DNA of 64,000 nt, taken from positions 11,108,673-11,172,672 of the forward strand of contig CM033115.1 of assembly GCA_019321725.1 (NCBI GenBank), read 5' to 3'. The stretch is from Paulownia fortunei (lineage: Eukaryota > Streptophyta > Magnoliopsida > Lamiales > Paulowniaceae). The first letter of the stretch is position 1. Each line of letters opens with the position of its first letter. Below, one piece after another: positions 1 through 64,000 of the stretch. The position numbers were made by a program, and so were the translations under genes. Below the pieces are notes generated by a model. It was not told the origin of the DNA and made no database searches. It saw nothing but the letters and a program-made list of their open reading frames with translations.

Positions 1-742
1 ATCGATGAACACGATAACAAATTTATCCAGAAATTCCTTAAACACTCTATTTATTAGATCTATGAATGCTGCTAAAGCATTAGTTAATCCGAACAACATC
101 ACTAAAAATTCATAGTGCCCATATCTTGTACTAAATGCCGTCTTGGGGATAACCTCTTCCTTTATTTTCAGTTGATGGTACCCAAAGCGTAAGTCAATCT
201 TTGAAAATATTACGACACCCTAATGATGGTCAAATAAATCATCGATTCTGGGTAACAGATACTTATTCTTAATCGTGACCCTGTTCAACTCTCAATAATT
301 GATGCACAGTCTCATGGTGCCATTCTTCTTACGTACAAACAGAACCGACACTCCCCAAGGTGAAAAGCTCGGTCTGATAAATCCTTTGTCCAATAACTCC
401 TATAATTATATTTTCTTCTTTCAACTCCAAGGGAGCTATTCTACAGGGAGTTTTAGAAATTGGAGACGTTTCTGGTTGTATGTCAATAACAAACTCTATT
501 TCTCGATCTGGTGGTAATTCCGAAAGATCATTTGGGAATACTTCAGTATATTCCCACACTACTGGTATTTTACTAAAAGTTGGTGGGTGTTGTTTCTCAA
601 TACTAATGATACTTACCAAGTACCCTTCGCAACCAGCATCGAGTAATCGTTGTGCCTTCACTGCTAAAATCATAGGGAATCTGAAATTCTTCACAATGCT
701 GATAAATGTGAAAGACTCTTTCCAATAGAGTTGAAATGTCAC
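1..742 (-). pseudogene. Ty3/gypsy reverse transcriptase fragment and upstream linker
   Basis: Read on the minus strand, 330 to 1 encodes the fingers and palm of a gypsy [20 protein letters not shown], then [13 protein letters not shown], then DKFVIVFID at the very edge, so the catalytic Y/F-x-DD box is cut by the window start. 742-329 is an open frame for the protease-RT linker, with [19 protein letters not shown] typical of plant chromoviruses. A stop sits in the fingers (after DLFDHH) and a frame break separates the two parts, so it is dead. Family assignment to a Tekay/Del-like chromovirus rests on similarity to the better copy at 12003-12867. Confidence 0.85.
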
Positions 743-789
743 TATCTTTTCCTTACAGTCGATAGTATCCCCGTACTTTGATAGCTAAT

Positions 790-1078
790 CCATGCCCCAA
801 ATAACATCGTAATCATTCATATCCAGCACAGTTAGATCAGTATATAATTCTCTATCTTCAATAGGTATAACATAAGCTCTCAAAATCTGATCGATTTATC
901 TAGCATCTCTAGAGGGGACTGTTACACTATAACTGATTTCTGCTACATCTGGTATTCTACCCAAACTCTTCACATACTCAGTGGATGCAAATGAATGCGT
1001 GGCTCTAGAATCAAATATGGAGATGTTCAAACATATCAAATATGATAGATTTTCACCTTCTAATTTCCTTGTTGCCAT
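790..1078 (-). pseudogene. gypsy aspartic protease fragment with altered active site
   Basis: The minus-strand frame 1078-896 contains IFDSRATHSFAS, the retropepsin-like active-site region of plant gypsy elements (usually DSGATHSF). The essential Gly after Asp-Ser is Arg here (codon at 1004-1012). Downstream text reads like the protease second half but is frame-broken. It lies in the expected order upstream of the RT fragment at 1-742. Its 5' side is joined directly to LTR sequence instead of gag, a rearrangement. Confidence 0.75.
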
Positions 1079-1084
1079 GTTAGG

Positions 1085-2429
1085 TTTTATAGATATTTTG
1101 ACATCCTTAGGAATATTTATTCACTCTCAAAATTTTACCACCCTTGGATAACATGTAGAAAATATAAATGTGCCATAAAGTTTCCAAAGCACATGGATCT
1201 AGGTCCCCCTAATTCAGCCCCCTTCACACTACACCAGAACATATATTCTTACTTTGACAGTTATGAGTATTTCTTCAATATCATGCCCTATTTCAATTTC
1301 TAACCGATGAAAATTTATTCCAATACTCTTAACTCATATATAAATATTTGTATGATGATACTTGCAGGTTTTATTCAATATACCATACACTTTTGAAGCC
1401 TAAAACACAAGAATACAACATGGTGATAGTTTCTAGCACAAATGCTTTCTATCAAGTATTTGCAACCAAAAACCCTTTCTTTATGCACCAATGCCTATCT
1501 AATAACATCCTAATACATTTATAAATAATATTCAAAGCTTAATAATCCAATAAAATTTGAAATAAATTTGAAAGTCATGCCAAACCCGTAGGTTAAGCTC
1601 ACCTTACACAGTTTTCTACTTGAACTTGTTTATTTCTCCTTCCCTTTGCTTGTTTTGCCTGCTTTTTTGGTTGGAGTCACTTAGGACCTATGTAGAGAGA
1701 TTTTTCTATGTTTTAGAAGCTAAAATCATGCAGAAGAAGGTTCAAGTCATGGTTGTTAGCTTAAGAGTGAAGAATAGGTTGAGGTGTTGGGTTGAAAAGT
1801 CTAAGCTTGAGGTGGCATGTAATGGTAAAATATGATTTTCTCCCTTATCTTGCAGCCCTAATCTTATGTGTCTTACATATTCTTATTTGGTTACAACCTA
1901 CCTTGGTCACCATTCATTCCCGTAGGTAATTCCTATGTCCGTTCATTAGGCTTCTCACCCAAAAAATTATTGATTCTTGCCCGATTGATAAGTTTGTGCA
2001 CCGATAGTGTTACAAACCTATGAACCTAGTTATATAACATTTAAAATATAGTATTGTATGTCTAGTTATCCCAAGTATATGATTTAAATATACATATAAT
2101 ATTAATATTCATGATCGAACCGACTCACTTTCTATAAACTTTTCGATGACACTTTTCGCACTCCTAAGGTTACCACGTGTAACTTAGCACTATTTACTAT
2201 ATTGATACCTAAATTTCTTCTTATCTCAATACAAAATCAACCACTTAGTTTAGAAAATTCAATAACTAATACCGTGCGAGAGCTTCAAAATTAAGTTTAA
2301 TATTCAAGAATATCGTATAAAAAGTAATGAAATATACAATGTCAATATAAATGCAAGTAGCATATAAAATTAGCACATAATGCATGAATCATATTTGGTT
2401 AGGTGAGTGGTGAGAACTCGGGTATCACA
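1085..2429 (-). repeat. truncated LTR, same family as 38490-47511 and 53860-56798
   Basis: On the minus strand this starts TGTGATACCC at 2429, matching the start of the solo LTR at 53860-56798, and 1250-1560 aligns with 55640-55910 (shared phrases such as 'tgccctatttcaatttctaacc'). The LTR 3' portion is missing: near 1085 the sequence switches to a protease frame. The polypurine tract just outside 2429 marks it as a 3' LTR. Small open frames inside it are chance. Confidence 0.75.
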
Positions 2430-2618
2430 TCCGCCCCTCTTTATAAAATTTCATCCCCGAAATTTTACTTATCGAAAAGTTCAGGATACTTAGTTGTCAT
2501 TTCATCCTCCATTTCCCAAGTGGCCTCTTCTACTGATTAGTTTCTCCATAACACTTTAACCAATGGAATGCATGAATCATATTTGGTCAGGTGAGTAGTG
2601 AGAGGTTCAGGTATCATA
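2430..2618 (-). pseudogene. gypsy integrase chromodomain tail, polypurine tract and LTR-edge duplication
   Basis: Minus strand 2570-2450 reads VEEATWEMEDEMTTKYPELF, the C-terminal chromodomain end of a plant chromovirus pol. It is followed by the purine-rich AAAGAGGGGCGGAT (about 2445-2430) immediately before the LTR, i.e. a polypurine tract. The segment 2570-2618 repeats the LTR edge found at 2381-2429 (gcatgaatcatatttggt, then gaggtgagt-type sequence), a short duplication. Confidence 0.7.
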
Positions 2619-2905
2619 ATCTTCCAGGCGCAAGGTGAAATTCTTCTCCCTTAATCCCAATCTTAGTCGTCTTCAAAAGGTGTGTGGAAATTGAGAGAAT
2701 TGTGTAAAAAATATATAAAGTGTGTGTGATATATGGATTATGATGAGAGAATTTAGATTGTATATCTAATAAAGTGTGATGTATTATGTGTATCTTATGT
2801 GTGTATATCCAAAAATATACCAAAAAGTGTGATTGATCACCACTTGTCATATCTAAGTTGAAAGAAATAATTTCTGTTAAGCGATGTGGCATTGTTGCAA
2901 TTCTG
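2619..2905. other. unassigned AT/GT-rich spacer
   Basis: Contains runs of TGTG and TATA-like sequence (2690-2850). The open frames here lack any family resemblance. I see no gene. Confidence 0.4.
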
Positions 2906-3355
2906 CAAATTGGAGCCGCAGCTTGGAACATTTTATTTTCTAGTTGTGCATTTGGGGTTGCGGCATGGATTTCTATGCCAAGACTTGAATCTTTGGCACC
3001 GCGACATGGAATTTCTAGGCTACAGCTCAAAACTTTGGCGCCACAGTATGGAAGTTCTAAACCGCGACTTGAAAATCCGATTAATCTAAGTGTAGTGATT
3101 GGTGTATTGATCTTTTTTCGGAAAGGGAGTTGTGTGAGTTGTTTATTTCAAGAATAGGTGGATCTAATCAACTTACCTTTTTTTTTTGTTATAACTAGGA
3201 AAGAATGGAGCATGATCTTGTGAATTACTTGTTAAGAAGAACCATTTGTAACATACTACCACTTTTTATCAACTTAAGCCACAACATGAATTTTCTAAGA
3301 TGCAACTCAAAACTTTGGTGCTGCAGTATGGAATTTCTATGCCACGACTTAAAAC
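2906..3355 (+). repeat. degenerate minisatellite, ~40-45 bp unit
   Basis: Related units recur: 'ggttgcggcatggatttcta' (about 2955), 'caccgcgacatggaatttct' (about 2998), 'gcgccacagtatggaagttc' (about 3039) and 'gtgctgcagtatggaatttc' (about 3320), each followed by a '(c)gacttgaaa'/'caactcaaaac' phrase. Units are GC-richer than the surroundings. The open frame 2858-3157 translates the repeats and has no protein support. About 230 bp of unrelated AT-rich DNA separates the first block (to about 3085) from the last unit. Confidence 0.65.
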
Positions 3356-3559
3356 ACTTTTTCCATTTTATTTTTGTATTTTTCATCTTTCAACCAAACT
3401 TCTTCCAACTTTGTACCTACACAATATATATCAAAATATAAGTGCACAAATCCATCAATTATATGATAAAACATCCTAATTTATACTATTAAGGATTTTA
3501 AAATCATATCAAATCATGAACTTATCATTTACTATCGCATTTATTTCAATTGCATCAAT

Positions 3560-5300
3560 ATAAATGTAGTATAAGCTAGAAGATAAGGTAAGTAACTTTC
3601 CACTACACTTTTTTCTCCTGAGATAATAGATGTATTGTAGGGATATTCCTACATTTCATCATCAGTAGTCTCAATATGGTAGTCACTTTGGCATACATCT
3701 CTAAAATTTAATAGATTTCTCTTTGACGTAGAAGAAAATAAGGCATTCTCAAAGTAATTTTGTCTCTCTAGGCAATATAATGTTAGCTTTTCTAGAGCCT
3801 TCAAAGAGGATTACATTGCTTGATATTGTATTAACATTGGCTTCCTTCATTACCAAATTCAAGAAATATTTTTTATTTCAAAGTACAAAATAGGTTGTTT
3901 CACTATCTGCCAAGCAAATATATTTATAATTAATATTGGGATCAATAAGAGCATGAGAAATATCCATGTTCACTAAAGAAATAAAATACCTAACACGTCT
4001 TAAATCTTAAAAGGATTAAGAAAATTACATAATTTTAAAACTACACCAAACATAAAATAAACAAACTAACATATCAACCCAAGAAAACATAATCAAATTG
4101 AACATACTAATATCTAAGATACGATTAAATTTGGTCATTAAAAAGGGTCAATTTGTTCAAAGAGATTTGTAACATACAAGTGCATCATGTTTGATTTACC
4201 ATGTTGAGAATGATCATCATGATATGCCAAGTTTTACCTCTATGTTTTTCCTTTTTCTCTTTTTAATAAGCTCAATAAACATCAACCAAATGTTATTGCA
4301 TTCACTTCATGGAATATTGTAGAACCATTTAAAAAATATTCGTAATTTTTCATCAAATGCTCATTGTTTTGCTCGACCATAATAAGACATGTCAGAATAT
4401 TTCATAAAACTTCGCTCTAGATATTGTTGGAGCATATATTCAAGGTATGGAGGTGTTTCCTATAATTTATCTTCTTCGGTGATTTTTTCTCTGCATAATA
4501 TCATTAAAACGAAAAAAAATATTGTTATCTTCCCATATTACAATCCTAACTAGAGAATTTATGAGGTTTTAAATTTTCTCCCATCACGTAAGAGTGCACA
4601 ATTAGTTAGATAATAAAAATAAAAAATTTTAACCAAGTAAAGTTTACCACCATAATAAAATAATCACTGTATCCATTATATATCAGGTGATTTAGTTTTG
4701 AAACTTGACACAAGCATAACATATAATATTATATAGAATTCGTACCTCTAACAAAACTTGATCATAAAAATAACCATGTGCATCATTAACAAAAAGAGTA
4801 TTCCACGTGAACAAAAATGCATCTCATTATGTTTTCACATCTTAAGTGAAGAATAATTTAATGGTAAAGCATTGAAAATAAAATAATATAGTAATTTTAA
4901 TCAACATATTTGATATTGAATTTGGTAAACTAGACGACATCTACATCATATGGATGTAACACAAAATCACTTCTAAGCATATGAAATGTGTGTCTACAAG
5001 GATCAAAATATTAGTTATTTTTCATATGCATACTTTGCTTCTAATAATTAAACACCTCTAACATATCAACTATTTATTGTCCAACAAAATAAAAATGAGA
5101 CATCATGTTAACATCAAAACCTTGGTAATTTTAATGGAAGCTCTTTTTATATGGTTAGAGGGTAATAACATTGCGAAGAAAGAATATCAATATTTTTAAC
5201 TTAACATGCTCATCTAATAAAAAAAAATCATATATATATGAGATTGTCAGATAAATGCAAAATCCATAAGATATATAATAAAATGAACTTATAGAGAAAT
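3560..5300 (-). pseudogene. decayed Ty1/copia gag (UBN2 type) and protease
   Basis: No frame over 60 codons survives, but minus-strand translation shows copia homology in order. Around 4500-4270 it reads EKITEEDK, LEYMLQQYLERSFMKYSD, then VEQNNEHLMKNYE, the C-terminal half of UBN2-type gag. Around 3975-3600 it reads ALIDPNINYKYICLADSETT (protease active site, usually ADSATT or DSG), then KKYF, EANVNTISSNVILFEGSRKANIILPRETK and YHIET, the copia protease to pre-integrase segment. Frames shift repeatedly. No integrase or RT follows to the left, so the element is truncated at about 3560. Confidence 0.7.
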
Positions 5301-5560
5301 TTTACCCAGACTAGGATTCTAAGAACATGCAAATCATGTTGATAATGTGTTGTAAAGAGAAGAAAATTTTGTAAAATTTAAGGGATGAAGAATATAGAGA
5401 GTGAAGAACTGAGAGAGAATAATTTTTTTTCTTATATTCCTTGCACTTTAGTACAACTTGATATCCTCCATTTATAGGCACATTATTAAAATTGTAAAGT
5501 CACAAGATTAATAGTATATTAAATAGGGGAATCAATGCACATTAGAATATGGGGGCTATA
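5301..5560 (-). promoter_or_regulatory. probable copia LTR promoter/5' leader with TATA box
   Basis: Reading the minus strand, CTATAAATGG (about 5480-5470) is a good TATA box. It is followed by a pyrimidine-rich transcribed leader (CTCTCTCAGTTCTTCACTCTC near 5415-5395) and a possible LTR end 'ttatcaaca' before the degenerate gag. No convincing primer-binding site was found. Placement directly upstream of the gag remnant at 3560-5300 supports an LTR promoter. Confidence 0.45.
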
Positions 5561-6409
5561 TAAGGTTACAAGATTAAGGATGTGATTAGTAGGATAATCA
5601 ATGCCTTAGAACATGGGGATGCGACTTTCAATTAAAGAGAGATAAAGTCAAGGACATCCATTAAATAATATTCATAACAAAAAAATAGATTTTAAAATAA
5701 TACATTTTTTACTATTGTAATAACAAAGCATAACCTAATAAATTGTTTAGTTATGAGGTAAACACCAAAGCATACAATTTTATCTCTTCTAAGGTTTTCT
5801 ATGAATGCAAAATTTTGCCCAAGTATTTTATGTACCCCAACTACAAACATGTGTATTGACTACAAATAGTGATTTTATGTATCAGTTCCTTGTATCTTGA
5901 TTCATGGATACTAATTTGGAAATCTATTTCCTAATTACTTATCTTAACCTTGACAAGATTTTCCATAACCAAGTACCATGGAAAACACAAGGGAGTCACT
6001 TATTCTATCAGATAGGTTGCTACAACTTTAAGGTTACAAACCTAAGTATAGATTATGCCAAGTAATAAATTTTTCGGGAGTCCAAAGTCGATTTATAGGG
6101 AAGTTGTTTGAAGTTTTCAGGATTATATTTCTTAAAAGATGTGCTTTAAGTGGTTTAGAATATAAAGAAAAATTTATGCAATAACTAAGAAATTAAAGTA
6201 ATAAAAGTACTGAGGATTAGGGATCCGCTTTTGAGTTTTGGATAGAGAAACAATTATTTATTTATTTTTACCTCTTTTAAATGCCACTATTGGAATCCAT
6301 ACGTAATGAAGGTTCTAATGGGAAGATGTTATCAAATAACTCATGCATTAAGGTAATTATGATATTGTCTTACTATTTGTAAATTATCTCTTAACACAAA
6401 TACTTGTTT
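5561..6409. other. unassigned AT-rich repeat DNA
   Basis: 5561-5860 is probably the rest of the copia LTR. 5860-6409 resembles the non-coding internal leader or tail of large gypsy elements but has no diagnostic motif. No gene seen. Confidence 0.35.
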
Positions 6410-6661
6410 GTGGGATCAAGTATTTATGCATACCTTTGTCTACAACAAATCAAGGTCTCACATTAGCAGTCGGTGTAGTAGAACCGCATATCAAGCTAAA
6501 TAAACCCAAGTATTTATTATGCCATTGGTGATACAAAAATAAAAAATTATCACTAAACAAGAAGGGTTTTAACGCCGACACTTATTTATAAGATTAAGTA
6601 TTTATGCACACATTTGTCTACAAAAAATCAAGGTTTTATGTTAGCAGTGGGTGTACTAGAA
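6410..6661 (+). repeat. tandem duplication (~72 bp copies, ~178 bp apart)
   Basis: 'aagtatttatgca' followed by 'tttgtctacaa' and '(t)tagcagtgggtgta' occurs at about 6418-6483 and again at about 6597-6661. The second copy abuts the LTR start at 6662. Confidence 0.6.
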
Positions 6662-7644
6662 TGATAAGTGCATATTTTAACATATTTTTGTATCAAATCC
6701 TTTATAATTTCCTTGATTTATTCTTGTTAATGTCATAGTTTTATTAATATTTTATGTTAGAGAATCAATGAACAAAAAGAAATCAAAATAAAACCAAAGA
6801 AATCATATTTCATGAGCAAGTTGAGAGATAATATTTTATTGGATAAAAGAAGCATCATAATTAGAAAAAAATGGCTATTTTTGCCTAAGTTCATCATGTG
6901 TATATCAAAATATATGTAAGAAATCACTTGGATTTTGCAAGTGATTGTTGGGCTTGCATTAAACTCAAAATAAGTATGTTTTCAAACTTGTGCAGTTTTT
7001 GTATTTTGGGCATAATTTCATGTTCAAAAGTTTTATGAACCTTAATCTTGCTTTATTTAAAATCTAAGAGATAGAACTACAACTTTGATGTTGGAAGCTT
7101 AGCCCAATTCAACTTTGATTATAGCAGAAAATTCGTCCAAGTATGTGCATTGGAAACGATCTATTTATGCTAATATATCTCCTTAAATCAAGCATAACTT
7201 TCTCCCTCGTGATTGGAATTAGGTGATTCAAGTAGAAAAATAAAGCTAATAAATAAATATAAAGTTTCATGCTGATCACTTTTCTAAATTCAATTTATTT
7301 TATGGAGAAAAATGTGTGAAAATATTCCGATCTAAAAAGGACATGTAGATTCAGAGTAAATTTGAAGTAAATTTGGAGAGCAATTGGAGATGTCAATTTA
7401 GGCACTTTTCTACTATAAATAGGGGCTCTTGGATGTCATTGAAAATATAAAACTCTTAGAGAAAGAAAGAAAGTTTTATTGTTGTCTTTCTTTAAGTTAA
7501 GTTTTCTAGTAGTAATATAAGTGTATTTTCTAGTTTCTCTTCTATTTTTAGTCTTTTCTACTTTCATTATATCTTTATAAATGTAGCTTAAACCAACCCG
7601 GACCATCTTAAATGTGTCTACTTGGGTGATAAAGAAATACCAAT
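6662..7644 (+). repeat. LTR of the 'TGATAAGTGC' gypsy family (right end interrupted)
   Basis: Begins TGATAAGTGCATATTTTAAC, typical of large Athila/Tat-type plant gypsy LTRs, and matches 31011-31969 in the opposite orientation over most of its length (e.g. 'ttgttaat.gt.tagttttattaatattttatgtta' region near 6725-6765, and 'agttttctagtagtaatata' near 7505). 'ctactataaataggggctct' near 7410-7430 is a plausible TATA box. Its right end is lost at 7645, where the next LTR begins. Confidence 0.7.
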
Positions 7645-9909
7645 TGTAATAGCCCTTAACCTAAGTGCAAAACTTTAACAAGCTGATGCAGTTAACTCGA
7701 GAAATGTTAACTTTTCATCAATACTAGAGTTATGGTTTTAATAAAAGTTCTCATTTTAGCTATAAGAGAAAGAACTTGAATTGTTTTAAAAACACCATAT
7801 ACATAAACATAAATCAAAACTGAGTACATCTGTTTAATAAACCATAACAGAGCGACTTATTTAAAAATAAAATAGAGTTTTCAAAGTAAACTACAAAACA
7901 GTTCGAAATATGGCATATGAACAAATCTCTGTCCAGCCGCTTTAGAAACTCAGTCAACTTCTAAACCTGTACATTTCCGTTTGCATTACATAAATCTAAT
8001 AAACTAAAGACTCAATAAGGTGAAACTGATGCAATAACAAATAACATATATGCACATCTCATAAATCATTAAATGTATTATTTTATTTAATAACTTTCAT
8101 TCATGAATCATCCTTTAGGGCCCTTGAGTGTGGTACCTAACTAATATCGATAGACCGTAGTTTTCGGAACCTGTTCATAATGATTGGCCAATAAGAGAAA
8201 TAATATGGGGTTTCCATACTTGGTCTTTCAACCTTAGATATTAGCCGTATTCTATCTCATTCATTGTGGCTTTCCTATATCGATTTTTCAACCACAAGTA
8301 TTTGCCACCATTTGTTGGGTCCGCCAGTCCCTCCCGCATCCCTTGCCTACCTGACAATCAATCAAGTACCATACTTTCTTTCCAAAAATCTCATTATATT
8401 CTTAATAGTATTATGCTTCATGAACCATAAATGTATCAAACATTACATCATTTAACCAATACTGACAATCACATTACAACATGAACAACATTATATGATT
8501 CTTGTGATACAACAAATAAAAGTTTCAACTTACCTTAAGTCCACTTTGTGCTAAGTGAAAAGGTCAATCTCTTTGAAAGATAGAATGTGTTAAAGGCCTA
8601 ACATAATCAAATCATGTACCATTTAATATCCTTTTTATAAATCATATAGTCTATTCTAGTTAAAATCATATATACTTTTCAATCTTTTGTAAACAATTTC
8701 ATATCAATTACATAACCTTAAAAATAATGCATACTCCATATTTTACTACTAATTCAAGACATTAAATATTAGAGCATCCATTAAATAACTAATACTTCAA
8801 ACATAATTTGTTAGGGTAACCCCTAAAATATGTACACAATCCAAATTAACATTATGTAAACTCGGTTCTAACTTAAAATGATTATAACCTTCAATTAAGA
8901 AAACTAATTGCAATTATTTTCAATCATTCATAGGCACTTCCAATTACAATATAAGCATTACAAGATAAATAGAAACAAGTAAATTAAGCATATTTTACAA
9001 GACTATCAATTTCGCTAAAAACTAGCTTAACTAGCTTGGTTTCAATCATACAAAAACATACTAAAATATGTAACCATCCAAGATACTATAAATTCATCAT
9101 AAAAAATATTGAAAAAGAATATACCTTGATCAAGTTGGAATTAAACTTCAAAATCAACGGTTTTCAAGATTAAAAGGGTGGAAACTTGTTTTAGTTTGTG
9201 TTCTATGGATTCCTATGGATTGAATTCAATTTTTGTGAGTATGAGAGTGTAGAAATTTGGGAGAAACTTAGGAGAATAATGGCTGGTCATTTTTGAGGTG
9301 CTTCCATAAGAAATATGGATAAAAATGATTTCTTTAACCTTTCAAAGAGGGGTAAGTGGAGGGTGATAATTGGTTGCATCATGCTTGGTATCTTCTCATG
9401 CCAAAAGCCATGTTCATGGGCTAAGGAGATGACAAATTTTTTTGCTTTGGTGTTATAATCAAGTGCAATGTGGTTTAAAATGATTTCATATAACCTAGTC
9501 AACCAACCAATCAAAGTACACCATTTTGCATACTTTTAGTTTTTAGCCAAATGTAACATATTTAAAGTAAATATTTAGGCAAATAATCACTTTAGAATGT
9601 AACAAGTATGGAGCAATACGAATAATTCATTTCATGGCTATTCAACACATCAATCTTCCTTAATTGAGATACCGAGCTTTTCATTGCAAAAAGGCACTTA
9701 AGGAATATGTTAAATCAAGAAACAAAAGTTTGATCTCATATTTCATGTACTAATGCATGTTAAAGCATAATTAGAATATATAATAATAATTATTCAAGTT
9801 CGTGCAATCATGCTAATTGTATGCCATAATTCAATAATACACATTGATTAGATGCATATTCATGCAAGATGCTTATTATTGGCTATGTAGAAGAGAATTG
9901 GGCATTACA
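7645..9909 (-). repeat. 3' LTR of the Tekay-like element
   Basis: Starts TGTAATAGCCC and ends GGGCATTACA on the plus strand (TG...CA). It aligns throughout with 16726-19018 with scattered substitutions; for instance 8264-8455 and 17344-17535 are the same sequence with few changes. Being the left copy of a minus-strand element, it is the 3' LTR. The small open frames inside are not genes. Confidence 0.9.
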
Positions 9910-9924
9910 ATCCTTCATTCCTTA
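9910..9924 (-). other. polypurine tract
   Basis: On the minus strand AAGGAATGAAGGATT lies immediately before the 3' LTR start, the expected site of plus-strand priming. It is preceded by GAGGACAAATTTTTTATAAG, a layout shared with the tract at 44505-44519. Confidence 0.7.
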
Positions 9925-9954
9925 TAAAAAATTTGTCCTCGAAATTTAACGTAC

Positions 9955-10456
9955 CAAATAATTTTGGATACTTGGTCTGCATTTTTTCTTCTCTTTCCCA
10001 TGTGGCCTCTTCTAAAGAATGATTCCTCCACAATACTTTAACAAGTCAAATCTTTTTCGTTCTCAACTCTTTTTCCTTCTGATCTAGAATTTGCACTGGT
10101 TTCTCTTCATAGGCTAAATCAGGAGTCAATTCTAATGATTCATAACTCAACACATGAGAAGGGTTTGAAATGTACTTTCTCAACATAGACATATGGAAAA
10201 TATTGTGAACACTAGATAATGACGGAGGTAAGGCCACTTTATAAGCTTTATCACCAACTCTTTTGAGAATCTCGAATGGGCCGACATACCTTGGGCTGAG
10301 TTGTCCTTTCTTTCCAAATCTCATGACACTTTTCATGGGATCTACTTTTAAGAATACATGATCCCCGATAAAAAATTCTAGATCTTTTCTCTGTATATCT
10401 GCATAATTTTTTTGTCTACTCTGTACGATTTTCATTCTCTCTCGTATCTTCTCCAC
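9955..10456 (-). pseudogene. integrase C-terminus with GPY/F module and chromodomain tail
   Basis: The frame 10456-10046 reads IQRKDLEFFIGDHVFLKV, then GQLSPRYVGPFEILKRVGD (GPY/F module), then VHNIFHMSMLRKY. After one stop it continues LVKVLWRNHSLEEATWEREE to about 9955, a chromodomain. In chromoviruses this tail directs integration toward heterochromatin. The stop after ELRTKKI separates the chromodomain from the rest. Confidence 0.88.
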
Positions 10457-10471
10457 TACCTTAGCAGTATA

Positions 10472-11242
10472 TTAAACTATTTTTAGACCAAGTAGGCTTC
10501 GTTCTCCAACTTCATCCCAATGAACTGGAGATCTACATTTCCTTCCATACAATGCTTTATAAGACGCCATTCCAATTGTTGATTGGTAGCTATTATTATA
10601 AGTAAACTCCACTAATGGAAGCTTCGCATCCCAACTCCCTTGAAAGTCTAGCACACAAGCTCTTAACATATTTTCTAATATCTGAATAACCCTCTCTGAT
10701 TACCCATCAATTTGTGGTTGAAATATTGTACTAAATGCAAGTTTCGTTCCCATGGCATTGTGTAAACTCTTCCAAAATGTAGATGTAAACTTAGGATCTC
10801 TGTCGGACACTATTGAAACTGGTACCCCATGTAACCTAACTCTCTTTTTAATATATTGTTGAGCATACTGGTCCATATTGTATGTGAATTTCACTGGAAG
10901 AAAATTGGTTGATTTAGTTAATTTATCAACAATCACCCATATGGAATTATACCCCTTTTGTGTTCTAAGTAATCAAAGCACAAAGTCCATTATAATGTAC
11001 TCCCATTTCCACTATGGAATCAATAAAGGCTTCAACAACCCTGATGGTCTTTGATGTTCAATCTTAACTTGTTGACAAGTTAGATATTCAACCACAAATT
11101 TTGCTATATCTCTCTTCATTTTAGGCCACCAATAATGTTGTTGTAAGTCCTTATATATTTTTGTGCTACCTGGGTGTACTGAGTAAGGAGTAGTATGAAC
11201 TTCTTCTAAAATAACTGCTTTCATGGTCTTGTCAAATGGCAC
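10472..11242 (-). pseudogene. integrase zinc-binding and catalytic core
   Basis: Three collinear minus-strand frames: 11242-11012 (HHCC domain, HPGSTKIYKDLQQHYWWPKM and YLTCQQVK, with the first Cys of the CxxC pair changed), 10936-10700 (IVDKLTKSTNFLPV and VSDRDPKFTSTFWK, carrying the second catalytic Asp), and 10669-10472 (WDAKLPLVEFTYNNSYQSTIGM). An in-frame stop replaces the Gln of the QTDGQSE stretch just before the catalytic Glu. Frames between 11012 and 10936 are also broken. Function lost. Confidence 0.88.
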
Positions 11243-11580
11243 ACACAGTCTCCATTTATATCAAATAATCCCATCATCAGTAATAGAGAAGTCTGGCCTC
11301 TTTCAAGCATCAATCTTTCTTTTTAGTCTACATAAATGCATATCCACCTTCTCACCTTCTTTAATTCTATCTTGAAGTGTAGGTCTTAATACTAAAGCTG
11401 ACAACGAACACTTTTTCCCTTTAGGTACAATTTCAAGCTCTAATCTCTGCAAATCTAGTAATATTTACTTTTGTATAACAAAAAAAAAGACGTGGATTTT
11501 CTGCTCAATGCATCTGCAACCACATTCGCTTTACCAAGATGATAGTTGATCACACAATCATAATCCTTCACAAGTTCTAA

Positions 11581-11980
11581 CTATCTTCTTTGTCTCATAT
11601 TCAACTCTTTTTGGGTAAAGAAATACTTTAAACTCTTATGATCTGTGTATATCTCACACTTCTCACCATACAAATAATGTCTCCAAATTTTCAAGGCAAA
11701 AACCACAGCAGCAAGTTCCAAATCATGGGTTGGATAATTCTTTTGATACTCCTTCAATTGTCTTGAAGCATAGGCAATAACCTTCCTATTTTCATCAAAA
11801 CAACACATAAACTATTTTTTAAAGCATCACTATACACCACAAATCCACCAATTCCAGTTGGAATGGTAAGAACAGGAGTTGTAGTCAATTTATGTTTCAG
11901 TTCTTAAAAACTTCTTTCACAAGCATCGGTCCACAAGAACTTTACATTCTTTCTTGTCAACATTGTCATTGGAGTTGCTA
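11581..11980 (-). pseudogene. gypsy RNase H
   Basis: The frame 11808-11581 holds [20 protein letters not shown] (catalytic Glu region) and [19 protein letters not shown] (catalytic Asp). The first catalytic Asp lies upstream in another frame (VVYSDA near 11840). A stop/frameshift between them (about 11810-11830) inactivates the protein. About 330 bp further downstream (11243-11580) is a decayed link to integrase. Confidence 0.85.
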
Positions 11981-12002
11981 TGTTTGAAAACCCCTGAACA
12001 AA

Positions 12003-12722
12003 TCATCGATAATACCCTACTAATCCTAAGAAACTCCTTACTTTTGATACATTTGTTGGTGTTGACCACTTAATGACAGCTTCTACCTTGCTCGAATCAA
12101 TAGAAATACCATCATTTGATACTACATAACCTAGGAATACCACTTGTTCAAGCCAAAACTCATACTTCTTGAATTTAGCATACAACTGTTTTTCTTTAAG
12201 AACTTGTAGCACAATCTTCAAATGTTCTTTGTGCTCTTCTTTATCTCGTGAGTAAATTAGAATGTCATCAATAAACACAATAATAAATTTATCGAGATAT
12301 TGCTTGAGCACCCTATTCATTAGATCCATAAAAGCTGTGGGGGCATTGGTTAAACCAAAAGGCATCACTAGGAATTCATAATATACATACCTTGTTCGAA
12401 ATGCAGTCTTGGGTATGTCTTCTTCCTTGATCTTCAATTGATGATACCCAGAGCGCAAATCAATCTTAGAAAACATCGATGCTCCCTGCAATTGATCAAA
12501 CAAATCATCTATTCTTGGAAGTAGATACTTATTCTTTACTGTTACTTTATTCAGCTCTCTATAATCAATGCACAACCGCAATGTACCATTCTTCTTTTTC
12601 ACGAACAACACAGGTGCTCGCCAAGGAGAATAACTAGGGTGAATAAAACTCTTATCAAACAATTCTTGCAATTGAACTTTTAACTTTTTTAATTCTGTTG
12701 GTGCCATTTGGTATAACATCAA
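12003..12722 (-). pseudogene. gypsy reverse transcriptase, uninterrupted
   Basis: A continuous 239-codon frame covers fingers, palm and thumb: [38 protein letters not shown] (first catalytic Asp), [38 protein letters not shown] (FIDD at 12275-12264) and [12 protein letters not shown]. All catalytic residues are present. It is the best preserved protein segment in the window, but it is cut off from protease (frame change near 12720) and RNase H (stop), so the element's polyprotein cannot be made whole. Confidence 0.93.
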
Positions 12723-13373
12723 TTACAAATTCGATCTCTCGATTCGGTTGTAGTCCTAGTAAATCATTTAGAAATACCTCAAGAAATTCTTGAACCATAT
12801 CTACATTTTTTGGTTTTAATTGTGCTTCGATCGATGTGTCTAGAACACTTGCCAATATCCAACACAACCTTTATTTTTCATCTTTTGAGCTTTCAAAACA
12901 GTTATAATTGGTAAAGATAGTGAGAATGAGATACCATTAAACATAAACTCTTCTTCCTCAGGTAGCTGAAAAATCACAATCTTCTTGTTACAATCAATTG
13001 TTGCATGATATTTGGTAAGCCAATCCATACCCAAAATAACCTCAAAATTTGGCATTGGTAAAATAACGAGATCTGCATAGAGAATCCTATCACTAATCTG
13101 AATAGAACAAGCCCTTAACATTTGGTTGGAATCTATTTCTTCCTCGGATGGAACAGTCACATTGTACCTTACTTTTAATAAATCTGGTGTAATGCCCAAT
13201 TTTCTCACAAATGCACGTGATGCAAATGAATGCGTAAATCCAGAATCTATCAATACAATTGCAAGTATCCCAAAAATTAAAATAGTACCTGTACTACGGA
13301 AGCATCTGCATTGGCTTGTTCTTATGTCATTGCATATACTCTCTCCTGAACTTTTTCCTGTACTGTTGGACAA
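12723..13373 (-). pseudogene. gypsy aspartic protease and linker
   Basis: The frame 13373-12840 includes IVLIDSGFTHSFASRAFVRK, an intact D-S-G at 13247-13239, then LPMPNFEVILGMDWL, the conserved second half of plant gypsy proteases. The frame changes near 12850 and continues as [18 protein letters not shown] linker (12867-12655) into RT. The N-terminal side is out of frame with the zinc knuckle of gag. Confidence 0.88.
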
Positions 13374-13773
13374 TTCTTTACTATATGTCCAGGCTTTTTA
13401 CACTTAAAGCAATGATTAGTACCACTATAGCATTCCCCAAAATGATTATTCCTATACTTAGCACATTTAGGCCTTTCAACTGCAGTATAAGTCTGCCCAA
13501 CTCTAGGACACTTTTCATTCCCTTGGTTTGATTTTTGCTCTCCTTTCTTCCACTAGTTCAGATTTCTTGGAGTGAATACTTGCTTCTTTTGTTAATAAAA
13601 TTTCTCAATCTCTTTCTCATCTAAGTCAGCCATCAAAGCCTTATCCATCAGTTCCCTAAACTCTGTTATTGAAGACATTCTCACATCTCTTCTAATTTCA
13701 GGATTAAGTCCCCTTAAGAAATGATCCATCTTCTCATTGTTGTCTCTGGCGATGTATAACACGTACTTGCAAC
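13374..13773 (-). pseudogene. gag C-terminal half with CCHC zinc knuckle
   Basis: Minus-strand translation gives [20 protein letters not shown], the gypsy 'retrotrans_gag' end, and after a few stops CFKCKKPGHIVKNC (about 13430-13385), a complete CX2CX4HX4C knuckle. The domain is split from its N-terminal half (15974-16520) by a nested LTR at 13774-15973; removing that LTR rejoins the gag text at ...[10 protein letters not shown]. Confidence 0.85.
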
Positions 13774-15973
13774 TGTTGGGTTCGCTATAATCGCAGGGGT
13801 ATACGCAGCGGAAAATTAAATTTTTTATTAAACATAAATTTAACCCCTTTGATTTAAAAGCGATTTTAACGATCGTACTTATTCAAGTGAATATATAAAT
13901 AATATAAAATTAAATTATACCTTTCATGCACTCTGGTTGTTGTAGGGAATGAAGCAACCAATTGCTTATCCTGGACTATCAGAACTCGCAGGGATCCAAG
14001 TGTCTCCTCTCCATCAGGTCTACGATACAGAAGAGCAACACCAATCAAAAGGATTCGCTAGTATCCTTTTAATTGTTTACTAATCTAGAGCCGGAGTATA
14101 TTTTTAAGAACAATAAAGATTGATTCTTTAAGTTCTTGAAACAATAATATGAAAAGAATAACAAGAAACTATTTTTTTTTTCTTTCTTTTCTTGGAGAGT
14201 AAAAATAGAAGACTTTAAACAAAATATTTTTTGCTCAAAATTTTGAAATTGAATTATGTAATTTTCATCCCTCATATATATAGGGCTGAAAATTTTAATC
14301 ATTTTTCAACTCTTGGAAAGTTTTTCAATTTTGAACTATTTCAAAACCTTATCTTGGAAAGATTCTAAATCTTTCAAGAACTTTTCTCTTTTCTCTCTCC
14401 TATTGTATGTGGATTAATTTGAAACTATATTAATCATCAAAATTATCTACATACATTGTTGATATTAATTTGAACTCTTCAAAAATAATATCAAGATAGA
14501 TATATATCATATATATATACTATAATTATATTAAATCTTAGTGGCCTATTTTATCCCATAAAATTGGTCACTATTTTTATTTATCTATAAATATATTAAT
14601 TAAATAAATTATATTTATTTAATTTATTCTCTTCATACTTTAGTGGGCTTTTTAAATGATTCACATTTATTTTGGTCTTGGACTCAAAAATCCCTAAATC
14701 AATTTAATTAATTCAATCCCAATTTAATCATTCTAATTGATTAATTTAATTTACTCCAATTGGGCTTCCTAATTAAATTAGGTCTAATTAAATAATCCAA
14801 TTACTTAATTGAATAATTTAATTTAATCATTAAATTAAATAGAACCCTTAATTAATTAATTGATCAGTATTAATTAATTAATTTCCAACTATTGGACAAA
14901 ATCTAAAATTAGAAATGTTACTTTCCATAAAGATGTATGATCCTCTTAGGTTTACTACTGAGCTAGTAGTGGGTTTGCAACATTTACAACTTATGAATAA
15001 CAATTATTCCAATTAATTAATCTGCTTGGAATCAACTCCTTAATTCCAAGAAGCTCACTATCCATGAAAACACCTAGCAAGTAATCATGGCAAACTAGTT
15101 TTAGGTGAAATAGCGAGTAAACCTATTTCAGTTGCGAGTACCATTCACGTATGGTCCTTTCAACAGCTAATCTCCTGACTGAATCTAAGGCATGGATTAT
15201 AAGTCGAAACCCTAAATGATTTAATAACTGTGATCCCATTTCAAGTTCCAATGATTCTTGATGAATCATAATTCATACTGCCTTGGGCAAGGTCGTTGAA
15301 TCACGAACTATGAAAACACAGGAGATTCCCTTGTTTAAAAAGACAAGTGTCGAATTCTATATTGGCTACTGACAAACCTCCATGCACACCAGTGCAACAC
15401 CCAATATACCCCCTTTGTGATTGTCAAGCAATCAGAAGATATATCAAAGTGCTGCAGGATGCATACAAAGCTACCATCGTGCCTCAAGTCTGAGGACTAG
15501 TCGTGTACTATTGCAACACAGAAATTCTTATTTCGACGGGCAAAGTCTCCAACTAAGAATTTCTTGCAGGCCATATTCGGTGTACTTGTTCCCTAACAAG
15601 CACCCACATACATGCACTTACGTCTCCACGCTAATGCCAATGGAATGTGATATCCTCGTCTCACGAGCATACATTATATGTACGAGTCTTATTGATCTAT
15701 TTGATGTCCTATCTCAAAAAGCTCTCGACTCGAAACTTATTTAAGACCAAAGCCTTAGAGGCATGTTCTATGATCGCCATTATATGCGCGACTATGCCCC
15801 GTAGCTAAATTTAGTGTAAGGACTTTATCTAATGTGCAGAAATAAAAAATGCAAGACATAAGATAAAGAAAATGCCTTTTTATTAATATGATTCCTAATA
15901 AGATTGTTTTTACAAAAGCAAAAGAGTATAATACACCCAATCTAATTGGAGCGTTAGGCATCCTACTCTAACA
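13774..15973 (-). repeat. solo LTR (copia-like) nested in gag
   Basis: On the plus strand the segment runs TGTTGGGTTC ... CTACTCTAACA, with 4-bp inverted ends TGTT/AACA. Flanking 5-mers are GCAAC (13769-13773) and ACAAC (15974-15978), a one-base-imperfect target duplication. Gag coding text resumes on both sides. No internal retrotransposon domain lies within, so it is a solo LTR produced by LTR-LTR recombination. Very AT-rich palindromic stretches (TTAATTAATT) occupy 14690-14890. Copia assignment is inferred from overall form only. Confidence 0.75.
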
Positions 15974-16520
15974 ACAACCCTGTTCAAATTTTCTCACATA
16001 ATCACATACAAACATCCCTCCTTGTTTTAACTCCAAAAATTCTTTTACTTTGAGCGACATAGCATCTTTAGTGAAATATTTATCATAAAAGATTGTTTTA
16101 AATCTCTCCCATGTTAGCTCTTCCATATTCACTGCAAGTTTAGCTCATTCCCACTAGGTTCTAGCATCCTTCTTTAACAAGAAAATTGCACAGAGTACCT
16201 TCTCAACATCATCAATTCGCATGTAGTCAACGATAGTATCTAATGATTTAACCTATTTCTCTACAGCCATAGGATCAGACCTACCAGTAAAATCAACAGG
16301 TTCCATCTTTCTAAACTTCTTTCATATACAACCTATGAATTATCTTGTCGAGCTTGTGGTGGAGGAAGCTGCTGATTTTGTTCTTGGTTTCTTTGTTGCA
16401 TAACTAGTAATTATTATATCTATTCACCATGCATTCTATTCTGTTGTTGAATGAGATTAGTCAATTTCACCACACTATGATTACCCTTATGATCATCCAT
16501 TGTCTTCCTTTTTGGTGTCA
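15974..16520 (-). pseudogene. gag N-terminal half
   Basis: From a Met at 16520-16518 the minus strand reads MTPKRKTMDDHKGNHSVVKL, then Gln-rich sequence, and near the nested [23 protein letters not shown], the classic gypsy gag core. Several stops and a frameshift are present. Distance from the primer-binding site (about 190 bp) suits a gag start. Confidence 0.75.
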
Positions 16521-16709
16521 TAACCTGATATGCATTGCCCGATCTCATTCCATTCATTAGCCAATAATAAATGCATAATCATGACAATAACATGTTAATG
16601 AAATATAATCAAATAAACATAAAGACAAATAAATAAATAGTTGACTGAGTTTCCAAGCCACGATGTGTTCATATACCTTCTTCTGTCTACAGGAACGACT
16701 AAACCTCCG

Positions 16710-16721
16710 CTTTGATACCAC
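16710..16721 (-). other. primer-binding site (initiator Met tRNA)
   Basis: Minus-strand TGGTATCAAAGC lies 4 bases inside the 5' LTR and matches the plant iMet primer site TGGTATCAGAGC with one change. The same variant is at 41186-41197. Confidence 0.85.
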
Positions 16722-16725
16722 AAAC

Positions 16726-19018
16726 TATAACACCCCTTAATCTAATTACAGAGCTTTAACAAGCTGATACAGTTAAGTCAAGAAATGTTAACTTTTCGTC
16801 AATACTAGAGTTATGGTTTTAATAAAAATTTCCATTTTAGCTATAAGAGAAAGAACTCGAATTATTTTAAACACACCATATACATAAACATAAATCAAAA
16901 CTGAGTACATCTGTTTAATAAATCATAACAGAGCAGCTTATTTAAAAACAAAATAGAGTTTTCAAAGTAAACTACAAAATAGTTCGAAGCATGGCATATG
17001 AACTAATCTCTGTCCAGCCGCTCTAGAGACTCAATCAACCTCTGAACCTGTACATTTCCACCTACATCATATGAATCTAATGAGTTAAAGGCTCAGTAAG
17101 GTGAAACTGATGCAATAATAAATAACATATATGCACATCTCATAAATTATTAAATGCATTATTCTATTTAATAACTTTCATTCATGAATCATCCTTTAGG
17201 GCCCCTGAAGTGTGGTACCTAACTAATATCGATAGACTGTGATTCGGAACCTATTCATAATGATTGGCCAATAAGAGAAATAATATGGGGTTTCCATACT
17301 TGATCTTTCAACCTTAAGTATTAGCGGTATTCTATCTCATTCATTGTGGCTTTTCTATATCAATTTTTCAATATCAAGTATTTGCCACCATTTGTTGGGC
17401 CCATCGATCCCTCCCGCGTCCCTTGTCTACCTGACAATCAATCAAGTACCATACTTTCTTTCCAAAAATCTCATTATATTCTTAATAGTATTATGCTTCA
17501 TGAACCATAAATGCATCAAACATTACATCATTTGACAAATAATGACAATCACATTAAAACATGAACAATATTATATGATTCTTGTGATACAACAAATGAA
17601 AGTTTCAACTTACCTCAAGTCCACTTTATGCTAAGTGAAAAGATCAATCTCTTTGGAAGATAGGATGTGTTAAAGGCCTAACATAATCAAATCATGTACT
17701 ATTTAATATTCTTTTTATAAATCATATAGTCTATTCTAGTTAAAATCATATACACTTTTCAATCTTTTGTAAACAATTCCATATCAATTACATAACCTTA
17801 AAAACAACGCATACTCAATGTTTTACTACTAATTCAATATATTAAACATTAGGGCAACCATTAAATAACTAATAATTCAAACATAATTTATTAGGGTAGC
17901 CCCTAAAATATGTACACAATCCAAATTAACATTATGTAAACTCGGTTCTAACTTAAAATGATTGTAACCTTAAATTAAGAAAACTAATTGCAATTGTTTT
18001 CATTCATTCATAGGTACTTCCAATTACAATATAAGCATTACAAGATATATAGAAACAAGTAAATTAAGCACATTTTACAAGACTATCAATTTTGCTAAAA
18101 GCTAGCTTAACTAGTTTGGTTTTGGCTTCAAGTGTAACCTACTTAAGTTTTCAATCATAAAAAAATATACTAAAACATGTAACCATCCAAGATACTACAA
18201 ATTCATCATAAGAAACATTGAAAAAGAATATACCTTGATCAAGTTGGAATTAAACTTCAAAATCAATGGTTTTCAAGCTTAAAAGTGTGGAAACTTGTTC
18301 TGGTTTGTGTTCTATGGATTCCTATGGATTGAATTCAATTTTTGTGCTTATGAGAGTGTAGAAATTTGAAAGAAACTTAGGAGAATAAGGGCTGGTCATT
18401 TTTGAGGTGCTTCCACAAGAAATATGGATGAAAATAATTTTTTTGACCTTTCAAATAGAGGTAAGTGGAGGGTGATGTTTGGTTGCATCATGCTTGGTAT
18501 CTTCTCATGCTAAAAGCCATGTTCATGGGCTAAGGAGATGATAAAAATTGATGCTTTGGTATTATAATCAAGTGCATTGCGGTTTAAAATGATTTCATGC
18601 AACCTAGTCAACCAACCAATTAAATTGCAATATTTTACATACTTTTAGTTCTTAACCAAATATAGCATATTTAAAGTAAATATTTAGGCAAATAATCACT
18701 TTAGAATGTAATAAGTATGGAGCAATACGAATAATTCATTTCATGGACATTCAACACTTCAATCTTCCTTAACTGAGATACTGAGCTTTTTATTGCAAAA
18801 AGATACTTAAGGAATATGTTAAATCAAGAAATAAAAGTTTGATCTCATATTTCATGTACTAATGCATGTTAAAATATAATTAGAGCATATAATAACAATT
18901 ATTCAAGTTTGTGCAATCATGCTAATTGTATACCATAATTTAATAATACACATTGATTAGATGCATATTCATGCAAGATGCTTATTATTGGCTATGTAGG
19001 AGAGAATTGAGCATTACA
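16726..19018 (-). repeat. 5' LTR of the Tekay-like element
   Basis: Pairs with 7645-9909 (see that entry). The plus-strand ends are TATAACACCCC (TG changed to TA) and GCATTACA. It contains an extra ~30 bp relative to its partner near 18121-18150 ('tttggcttcaagtgtaacct'). Confidence 0.9.
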
Positions 19019-19484
19019 CTACTAGTCAGCATTATTAAAGATCTCATTCAAGTACAAGCGGACAAACTCGTTTAGGTGCTTTGAAATTATAAAACCGTGA
19101 TTAGATGATAAGTGATGAAGAAGGCAATATCGTGCTAAGGACATTAAACCAAACGTTTGATGGGAGGCAACCCAACAGATGGAAAAGAAGACTCTAAGAG
19201 CTGATAATCACAATTTTGCTTTCGCTAACTCTCATTCTCCTTTCTTTTTATCCATTTATTTTTTATTTTTTCTATTTTATTTTGTCCTAATTGAAAATTC
19301 ATGTTGACAATGTGGTATGTAGTATTTTTTTTCAATTTTGTCATGAAGAGCACATAGTAGTCACTTTTTGAAAAATAAAATCATTGCAAAGATCTTGCAG
19401 TATGAATTTTATTGACCTATTATTTTCAAAAACACTTGTACTTTCTGTAACAGTTATGAAAATTACCAAAAAAATAGGACCTTT
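19019..19484 (+). other. Athila/Tat-type post-pol spacer
   Basis: Contains GGGAGGCAACCC (19162-19173), a conserved non-coding phrase downstream of pol in many plant Athila/Tat elements, followed by a pyrimidine-rich stretch. No gene. It is the left flank of the duplicated block at 19485-20322. Confidence 0.55.
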
Positions 19485-20322
19485 CTCAATTAAGTGGTGG
19501 ATAATAATACTCCGTGGCTATTGAAGTTGAACTTATTAGTTTTCCAAATAACTGAAATCTCTGTACAAATTTTCTCTCTTTTTCTTATTCTTTTTTCTTG
19601 TTCTTTTGAAAATTGATGACATTCTTCTAGCTCTCAAGAAGTGATTTTCTTTTCTTCCTAAAAATGTAATTTTAAAAATTTATAAAACTAGGGTTGAACG
19701 ATTAAGGATGCTCATGCAAAATGGTATCCCAGATGACATACGATGGATAATTGAAGCAAAGTAAGAGTAGCAGGTGAGTTTTCATATGAGTTTTCAAACT
19801 TACTTACTAGATACATGCCTGATTTGGTAAAAGCACATATTCAAAAAAATGAAGGGTGAAAAAGATGCAAGTTTGTCACAAATGTGCTCGAACACAAACT
19901 GTCATCCTTTAAGAATGGTTTCTAAAAATTGAAAATATAAAATTCAATCTATTATGGATGGACTGAGTAAGGAGTCTTTAGATGATATTATATTAACTCT
20001 TAAGTCATGTGGATTAGTGCATCGTGTAATTCTTGATTTATGGAATCACTTTCGGGATGAATATAAGTGTTATAGTTTTGGAAATCTGACATTAAAAGAC
20101 TCTGTTTACTAGTTTATAAGAAAATTAGATGGAAAACATATACTCAACCCATAGAAGACGTTTAATTTGTTACTGAATGTAAAACCAGATAAAGATGTGA
20201 CCCACAGTCACAACTACATGTACATTCATGGGTAAGTAGCTAATTTTCAAATTTTGTGTCCTTATTTTCAACCTTTCTACCAAAAAAAAATGATGTGCAA
20301 TAAATGCATTCCTACCATACGA
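19485..20322 (+). repeat. duplicated post-pol block, copy 1
   Basis: Direct repeat of 22951-23790, starting 'TTAAGTGGTGGATAATAATACTCCGTGGCTATTG' (19490s; written in two parts: TTAAGTGGTGGATAATAATA then CTCCGTGGCTATTG) and ending near 'caataaatgcattcct'. It holds a decayed frame around 19945-20215 beginning MDGLSKESLDDIILTLK and ending VTHSHNYMYIHG. I do not recognise the protein; position after pol suggests an env-like or accessory ORF of an Athila/Tat element. Confidence 0.65.
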
Positions 20323-20887
20323 TATATCTCTATAATTAAAGTTCAAAATTTAAGACCAAAAGCAACGACCTTGTTTCAATGTCCCAAATTGCTCTAAATT
20401 TAAAATTTCTCACATTTGAACTCCAAAATGCAAGATCTCAACAATGTGTGGTATTTGAGATAGGTTTGCCAAAATATAGAATTTGGTCTCTCATAATTTG
20501 GTCCAAAAAACTAAACTCAAGACTTATGCAAGATCCGCTTTACAGTGTCAAAATCCATTCCCCATGCAAAATGAATTTGGATAGGTTCGAATTTGATCTG
20601 AATATATTGCAATCCTTAATCTTATTTGATAATTCTACTTTCAGCACAATTCTATGAGAATTGTGTTCCCTATAAGGGGTACTATAACGCACATAAAATT
20701 TATGTTGAGAAGTAAAAATATGTGTAAGCAATTTAATCACACATAAATAATTAATATATTTGAATCAAAGATTATCTTAGCAGTGGAAAATTATAAACTC
20801 ACACTTGATCAATAGCTAGCCTAAAAGTCTCCCAAACACTTTGATTATAACTACGAATGGTAATACATTAGGGTTCTTCCCACTCTT
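20323..20887. other. unassigned sequence between retroelement pieces
   Basis: Contains a 92-codon open frame (20379-20657) with no recognisable family and AT-rich DNA possibly derived from another LTR. I cannot support a gene. Confidence 0.35.
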
Positions 20888-21540
20888 ATGGACACTACCA
20901 GAGCGTCCATCAATTTAATCCACAAATCTAAAATCGAGTTAATTGTCAACTTGCCAATACCAAAGTATGTGAAGGAGGTAAGATCATTTTTAGGACATGT
21001 TGTTTTTTATAAAAGATTTATCAAAGATTTTAGTATAATATCTAAACCTTTGTGTAATCTTCTAACAAAAGACATTATTTTTGAATGGACTGAAAATTGT
21101 GAAAATACTTCTATTAAGTTTAAAAGCATGCTTACATCTACCCCAATCATGCAGCCTCTAGATTGGATTTTACTTTTTGAAATAATGTGTGAAGCTAGTG
21201 ACTATATTGTTGGAGCTGTCATAGGACAAAAAAAAGATAAGAAACCATATGTCATTTTCCATGCAAGTAAAATTTTGAATAGTACTCAATTGAATTATTC
21301 AACAATTGAAAAAGAATTACTTACTATAGTTTTTGTATTAGACAAATTTAGATCTTATCTTGTCGGCTCACTAATTATTATTTTCAGTGATCTCACAACT
21401 TTGAAATATCTTTTGTCAAAAAAAAGATGCCAAGGTGGATTCTCTTACTTTAAAAATTCAACATTATGATTCGAGATAAGAAAGGAGTAGAGAATGTGAT
21501 GGCTGATCATTTATTGAGACTCGTTTGTGAAGACTCATTT
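20888..21540 (+). pseudogene. Athila/Tat-type RT thumb and RNase H
   Basis: The frame from 20888 reads VKEVRSFLGHVVFYKRFIKD and FSIISKPLCNLLTKD (RT thumb/connection), then MCEASDYIVGAVIGQKKDKK, QLNYSTIEKELLTIVFVLDK and LKYLLSKK (RNase H). The usual C-D-A-S-D is C-E-A-S-D, so the first catalytic Asp is Glu. A frameshift near 21425 moves the end into another frame (VMADHLLRL). RT fingers and palm, protease and gag are absent upstream, so this is a 5'-truncated pol. Confidence 0.88.
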
Positions 21541-21639
21541 TAAACCACACTTATTAATGACACCTTCCCTAATGAACAACTATTTAATGTTTCTATTTTG
21601 CTGACATTGTTATTTTTTTTGTGATAGGAAAGATGCCAC

Positions 21640-22825
21640 CTCATTAGAATTCTCAAGTAAAAATAAGTTTTTGATCGAGGTGAAAAACTTTTATTGGAAT
21701 GATCCATACCTGTTCAAATATTATCGTGATCAAATCTTTCGGAGATGCGTGCCTGATAATAAGAAAGCTAATATTCTTAAATTTTGTTAATTCAGGAGCA
21801 TGTGGTGGTTACTTTTCGGCAAAGAAAACTGTTGCAAAGATCTTGCAATGTATTGGCCAACTCTATTCAAAGACATTTACAAGTTTTGCAAAATTTGTAA
21901 AATTTGTTAAAGTTAGGATCTATTTCAAAGCGAACACATGATGCCCCTACACCCTATCCTATTGATTGAAATCTTTGATTATTGGGGTATTGACTTTATG
22001 GGACTATTTCCATTATCATTTGGTTTTATTTACATATTGGTCGCCATAGTTTATGTTTCAAAATGGATCGAAGCAATTCCCTGTCGAAATAATGATTGCA
22101 AAATAGTGATAAAATTTTTGAAAGAAAATATTTTAAGTCAATTTAGAATTCCTCGATCCATTATTAGTGATGAGGGAAAATATTATTGTAACAAAGTTTT
22201 TAAAACTTTAATGAGGAAATATTGAATCATACATAAAGTTGCAACCCCTTATCAACTCAGACAAATGTACAAGTTGAACTTGCAAATAAGGAGATAAAAT
22301 AAATTTTGGAAAAGATAGTTAACCAAAATCGTAAAGATTGACCTCTTAGACTTACCGATACACTTTGGCCATATAGAACTACTTTTAAAACATCATTAAA
22401 CATATCTCCTTATAGGATAGTTTATGAAAAACCTTGTCATTTATCTCTTGAACTTGAACATAAAGCTTATTGGGCAATTAAAATGTTTAACTTCAACCTT
22501 GATTAAGCTTCAAAATTGCCCAAATTGCAAATCAATGAATTTCAAGAATTGAAAAATTATGCATATGAGAATTCTAAAATTTATAAAGCAAGAATCAAAG
22601 TTCATGATAATAAAATTTCAAGAAAAACATTTGAGGTTGGTCAAAAGGTTTTACTTTTATAATTCTCAATTGCATTTATTTCCAAAAAAAATGAGATCAA
22701 AGTGAAGTGGTTCTTTTATTGTAAAAGAGGTATGTCCTTATGGGGCGATTGGCATTGAGAATCCTAGAAATGGTAATTTAGTCAAAGTAAATAGACAAAG
22801 ACTTAAACCGTTTCTAGAGAATTAA
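21640..22825 (+). pseudogene. Athila/Tat-type integrase
   Basis: Collinear pieces in shifting frames: zinc-binding region (GACGGYFSAKKTVAKILQC, about 21795-21850), catalytic core [14 protein letters not shown] (first Asp, about 21985), [18 protein letters not shown] (second Asp, about 22165), QTNVQVELANKE (catalytic Glu, about 22260), and the C-terminus VKVNRQRLKPFLEN ending at about 22824. At least four frame changes or stops. All three catalytic acids survive as codons, but no continuous frame does. Confidence 0.88.
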
Positions 22826-22950
22826 TTTTTGTAAGAGGAAATTATCTTTTTATAACCCTTGTTATGATTAGTATGTGTATATATATACATATTTTCTCTA
22901 ACTTTGTTTGTTTCTAGACTTCTTCCTTTTATTTTTTTCTTTTCTTTTCT

Positions 22951-23790
22951 CGGTTAAGTGGCGGATAATGGTACTCCGTGGCTATTGAAGTTGGATTTAT
23001 CAGTTTCCTAAATAACTAAAATCTCTGTACAAAATTTCTCTCTTTCTCTCATTCTCTTTTCTTATTCTTTTCAAAATGGGTGATATTCTTCTAACTCTCA
23101 AGAAGCGATTTTATTTTCTTCCCAAAAATGCAATTTTAAAAATTTATAAAACCAGGATTGAAAAATTAAGGATGCTTATGCACAAGGACATCCTAGAGGA
23201 CATACGATGGATAATTGAAGCAAAGGTAAGAGTAGCAGGTGAGTTTTCACATGAATTTTAAAACTTGCTTACTAGATATATGCCTAGTTTTTGTAAAAAC
23301 ACATTCAAAAAAATGAAGGGAGAAAAAAATGCTTGTCACATATGTGCTCGTTGGACTTGCAACACAAAGTGTCGTTCCTTAGGAAAGGTTTCTAAAAATC
23401 GAGAAGATAAACTTTAATTCATTATGGCTGAATCGAGTAAGGAGTCTTTAGATGACATTATATTAACTCTTGAGAAGCATTCATATGGATTAATACAACG
23501 TACAATTCTTGATTTATGAAATCACATTTGGGATGAATATAAGTGTTGTAGTCTTGGGAATCTGACATTAAAAGATCCTATTTGCCACTTTATAAGAAAA
23601 CTGGATAGAAAACATATTCTCGATTCATAGAGGGCGTTTAAGCCATTACTAGACGTAAAACCAGAAGAAGATGTGAGCAACAATCACAACTACATGTACA
23701 TTCCCATGTAAGTAGCAAATTTTCAAATTTTGTGTCCTTATTTTCAACCTTTCTAACAAAAAAAAAAGACGTGCAATAAATACATTCCTT
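22951..23790 (+). repeat. duplicated post-pol block, copy 2
   Basis: Second copy of 19485-20322, lying ~130 bp after the integrase C-terminus. It keeps a 61-codon frame 23076-23261 (MGDILLTLKKRFYFLPKNAI...) and a decayed frame 23425-23700 starting MAESSKESLDDIILTLEKHS and ending VSNNHNYMYIPM, interrupted by a few stops. Similarity of both copies at amino-acid level (KESLDDIILTL, DEYKC, GNLTLKD, FIRKLD, KHIL) argues it was once coding. Function unknown. Confidence 0.65.
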
Positions 23791-23799
23791 ATTCACTCC

Positions 23800-24479
23800 T
23801 CAATAAATAACACTATACTTACTCATTTTTTGCACAATTCACTTACAAAAGAAAAAAAAATTGAAGTCTCTTCCACTTGCAAGTTCAACTGTATTTGTGT
23901 CTTTTGGGGAACTAATATAGGAAAAATTGATGAGTTTATAGAGGCAGCTAATAACCTTAGTTAAAATTTAACAGAAAGAAAAATTCATTTAGTATATGGG
24001 GAAGGCAGTTTGGGGTTAATGGAGAGTATTGCTGCTTCTTCTCATGTAGGAGGAGTCAAAGTTTTAGGAGTTATCCCAAAACCTTTAACATAATATTACA
24101 GGTATGATCATCAGAGATGAGCTAAAAGTATCACATATTCAGGATAGAATACCTAACAAATTAAGCAATGTGAATGCATTCATCAATCTACCTTGTGGTT
24201 TTGGTACACTAGAGGAATTATTCTAAGTTATCTCTTGGGCATAACTCAACATTTCAACAAAAACCTATAGGTATTCTTAATGTTAATGGTTTGTTTGATG
24301 GTTTGCTTTCATTTGTAGATCATGCTGTAGAAAAAAAATTTATTTCACCTTATGCGAGATGAATTCTCATTTTTGCTCCAACACCTGACCAATTAATTGA
24401 TCAATTTCTAGCATATATGCTAGAACCTGATCTAATTTTAGCTCTTGTGGATTGTCCAATAGGGATAATGGTCGAAAAG
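23800..24479 (+). pseudogene. LOG: LOG-like phosphoribohydrolase pseudogene, intronless (copy 1)
   Basis: Translation in order: CICVFWGTNIGKIDEFIEAA, ERKIHLVYGEGSLGLMESIA, VGGVKVLGVIPKPL, then in other frames CGFGTLEE (family motif PGGYGTxEE), LISWAQLNIS-like, and ILALVD at the end. LOG proteins release active cytokinin from riboside 5'-monophosphates. The whole ~200-codon protein lies in ~600 bp without introns, whereas plant LOG genes normally have several, so a retrocopy is likely. Many stops, and the catalytic PGG is changed (P-C-G). The 3' end is cut at 24480 by a copia LTR. An inverted relative is at 33700-34420. Confidence 0.85.
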
Positions 24480-25652
24480 TGAGCCCATGGCTAGCTTAGA
24501 GTGAACCTAAGGGGTCACACACAAAATTTGGAGAAGTCCATTTATAGCCTAGAAATTAATCCAAGTGTTGGATTAAATTAATTAATGTGATTATTTAATA
24601 GAGTTTTAATTATTTCAAGTATGAAATTAATATAATTAATTAATTAGATTAATTAATTAGATCTAATTGGATTACGGAGCCCAATTGAAATATTTAATTA
24701 ATCAATTGAATCAATTAATTAAGATGGGCCTAATTAATTAGATAAATTAATTTAATTGATTGAATCAATTAAAATAGGGCGTAATTGATTAATTAGGCCT
24801 AGGCCCATTAGGTGTGGGCTTGTAGGAAGCCCATTAGGAAATTAGATTGGGAATTCAATTCCTAGAGGAAGTTGGATTGAAAATTTAATTCCAAAGAGGA
24901 AATAAGGAAAAAGGAAAGTTCTTATGAGATAAGAAAACTTGCTAAAAGAATTGGAGATAAGAAAGGAATAAGAGTCCTACATGGAAGGGACTTGTCGTAG
25001 CCTTTATTGTCAAACTTCTTGGACATTTTTAGGGGACCTTTTACTTCAGATTTTTGTTGGAAAAAAAGTGAAAAAATTCCCCCCCTCTCTTGAAGAAACA
25101 TAGTTTTCTTCATCTCCAAAAATTCGTCCCTTCTTTCCCTTTCAATCTTCAAAAGTTTTGCCAACCTTTTACCTAGTTTAATTCTTGATTCAATTGTTGA
25201 ATTAAGAATTAAATTAAACACCTAAAACACTAATTGTTAGTGTGTTCTTGTTCCAAATAAAATCATTATACGATAGAATTATCGAATTGAAAACTACTAG
25301 CATAGAATTCGGTTGCGAGTGGGCATCCAAGGTGTGGGTATCATTAGAGGGATAACATTTGAGATCCTATAAGAAAATCAGTTTTCAATCAAAGGGGTTT
25401 GAATTGAAGAACTTGGATATTCATTCATGTTGGATAATGATTTGAATCGTTTCAATCCCTACATCAGTTGGAGTGCAAATTAAGATAAGGGTTTCTGAAA
25501 CCTTCTTACTTTAGGTATCAGAAAACACACAATTGAGTAATTACGAAAGGGTTCTGGGATTAGTTTTATTACATGTGATGTAATGTATATTTATGTTTTT
25601 GAAAAATTTTAAATTTTGTTGTCTATATGTTTCCTAGGATTGCGCCAACCCA
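24480..25652 (+). repeat. 5' LTR of a copia element (left boundary approximate)
   Basis: Starts at TGAGCCCATGG, directly after LOG pseudogene text, and ends CCAACCCA just before a primer-binding site at 25657-25668 (TGATATCAGAGC, initiator Met type with one change). 24545-24830 is full of TTAATTAA palindromes. The small minus-strand frame 24922-25221 is chance. It is not convincingly similar to the 3' LTR start at 30726, so the assignment as partner is uncertain. Confidence 0.6.
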
Positions 25653-25656
25653 ATAG

Positions 25657-25668
25657 TGATATCAGAGC
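25657..25668 (+). other. primer-binding site of the copia element
   Basis: TGATATCAGAGC, followed by TAAGG, differs from TGGTATCAGAGC by one base and lies 4 bases after the LTR end. Confidence 0.7.
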
Positions 25669-25839
25669 TAAGGTTCGTGTGTTTCTGATACTTTTCGATT
25701 TCGTTTATTTAATATATGTGATAAATTAAATATTTATACGTGTGATTGATTTTGAATCAATTAATTTCTTTATTTGGGATTATTATTATTAATTGTTTTA
25801 AATGTTAAAATATTTTAAGAAACGAGATGAATTAAGAAA

Positions 25840-26054
25840 TTGGATTTCTTGATTCAAGAATTTTAAGATTAATGAAATCTTGAATTTCTTGATCCAAATT
25901 TTTTTCAAGATTTTTGAAATCTTGAATTTCTTGAAATGTGGCAAGAAAACAAATTCAAAAAGATTGATTTCTTGATCAAGAAAATTAGTTTTTTGATCAA
26001 GTTTTCAATATTTCTTAATGAGATCAAGAAATCAAGAATTCTTGATTAGATCAG
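25840..26054 (+). repeat. array of self-complementary TTCTTGATCAAGAA-type motifs
   Basis: About ten variants of 'tttcttgat(c/t)caagaa', 'gaaatcttgaatttcttga' and 'aaatcaagaattcttgat' follow one another with variable spacing. Each is close to a perfect palindrome centred on TGATCA or GAATTC. It lies ~200 bp inside a copia element, between the PBS and the GC-rich repeat. No coding potential. Confidence 0.7.
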
Positions 26055-26430
26055 AAATCAAGATTTTGTGAAAATCTTGAATTCTTAACAACAAGAAAAA
26101 AAAATTAGGTTGCCAACCACCCGAAGTGTGACATCGGGCGGGCTGTTGGTTGCCCATCGACACCCGACGTGTAGGCTGCCGACCACCTGATGTGCGGGCA
26201 TTGGGTTTCCCGTCGGCGGGAAACCAAGATTTTGTGAAAAACTTGAATTCTTAACAACAAAAAAAAAAATTTGGCTGTCAACCACCCAAAGTGTGACTTT
26301 GGGTGGGTTGTCAGTCGCCCATCAGCACCTGACGTGTGGGTTGCCAATCACCTAATATGCAGGCACCGAGTCGCCCATCGGCACCCAATGTGTTGTCTGC
26401 TAAACACCCGATGTGCAGGCGCCCAGCCAA
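26055..26430 (+). repeat. 166-bp tandem duplication with GC-rich core
   Basis: 'aaatcaagattttgtgaaaa' at 26055 recurs as 'aaaccaagattttgtgaaaa' at 26221. Each copy continues through 'cttgaattcttaacaacaa', an A-run, then a GC-rich block with 'accacccgaagtgtgac' and 'cgtgtaggctgccgaccac'. A further partial core occupies 26390-26430. Inside the core a ~50 bp subunit around CACCCGAxGTG repeats. Open frames on either strand follow the repeat and lack homology. Confidence 0.7.
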
Positions 26431-28230
26431 CCAACATCCATCTCATTATGTAATTGTTACGTAAAATTATGATTTTTTGTTTTAAAATTAAATGTTAATT
26501 TTTGAAAAATTATTTTTCATAAAAATCCCAAATTTGAAAGAAATTACACATAACGTAATTGATAAATTTATATGCTTTCATTATCATGTGATGATTTATG
26601 TTAAGCATGCTAGTTGGATGATCATGGAACCTAGCTAATGTGATTGGTTTAATTTTATGCATTATTGATTATTTTTGAGTTTTAATTAAAATGAGGCCTA
26701 TGAGTCTCACATTTCTCTGTTTTATTCTTAATGTATTTCTATCTCCCTCATATGTACCATCAATTGGAATTGTTCCATGGTTTCTTGTAGTTTTAACAAA
26801 TGTAATTAGAGTATAATTAGGCGGTGAGAAGTATCTTTTTGTAATTTGGCGGACATTACAAGAAGATGGAATGAAGATGAAGGAAAATTGAGGAATCAAA
26901 GTCCATGAATGTATGAGATATATTTATGTAATAGATAGGTTTATTTACATTTTTATTATACCTTGATCCACTTTAGCTCGAGTGGATCACATAGGATTAA
27001 AGGCTTATGATCATCCATTTATTTTAGTATGTATGTGATGCATGCTGTGTTTATTTAGTGCTTTTTCATGATTTATGTTTGTCATCGTTAAGATAGCAAA
27101 CATTAAATAAACAAGAAAAGAAAATGATGAGATCTTGTATAATAAATCTAGTATGATCCTCACTTGAAAATGTTTCAAGTTGAGAACCTTTATTGGTTCG
27201 ATATCAAGCGTAAATGGGCAATACTGGGTAGGATCCAATTGTTCATGTCTTCCATCAAAAGTAGTGGCATGCCGATATGCTACCACATTTAGTTAATTGG
27301 CCATAAGTCGTAGGATGCGCTAAGTTTTGACAAGCTGTGACCACTACTAAGCATTGAGATGCCCATGGGGTCTTTATCATTGGCCATGAGTCATGGGACG
27401 TTTAGATATTCCATCTACATAGATATTTGATGGATAATATTTGACACTTAGTACCATATGGGCTTATAAAATTGAGGTGTATGGGAAGAGGTGAGGCAAA
27501 ATAGCTTGAGGGTTGCATGGGGATGCAATTGCTAATGTTGTTAGCTACCTTTTAGTTTTGTCATATAAGCTCATAAAATTGTGGTATATGGCAAGGCTAG
27601 TTGGACCTCAACCCTACTAGAAAATTGGATTTTCCATATTTCTATCTAGAGGGTAATGGGATTTGAATAAAATAGTGGGAGATATTTATGATTAAAGACC
27701 ATATCATAAATGAATATTAATTGAATGAATGCATAAATTTCTGCCTCACATAGGATAATGGTTATCGCTAATAATTCCACAATAGATAATCTAGACAAAC
27801 AAACAAACTTACTGGCTCAATATAGATGTTTGTCACCATTGTGGATATTTAGGGTATAGAAAAAGGAAACACAAGTATTGACTTGCTTAGTTGAATTAGA
27901 AGGGGTTCTAATTCAAGTTTACACTTTGTTGATATCAACAATTAAGGTTGATAAATTTTTCTTTGGTATCGGATATGATCCCATCTTTGAAAGGTGTTGC
28001 AGTGGATGACAAGAAAATAGAGACTAAGACAAATAACGATCCTTAAGCTTGAGAATAAAGTAAGTGTTTCTTTATTGGATATAGGAATGATCCACTTAAC
28101 TCTAGATGGAATTAGGATAGTATAATTATTTGTCTTTGCTATATTGACAAATGAATTATACAATCCCAACATTCCATGCTACATAATCAACAAAGTAATA
28201 TAACAATTAGATAATCAAAATAATACATAC
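26431..28230 (+). other. decayed copia internal region, unassigned
   Basis: By position this should be gag, protease and pre-integrase, but I recognise no domain until about 28230. 27200-27480 contains 'ttggccatgagtcatggg' and related phrases twice (27299-27320 and 27382-27402). Open frames are short and unsupported. Confidence 0.4.
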
Positions 28231-28960
28231 TTGTGGTAAGCTAGATTAGGTCATATTTCTAAAGAAATAGTTCACAAGATGGTACATTTACTTGACTTTT
28301 TGGATTTGCATAAGGTACCAACTTTTAAATCTTATCTCAAGGAAAACATGACTAAATCACCATTTATGAGACAAATGGAGCAGACCATGCCTTTAGATGT
28401 GATCAAAAGAGACATAAGTAGTTCACTAAGTGTTAGTGCACAAGCAAACTATTCTTACTTCATTATTTTAAGATCCTTTGAAGGGTTCAAAGAATTTAGA
28501 CGTGAAGTAGAGAATTAAACCGACCAAAGTATTAAATCCATCGATGTGATCGAGGAAGAGAATACTAAGGTGGTAAGTTCTTGATTATCTAATGGAGAAT
28601 TAGATTCTCACTTTAAGTGAATCCAAGTTGAGTTTCTCCTATTTTCTCATTCATTATGGGAATTCACCCTAGAATCGACGATATTCTTGTCAAGCAAGAA
28701 TATTATTTAAGTAAATGCCTAAAACATCATATGAGATATGACGTGGCACAAGACCCCTCACATATATATCTAAGGGTATAAAGGGGTCTACTTCTTTAAA
28801 GCGGTTAGTGGGAGATAAGATGAATGTGAATCCATATTATGCAACTTTCTGGAGTATCCAAAAGAATCTAAAGGATACCAGTTCTATGATTCCTAAGAAT
28901 AAAGAAGTTTGTTTTATAGGGATATCATCTTCTTGAGAAGAAGAAATTTCTATTAGATAG
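28231..28960 (+). pseudogene. copia pre-integrase/integrase fragment
   Basis: Reads LGHISKEIVHKMVHL, VPTFKSYLKENMTKSPF and QANYSYFIILRSFEGFKEFR, then EVEN followed by a stop at 28516. This is the GAG-pre-integrase zinc-binding module and start of the integrase core of copia pol. A stretch including both the Asp before the DFSRYGY region and that region is deleted (RSF-EGFKEF). Integrase C-terminal text YPKESKGYQFYD occurs near 28860-28900. Confidence 0.8.
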
Positions 28961-30725
28961 TAATTGCTAGATCATAAAGCTTGAAGGAGTTCAAGGACCA
29001 TAGTTTGTCCCACAAGTAGCAATGGTGCATGAATAAATTACTAAAATTTCTAGTACACAACCTCTAATGAGATTTGAAAGGATCTTGAGGCAAATTATAC
29101 AATAAGAGCCTCTTGCTAGAGAGTAGCAAGGAGGATCTTTATTTTATAAATATTAATCTAACTAAGAAGTAAAGATGTGTGACATCAATTTGGGAAGATG
29201 ACCAAATGTCATGCAATCTGAAATGGACTTAATGTACTCTAACAAGGTTTGACCTTGGTAGGCCCATTAGTGGGAATGGTTCCCATTGGCTGCAAATGAG
29301 TCTGCAAATATAAATTAAAGAACATGGGGAGTTGGTGACCTATAAAGGCACAACTGGTAGCAAAGTGTTGTGCTCAAAGTCAAAGTGTTGACTATTGAGG
29401 ATATCTTTTACCAGATGTGATGCTAAAGTCCATTCAGATTAAGTTGGTTATATTCATATATTGCGACTGCTAGATATGGCAAAGGGATGTGAAGACTGTT
29501 TTTCTCAATAGGGGTATTAAGAATGGAATATAAGTTAAGCGGGCCCGAGGTCTTCATATCAAACATAAGTAAGCAAAAGGTTTGCGAGCTTTAGAGATCC
29601 ATTAAGGACTCAAAATAAATTTTCCGAATATGGAACATTTGATTTGCTAGGCAATCAAATGGTTTGATTTCCTTAGGAATGCGAATAAGCCATATGTGTA
29701 TAAGAGGTTTACTAGGAGTATGGTGATGATTGTTGTGTTTTACGATGATGACATTTTACTCATAGGAATGATGTAGGAATGTTGCAGTCAACTAAGACTT
29801 GTCATCTACAAAGTTCTCAAAAAGGGATTTGGGAGAAGCATGCTTGGGGATTAAGATCTATAGAGATAGATATGAAAGGATGTTTAGCCTATCCTAAATC
29901 TAAGTATATAAATTAGATGCTAAAAAGGTTTAGCATTGAAGAATCCTAGGAGAGATTCTTATTTTTGAGGCATAGGATTTCTTTTTTGGAAGTTCACATC
30001 CCCAAGGACTTCTAAAAGAAAGAGAATGACTCACATACTTTATACATCATTAATAGGAAGCAAAAAATATGCAAATCTATGTTCAAGATTTGATATAAAA
30101 AATACTCTGAGTGTCACGAACATATATCAGTCAATACAATGTGAAAAGTATTGGAAGCCGTAAAGATGATCTTTAGTACTTATGAAGCACTAAGGATTTC
30201 TTCTTGGAGTACGGTTATGGAGAACTATAACTAAGATACTTCATCTAGTTTTTAGTCTAAAGTAGATGACTTGAAGTCTATGTCTAGATTCGTGTTCATC
30301 CTAAATGGTGGGATGTTTAGTTGGAAAGAGTTTCAAGCTTGTAACAACTGTGGATTCCACCACCGTGATTGAATACATCGAGACATGTGATGCTGCAAAA
30401 ATGGACTGTTTGGATAGGGAACTCAATCCAAGTGTTGAATATAGTTCCAACCATTGTTGATTAAGTAATGGAGTACTGCGATAACAATGGGGGCTATTGC
30501 ACAAGCAAAGAAGCCAATATCTCATCAAAGGATCTAAATAGAAATAGATTAGCTATATTGTGATTCTGAAAATCATTGGTGAGGCAACATTAGCATGGAA
30601 AGATTTACCTCAACATAAAATATAGTAGACCCACTGGTTTAACTCTTTAGATAAGTATTTGAAGGACATCTTGAGGAAGATGGGCCTTAATACGAGGAAA
30701 ATTATCTCTAGGGCAAGTGGGAGAT
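28961..30725 (+). pseudogene. copia RT and RNase H remnants with polypurine tract
   Basis: Scattered collinear fragments: SEMDLMYSN near 29220, VFYDDDILLIG near 29735-29770 (the YVDD active-site box, here YDDD), DLGEACLGIKIYRD near 29827-29870, AIAQAKKPISHQ near 30495-30530 (RNase H), and GKWEIVRIVPDEP after the stop. A purine-rich CAAGTGGGAGA (30714-30724) ends the internal region. Very degenerate; no frame over 80 codons. The minus-strand frame 30301-30528 is a shadow. Confidence 0.7.
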
Positions 30726-30838
30726 TGTTAGAATAGTTCCCGATGAGCCAAATGATCTGGTTATTCTTATACTCTTACGAATCATTCTTATTCATATTAA
30801 TATCATTTATTTGGCACATTCGTAATTGGAATAGGAGT
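30726..30838 (+). repeat. start of a copia 3' LTR, truncated
   Basis: TGTTAGAATAGTTCCC follows the polypurine tract directly, as an LTR should. After about 113 bp the text changes to LTR sequence of the 'TGATAAGTGC' family. Confidence 0.6.
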
Positions 30839-31969
30839 GCCTAAATTGGCATCTCCAAATTCACTCCAAGTGTACTCCAAATTAACTTCAAATGTGCTCT
30901 AAATTCACATATATTTTTAGATTTGAATTTTGTCATATATTTTTGTCCATGCAATCAACTGATTTTGAAAAAGTGATCAACATGAAAGTTGTAAAGTTAT
31001 CTCTTTTCTTGATTTTCAAACTATAATCACCTAATTCTAAACCCTTAAAAGACTAAAAAAAGAAGAGAAACTAGAGAATACATTTTTATTACTATTAGAA
31101 AACTTACATTACTACTAAAAAACTTAGCCTAAATAAAGACAACAATAAAACTTTATTCCCCATCTAAGGGTTTTTATGTTTTCAATGAGATCTAAGAGCC
31201 CATATTTATAGTTGAAAAGTACCTAAATTGGCATCTCTAAATTCACTCCAAATCTACTTTAATTATGCTCTAAATTCATATGTCATTTTCATATTTGAAT
31301 TTTATCACACATTTTTCTATATAAAATTAGCCAATTTTGAAAAAGTGATCAACATGAAAACTATGTATTTGTTTGTTAGCTTCATTTTATAACTTGAATC
31401 ACCTAATTCCAACCACTAGGGAGAAAGTTATGCTTAATTTAAGAAAATATGTCAGTATAGATAGATCTTTTCTAATATACATACTTGGACGAATTTCCTA
31501 CTATAATCAAAACTGAATTGGATTGAGATTCCAACAATAAAGTTATAATTCTATCTCTTAGAATTCAAATGAAGTAGCTTCATAGGGCTTTTGAACATAG
31601 AGTTATACCTAAAATACAAAAATTGCACAATTCTAGAAATATGCTTACTTTTAGTTTAATACAAACCCAACAATCACTTGCAAAGTTTAAGTAATTTTTT
31701 ACATATATTTTGATCTACACGTGATAGATTTAAGCAAAAATGGCCCTTTTCTTCTAATTGTCATGCTTCTTTGATTCAATAAAATATTATCTCTCAACTT
31801 TGTCACAAATTGTGTTATCTTTTTTGGTTTTATTTTTGCTCTTTTTGATATCTTTTTGTTCATTGATTCCCTAACATAAAATATTAATAAAACTATACTA
31901 TTAACAAGAATCAAGCAAGGAAAGTATAAAGGATTTAATATAAACATATGTCAAAATATGCACTTATCA
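30839..31969 (-). repeat. 3' LTR of the 'TGATAAGTGC' gypsy family with internal duplication
   Basis: Minus strand starts TGATAAGTGCATATTTTGAC at 31969 and parallels 6662-7560. The distal part (30839-31020) is a second, partial copy of an LTR-internal segment ('gtgcctaaattggcatctcc' at about 30837 versus 'gtacctaaattggcatctct' at about 31219; 'gattttgaaaaagtgatcaa' at about 30961 and again near 31333). The frame 31699-31947 lies inside the LTR and is not a gene. Confidence 0.7.
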
Positions 31970-33699
31970 AATTTCCCTACACTTAACCCTTGCTCGTCCT
32001 CGAGCAAGCCTAAAATAAACCTAAACTAATCCACTTTTACAGGAAATCACAATTGCATTTAGTATATGCGATAAGCCTTTACACCCCTAGATTGCCCACA
32101 GAGGACGAGTTACAGTCTCGTGAGGATTTTCAACCGTGATACACACAAATACCCATAATAACTAACTTCCAACCATTATTCTTAGGAAACAACAAAGTAA
32201 TTTGGAAATAAAATCAAACAAGTGTTGAATCTAACCTTTAGTCATTCAAAAGTTAATACATTTCCACAATAAGCATACTCAAGTGTGCTTGTTAATAGTT
32301 AATGCCAATAGTGATGAAACCATGCATACTTCAAACTAGTGAATTCCCATTGAACCTCACAAAAACCATCACCCAATCTCTAATGGAAGAGTTAAATGTC
32401 ATAGGTTTTTCCTTTGTTATAAATCTCCACTACACCAAAGGCACCACACGAAATCAAAAGGTCTTTAACAAAGGTTCTAATGGGGCCTGAGGGTAGTGAT
32501 GTGGCTAAGAAATAAAAGGATAAGATGCAACAAAGATTCTAAAAACTTCATGGGATTAGAGACATAGAGTTTATCAAATAAAAATTCTCATAATCCATGA
32601 TTTTCAACACGGGGGCTTATTGTTATTGGATTGGACCTCTCTTCATCATTCTTATTAATTTTGAAATATCTTATTTTTAGTTGCAACTCGTAATATTTTT
32701 AGCACTTTGTAATTTTTTATTTTCTTTTTAATGAGAAACTCCCCCATATGTATCTTCTATTCTAACCCAATTTTTTTTGCAAGCTCACCTTGTCAATGGA
32801 ATGTCTCTTAAGCTCTAAATCATTTTTAGAACAAGTGTAGGACAATAGTGTATTTAGACTAAGTAAGAAGATATGGTTACCACAGAAAAATATTTATTTT
32901 TTGAAAGGCTCAAAGTAGCTTACTATGGGGGATATTCTTTTGGAACATCACATAGGGAACAAGTTGATTTGGCCATGGTGCTAGAAAACCTAATGTCTTA
33001 ATCATTTTTCAAGTGGTGCTCAATCAATCGTTTGCCTTGATAGACCAAAAGAAAAATAACACTCAATCCCTACATATCAAAAATCCAAGTGAAGATTAAA
33101 GCGAGGACATAAGAACTTTCTATTTTGACATGTTTGTCTCCACACTGAATAACATAACTATTTATGCAAAAAGATTTTAGTATAATTATCACAAAAATAT
33201 ATTAACCAAAGAACAACATCAAAGTCTAAAATAACACCCATCATCAATCAAACCACATTATTCGTGCTAAATTTTAATCATTGAAATTTGAAAAATATCA
33301 ACAACTAAATAAAATTTGACAATTCACAAACTTTTGTCAAAAACTTTATAAATTCGCCATGTTATGCAAAAACAAATATGGTACGTCTTAAGAGTGTTAA
33401 AGTTAACCTTTATTTTTCCATCCTTTCTCATGATTTCAACAGATCCAAAAGAAAATACGCTTGATTTAAAAAAAAAAACTAAAAAAACACACATTGAACA
33501 CACAGGACATGATATCAACTATCCCCCTTCTTAATCGAGACATTATCCCTAATGTCAAAAATAAAAGGAAAGTAGAGTTTAGAAGATATTACCTGAAATG
33601 TGACTTATTGGAAAATAAAGTTGAAATAACATAATATATACACTATTAGTTGAAATCATTAATGATAAATTTCACAAGCTGAAAGTTAAATTCATTTTA
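31970..33699 (-). mobile_element. internal 3' region of the same gypsy element
   Basis: Minus strand ends with GCTCGAGGACGAGCAAGGGT, then TAAGTGTAGGGAAATT, then the LTR. A 'clever' hallmark of large Athila/Tat elements is this 'GAGGACGAGCAA...GTGTGGGG' stretch plus polypurine tract before TGATAAGTGC. The remainder to 33699 is AT-rich and non-coding; small frames are unsupported. The boundary toward the LOG pseudogene is not resolved. Confidence 0.6.
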
Positions 33700-34420
33700 C
33701 ATTTTCAACCATTTTTCCTGTTGGACCAATCCACACGAGCTAAGGCTAAATTAGGTTCTGGTACATATGCTAGAAGTTGATCAATCAGTTGGTCAGGTGT
33801 TGGAGGAAAAATGAGAATTCATCTTGTAGACGGTGAAATAAAATCTTTTTATATAGCATGATCTACAAAAAATAGCAAACCATTAAAGAAACCATGAATG
33901 TTAAGAATACCTACAGATTTCTGGTGAATGTTGAGTTGTGCCTAAGAGACAACTTATTATAATTCCTCTAGTGTACCAAAACCATTAGGTAGGGTGATGA
34001 ATGCATCCACATTATTTAACATGTTAGGTATTCTGTCCTGAATATTTGACACTTTTAGCTTATCTCTGATGGTCATACTTGTGATATTTTGTATTGTTAA
34101 AGGTTTTAGGATAACTCCTAAAACTTTGACTCCTCCTACATAAGCAAAAGTAGCAACACTCTCCATTAAATCTAGATTGCCTCCCTCATATACTAAATGA
34201 ATTTTTCTTTCTGCTAAAGTTCTACCAAAGTTATTGGTTACCCTATAAACTCACTATTTTTACCTAGACGGGTTCCACAAAAGACATAAATACAATTGAA
34301 CTTACGTGTGGAAGAGACTTATATTTTTTTATTTTTTTTTTTTTTTGTAAGCAAGTTGTGCAAAAATAGAGTAAGTACGGTTCTATCTATTAAGGTGTGA
34401 ATAGCTCTTGTCTTAATGCC
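33700..34420 (-). pseudogene. LOG: LOG-like phosphoribohydrolase pseudogene, intronless (copy 2)
   Basis: Minus-strand frame 34166-33957 reads MESVATFAYVGGVKVLGVIL, KPLTIQNITSMTIRDKL, VSNIQDRIPNMLNNVDAFIT and [14 protein letters not shown] replaces the PGG of the nucleotide-binding motif. Upstream (34325-34170) and downstream (33955-33715, ending 'DQLLAYVPEPN' and 'GKMVENVK' before a stop) the rest of the protein is recognisable in other frames. No introns. It shares ~100 bp of 5' flank (34330-34420, including 'ttgcacaa' and an A-rich run) with copy 1 at 23800-24479, so both derive from one duplicated unit. Confidence 0.87.
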
Positions 34421-34535
34421 TCTATCTTAGGGTATAACAATAATGTGGAGATTAGTTTTTAAAGGCGCGATGGAGAAAAATAAAGATTTAAGTTATTTAG
34501 ATAATATAAGGTAAGGTTGATGACATTTTTATTAA
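34421..34535. other. left flank of the Helitron
   Basis: AT-rich sequence ending in A at 34535, the base next to the Helitron 3' end (T on the minus strand). Confidence 0.4.
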
Positions 34536-34562
34536 CTAGTAACTAACGCATGCGTTGCACGT
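34536..34562 (-). other. Helitron 3' terminus: palindrome plus CTAG
   Basis: Minus strand: GTGCAACGCATGCGTTAGTT then ACTAG. AACGCATGCGTT (34545-34556) is a perfect 12-bp palindrome able to form the short 3' hairpin that ends rolling-circle transposition; CTAG is 34539-34536. The next base is T. Confidence 0.75.
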
Positions 34563-35029
34563 AATTCATATGATTCTAGTAAATTAATTATATTATTTAA
34601 TAATTTATTTGAGTAAAATTAAGATATTATAAGATTTTCATAAATAAACATTATTAGATAAAAATATAATCAATAAAATATAAAATATTCTAAAATATTT
34701 TGTAAACTAATTATTGATAGATATGATTTGCAACAAAATAAGACACTCTTCTAGCTAATATTTTCTAGACGATACTTGCTTTTTAGAGATTGAAAATTGA
34801 ATGCTGGAATTTTTTTCACATGACATAATTGTTAAGTATCATAACTTTGTTTTACAATGAATCCTACTTTAATGTTGTGTATTCATAATGAAAATAAAAT
34901 ATTAGTTACTATTAATAATATATAATATATTACTAAGGAAAAAATATTTATACATGCACTTAAAATTTATTTGTACACAATATTCTTAGTCCGCATCTTT
35001 CCTCTTACATTTGAAGTGCTTAGTTTAAT

Positions 35030-36560
35030 CAATATTTTGATTATAGACATTGAACTTCCTGTGGAGAGAGTAACATACAATTAGTCATGAGAAGATACTA
35101 AATGAGGCAAATGGACATCAACATCTGAAATTATTTGTTCTTGAGCTTTTTTATAGTCATGACAAAGCAAAGTTTAATATGAAATTATTTACATATAAAT
35201 ATACAATCTCTGCATCATTTTATATTATTCTTGAAGTCCTACATACCATTCTTGTACTATTACACAATCCATTTGACTGGTCCAAATTTCTCAAAAAAAT
35301 TGTTAGATAATTTTTTTATCAGCACCAACTTATGAGGATGCAAGTCATTTAGAGTTAAAGAGTTTAAAACATTATCTTTATAATAGTTATTTGTGTCATC
35401 AATAGTTTCACCAAAACTGTTCAAAGTTTTTGTTTTTTGAGGAAATATAAAGATCAACTTATTATTCAATTTATCAATGTGCTCATTTTTAGCGACTAAT
35501 ATTACTCGGTTTGTCATGTAATGAGTTTAGTGAGCATTCTTATTTAAGGTTCGGAAATAACCCTAATAAATCGTAATATTAAGTTTTCCTCATTGTCATA
35601 CTTGATAATCATGTTTTCTGAAATTTTGATGTTGCATTTAGTATTACTTGGTTCCTCACTATTTCTAACTCTAAGTAAGAACTCACCGAAGTTTTGATCA
35701 TTCCTCGACTCATATTCCTTGATAAAGTATTTTTTTTTATTTTGGGCCACAAATATGATTTCATCAAACTTGAAAAAATGGTTTAATAGATTGTTGCGCT
35801 AGGAACAACTAGTAATATTTGTCTAAAATCTCCAAAAAAATTATTACTTTTCCACCAAAATCCTCAAGAGCGCTTCCACGTGGTAGAACCTCCTCAAAAA
35901 ATATAAGTTTTTTCATGAGGTTGATCTTGAGCCACCATCCAAGCATGAATACCTTGGTTTAATAGAATATTTTTGGTGTAGAAATTTTCAAATTCTGGAT
36001 CTTTCGTTGTGCGAATTTCCTAAGAAATAAAGTCATTGGCAAATAGGTTCAGGGTCAAACCGACTACTCTAAGAGCACTCATCCATAAATCGGTTACTGG
36101 TACAAATAACATAGAGAAATGTAACCAATGTTTATTGGAAAAAGGCCCTAAGATTTGGGACCAAAAGTGGTCAGCAATGACCATGGAATAATTTTCTTCA
36201 GCTTGAGTTAGGTTAAAAGTACGGAATCTTGATAGCCCATTGTTTCGCAATCGGTATTTTATCCATAAAATAGTTATTCTTTATACAATGGCTCTACAAC
36301 CCCACTTTGTTTGAACATAGTTTACTTACAAGGTTTATTTACATCTATTGGTATTTTAAAGCGAGAATGTGTTTTTCTACCCCTTGGTATTATTGCGGTA
36401 GCAACTTTATACATCACAGGTACAAATGCTATTAGAATTTTGGATCTAAGATGAGCTAATAATGCATAGTATAAAAACCTTTTTTGTGTTCTGTCTGACC
36501 TATCAATAAAGAAACTATTGCCCATTTGTATGCAATCTAAGATCATTGAAAAAGCTTTTT
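35030..36560 (-). pseudogene. Helitron PIF1-like helicase, broken, with plastid DNA inserted
   Basis: Minus-strand order: FFIDRSDRTQKRFLYYALLA (Walker A region, usual GGTGKT lost), [33 protein letters not shown], then a 361-bp psbD insert (36226-35866), then EDFGGKVIIF and GDFRQILLVV (motif III area, about 35865-35800), NFGEFLLRVRNSEEPSNT (35750-35544 frame), VILVAKNEHIDKLNNKLI and SFGETIDDTNNYY (35517-35260 frame), and LYVTLSTGSSMS near 35090-35050 (motif VI, ALSRG). Stops and frameshifts throughout; the helicase text missing at the insert includes the segment between motif II and motif III. Confidence 0.88.
35866..36226 (-). pseudogene. psbD: chloroplast psbD fragment (photosystem II D2 C-terminus)
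   Basis: Minus strand encodes [79 protein letters not shown] and [11 protein letters not shown], ending EEVLPRGSAL. This matches the last third (about 117 residues) of the D2 reaction-centre protein up to its final codon, minus the stop. Nucleotide text such as 'gaggttctaccacgtgga' is plastid-like. Several missense changes and a small indel near the end (PHEKTYIF) show decay. It is a nuclear plastid-DNA fragment lying inside the Helitron helicase, not a gene that can work. Confidence 0.93.
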
Positions 36561-37240
36561 ACTGTTCAAAATTCAACTTTAGTTGTGCTCCATACTTTTT
36601 CAGATGTATTTTTATTGACATTTTATCTTGTATCTCTTGAAAAATTATTGTTCATTTTATCTATATCAATATGAATGTTTGGAAAATCATATGAACTAAT
36701 GTTTTTTTCCATGCTCTCCAAGAAAAAAAATCAAACTTTTCAAAGTTTTGGCAACTTATAATTTAACTGAAGTTTCTAATTCTCTTTTGAAATATTCAGA
36801 CATTGCCTCAAAGATCTCACATTTGTTGGTAAACAATATACACCCTTATAGACTCCATGATAAATTTTAGGCTGTTCAACCAGATATTTGACAATAACAA
36901 TGAAAGTAGAGCTAGCAGTATCATGTCCTCCAATAAGCAAACCTATTGATTACATTTTGTTTTTCCAATTTGACATATTGATGTATATCTATAACTTCGA
37001 AATCATGCAGTTAAGGTATACAAATGATGATACTTACAATTTCTATAATTTTATATTTTTTGGTAATTTATTAATTAAAAATATAAATAAACTTGAGAAA
37101 AAAAAGATGAATTGAAATTAACATGAAAAAATTAAGTATTTCAAAGAAATATAAATTAAGGTATTAAAAAAAATTATAGTTGGCATTGCAACAAAGCAAG
37201 GAACTCTTTTTCAACTCACACTTTATAAGCGACATTTGTT
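36561..37240 (-). other. Helitron internal region, unassigned
   Basis: Upstream side of the helicase. A few phrases ([16 protein letters not shown] near 36800) might be RepHel remnants, but I cannot place a Rep domain. The plus-strand frame 36888-37115 is unsupported. Confidence 0.35.
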
Positions 37241-37244
37241 CCTC

Positions 37245-37520
37245 AGAGATTGAAGAAATTTGGCAAATCGAAATTGAAAAAAAAAAAATTAGTTTGATTT
37301 ATGATTTTTATTTTCATAAAAATTTGGTATTCAATTTGATTTTAATTTTTTATTCTAATTTATTGCACTATATTGATATCAAATTTAATTTTTACAAATT
37401 TTATAAATAATTTTTATAACTTATTTTATATTTATTAAATTAATTTTATACTTTTTTTCTTGTTTTTAACTTATCAAACTAAAATTAATAAATTCAAAAT
37501 ATAATTAAATTTTGTTAAGA
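37245..37520 (+). repeat. Helitron 5'-region unit, copy D (partial)
   Basis: 'aaatcgaaattgaaaaaa', 'tttattttcataaaaatttg', 'gtattcaatttgattttaat' and 'tataaataatttttata' match the same phrases in 48890-49150 and 49520-49700 in the same orientation. Confidence 0.6.
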
Positions 37521-38133
37521 AATGAAAATAAAGAAGAAATTGAGCAAAAAATATTCTTAACTTTAAAATACTGTAATAATATATATACATATATAATATT
37601 TTATCTCTTCGATTACCTTAAAACTTTTAGGGTTAATTTTATTTTACCCTTTACACTCTTAAAAATGCTCTAATTATTTATTAATTCTATAATTTATTCA
37701 ATAGAAAATTATATAAAAAGATCAAGAAATACACAAGTAAATGTAGTACAAAAATTTTTTCTACTTAATGTAATATATATATATATATATATTTAAAATA
37801 CTTATGAATATGGTGATACAATATGAAGGCTCATACAACTTATTTTTGTTATGCTTGATTTTGTAGAAAAAAATTTAGGCTTTGTTTGGTTTCATTTGTA
37901 GTCATTTTGAGGAGAGTGTTCTACAAAATGAGTTTGGAAAATGTGAATGAAAATTTATTTGTTTTGTTGGGACAAATGATATGATGTATTTTGGAAGATA
38001 TTTTCAACTGTAGATGTTTTATCAATATTATTTTGTTGTGGTTAATAAGAGACATTTTCAATTGTAGATGTCTTGTCATTATTATTTTGTGTAATTAGTG
38101 ACAGTATAGTAGGGTATAATATAAAATTCAGAT
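37521..38133. other. AT-rich Helitron interior with (AT)n
   Basis: No gene seen. A (AT) dinucleotide run occupies 37773-37793. 'gatattttcaactgtagatg' near 37998 is repeated as 'gacattttcaattgtagatg' near 38050. Confidence 0.5.
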
Positions 38134-38302
38134 CTTGGTGGCTGCAGAAAGCAAATGTTAAAGGAACCAAATATTTTATTAATAGATGTAATTATTAATT
38201 ATATCTCCCAAGTACAGAAAGATACACTTTAGTTTCATAATTCAGGGAGGTCTTCCAAATTTAGTCCCATGGTCCAGAAAAGATCTAACATTAGTCATGA
38301 AT
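38134..38302. repeat. left arm of a ~168-bp inverted repeat
   Basis: Its reverse complement ('attcatgactaatgtt', 'ggaccatgggactaaa', 'gaagacctccct', 'aactaaagtgtat', 'tttaacatttgctttctg') matches 48258-48425 on the plus strand. The two arms enclose the unit-C copy into which the LTR element inserted. Confidence 0.75.
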
Positions 38303-38489
38303 GCACTTTAATATATAAATTTTGCTCTATTCTATTTTTTTAGAAAATAGAATAATTAAACTTATAAATACGACAGTGGAATGTGCCTTTGAATTGTACA
38401 AAAAGTTGATTTTATTTCCACATTAATTTTACAAAATCTAATTAGATTGGATATTGTGAAGTATATTTGGTTTATTTAAATAGACTTAT
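38303..38489 (+). repeat. Helitron 5'-region unit, copy C, left part
   Basis: Runs to 'gtttatttaaatagacttat' and continues after the LTR element at 47512 ('cttatttcataatatactaa'). Unit B at 48700-48800 has the uninterrupted version. Confidence 0.75.
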
Positions 38490-41182
38490 TGTAATAGCCA
38501 AACCTCACACTACTCACTTGGCCAATACGATTCATGCATTACATGCTAATTTTATATGTTACTTGCATTTCTATTGACATTGCATAATTTATTTCATTTT
38601 ATACGACATTCTTGAATATTAAACTTAATTTTGTAGTTCTTGCATGATATTAGTTATTGAATTTCCTAATTTAAGTAGTTGATTTTATATTGAAATAAGA
38701 AGAAAATGAGGTTGATCAATATTAGATATAGATAAGATATAAAAGTTGTAATTTTGGAAGTGTTAAAAGTGTTACTAGTAAGAAATTAAATGAACGACTA
38801 GAAAATTAGCTTATGAATTATCTATGGTATCTTGTGGTAATTAAAATAGGATGTAATTAAATTAATGTATAGTAACACACATCTGATCCAGGCTTGAAAG
38901 ATAGATGAAATGTCAGATTTATACCACAACCTACCACCTCATGCTTGCTACCAAACTTAAGCAAGCACCTCAAGTGCCACCTCAAACTTTCTTTCACTCT
39001 TAGCCATTTACCCATGACCCTCAACCATTTTCAGTCATTTTTAGGATCCAAACTCATGTCAAAATCTCTCTAAGTTGGTCCTAATTAATTCCAAGTGATA
39101 GAAAAGGGCAAATGAAGCAGTAATCACAAGTAGAAGGTGAAACTGGCATAGGTAAGGTTCATATACAATTTTTACATCAATTTTTATATTATTTGAGGGT
39201 TTTGTGATTTCTTAAGATTCTTATCTTGTTCATAGGTTATTCATAGGGTTATTATGCACAAAAATGATGATGTTATAGGTTATTCATAGAGTTATTATGC
39301 ATAAAAAAATGATTTGTGGTTGCAAATCATTTTAGTTATTATGCATAATTCATAAAGAGATGCTCATAACTGTCTTCATCGAATTTTAGATTTTGTCCTA
39401 TATAAAGGGGACTGCTTTTACAGCATTAGATCTATTATTTTTTACAATAATATGACATGGTTGTCTCTTTGTATATGTTATCTAAGTGTGTTGAAAATTT
39501 AGGAGTGATTGGATATACTTAAGGGTGTCAAAACCATTAATGTCATGAAGTGTGTAAAACTATCACGGTAGAAAAAATATATTTCAGTATGTTGTGAAGG
39601 GAGCTGAACTTGGAAGGCTATATCCGTGATTTTTAGTCATTATGTGACATGGTTACATTATTTTTGATGTTATATAAGTATGATAAAAATTGGGGAGTGA
39701 ATGAATATGTTTAAGGGTGTCAAAATCATCATGCAAATTAATGTGGTAGCAAGAAAATATGAAGTTGTGAATCTATTCCATTTGGTTCATTAACATGGTC
39801 AAGCATAGAAGTGGTGCATTTGATCCCTAACAATTAGAAAAATGTCATAAGAGTTATAATACATCAATTAAGTGAGGTTAGTATATATTTAAGATGTGGA
39901 ACAAAGGTGCGTAGAAGGTTGTATTCGGTTATAGTTTCTAAGTGGTAAGGTTGTTTAGTTAAATTGAGATTCAAGATCTTTATACTATATTAGGTATAGT
40001 GAATTTGTTAATTGACGATGGTGATTGATATCTTGTATTCTTACTGACTATTCCACATCTAGGGTTGGGGAGTAATACTTAAGAAACCTAAAAGTAACAC
40101 ACAACTGATCAAAGGTAAGTAAAGATTCATTTGCAAGTAGAATGTATAGACATAGTAAATATATGATTTATATGTAATATCATAGATGATATGTGCATTG
40201 CAGAGGGCACGCATTACTGTCATTCATGTTCATTGAGCATACATACATGGGACTTAGCATGTGCATGCATCATATACGAGCATTGTGATAAATTTGGCAT
40301 TACACGGCATGATTCTGAGAAAAAAAATATTTTGCTGACCACTACTAGTGCACTGAAGCATGCATGGATTTGCATGGTTGTATGCATGGATTTGCAGGTT
40401 TGTGTGCATGGATTTGCATATGTATAAGTATGCATGGATTTGCATGCTTATATCATTATTAGCCATTGGATTATGGTGGTGTGCAGAGCTCTTTTTCGGT
40501 GCATAGGATAGTTGAATTGGTCAGGGGCCCAAGAAAGAAACGATTTTGAGAGAAATATTTTGATACATGGAATTGCATTGTGGGCATAGCATTTTGAGAT
40601 GCATGACTTGATATTGTGGATTATTCTTTGACATGCATAATTTTTACTTGCTAAGCATTAACTCATATAGATATGCATTGTAGATAAGTCTGGTGATACT
40701 TGATACCATGGACTTGTTGGGCAAGCCGTTGGGTTTCCTATGGGTTTTGAGGATCAGTGTACATGGATGATGACCTGTTGGGTTGTATTGTAGGTATATT
40801 CTAATTTTTACAATCATTATTATTGTGTATATATAAAAGGTTACATGATGCAAAATATCCTTGTTTCTTCCAAAAGTATAGGCTATTATTTTGATTTTTG
40901 AGTTTATCGTATTATAAATTTGGGATGTCGTGTCCTATATAACTCTTGAAATTTTATACTAAATCAGTTTAGAATAGCGTGACTGTAATGGGTGTTGTGT
41001 TTTTTTATATAAACTGTGATTTTTCTATACATAAGGTTATATGTAAGAAAACACTTTTACTGTTTTTTTTAAAGTGTTACAGTTGACAAAAAAAATTATA
41101 TATATACATATGTACACACATGTGCTACCTTGTCAAAATTATTATTATATCAATATCTATATTTAGTAGTTGGGGTATTATA
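38490..41182 (+). repeat. 5' LTR (2693 bp)
   Basis: Begins TGTAATAGCCAAACCTCAC and ends GGGGTATTATA (CA mutated to TA). Relative to the 3' LTR it lacks ~180 bp after 'gttactagtaag' (near 38783) and a second stretch near 39320. Contains the TGCATGGATTTGCATG tandem block at 40358-40455. All small frames inside (40191-40853) are non-genic. Confidence 0.92.
40358..40455 (+). repeat. variable tandem block of TGCATGGATTTGCA in the LTR
   Basis: About four copies of '(g)tatgcatggatttgcat' follow each other here; the 3' LTR (46697-46765) has about three and the solo LTR (54598-54648, minus) about two. Each unit carries CATGCA, the RY core motif known from plant seed-gene promoters. A regulatory role is only a possibility. 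Confidence 0.65.
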
Positions 41183-41185
41183 GAG

Positions 41186-41197
41186 TGGTATCAAAGC
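41186..41197 (+). other. primer-binding site (initiator Met tRNA)
   Basis: TGGTATCAAAGC followed by CCAATT, three bases after the 5' LTR; one mismatch to the usual site. Confidence 0.85.
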
Positions 41198-44100
41198 CCA
41201 ATTTGTGGTTCTGTAGACTGTCCATATGCATGATCTCTGAAACTGGTGGAGCACAACCATGCTAGTAAGTTTTATTTGTTGTATAATTCATTTTGTATTT
41301 CATGAATAATATTGGCCAAGTGTTTATTTTGTATAAAATAATATTGAGGCACACTCATCAGTAGTAATAGGTACAAAATTTATGGTTGGTATTCTATCTT
41401 TAGAGCTACATATTCTCTATTATCCACTACATATCTAATAAGACTAGATATATATATGAAGTTAATTACAATGTTTTAATTCCTTTTAGAGGTTCAAGAT
41501 CAACTAATTAGATTTTAAGAGCTTTAGGTTAATTTTGTTATATTGGCTAGGATTATGATATAACATTTTGTGTTGATTGATTTATTGAGAATTATGCATG
41601 GTGGATTATTTCATGATTATTCAGACTTTTAAATTCTAGTTGATGAAAATTTAGAAATTTTATGGAGGCCACAGCAGGAAAATATTTACTATTTGTAAAA
41701 AATAAAGAAGATTGTCAAATTATAATTTTATATAGTTACCGTGAGAAAGAGTTGTAAGAAAGAGTTATTATTGATCTTTAGGTTATGTTAGAATTTTTAG
41801 AAATGACCAAATTTACTAAAAATCCATTTGTGTGATCTCAGATCTCTTGATACATGTTGAAAAGAAGTTTTTGGGTATGCTATTGACTAACCAACTGATT
41901 TTATTCGGGATATAGTAGTAAGTACAAATCCAATCTCTCTTTTAGTTTATCATATACACCTATTGGAATTTAATGAACCTTTAGTGATATTGTTATAATA
42001 TTGGACAATGCATTAAGGTCTAGTACTTCTCCTAAACAAGCTCCACTTCATATTCACCTAGAAGAAAGATGAATCTTGAGGTTATATATTATTTATTGCA
42101 ACTAAATTGAGTAATAATTTATAATAAGTACAGATTTTTCATACTAAGGTTTATTTGATAAATTAAGAGGAGCTATTGTGATCTTGAGGATTGATTTTAA
42201 GTTTGAATTCATTATGAATTTCTTGTTATGCCATTGGGTTGACTAATGCCTTAATTATTTTGATATACATGATAAATAATGTGTTTGATGATTCTATTTG
42301 GATATGTATGGGGTGATATTCATTGATGATATCTTAGTGTACAACGAGGAGAAATATGATTGATCTTTCAATATGATATTGGAAACTCTAAAGAAGTAGA
42401 AATTATTTGTTCAATTTAGTAAATGCGATCTTTTGGTTATATAATACAAGATTTATTTTTGGAACTGGTAATTTTCTTAAGAAAGCGTCCTTTTAACTAT
42501 TCAAAACTTCGAGGTTGTACTGAAATAGAGAAGACCAATAAATATGATAGAAATAAGAAAATTTTTATGGGTTAGTGTTATTATTGGGTATTCAATCAAA
42601 ATTTCCCCTTAGTTGTTACTACTTTATTTAATCATACATATAGGTATATGAAATTTGAATGGTTCGTTAAGTGGGAAGAAATCTCTAATTACTTAAAGAG
42701 AAATAATTTAAGCTTTAGTAGTGACTCCAACTTTAGATATAAGTTATTTATTGTGTATAGTGGTGTATTTCATTATGTTTTGGTATATGTTTAATGTAAT
42801 ATAGAAAAGTTAATCGATACTCTTCGAGTTAATTAGATTATTTATGTAATACTACATGTGACATTACAAAACTGAGGTACTTGAAATGTCTATATACTTA
42901 AAAGGAGTTGAACTTGAAGAAAGGATAGATATTTATTAGTATGATCCATATAACTACAGATGTCATTGGAATGAAATATCTCAATAGACTAATATACAAA
43001 CAAATTTTACATCATAAACTATTATGGGAGTTGAGGGTTGTATAGAGGATGAATTAGAGTAAGTGGTGAATTATCTGTTTATTAATATTTTGGTAAGACT
43101 GATTTTGTTTGATCCAATTTCAAATGCTCAAAATAAGGTTGATGAAAGGCATTTAAATAGATTTTTGTGATAAGTGATAATAACCTCTTAATAAGAGATA
43201 GATGTGACAATGAGGGATAAGAAATTGCAACACTAAGTTTTAGGTGATGATCATGTACTTTTTATTTGTTTTATTTAGTAGTATGAATGATGTTTGTGAT
43301 CTCAAAAAAAATGTACAGATATCGGATACTAGACGAGCTATTATTGAATATATTTTTAATATTTGGTTTGCCACAGGGATATATGTAAAAGTACATATGT
43401 TGGAATGATTTAGTTCTGCTTTTATTTTCAGGTGGAAATGGGAAGGCATTCAGGAATTTTGTATATGATAATGGAATTGGGTTATTGTTCATAGGTTAAT
43501 TGAATATACTTATTCTTTCTCAATTTATCCTAGGTATTTCTTGAAAATCTATGGAAAGATAAATGTATAGGAAGCGATTAGACTTTATGATTTATTAATG
43601 TCTATTAGGTCTGATGTAGATTTAAGGTTTTTGTCCACTTCCTAGAAGATCTTACATCAAGTATTGGAAATAAAATTATATTTTAGTATTGTGATCATCC
43701 ATGCATCAATGGGCAACCAGGACAAACAAATTAGACTTTGCAAGATATGTTTAGAGATTGTACATTAGATTATTGATGTCAATTGAGAAATTTTTTCCTT
43801 GGGTAGAATTTCTTATAACTACAGTTATAAGGCTACTTGGGATAGTTCTCTATGAGGTATTATATAATACAAAATATAGGTCATGGTTTTATTGAAATGA
43901 ATTTGGTGTTCTTTTAGGTTGAATATGATTTGAGAAATGATAGAAGTTCTAGAGCAAATTGCCAATATATGGAAACTAGTTAGAGGTGACCATAGAGTTA
44001 TGCAGATTAAAGAGGAATATCATTGCAATGTATGATAGGGGATCAAATTTTTGAAGATGTCTCCAATGAAAGAGATTATGCGACTTGGGCAGAAAAAAAT

Positions 44101-44504
44101 AAAATAAAATTAGGGATGTTACATACAAACTTGATCCTAGGTACAATGGTTTGGTTTGCATTACTGAGAGAATTGGGGATATTGCCTATAAACTCGACCT
44201 CTTTGCATCAATGTCTGGAGTTCACAATGTGTTTCATGTGTTCATTTTAAGAAAGTATATAATGAATCCAAGGCATCTAATGAAGAAGGAACTAATGGAA
44301 CTAAACTGAGGTTGAAGATATAAAGAAAGACCTATAGAGATTTTAGTAAAGGATGTAAAGCAGCTTCAAAATGAGAATATCTCATTAGTTAAAGTACAAA
44401 AGATAAGTCAATCAACAGAAGAAGCTACTTGGGAAAGGAAGCATAAAATGATAGTTAAATATCTAGAGCATTTTGGTAAGTAAAATTTCGATGATGAAAT
44501 TTTT
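41198..44504 (+). pseudogene. decayed gypsy pol
   Basis: Recognisable pieces: MPLGLTNALI-like and VIFIDDILVYNEEKYD (RT active site, about 42200-42360), 'FLKMSPMKEIMRLGQKK' (integrase C-terminal module, about 44045-44090), VHNVFHVFILRKYIMNP (about 44220-44270), and ERPIEILVKDV then TEEATWERKHKM (chromodomain, about 44320-44450). Everything between is stop-ridden. 41198-42170, where gag and protease should be, shows no domain I can name. Confidence 0.8.
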
Positions 44505-44519
44505 ATAAGGAAGGGAGGA
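44505..44519 (+). other. polypurine tract
   Basis: AAGGAAGGGAGGA, flush with the 3' LTR start TGTAATAG at 44520. Confidence 0.8.
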
Positions 44520-47511
44520 TGTAATAGTCAAACCTCACACTACTCACTTGGCCAATATGATTAATGCATGACATGCTAATTTTATATACTACTTGCATTT
44601 CTATTGACATTGCATAATTTATTTTATTTTATACGATATTCTTAAATATTAAACATAATTTTGTAGCTCTTGCACGATATTAGTTATTAAATTTCCTAAT
44701 TTAAGTAGTTGATTTTATATTAAAATAAGAATAAAATGAGGTTGATCAATATTGAATATAGATAGGATATATAGGTTGTAATTTTGGAAGTATTAAAAGC
44801 GTTACTAGTAAGTTTATACGGTTTGATTCGATTTCATCCATATATTTCAAAAATATATATGGATAAATTGCATATTTGGGATATTGGACATAAGATACTA
44901 TGATTGAAAGGAGATATTACAATATTCATTTATGTATAATATTATATAATTTTTAAAATGGATAATTATTCAAGAATCGAGTGACAATCGGGTAAGAAAT
45001 TAAATGAACGGTTAGGAAATTAGCTTATGAATTATCGATGGTATCTTGTACTAATTAAAATAGGATTCAATAAAATTAATGTATAGTAACACACATCTGA
45101 TCTAGGCTTGAAAGATAGGTGAGAGGTCAGATTTATACCACAACCTACCATATCATGCTTGCTACCAAGTTTAAGCAAGCACCTCAAGTGCCACCTCAAG
45201 CTTTCTTTCACTTTTAGCCATTTACCCACAACCCTCAACCATTTTTAGTCATTTTCAGGGTCCAAACTCATGTCAAAATCTGTCTAAGCTGATTCCAAGT
45301 GATAGAAAAGGGCAAAGGAAGCAAAAGGAAGTAGTAATCACAAGTAGAAGCTGAATCTGGCATATGTGAGGTTCATATACAATTTTTACATCAATTTTTA
45401 TATTATTTGAGGGTTTTGTGATTTCTTAAGATTCTTATCTTATTCATGAGGATGTAATAGGTTATTCATAAGGTTATTATGCATAAAAGAATGATTTGTG
45501 GTTGCAAACACATAGTAGAACCACTAAGATACAGAATCTATCTATATGTTGATTTCTAGTTTATTGAGCTTAAAATCTTCAAGAAACCTTGGGTAAATTC
45601 TATATTTATCATCATGAATATTTTTATATAGGAGTTAAGATTATGTATTTAGGTTTGGATAGCATGGAAATTAAAATGTGGCATGACAATCAAAGAGATG
45701 CTTAGAACTGTTTCCATCGAATTTTAAATTTTGTCCTATGTGAAGGGTACTGGTTTTATAGTATTAGATCCATTATTTTTGGCAATAATATGACATGGTT
45801 GTCTTTTTGTATATGTTATCTAAGTGTGGTGAAAATTTGGAAGTAAGGGAATATACTTAAGGGTGCCAAAACCATTAATGTCTTGAAGTGCGTAAAACTG
45901 TCACGGTAGAAAAAATCTGTTTCAGTATGCTGTGAAGGGAGCTGAACTTGCAAGGCTATATCCGTGAGTTTTAGTCATTATGTCACATGGTTACATTTTT
46001 TTTTTATATTATATAAGTGTGATAAAAATTGGGGAGTGAATGAGTATATTTAAGGGTGTCAAAATCATCATGCAAATTAATATGGCAGCAAGAAAATGTG
46101 AAATTGTGAATTTATTCCATTTGGTTCATTAACATGGTCAAGCATAGAAGTGGTGCATTTGATCCCTAACATTTAGAAAAATATCGTAAGAGTTATAATA
46201 CATCAATTAAGTGAGGTTAGTATATATTTAAGATGTGGAACAAAGGTGCGTAGAATGTTGTATTCGGTTATAGTTTCTAAGTGGTAAGGTTGTTTAGTTA
46301 AATTGAAATTCAAGATCTTTATACTATATTAGGTATAGTGAACTTGTTAATTGACGATGGTGATTGATATCTTGTATTCTTACTGATTATTTCACATCTA
46401 GAGTTGGGGAGTAATACTTAAAAAACCTAGAAGTAACACACAATCGATCAAAGGTAAGTAAAGATTCATTTGCAAATAGAATGCATAGACATAGTAAATA
46501 TATGATTTATATGTAATATCATAGACGATATGTGCATTGCAGAGGGCACGCATTACTGTCATTCATGTTCATTGAGCATACATACATGGGACTTAGCATG
46601 TGCATGCATCATATACGAGCATTGTGATAAATCTGGCATTGCACGACATGATTCTGAGAAAAAAAAATATTTTGTTGACCACTACTAATGCACCGAAGCA
46701 TGCATGGATTTACATGGTTATATGCATGGATTTGCATGTGTTTAAGTATGCATGAATTTGCATGCTTATATTATTATTGACCATTGGATTATAGCGGTGT
46801 TCAGAGCTCTTTTCCGTGCATAGGATAGTAGCATTAGTCAGGGGCCTAAGAAAGAAATAATTTTGAGAGAAATATTTTGATGCATGGAATTGCATTGTGT
46901 GCATAGTATTTTGAATGCATGACTTGATATTGTGGATTATTCTTTGACATGCATAATCTTTACTTATTGAGCATTAGCTCATATAGTTTATGCATTGTAG
47001 GTGAGTTTGGAGATACTTGATACCATGGACTTGTTGGGTAAGCCTTTGGGTTTCCTACAAGTTCTGAGGATCAATATACATGGATGATGACCTGTTGGGT
47101 TGTGTTGTAGGCATATTCTAATTTTTACAATCATTATTATTGTATAAATTATTGTGTATATATAAAGGGTTACAAGATGTAAAATATCCTTACTTCTTCC
47201 GAAAGTATATACTATTATTTTATTTTTGAGTCTATCGTATTATAACTTTGGAATGTCGTGTCCTATATAACTCTTGAAATTTTATAATAAATATGTTGAG
47301 AATAGCGTGACTGTGATGGGTGTTGTGTTTTTTTTATATAAACAGTGATTTTTTTTATATATAGGGTTATATGTAAGAAAATACTTTTACTGTTTTTTTA
47401 ATATGCTACAGTTGATAAAAAAAATTATATATATACACATGTACATACATGTGCTAACTTGTCAAAATTATTGTTATATCAATATTTATATTTAGTGGTG
47501 GGGGTGTTACA
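44520..47511 (+). repeat. 3' LTR (2992 bp)
   Basis: Begins TGTAATAGTCAAACCTCAC and ends GGGGTGTTACA. Alignable with 38490-41182 over its length except for ~180 bp at about 44812-44992 and ~140 bp near 45510-45690 that the 5' LTR lacks. The solo LTR 53860-56798 has the first extra segment, so the 5' LTR suffered the deletion. Confidence 0.92.
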
Positions 47512-48257
47512 CTTATTTCATAATATACTAATTTTCATATTAAATCTAGTGTGACATATTTTTTTCTATTATAGTTCAATCAATTTCAGTATAACTTTTT
47601 TTATAGGGGTGACCATAGTTTGATAAACCGATGGAATCAAATTGAAACTAAAAAATTTGGTATGTACCAAAGTCAAACAAAAAAATTCAATTTTGTATTT
47701 GATTTTTACTTTCTTAAAAATTTGGCATTCGATTTGTTTTTGATTTTTTATTTTGGTTTATCAAATTATACCTATAATCACATTTTAATTTTATAATTTT
47801 TATAAATAATTTTTATATTTTTAATTAATTTATACATTTTTTTTCTTATTCTTTACTTACCAGAATAAAAATAATTAATTCAAAATACAATTAGATTTTG
47901 TTATTTAAATTTGAACTATTTAATATTTTTATTTTTTAAAAAAATTATTTAACAAAATTATTAAATCAAAATATGAATACATAAATGAATACAAAAGAAG
48001 ATAAAAGGTAAAATAGTTATAAATATAATTTTCACACATGACACGTGTTTTGGAAAGATCAAACAAATAAAAATAGAGTTTGCCTTAAACTCATAGTGTT
48101 ATCTTCTTGTAATTATTCTAGAACCTCCTTAACCAATTAAATAAATAAGCATTATTTGTTTCAAAATTAAATAATTACTAAATTACATAACTACCATCAA
48201 AATTAATAATATTAAAAGAGTATTATAGTCGAATCAAAAATTAAAAGAAACATTAAT
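47512..48257 (+). repeat. Helitron 5'-region unit, copy C, right part
   Basis: Continues copy C after the LTR element. Shares 'ataggggtgaccatagt', 'gatggaatcaaat', 'accaaagtcaaacaaaaaaa' and 'gacacgtgttttggaaagat' with copies B and A. Its Helitron terminus (TATAATAGTATAGA) is missing and replaced by the inverted-repeat arm at 48258. Confidence 0.75.
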
Positions 48258-48425
48258 ATTCATGACTAATATTGAATCTTTTTGGGACCATGGGACTAAA
48301 CTTGCAAGACCTCCCTCAACTATAAGACTAAAGTGTATTTTCCTATATTTGAGAGATACAAAAATAATTACATCAATTGATAGAATATTTGATTCGTTTA
48401 ACATTTGTTTTCTCAAGCTACCCAT
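48258..48425. repeat. right arm of the ~168-bp inverted repeat
   Basis: Reverse complement of 38134-38302 with scattered changes. The plus-strand frame 48262-48552 and minus frame 48234-48425 overlap it and are not genes. Confidence 0.75.
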
Positions 48426-48559
48426 ATCTGAATTTTATATCATTTGTCAATTTGTTAATTGCTTCCGAAAACTTGTGAAAAATATATTTATAAATACTTT
48501 ACCTTTTATTTTCTCTTTTGTCCATTTATATATACATATTACTATTCAATGATTTTGTT

Positions 48560-48710
48560 AAATGAATTTTTAAAAATAAATAAATAACAAAATCTAATTG
48601 TATTTTAAATTTATTATTTTTAGTTTGGTAAGTTAAAAATAAGAAAATAGGTATGAAACTAATTAATAAATATAAAATAAAATATAACTATTATTTATAA
48701 AATTTTATAT
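48560..48710 (-). repeat. inverted fragment of the Helitron 5' unit
   Basis: Its reverse complement ('ttttataaataatagttata', 'cttatttttaacttaccaaa', 'ctaaaaataataaatttaaa', 'atacaattagattttgttat') matches 49030-49160 of copy B, so 48.56-49.16 kb could fold into a long hairpin. Confidence 0.65.
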
Positions 48711-49519
48711 AATTAGATTGAATATTGTGAGGTATATTTAGTTTATTTAAATAGACTTATTTCACAATAAACTAATTTTCATAATAAATCTAGTGTGTCA
48801 TATCTTGTTCTTTTCTAATCCAATCAATTTCAGTGTGACTTTTCATTATAGGGGTGACCATAGTTCGATACACAGATGGAATCAAATCGAAACTGAAAAA
48901 TTCAATATGCACCAAAGTCGAACAAAAAAATTCAATTTGATATTTGATTTTTACTTTCATAAACATTTAGTATTCGGTTTGATTTTAATTTTTTATTTTA
49001 GTTTATCAAATATACCGAAAATCACATTTTAATTTTTTCAATTTTTATAAATAATTTTTATATATTTAATTAATTTATACTTTTTTTTCTTATTCTTTAC
49101 TTACCAGACTAAAAATAATAAATTTAAAATACAATTAGATTTTATTATTTAAATTTGAACTATTTAATATTTTTAATTTTTTAAAAAAATTATTTAACAA
49201 AATTATTGAATCAAATATGAATATATAAATGGACACAAAAGAAAAATAAAAGATAAAGTAGTTATGAATATAATTTTCACACGACACGTGTTTTGAAAAG
49301 ATCAAACAAATGAAAATAGAGTTTGTCTTGGACTCTTAGTGTTCTCATATTGTAATTATTCTAGAACCTCATTAACCAATTAAATAAACAAGTATTATTT
49401 ATTCTAAAATTTCATAATTACTAAATTACATAACTACCATCAAAATTAATAATATTAAAAGGGTATTTCAGTCGAATCAAAATTTATAAGAAATATTCAT
49501 ACTTTTATAATAGTATAGA
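48711..49519 (+). repeat. Helitron 5'-region unit, copy B, with its own 5' terminus
   Basis: Contains the empty site of the LTR insertion (about 48730-48800) and ends 'acttttataatagtatag' + A at 49519, i.e. a Helitron 5' TC end on the minus strand. 48901-49519 is repeated as copy A (49521-50141). Confidence 0.75.
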
Positions 49520-50141
49520 TTCAATATGTACCAAAGTCGAACAAAAAAATTCAATTTGGTATTTGATTTACTTTCATAAAAATTCAGCATTCGGTTTGAT
49601 TTTAATTTTTTATTTTGGTTTATCAAACTATACCGAAAATCACATTTTAATTTTTATAATTTTTATAAATAATTTTTATATATTTAATTAATTTATACTT
49701 TTTATTCTTATTCTTTACTTATTAGACTAAAAATAATTAATTCAAAATACAATTAGATTTTATAATTTAAATTTGAACCATTTAATATTTTTAATTTTTT
49801 TTAAAAAAATATTTAACAAAATTATTGAATCAAATATGAATATATATAAATGGACACAAAAGAAAATAAAAGATAAATTAGTTATGAATATAATTTTCAC
49901 ACATGACACGTGTTTTGGAAAGATCAAACAAATGAAAATAGAGTTTATCTAGGACTCTTAGTATTTTCATCTTGTAATTATTGTAGAACCTCATTAACCA
50001 ATTAAATAAATAAGCATTATTTATTCTAAAATTTCATAATTACTAAATTAAATAACTACCATCAAAATTAATAATATTAAAAGGGTATTTTAGTCGAATC
50101 AGAATTTAAAAAAAACATTCATATTTTTATAATAGTATAGA
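49520..50141 (+). repeat. Helitron 5'-region unit, copy A, carrying the outer 5' terminus
   Basis: About 620 bp, starts 'tcaatatgtaccaaagtcga' and ends 'tatttttataatagtatag' + A at 50141. Follows copy B head to tail with no spacer. Confidence 0.78.
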
Positions 50142-50142
50142 T

Positions 50143-50202
50143 GTAGATATAGATATAGATAGATAGATGTAGATATAGAGAGAGATAGATATAGATATAT
50201 CA
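50143..50202 (+). repeat. GATA/GTAGATATA microsatellite
   Basis: Imperfect (GATA)n with GTAGATATA and GAGA interruptions, directly outside the Helitron 5' end, so it may be the target into which it inserted or a product of the end. Confidence 0.8.
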
Positions 50203-50940
50203 ACAGATTGATACTTTTAAGAATTTGTATTTTACATGTGGATAACAAAAAAAATTAATTGCTTCATTGACTAATACCCATTATTCTCCTTATTTTCATC
50301 AATATTACTGTTACATAATCTTTGAATTGATATTTAAAAAAAAAAAAACAATATTTAATCCCTGCCGTTGATGGACGACAGGACATCAACAAATTTTTAA
50401 AATTATGAACCGCATTAATCATTGAAAGAAGACAGTGTGACATTTGGACTCTCACTTTGCTTCACATCAACTAGGCATATAATCTTAATGAACTAATCAT
50501 TAACTATTTTAAGATTTTTCACAATAATTATGTAGTCTTACTAGTTCTAATTATCATGAACTGATTTAAGATTTTTGGTATTGTCTCCATTATTTTGAGG
50601 TGAAGTACATCAAATCATTGTATTAACCATATGGCAAGAACATTAATTTACCTTGTTAGCATGGTGCAATTTGTTCATCCTTCAGAGAAAAAGAAGTTCC
50701 AGAGAACCTTTGCAAAATTGAAGTATTTTTCATTGCTAGAAAATGTAAAATAGATAAACCAAAACTCTAGTATTTCTGGATTCACTTGATTCAACAACAC
50801 AACCCCTAGAATCTCTCTTTCTCTCTCTCTGCCTCTTTTTCAAGGATAAGTAATTCTAAAATAGGGGAAAACGAAAAAGGAATAAGAAATAGTATCCATA
50901 AATAGAAAGAAGTCCCCAAATTTGCTGACAGAAAATATCC
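50203..50940. other. intergenic, 3' of the acetyltransferase gene
   Basis: AT-rich, with a CT microsatellite at about 50813-50832. No gene recognised; open frames are short and unsupported. Confidence 0.5.
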
Positions 50941-50947
50941 ATTTATT
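50941..50947 (-). terminator. candidate polyadenylation signal
   Basis: Minus strand AATAAAT begins about 29 bases after the stop codon of the acetyltransferase gene, a plausible near-upstream element. Confidence 0.5.
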
Positions 50948-50975
50948 GAACCCACAATTACTTATGAAGAAAAGC

Positions 50976-51494
50976 TTACAAATAATCAGAATCAGTTGAT
51001 AACAAACTGAAAACAAGAACATCCTGAATGTTGCCTTTGAGATAAAAGTACTTTCTCAGCAATCCCTCCTTTGTGAATCCAGCTTTCTCCAACACTCTCT
51101 GTGAGGCCTTATTCTCCACATTAGCAAAAGCCTGCAGCCTTAATACTTCAGGGAAGTCCTTAAACACCTCAGGAATGGCCATTTTGACTGCTCTAGTAGT
51201 GATCCCTTGTCCCCAGTATTCTACTGCTATTGCATAGCCCATGTCGGCTCGACACCTGTCGTCTCCGGACCCCGGAAACACGCCCACGAAACCAATGGAA
51301 CGATTATCGATGCATATTGATCGTCGCCAAGGGTGGGGTATGCAAACTTGTTCAATGAAAGTCAAGGCCTCCTCTTTGGATGTCAAAGTTTTCCATCTTC
51401 CTGACCTTGTCACTCGATCGTCGCCCGCCCACTTTAGCAAATCGTCTGCGTCCCATAGCTTGAAAGGGCGCAAAGTAATGCACGATGGATCCAT
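50976..51494 (-). CDS. GNAT-family N-acetyltransferase (RimJ/RimL-type)
   Basis: Intact single-exon frame of 172 codons, minus strand. GNAT enzymes move an acetyl group from acetyl-CoA to an amine. Residues: MDPSCITLRPFKLWDADDLL (strand 1 and helix 1), RSICIDNRSIGFVGV, then MGYAIAVEYWGQGITTRAVK holding the acetyl-CoA loop G-Q-G-I (Q/RxxGxG/A form), and ANVENKASQRVLEKAGFTKE-GLLRKYF near the C-terminus (typical Acetyltransf_3 end). Length fits the small plant clade of RimJ-like proteins. The coding part is clearly GC-richer than its flanks. ATG at 51494 is the first Met and matches the family's start. Substrate unknown; probably cytosolic or nuclear, as no targeting peptide is evident. The overlapping plus-strand frame 51241-51513 is a shadow. 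Confidence 0.93.
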   Translation of the reverse strand: MDPSCITLRPFKLWDADDLLKWAGDDRVTRSGRWKTLTSKEEALTFIEQVCIPHPWRRSICIDNRSIGFVGVFPGSGDDRCRADMGYAIAVEYWGQGITTRAVKMAIPEVFKDFPEVLRLQAFANVENKASQRVLEKAGFTKEGLLRKYFYLKGNIQDVLVFSLLSTDSDYL

Positions 51495-52582
51495 TGATAT
51501 ATTGTTGATATAATCACTTCTGCAAAAATTTGATCAGTTCTCTCTTGTATTTTGATGAGGATTTTATTTAGTCTTGTGGACAATGTTGGAAGGTTTCTTA
51601 ATACAGTGGACATAAGAAATAAGTAATTTTTTATTTTTTTTTAGGATATGGTTTATGTGAAAAGTTGTATTTTTATTTTTTTTTCTCATAATGGAAGATA
51701 AAATAAAAGATGTAGGGTTAGTCCATGGATGGATGTACTGGGGGGTTAAGAGGGACTTGGGCCCTTCACGATTTGGTATATCATATTTATTTTATTTTCT
51801 GTGGTTCGTTGTACCATAAAGTCCAATTTCTCTATCTCATGCTCAAGAAATGTGGGACTATTCCATGATTTGATCAGGGTTGGGGTGAAGGGAATTTTGG
51901 CCTTGGTTAGATCAAGATTTGGCAGATCTTATATAAGTCCACAAACTTGTGCACTTGCGTAGATGGTTAGATCAAACAATTATATTATACAAGATAACAC
52001 AATAAGTGTTTCGCTATTAGCATGATACTAATTTTGATATGAAAGTACCTAATGCAGATAATAATTTTTCATTTTTTAAGTTGATTTTATATCAACTGAT
52101 AGAAGTCAAAATTTGTGTCCAATTCATGTTTTTTTTTTTTTGTTTGTTAAATTATAATGTTTTAATAGTCTCGGAGCACAAGATTTAGTGCTTTATTGTT
52201 TTTCCAAGGCATGATGTAGAGAAGAATGATGGGCATACAAATTCCGCAAATTCCGACTTGAATTTGTAAAGGTTAAAATATCATACACTTGATTTCTCTA
52301 TCTTACGCTAAAGAAAATACACTTAAAACTAAGCAAATTAAAAATTGCCCAAAAAATATAGTTTACTTGTTTGCAACTCTGCTTCTTAAATGTTTGATTT
52401 CATTTAATACACAGCTAAAGAATAGGTTGGATTACAGATAAAATTTGTTATATCGTGCACCCGTACGACAAACTTTTGTTGTGGTTTGTTTATGTTTCAG
52501 TAACTGAGAGTAAGTTTGATTACACTTTTATATCTTGTATGTCGAAATAAATAAAGTAGATTGAATTTCTATATATAGTTAA
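51495..52582. other. upstream region of the acetyltransferase gene, intergenic
   Basis: Minus-strand ACTAAATAAAATCC (about 51580-51565) is a weak TATA candidate about 75 bases from the ATG. The rest to the copia LTR is AT-rich with a T-run at 52129-52141 and no recognised gene. Confidence 0.45.
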
Positions 52583-52812
52583 TGATAAGAAAATTGATTT
52601 GCTTCCATTTTTACTTTATTCAGCATTGATATTTATTCCTTTAGGTTTGATTTATTTTCTTTTCTAATGAAACACTATTTTGTTAGTTATTTTTTGAGAC
52701 AATCTTTATATTTATTATTTTACCTTTTTTTTAAACAATGAATACTATATAAGTGAGTCATTGTTCAATGAAAAGATTATACTATATTTTCTTTACTCTC
52801 TAAATCTCCACA
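52583..52812 (+). repeat. 5' LTR of the short copia element
   Basis: TGATAAGAAAATTGATTT ... AAATCTCCACA, 230 bp. 'tgatatttattcctttagg' and 'caatctttatatttattatt' recur in the 3' LTR. 'actatataagtgagtc' (about 52744-52759) resembles a TATA box. Confidence 0.82.
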
Positions 52813-52830
52813 TGGGATATGAGCAGGTTC
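52813..52830 (+). other. primer-binding site
   Basis: TGGGATATGAGCAGGTTC abuts the LTR end; it resembles the initiator Met site TGGTATCAGAGCAGGTT with a few changes. Confidence 0.6.
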
Positions 52831-53854
52831 TAGGCATACTTCATTTTGCTTTCACCTTTATCATAGCACGATGTCCATTGCATGCATTTAATTCTTTGAT
52901 TACACATTAATAATGGTACCGTGAAGCTTTTCGTATCACCACGCACGATGTATCATTCTTTACATCCTTTATTGCTATCTACAAAATAGTTTTGCCTAAA
53001 TCATGCATCAAGTCATGTAGCTAGTAGATAGAAGATTTGAAAAAATGTTTGACCTCCATAGTTTCAACTGAACACTTCAATCAAAATCCCCATGTTCAAC
53101 TTGAGGGGGAATATTAAGAATCGAGAATTAATTATTTGATATAATTGCACAATTATTTGGTTTTGGATTGATTTCTTTCTTTTTTTTTTATTTCTTCACG
53201 TCTTACTCACTACATAAGTAGGCGTCTGGTGTAATATCAAATTAAAAGATAAATAAAAATATTAAGGCCCTATGGGCATTTTATCCTTGGATATAGGTTA
53301 AATGGGTGAACCACGTTATATCTTTCTATTCTGCTATCTCTCTTCAATTTTTCTTATAATTCAAAATTCAAAATCATATCATGAGGGAACCCTAAGTCCC
53401 CTTTCCCATGTTCATATTACCATAGTTGCCGACCTTCTACCCTTTTCCCATCATCAACTATGACCGCCAGCACCAATCACATTAATATCCCTAATTACCA
53501 CTACCCCACCCACCTTAGGACCTATCTTGGTCATTGCCAATGGTGTCAGGCTTAATGTCATATAATTCTACAGTGTCTAGTGTTCTACCAATTACAACAT
53601 AATCTCTAATCACCACTATTGCTCCACCCATCTTTCCTGTGGCCATCTCGCCCATTGGTGCCTTACCAAGCACAAGCTCACCTTGCTATTGCTCCTACTC
53701 TAATCTCTCCTAGTTAGCTTAAAAGTAGTGCTTCCCACCATGTTACCACTAATCTTGGCCACCTCTCACTCCATATCCCCTATGATAGATCCGACGACAT
53801 TATGACCGGTGATGGCACAGGTCTCTCTATCACCTACACTAGTTCACACTCTTT
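52831..53854 (+). pseudogene. copia leader and gag/protease-proximal remnant
   Basis: 52831-53380 is leader without recognised domains. From about 53385 the sequence is richer in C and reads in broken frames as a Ser/Thr/Pro-rich copia segment, finishing YDRSDDIMTGDGTGLSITYT-like text (about 53780-53850), the GNGxGLPI stretch of copia protease. Stops occur every few tens of codons. Confidence 0.6.
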
Positions 53855-53859
53855 CCCCA

Positions 53860-56798
53860 TGTAACACCCCCCAACACTAAATATAGATATTGGTATTGCA
53901 ATAATTTTGATAATATAGCACATGTGTATGCATGTGTGTATATATATATTTACGTTTATCAAATGTAGCATATTAAGAAACAGTATTTTCACACATATAA
54001 CCCTTTATATAGAAAAATCACCATTTATACAAAAATACAACACTCATCACAGTCACGCTATTCTCAAGTTGATTTACTATCAAAATTTAAGAGTTATATA
54101 GGACACGACATCCCAAAGTTATAATACGAGAGACTCAAAAATAAAAATAATAGTCTTTACTTTCGGAAGAAGTAAGGACATTTTGCATCTTGTAGCCCTT
54201 TATGTATAGTCAGCAATTTACGTAATAATAATGAATATAAAAATTAGAATATGTCCGCAACACAACCCAACAGGTCGTCATTCATGTATACTGATCCTCA
54301 GAACCTGTAAGAACCCCAACAGCTTGCCCAGTAAGTCCATAGTATCAAGTATCACCAGCCTCACCTAAAATGCATAAACTATATGAGCTAACGCTAAGCA
54401 AATAAAGATTATACATGTCAAAGAATAATCAATAATATCAAGTCATGCATCTCAAAATGCTATGCCCACAATGTAATTCCATACATCAAAATATTTCTCT
54501 CAAAATTATTTCTTTCTTGGACCCCTGACCAATGCTACTATCCTATGTACCGGAAAAGAGCTCTGCATAATGCCATAATCCAATGGCCAATAATTATAAA
54601 AGCATGCAAATCCATGCACATTCGTACGCATGCAAATCCATGCATGCTTCGGTGCACTAGTAGTGGTCAGTAAAATATTTCTCTTTCTCAAAATTATAAT
54701 GTGCAATGCAAGATTTATCACAATGCTCGTATATAATGCATGCACGTGTCAATGATAATGCCCATGTATGTATGCTCAATTGAGAGCCCTCTACTATGCA
54801 CATATAATTTATGATATTACATATAATTCACACATTTACTATGTCTATGCATTGTAGTTGCAAATGAATCTTTACTTACCTTTGATCGGTTGTGTGTTAC
54901 TTCTAGGTTTCTTAAATATTACTCCCTAACCCTAGATGTGAAACAATCTATAAAAATACAAGATATCAATCACCATATTCAATTAACAAGTTCATTATAC
55001 CTAATATAGTATAAAGATCTTGAATCTTAATTTAACTAAACAACCTCACCACTTAGAAACTATAATCAAATACAACCTTCTACGTACCTTTGTTCCACAT
55101 CTTAAATATATACTAACTTCACTTAATTGATGTATTATAACTCTTACAACATTTTCCTAAATATTAGGGATCAAATGCACCACATCTATGCTGGAACATG
55201 TTAATGAACTAAATGGGACAGATTCACCACTTCACATTTTCTTACTGCCACATTAATTTGCATGATGATTTTGACACCTTTAGACATATTCATTCACTCC
55301 ACAATTTTTATCACACTTATATAACATCAAAAAAAATGTAACCATATCATAGAATGGCTAAAACTCATGGATATAGCTTCCCCAGTTCAACTACTTTCAC
55401 AGCATACTAAAACAGATTTTTCCTACCGTAACAGTTTTACGCACTTCATGACATTAATGGTTTTGGCACCCTTAAGTCTATTCAATCATTCTTAAATTTT
55501 CACCACACTTATATAACATATAAAAAGAGATAATCAGGTCATATCCTTGCCAAAACTAATGGATTTAATATTGTAAAACTAGTCCACTTCACATAGGACA
55601 GAATTTAAAATTCAATAGTGATGGTTTTGAGCATCTCTTTATCATGCCCTATTTCAATTTCTAACCGATGAAAATTTATTCAATACTCTTAATACATATA
55701 TAAACATGTATGTGATGATAATTACAGGTTTTATTCAACATATCATACACTTTTGAAGTCTAAAATACAAGAAAACAGTAAAGTGACAGTTTCTGCCACA
55801 AATATTTCCTATTAAGTGTTTGTCAATAAAAACCTTTTTTTTGTGCACCAAAGTCTAACTAAAAACTTCCTAACACTTTTATAAGAGATATTGAAAGCTT
55901 AATAAACAATAAAACCATTTAGAATAATCTGAAAACCAAAGGCAAATTCGTAGATAAGTGTTACTAATGCAGATTTTGAGGTTAAACTTGATGGTAATCA
56001 CTTCTCCTTTGCTTTTCTTGCTTTTATTTCAACTTGGAATCAATTTGGAGCACTTGGACACCTTAAGGTGTGTGTTTGAAAGATGAAAATGGCTGAAATG
56101 AAGGTCTGGTCATGGCTTAAGGGTGAAGGGTTTGAGGTGTTAGCTTGAGATATTAGTTTAAGTTTAATAAGAAAGCATGAGGTGGCAAAGCTTGAGGTGG
56201 CATATAATGGTATAATCTGATTTTCTCCCTTATCTTGCAGACCTAATCTTGTGTGTCTCATATATTCTTATTTGGTTGCAACTATCTTAGTCACCATTCA
56301 TTTCCATAGGTAATTCCTATGTTCGTTCATTCGATCTCCAAATCGATTAACATCCGATTCTTAAATGATTGTCTAGTTTGCATTTCTAAAATCATATGCA
56401 TATATGGATCTTGTATTATGACACTTAAATCACATTATATCATGTCCAATATTCCAAGTATATTAATCCATGGATGTATACTTTTAAAATACCTTGACCT
56501 AATTAAATCGAATCATATAAACTTACTAGTAACACCTTTAACACTTCCAAAATTATAACATATAACCTATGAATATCCAATATATCAACCAATCTATTCT
56601 TTTTCTTATTTAAATATAGAATTTCTTAATTAGGTTATAAGATGTCAACTACTTATATCATGTGATAGCATTAGAGGTCTAATAATTAAGAATGCTATAT
56701 AAGATGCCATGTAAATATTAATGCAAATTAGTATATAAGTAGCATGTAATGCATTAATCACATTGGTCAAGTGAGTTGTGAGAGGTTAGGGTATCACA
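53860..56798 (-). repeat. solo LTR (2939 bp) with perfect target duplication CCCCA
   Basis: Plus-strand ends TGTAACACCCC ... GGTATCACA. Flanking CCCCA occurs at 53855-53859 and 56799-56803. It aligns in reverse with the LTRs of 38490-47511. No internal element sequence, so it formed by recombination between the two LTRs of a full insertion. Frames inside (54506-54745, 56040-56261, 56319-56558) are not genes. Confidence 0.93.
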
Positions 56799-56803
56799 CC
56801 CCA

Positions 56804-57560
56804 CCCCCTCACCACACAAATATTCCATCATGGTGACCTTGAACCCATAATTGTGACTCAAGCCATCAAAGTTCCTAAGTTGTATCAGTCCATGTTTGAT
56901 GAATATGGTGCTCTAGTTTGGAATAGCACTTTAGGACTTGTTCCCCCTTATCCTACTTACAATTTAGTTGGATGCAAGTGGATTTTTCACACTAAACATT
57001 TACCTCAAGGTTCCATTGATAGGTATAAAGCTCGCTTACTTGTCAAAGGATTTCATCAGTGCCCTAGCATTGATTATCATGATACATTCAATCCCATCGT
57101 CAAACCTACCAGTGTTCGCCTTATCTTTAACCTTGTTGTCAGTCGTGGTTGGTCTTTTCACCAACTCGATGTCAATAATGATTTTCTCCAGGGTACTCTC
57201 TCTTTACGATGGTATCTTTATCATCCAACCCCTATGTTTTCTTGACCAAGATTATCCCTACCATGTTTGTAAGCTTCGCTAGGCTCTCTGTAGATTGAAA
57301 CAGGCTCCTCATGATTGGTATCAATGAGTTATGCCACTTTCTCGTCAATGTTGGCTTTATTAATTCTAATACCGACACATCCCCATTTGTCCTCCACCAT
57401 GGTGATATATTCATCTATCTTCTGGTTTATGTTGATAATATTATCATTATAGGGAGTAGTGATGATGTTGTTCACCATTTCATCTGATTGTTGGCCCAAA
57501 GTTTTTCCTTGAAAGATTTGGGTCCACTACACTTTCTCAGGGTTGAGGTTACTCCCTATC
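56804..57560 (+). pseudogene. copia reverse transcriptase
   Basis: The frame 56853-57245 reads NLVGCKWIFHTKHLPQGSID, RYKARLLVKGFHQCPSIDY, FNPIVKPTSVRLIFNLVVS and HQLDVNNDFLQGTL (first catalytic Asp), then breaks. Downstream frames give LCRLKQAPHDWY, LVYVDNIIII (YVDD box changed to YVDN, about 57425-57450) and LKDLGPLHFL-like text. A catalytic Asp is lost. Confidence 0.88.
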
Positions 57561-58362
57561 GTCATGGGTTCCTCCTATCTTAACACCGCTATATTTCTAA
57601 TCTTCTTACTCATACTCGTATGTTAGCTTCTAAGTCTTTTCCTACTCTATTTACAACTTATCCTATTCTTTTAATTAATTATGCGACTACTTTTTCTGAT
57701 CTGTCTGAGTATCGACCTATTGTCAAAAGTCTATATTATTTATCTCTCACCCGATCGGACATTACCTTATCATCAATAAGCTCTCTCAATTTATGCACCG
57801 TCCCATAATTGATCACTGAATTGTTGTTAAACGTATATTATTTTACCTATGTGGCAGCTTGAATCATGGTATATTGCTCTATAAAAATTCCCCTCTTTCA
57901 TTACATGCTTTATCCAATATTAATTGGGTAGGTAACAATGATGTATTTACTTCCATGGGGGCATATCTTGTTTACCTTGGCCTTAATCCCATTTCCTAGA
58001 GTTCCAACACAGTACAATTACTCTCTTCTGTACTAAAGCTAAATATCATTCTATAGCTACTACTGCTGCAGAATTTCCCAAGATCTACTCTTTTCTGATG
58101 AACCTTGGTTTCTTCCTTCCTCAATAACTGGTTATCTATTGTGATAATATTAGTGCTACACATTTGTGTTCAAATATGGTATATCACTCTTGCATGAAAT
58201 ATGTTGCTCTTGATTCATTTGTGAACAAGTACAAAGTGGTGCTCTCCGAGATACTCACATCTTCTCTAATGATCAACTGGCGTATGCACTTAACAAACTG
58301 CTTCCTCGCAGTCGTTTTCTCTTCATGAAGGCCAAGATTGGATTCTTCTCTTAGAGCTCCAT
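57561..58362 (+). pseudogene. copia RNase H
   Basis: Broken-frame fragments in order: LSEYRPIVKSLYYLSLTRSD (57690-57760), SLHALSNINWVGNNDVFTSM (first Asp of RNase H replaced by Asn in NWVG), then VIYCDNISATHLCSN and YVALDSFVNKY (58135-58230). The order and spacing match the copia pol C-terminus. Confidence 0.8.
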
Positions 58363-58374
58363 CTTGTGGGGCCA
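58363..58374 (+). other. polypurine tract
   Basis: TTGTGGGGCCA directly before the 3' LTR; copia elements usually carry a G-rich tract after the 'agctccatctt' phrase seen here. Confidence 0.6.
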
Positions 58375-58586
58375 TGATAAAAAAACTTGATTCTCTTCTA
58401 TCTTACTTTATTCTACAATGATATTTATTCCTTTAGGCTAGTCAAACATTATTTGGTAGTTATTTCTTTAGGCAATCTTTGTATTTATTATTTTACATTT
58501 ATTTTTAAAACATTATAAATTATATATGTGAGTTATTGTTCAGTGAAAAGGCTATACCATTTTTTTGTAATCTCTAAATCTGCACA
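58375..58586 (+). repeat. 3' LTR of the short copia element
   Basis: TGATAAAAAAACTTGATT ... AAATCTGCACA, 212 bp, with scattered differences and small gaps versus 52583-52812. Confidence 0.82.
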
Positions 58587-58899
58587 ATTATAGAAATTAT
58601 CCAAAATTTGTAGTAGTAATAGCAACTTTGCATTCAAGTTCGAGTACTCTGCATATTGTAATAAGATTATTTATGTTTTCAAATACATCTAACACCTATT
58701 AAAATTTTGTAGTTCTTAGTTTATAACCATGTAATCTATTATTCTGATCATCAAGAAATAGAAAACAAATTTCATTTTGATGATATAGTAAGTTGGCTAA
58801 GTATTTGATATGACCAAGACATGGCCCAACAAAACAAAGCCTAATAAAATGACCCAAAGAGGCCCATTTGATGGACCCACCCCAATTGACCAAAAAGAT
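58587..58899. other. spacer, possibly upstream LTR sequence of the Tat element
   Basis: No gene. The start of the following element's LTR could not be fixed. Confidence 0.35.
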
Positions 58900-58950
58900 C
58901 CATTTGGTATATATACTATTCTACACCAGATAATCACCCTCTCACAAAAA

Positions 58951-59204
58951 ATTATAAATACCTATTTCCCAATTTTTCTAAGGTACGAAAACTATTTACA
59001 TTTTTTACAATCCAAATCTTCTCACTGAGATTATCAATTTCTCTCTGGTTCTAACTTGAGCGTTGGAGGGTTTTTGTCGAGACACCTCTACAACCCTAAC
59101 GACTTTTGTGATATAAACAGTGATCCACATTGAAATAGACATTCAACTTAGAATTCAACGAACTGAGGTGATACCAAATTATTTTTGGCGTCGTCTATGG
59201 AACA
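58951..59204 (+). promoter_or_regulatory. LTR promoter end and primer-binding-like site
   Basis: ATTATAAATACC (58951-58962) is a clear TATA box. After a transcribed leader 'ttctctctggttctaacttg' and 'gaggtgataccaaattattt', TTGGCGTCGTCTATGGAAC (59185-59203) resembles the TGGCGCCGTCTGTGG stretch that follows the 5' LTR of many Tat elements. The tRNA is not assigned. Confidence 0.55.
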
Positions 59205-60780
59205 CTACCTGAATATTAAGCTCAGTGATCAAGGCGTACCATATGCTAGAGATGTCAATAGAAATAGAGAAAATTAATGTCCACCCCTACTTAGGCGAGA
59301 TCAACCATAACATCCCCTGCCTATGGTACTGCACATCGCACAAGAAGCCCTTAGGACTATGATTGAAGATGCTACGTCTAGAGTCGTTGCTCAAGTAGTA
59401 GCTCAATATGTCGAGAGTCAGCATAGAGCATAGACCCCTTCATCTCCTCATCAAAGTCAGGATTCCACTTTGACTCTTGAGGGGACAGGGTTGAGGTATG
59501 AAGGGATTGGTGGTGAAGGAGGTGTTCTTACAAACGTAAGTAGCCAGGCTTCACCCTCTGTTGCAAATTCAAGATCATGATCGAGGTGTGAAGAAATTAG
59601 AGGAAAAAGAGGTGTTTATGCAGACATAAATAGTTAGGCTTTACCTCCCATTACAAATACAAGGTCATGACTAAGGCATGAGGAGTATAGAGGTGAAGAA
59701 GAAGGTCCACATATAGGCACAGTTAGTCTAGCTTCACCTCCAGCAGTAAACATTAGATCTAAGGAGGACATGACAAGACTGCTCAATATGCCATTCGTTC
59801 TCCTATCTGGTATGTAAGGACGTGTGATGGAATACTTTCCACTTGCAATCGTGCTGCCAAAGCGAAGCCCATTCGCTACTGCCATCTTGGCAGAGTCTTT
59901 GTTAGTAGGATTCAAAGTTGTGAACCTCATTGGGAGACCTATAGAAGCATCTAGATATTTTTTTGCCAAAGCTGATCTATGTGATTTAAGTGACACGGTA
60001 TTCTACAATATTTTCCATACCATGCTCACAAAGAACATGTTGTCCCGATTCAACCAACTACCTGCTAGTAGTATAACCAGCTTTGAGCAACTGACGCATA
60101 AATTCTTACATCAATTCTCAATAAATCGCAAGTACTCTAAGACCGTGACTCATTTATTTTCAATCACACAATGAGAATGAGAGCCATTGCATGATTATGT
60201 CATGCATTTTGTTGATGTAGTACACGAGGTCCCACATGTTAATCATGAATTATTGGCTAAGATAATACAACAGAACCTCCGTCATGGGATATTCAAAGAA
60301 TCTATAGCTGGAAAACCACCAAATACCCTAGAAGAATTACTAGCATGGGCTAAAAAGTATATCAGAACTGAAGAAACTATTGGTATGATTACCCTAGTAA
60401 AGAGAAAACATCGAGAAAAAGAGAAACTCGAGAGAAGGACAAAAAAGAAAAGAAGACATGTCCCTTGTCCTGGATATAATAATTATGCCCTTCCTAAAGT
60501 CAGAATTTTGGAGATACTGGTCATAGATGAACAAAAGGGCATAGTTTAGCTACCTTGTCTCATGAAGAAGAGCTCAAAATGAAAAAGGTCTGATAAGTAT
60601 TGTAGATTCCACAGGGACAGAGGGCACATAACTAAAAAGTGTCATCATCTGCGCAATGTGATTGAGAAACTCATTTGTAGAGGGTACTTGACTGAATTTG
60701 TGGACAAGTCCAAAGATGAACACCAAAGTTCTAGGCGGCCTCAAATATCGAAGCTAAGGGACCCACCTTGAGGTCAAGCT
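59205..60780 (+). pseudogene. Tat-type gag with 90-bp internal repeats and CCHC-like end
   Basis: Order: EALRTMIEDATSRVVAQVV (about 59345), three 30-codon repeats (59491-59760), DMTRLLNMPFVLLS, the core SFEQLTHKFLHQFSINRKYS and THLFSITQ (frame 59824-60174), then HDYVMHFVDVVHEVPHV, NTLEELLAWAKKYIRTEE and a Lys/Arg-rich tail (60187-60549), and finally YCRFHRDRGHITKKCHHLRN, RGYLTEFVDK (60598-60705). Stops at the 60174 and 60549 junctions and in the repeats. Confidence 0.85.
59491..59760 (+). repeat. three tandem 90-bp units in gag
   Basis: 59491-59580, 59581-59670 and 59671-59760 each begin '(t/c)(t/c)(g/a)aggyatga(a/g)' and end 'a(a/g)(a/g)tcatga' or 'ttagatct', giving 30-residue units (RYEGIGGEGG.., RCEEIRGKRG.., RHEEYRGEEE..). 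Length is conserved exactly despite heavy divergence. Confidence 0.85.
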
Positions 60781-61260
60781 AGTAGAAGTAAGAAATGAGA
60801 TCATAATAGTGATAACCTGCCAACAGCATGAGTGATTGGTGTTATCTCAGGGGGAGGGGGGGCAATGAGTGGGAACACCCACAATGCAAGAAAGCTCTAT
60901 TACGAGCTGTTGGAAGACTTCACTTCGTCCTCACCATTTGGTAGGACAAATCTATAGTATACAAACTCCAATAGAAGGGATCACTTTCACTAATTTAGAT
61001 CTAGACGGTTCTAAAGCACACATAATGATGCTTTAGTTATCTAGTCGATAGCGGAAGTTCAACCGACATTATATTCTATAACACTTTCACGCAATTGGGA
61101 ATTGATAATTCACAACTTGGCAAAGTCAATACTCCACTTACAAGATTTAGCGGAAAAGTTGTGGAAACACTGGGTGAAATCTCTCTCCCAATTTTATTAG
61201 GATCTTATTTTAGAAGGGTGGTGAAGATGGTTAAATTTTTAGTTGTTAAGTCCCCTCTAC
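60781..61260 (+). pseudogene. Tat-type aspartic protease
   Basis: After a VISGGGGAMSGNTHNARKLY stretch (conserved upstream of Tat protease, about 60835-60900) comes VLVDSGSSTDIIFYNTF (DSGSS at about 61048), LTRFSGKVVETLGEISLPIL and VVKSPS. The active site is intact, but frames change twice. Confidence 0.85.
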
Positions 61261-62570
61261 TTATAATATGATTTTAGAGAGGCCGAGTCTGAACTTGTTT
61301 CATGTTATAGCCTCCATCTATCACATGAAATTCAAATTCCCAATGTCCAAAGGAGTAGGAGAAGTGATTGATGATAAGAGAATAGCTAAGCAGTATTGTG
61401 CCAACACCTTACATAGAGCTAATGGTCAATTAAGGCTACAAGAAGAGAGTGATATCACTACAGATAAAGGAAATCAAAAAGTTGTGCTTTTCTTAGAAGA
61501 TGGATCAATTACTGATGCAACGATTGAAAAGAATAAAATAAAGCTTGTTGAAGCAAGATTGGACGCAATTGAAGAACCTAAAATCATTGAGTTAATATCA
61601 GGTGATTCACTAAAGGTAATAAGGATTAGGGCTAGTCTGGAGCCATTGGTAGGGGAAAGTTTAATTGGTTTTCCTTAGAGAAAATGTTAAAGTTTTTTGC
61701 TTAGGGGATGGATGATTTGTAGGGTATCCCCCCAAAAGTGATAGTGCATCATCTCAATATTGATCCTAATATGAGACCAATAAAACAAAGGAACAGGACC
61801 TTTAAAGCAAAAAGAAGTAAACACATCAAAGAAAAGGTTGACAAATTACTTGTAGCAAAATACGTCCGCTCCGTGAATTACCCTGATTAGTTGGCTAATG
61901 TTGTCTTGGTGCCTAAGTCCAGTGAGAAGTGGCGCCTCTTCATAGACTTCATCGATTTGAATAAAGTATGTCAGTAGAATTATTGGTGGATTCCATTTTA
62001 TGATGCAAACTATTTAATTTTCTAAATGTTTATTAAGGTTATAATCAGATACACTTAGCACCAGAAGATCAAGAGCAAACAAGATTCATCATTGATCAAG
62101 GCATTTACTACTATAGAATAATACCTTTTGGCTTGCAGAATGCATGAGCTACCTATTAGAGGCTTGTTAACAAAATGTTTGAAAATTAGAGAGATAGGAA
62201 CATGGATGTGTATATTGATGACATGCTTGTCAAGAGTGAGCAGTCTTTGGATCACGTGTGAGACCTACAAGAGTGCTTCAACGTGTTGAAAGCATACAAC
62301 TTAAATCTCAACCCCACTAAGTGTATCTTCAGAGTGCGAGGTGGAAAGTTCTTGGATTATATGATTTCTGAGAAGTGAATTGAAGCAAACCCCAAGAAGC
62401 TAAGGGCCATCCTGGACATGTCGCCACTTCGATCTATAAAGGATGTTTAGCAGTTGATGGGGAGGTTAATGGCACTGAATCGAGTTATCTCGAGATCAAC
62501 AAAAGGCTACCTTTCTTTAAAGTACTTAGGGAAAGAAAGAATTTTGAAGGGACCAAGACATATCAATAAG
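61261..62570 (+). pseudogene. Tat-type reverse transcriptase
   Basis: The frame 61268-61678 gives YNMILERPSLNLFHVIAS-type and MKFKFPMSKGVGEVIDDKRI (protease-RT linker). Then HLNIDPNMRPIKQRNRTFKA, LANVVLVPKSSEKWRLFIDF, a gap of the PIDQLVDA stretch, FLNVY-stop-GYNQI (catalytic Asp changed to Asn), PFGLQNA, MDVYIDDMLVKSEQSLDHV (YIDD at 62211-62222), LNPTKCIFRVRGGKFLDYMI and ANPKKLRAILDM. Many stops. Confidence 0.86.
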
Positions 62571-62990
62571 CTTTTGAAGATTTAAAAAAGTAATTAGTTT
62601 CACCACTTTTGTTAACTAAGCCTGAGGTTGGGAAGTGTTTGTTCCTCTATTTGGCAGCCGCAGTCTTGGTTTGTGAGATAGGGTGAGATCATCATCCCAT
62701 TTATTATGTAATTCATACTTTGCATGGTGTTGAGATGAGATATCCTAATATGGAGAAGTTAGCCTTGGCCCTCATCATTGCGAGTAGAAAGCTTCACCCT
62801 TATTTCCAATCTCACCCAATAACAACATTGACAAATCAACACTCAAGCAGGTATTATCAAACCCCGAGACTTCAAGAAGATTAGTGAGATAGGTTGATGA
62901 GCACAGTAAACATGGTCTCGAGTTTTGACCCAGATCGGCAATTAAAGCGCAAGTCCTAGCAGACTTTTTGTTGAAATTGAGATTAGAGAG
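62571..62990 (+). pseudogene. Tat-type first RNase H
   Basis: Fragments PEVGKCLFLYLAAAVLVCEI (first RNase H strand, with Asp replaced), MRYPNMEKLALALIIASRKL (catalytic Glu), LHPYFQSHPITTLTNQ. Ends about QVLADFLLKL (62950-62975). Confidence 0.75.
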
Positions 62991-63009
62991 CCATCTAATT
63001 CAACCCAAA

Positions 63010-63400
63010 TATAGACCTTATATATTGACGGTTCATCTACCACAGCCGAGAGTGGAGTAAGAGTTTTGTTGGAAAGCCCATAAAATGATAAGTTTAAGTA
63101 TACTGTTAAATTTGAGTTCTCAACGTCCAACAACGAAGCTGAATATGAAGCCCTCCTAGCGGGGATCAAGTTGTCTCTTACAATTGGAGCAACAAAGCTC
63201 ATAATATATAGTGATTCCCAATTGGTGGTCAATCAAATCAAGGGTTCATATGACGCCAAAGAGGAGAAAATGGTTAAGTATTTGAACTTAATGAAGGATT
63301 TACTCGCTAGACTAGAGGAGTATGAGATCAAACAAGTGTCAAGAATGGAAAATTTACTTGTTGACTAGTTGGCTAAACTGGTAAGTTCTATGGTAAGCAT
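63010..63400 (+). pseudogene. second (archaeal-type) RNase H
   Basis: TLYIDGSSTTAESGVRVLLE (catalytic Asp), [19 protein letters not shown] (Glu), [20 protein letters not shown] (Asp) and [20 protein letters not shown]. All three acids survive; a stop at 63091 and one after VD at 63366 break the frame. This domain is characteristic of Tat-lineage elements. Confidence 0.9.
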
Positions 63401-64000
63401 CAAAAGTTGAAGAATTACATTCTTTAAAACAAGTAAAGCTGAAATTGAGGGAGAAGGATTGCAAATTTTATGTTCTGATGAGAAAGAATCTAACTAGAAA
63501 GATGAGAAAGTCAAATATTTAACAAATGGTGAGCTACTTATGACACCTAGCAAAACACGTAAGCTGAGAATATAAGCATCACATTTTATAATAATTGATT
63601 GCGAACTTTATAAGCACAGATACTCTTAGCCATACTTGAAGTGCCTCACTCCCACCAAAGAAAAATTATGTGTTGCAAGAATCTATGAAGGCATTTGTGG
63701 TAATCATCTTAGAGGGAAAAGCTCTAGTTGGAAAAACACTTAGACAAGGTTATTTTTAGCTTACAATGCTTGAAGATGCAATGAGAATGATCTTACATTG
63801 TCGTTCATGTCATGAGCACGTAAACATTTTACACCAACCTGCAACACTTTTACAAACTTTGGAGAGTCCATACCCATTTGCCCAATAGGGCATCGACACA
63901 ATAGGTCCATTCCCCCTTGCGACCAGTCAAAGAAAGTTCTTGATAGTAGTCGTGGATTACTTTACATAAGGTTGCTCATTCGGTCAAACCGAACCAAAAT
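63401..64000 (+). pseudogene. integrase N-terminal region, cut by window end
   Basis: Reads LKCLTPTKEKLCVARIYEGI, CGNHLRGKSS (zinc-binding), then YPFAQ-stop-GIDTIGPFPLAT (first catalytic Asp, about 63890) and FLIVVVDYFT. Continues beyond 64000. Confidence 0.82.

Follow-up and report, generated by a model that had tools for sequence, protein, structure and literature searches.

Plastid-derived sequences in nuclear chromosomes (NUPTs) are commonly found near transposons, with no single preferred kind of transposon according to one source (PMC12572781). In papaya, an rps15 NUPT was multiplied 23 times, and co-amplification with nearby Ty3-gypsy elements was proposed for it (PMC7037861). Proximity has been the basis for proposing that transposons multiply plastid DNA in the nucleus. 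Moreover, Helitrons are described as capturing fragments of host genes at internal breaks, following a filler DNA model, in PMC6544945, where a TC, a CTRR and a hairpin are named as features of these elements.

The locus described here, found in a window of 64,000 nucleotides (the whole stretch of Paulownia fortunei DNA that was analysed), shares traits with each of these systems. As in NUPTs, plastid DNA lies in a nuclear chromosome and has decayed mainly through C to T and G to A changes; unlike them, it is located inside a transposon, has been copied with it and has borders fixed in all copies. As for the papaya rps15 NUPT, a plastid piece became multiplied in the nucleus, and a transposon is proposed to have caused this. 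However, the papaya retrotransposon is placed within 1.5 kb of the insert, whereas the present plastid piece is enclosed by a Helitron and the empty site can be compared. Finally, the Helitron filler DNA capture likewise involves a fragment acquired within the element, break repair and subsequent amplification, although the fragment is of plastid origin here and not a nuclear gene. Plastid DNA within a Helitron was not described in the titles and abstract openings searched, a scope that does not show its absence from print. The psbD case joins two known processes, NUPT formation and Helitron fragment capture, in a combination that we have not seen described. The features of the locus were as follows:

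38116 to 38490, minus strand: further upstream sequence of the family; between it and 38122 lies an internal deletion of about 430 bp when compared with the copy L083.
34536 to 38122, minus strand: stretch homologous to full-length psbD-less relatives; the family extends further upstream.
36228 to 36860, minus strand: decayed PIF1-type helicase (PF05970) before the insert, running from Walker A to shortly beyond motif II; upper limit set by eye.
35866 to 36227, minus strand: 3′ end of plastid psbD (362 bp), D2 residues about 232–352, with indels and one in-frame stop.
35000 to 35865, minus strand: decayed continuation of this helicase past the insert, ..EDFGGKV through the 2B domain (PF05970 positions 137–215, PF21530).
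34540 to 34562, minus strand: 3′ terminal hairpin region, which folds in family ends and is eroded in the window copy.
34536 to 34539, minus strand: Helitron 3′ terminal CTAG, followed on the minus strand by T; homology between copies ends here.

To begin with, the minus-strand reading of 36226–35866 (120 residues, two frames joined across one indel, with X at the sole stop) matched the D2 (psbD) chains of the PDB through their last residue, with a best E-value of 3e-56. The earlier note had assigned the C-terminus of D2 to these positions, had the fragment stopping at the last sense codon of psbD with the stop codon absent, and had named as a refutation a search showing that the segment is not psbD; the match bore out this reading, except that the start was moved to 36227, one base before the border given, by DNA comparison with an assumed psbD reference. 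This DNA reference was not that of the P. fortunei plastid, and we take it to represent the gene, as it translates to a protein agreeing with plant D2. The window belongs to contig C11 of the 509-Mb genome, and psbD is found as plastid-derived sequence within a contig of 23 Mb.

On both sides of psbD, the PIF1-type helicase that had been read from the sequence alone was confirmed by Pfam, with matches to PF05970 (PIF1) at positions 1–98 before the insert (E-value 6.6e-13) and 137–215 after it (E-value 4.4e-12), together with PF21530, as found in the Helitron kind of helicase. Furthermore, the Helitron_like_N domain was also present in two out of 79 relatives among the matches listed (P0137 and P0148). 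The helicase sequence between motifs II and III had been supposed lost; some of it is missing, but only about 39 bp (13 codons), since the helicase could be followed past motif II (frame 0) up to the join. About 77 bases present in most of the fetched copies are also missing from the window copy at 35199/35200, and stops and frame shifts were found throughout the helicase–psbD–helicase stretch, which therefore represents a decayed copy. Upstream of the helicase, a cytochrome P450-like fragment (36846–36960, minus strand), presumably of the CYP716 kind, was observed in family copies with and without psbD. Against Pfam p450, it gave E-values of 6.8e-05 for L028 and 0.012 for the window copy, and both scores fell slightly short of the curated cut-off. 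As it appears in many copies of the family, its capture seems to have preceded that of psbD.

A total of 14 matches to the psbD segment were found in the genome, of which the best eight were fetched; helicase adjoined psbD in seven of these (L001–L007) and was absent beside L008. A search with the assumed psbD reference added L019, which was a partial second copy beside L004, as well as L015–L018 and L020–L022, none of which had a match to the helicase flanks, while three short C2 matches were left out. The helicase–psbD join is therefore not unique, as seven copies with helicase, psbD and helicase are present in the genome. The right junction was at the same place in all seven, and the left junction was common to the six copies retaining it, with L005 being one base shorter; L007 had lost both its left join and its 3′ end and was counted through the right join alone. 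Independent psbD pieces of the genome extended beyond the borders of the insert, to the left in L008 and L016 and to the right in L015 and L017. An assembly error, in which plastid reads were joined to a nuclear transposon, had been raised as a possibility in the earlier note. However, the seven copies are spread over three contigs of chromosome size and present the same junctions, their psbD has decayed as its flanks have, and a misjoin cannot yield seven diverged copies with one junction pair, so that this explanation is excluded in practice.

Helitron copies with and without the insert, for which a search had been asked, were retrieved with the two helicase flanks; these yielded 401 and 403 candidates, and 40 from each set were scored. 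Among the resulting 46 distinct loci, seven matched psbD and 39 did not. The empty site measured 38–41 bp in 31 of the 35 psbD-less loci having both sides, and exactly 39 bp in 23 of them; other gap lengths were found in the remaining four (60 bp in L074, 123 in L073, 170 in L036 and 1,348 in L049), although L036 showed the usual empty site on direct reading. The 16 empty sites that were compared in sequence were alike apart from point changes. Judged by these sites, 362 bp of psbD have evidently replaced about 39 bp of helicase. The overlap was of one base at most at each join (by eye and with assumed donor flanks), whereas short border homology would be expected under the filler DNA model of PMC6544945. 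A swap of about 39 bp for psbD with so little overlap fits end joining with filler DNA. In L004 (C12, 14.33 Mb), the end of the helicase and the first 48 bases of psbD are present twice in tandem, and this partial copy thus reflects a rearrangement later than the capture.

The relationship between copies was analysed in a tree of 39 copies and 1,676 columns built without the psbD part, from which seven of the 46 loci were excluded because parts of them were short or absent (L038, L043, L049, L052, L070, L075 and L082). The seven psbD copies were split from the 32 others with a support of 86/75 (SH-aLRT/UFBoot), and their mean identity was 0.894 among themselves, compared to 0.844 between them and the others. 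The copies carrying psbD thus form one clade, with modest support. This clade, together with the shared junctions, speaks for psbD having been inserted once, and a single insertion is therefore favoured.

The sequences beyond the element were compared on the 3′ side, over 165–636 bp, in the six copies reaching the 3′ region; L007 was not counted among the insertion sites, its 3′ end being lost. Right after the Helitron 3′ end, the flanks of L001, L005, L006 and the group L002–L004 were mutually unrelated, and these four unrelated flanks therefore represent at least four insertion sites. The earlier guess that psbD was mobilised with later copies is upheld by the seven copies, their shared junctions and these flanks. 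As an alternative, the psbD copies might have been multiplied by segmental duplication and not by transposition, a reading to which the 96–98.5% likeness of the 3′ flanks of L002, L003 and L004 would lend itself, as would the identity of L002 and L003 over 1,238 bp upstream. Nevertheless, the unrelated sequence following the 3′ end in L001, L005, L006 and the L002–L004 group makes it improbable as an account of the seven copies; L002–L004 look like one insertion later duplicated on contig C12. L002 and L003 (C12, 7.71 and 7.53 Mb) are oppositely oriented with 180 kb between them, and they differ by 4% in the helicase part in spite of their identical upstream sequence, a pattern for which recent conversion, a partial inverted duplication or a matter of the assembly are possible explanations.

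The state of psbD when captured was approached through the changes common to the copies. All of them differed from the assumed psbD reference at ten sites, all silent, nine being at codon position 3 and one being a silent leucine change. In contrast, the 64 changes found in single copies were spread over the three codon positions (23, 22 and 19; Fisher P = 0.0005), while 46 intermediate sites were distributed as 16, 16 and 14. In six other genomic psbD pieces, 23 of 26 sites showed the same silent states, and most of the ten common states are likely to be the plastid's own. As the common changes are silent and are matched in other psbD pieces, the captured piece was probably fresh plastid sequence. 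This bears on a different order of events, in which an ordinary nuclear plastid insert came first and was then picked up by the Helitron from nuclear DNA through template switching during transposition. Helitrons do capture nuclear fragments and other psbD pieces are present in the genome, but the common changes, being all silent, reveal no prior nuclear decay, an argument that does not touch a very young insert; we regard this order as unlikely, though it is the most serious competitor to a direct capture of plastid DNA. Leaving aside the ten common sites, the copies differed from psbD by 7.4–12.0% (220 out of 2,398 sites), and 146 of these 220 later changes were C to T or G to A, in counts that are not independent given that L002–L004 are near-duplicates. 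All the psbD copies have decayed since their spread. With a neutral rate taken as near 7e-9 per site and year, this divergence would correspond to an age on the scale of ten million years.

Regarding the vehicle, a CTRR followed by T was found within 12 nt of the end of homology in 32 of the 38 copies reaching the 3′ region (chance of 0.076 per copy), and a looser count taking the nearest match in 100 bases gave 34 out of 38 (chance of 0.22 per copy). This Helitron 3′ end reads CTAG in the window copy and CTAC in L006. Furthermore, a hairpin preceding the 3′ end folded in all four family ends (z from −2.3 to −3.6), 11–12 nt before CTAG, while that of the window copy is eroded and does not fold (z of 0.85). 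Position 38122 was rejected as a candidate 5′ terminus, as other copies continue upstream; neither the 5′ end of the family nor its TC terminus was found in the compared copies, in which the family continues upstream. Three more pieces of upstream family sequence, without helicase, were observed at 47514–50142 of the window.

The Rep domain (PF14214) had 63 matches in the genome, none of them lying inside the window or closer than 500 kb to any of the seven psbD copies, and no Rep (HUH) joined to the helicase was found, as an autonomous Helitron would have. Open frames were nearly absent: none of 42 copies was open over 450 bp after the site, and only two of 38 were open before it (L040 and L075). 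The family is therefore read as a non-autonomous Helitron. A one-base deletion in motif II was considered as proof that the family was dead before the capture and was rejected: among 43 upstream pieces, 18 had the short form TTATGGATAAAA, while further forms also occur and 11 fitted none of the tested patterns. The right join is in frame (ALEDFGGK), as a working chimeric helicase–D2 protein would have it. However, the helicase frame reaches a TAA five codons past the left join, and this stop, the closed frames and the lack of Rep make the in-frame join inconsequential, leaving such a protein a negligible chance. Organelle DNA had been said to be patched into a transposon gene, of which it holds that plastid DNA replaces part of the helicase, but no gene was usefully patched. 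The window locus is a real, old and non-functional chimera.

Other features were observed in the window. A long repeat in three copies (38490–41180, 44520–47509 and 53869–55642), 82–92% alike and with one copy inverted, adjoins the Helitron at 38490, and no coding sequence was recognised in it. An intact-looking GNAT acetyltransferase gene (50976–51533, minus strand) was closest to those of other Lamiales, its closest named relatives among the matches listed being from Sesamum (85 and 82%) and Handroanthus (82%). Moreover, reverse transcriptase-like open frames of the gypsy and copia kind (by eye) were found at 12003–12722 (minus strand) and 56790–57245 (plus strand).

Taken as a whole, it is very probable that a single repair event enclosed plastid DNA in a non-autonomous Helitron, whose copies were then spread by transposition. 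One such element would have suffered a double-strand break within its dead helicase gene, and end joining would have repaired it, with the loss of about 39 bp and, as the junctions suggest, the sealing in of the 362-bp psbD piece as filler. The element would have retained its 3′ end and was probably moved by a Rep–helicase protein made elsewhere. As the common junctions and the differing 3′ flanks show, its copies brought the psbD piece to at least four sites, one of which seems to have been duplicated later on C12.

In the present case, the element itself contains the plastid piece, its empty site has been defined with nearly single-base precision and the junctions are common to copies at four or more sites. 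On balance, we lean towards Helitrons taking up plastid DNA directly at their own breaks and spreading it, so that some of the transfers surveyed as separate may be copies of one transfer. Such cases could be detected by searching for plastid inserts having both borders in common with a transposon family, and copying of this kind can inflate the counts of plastid inserts and their age spectra.
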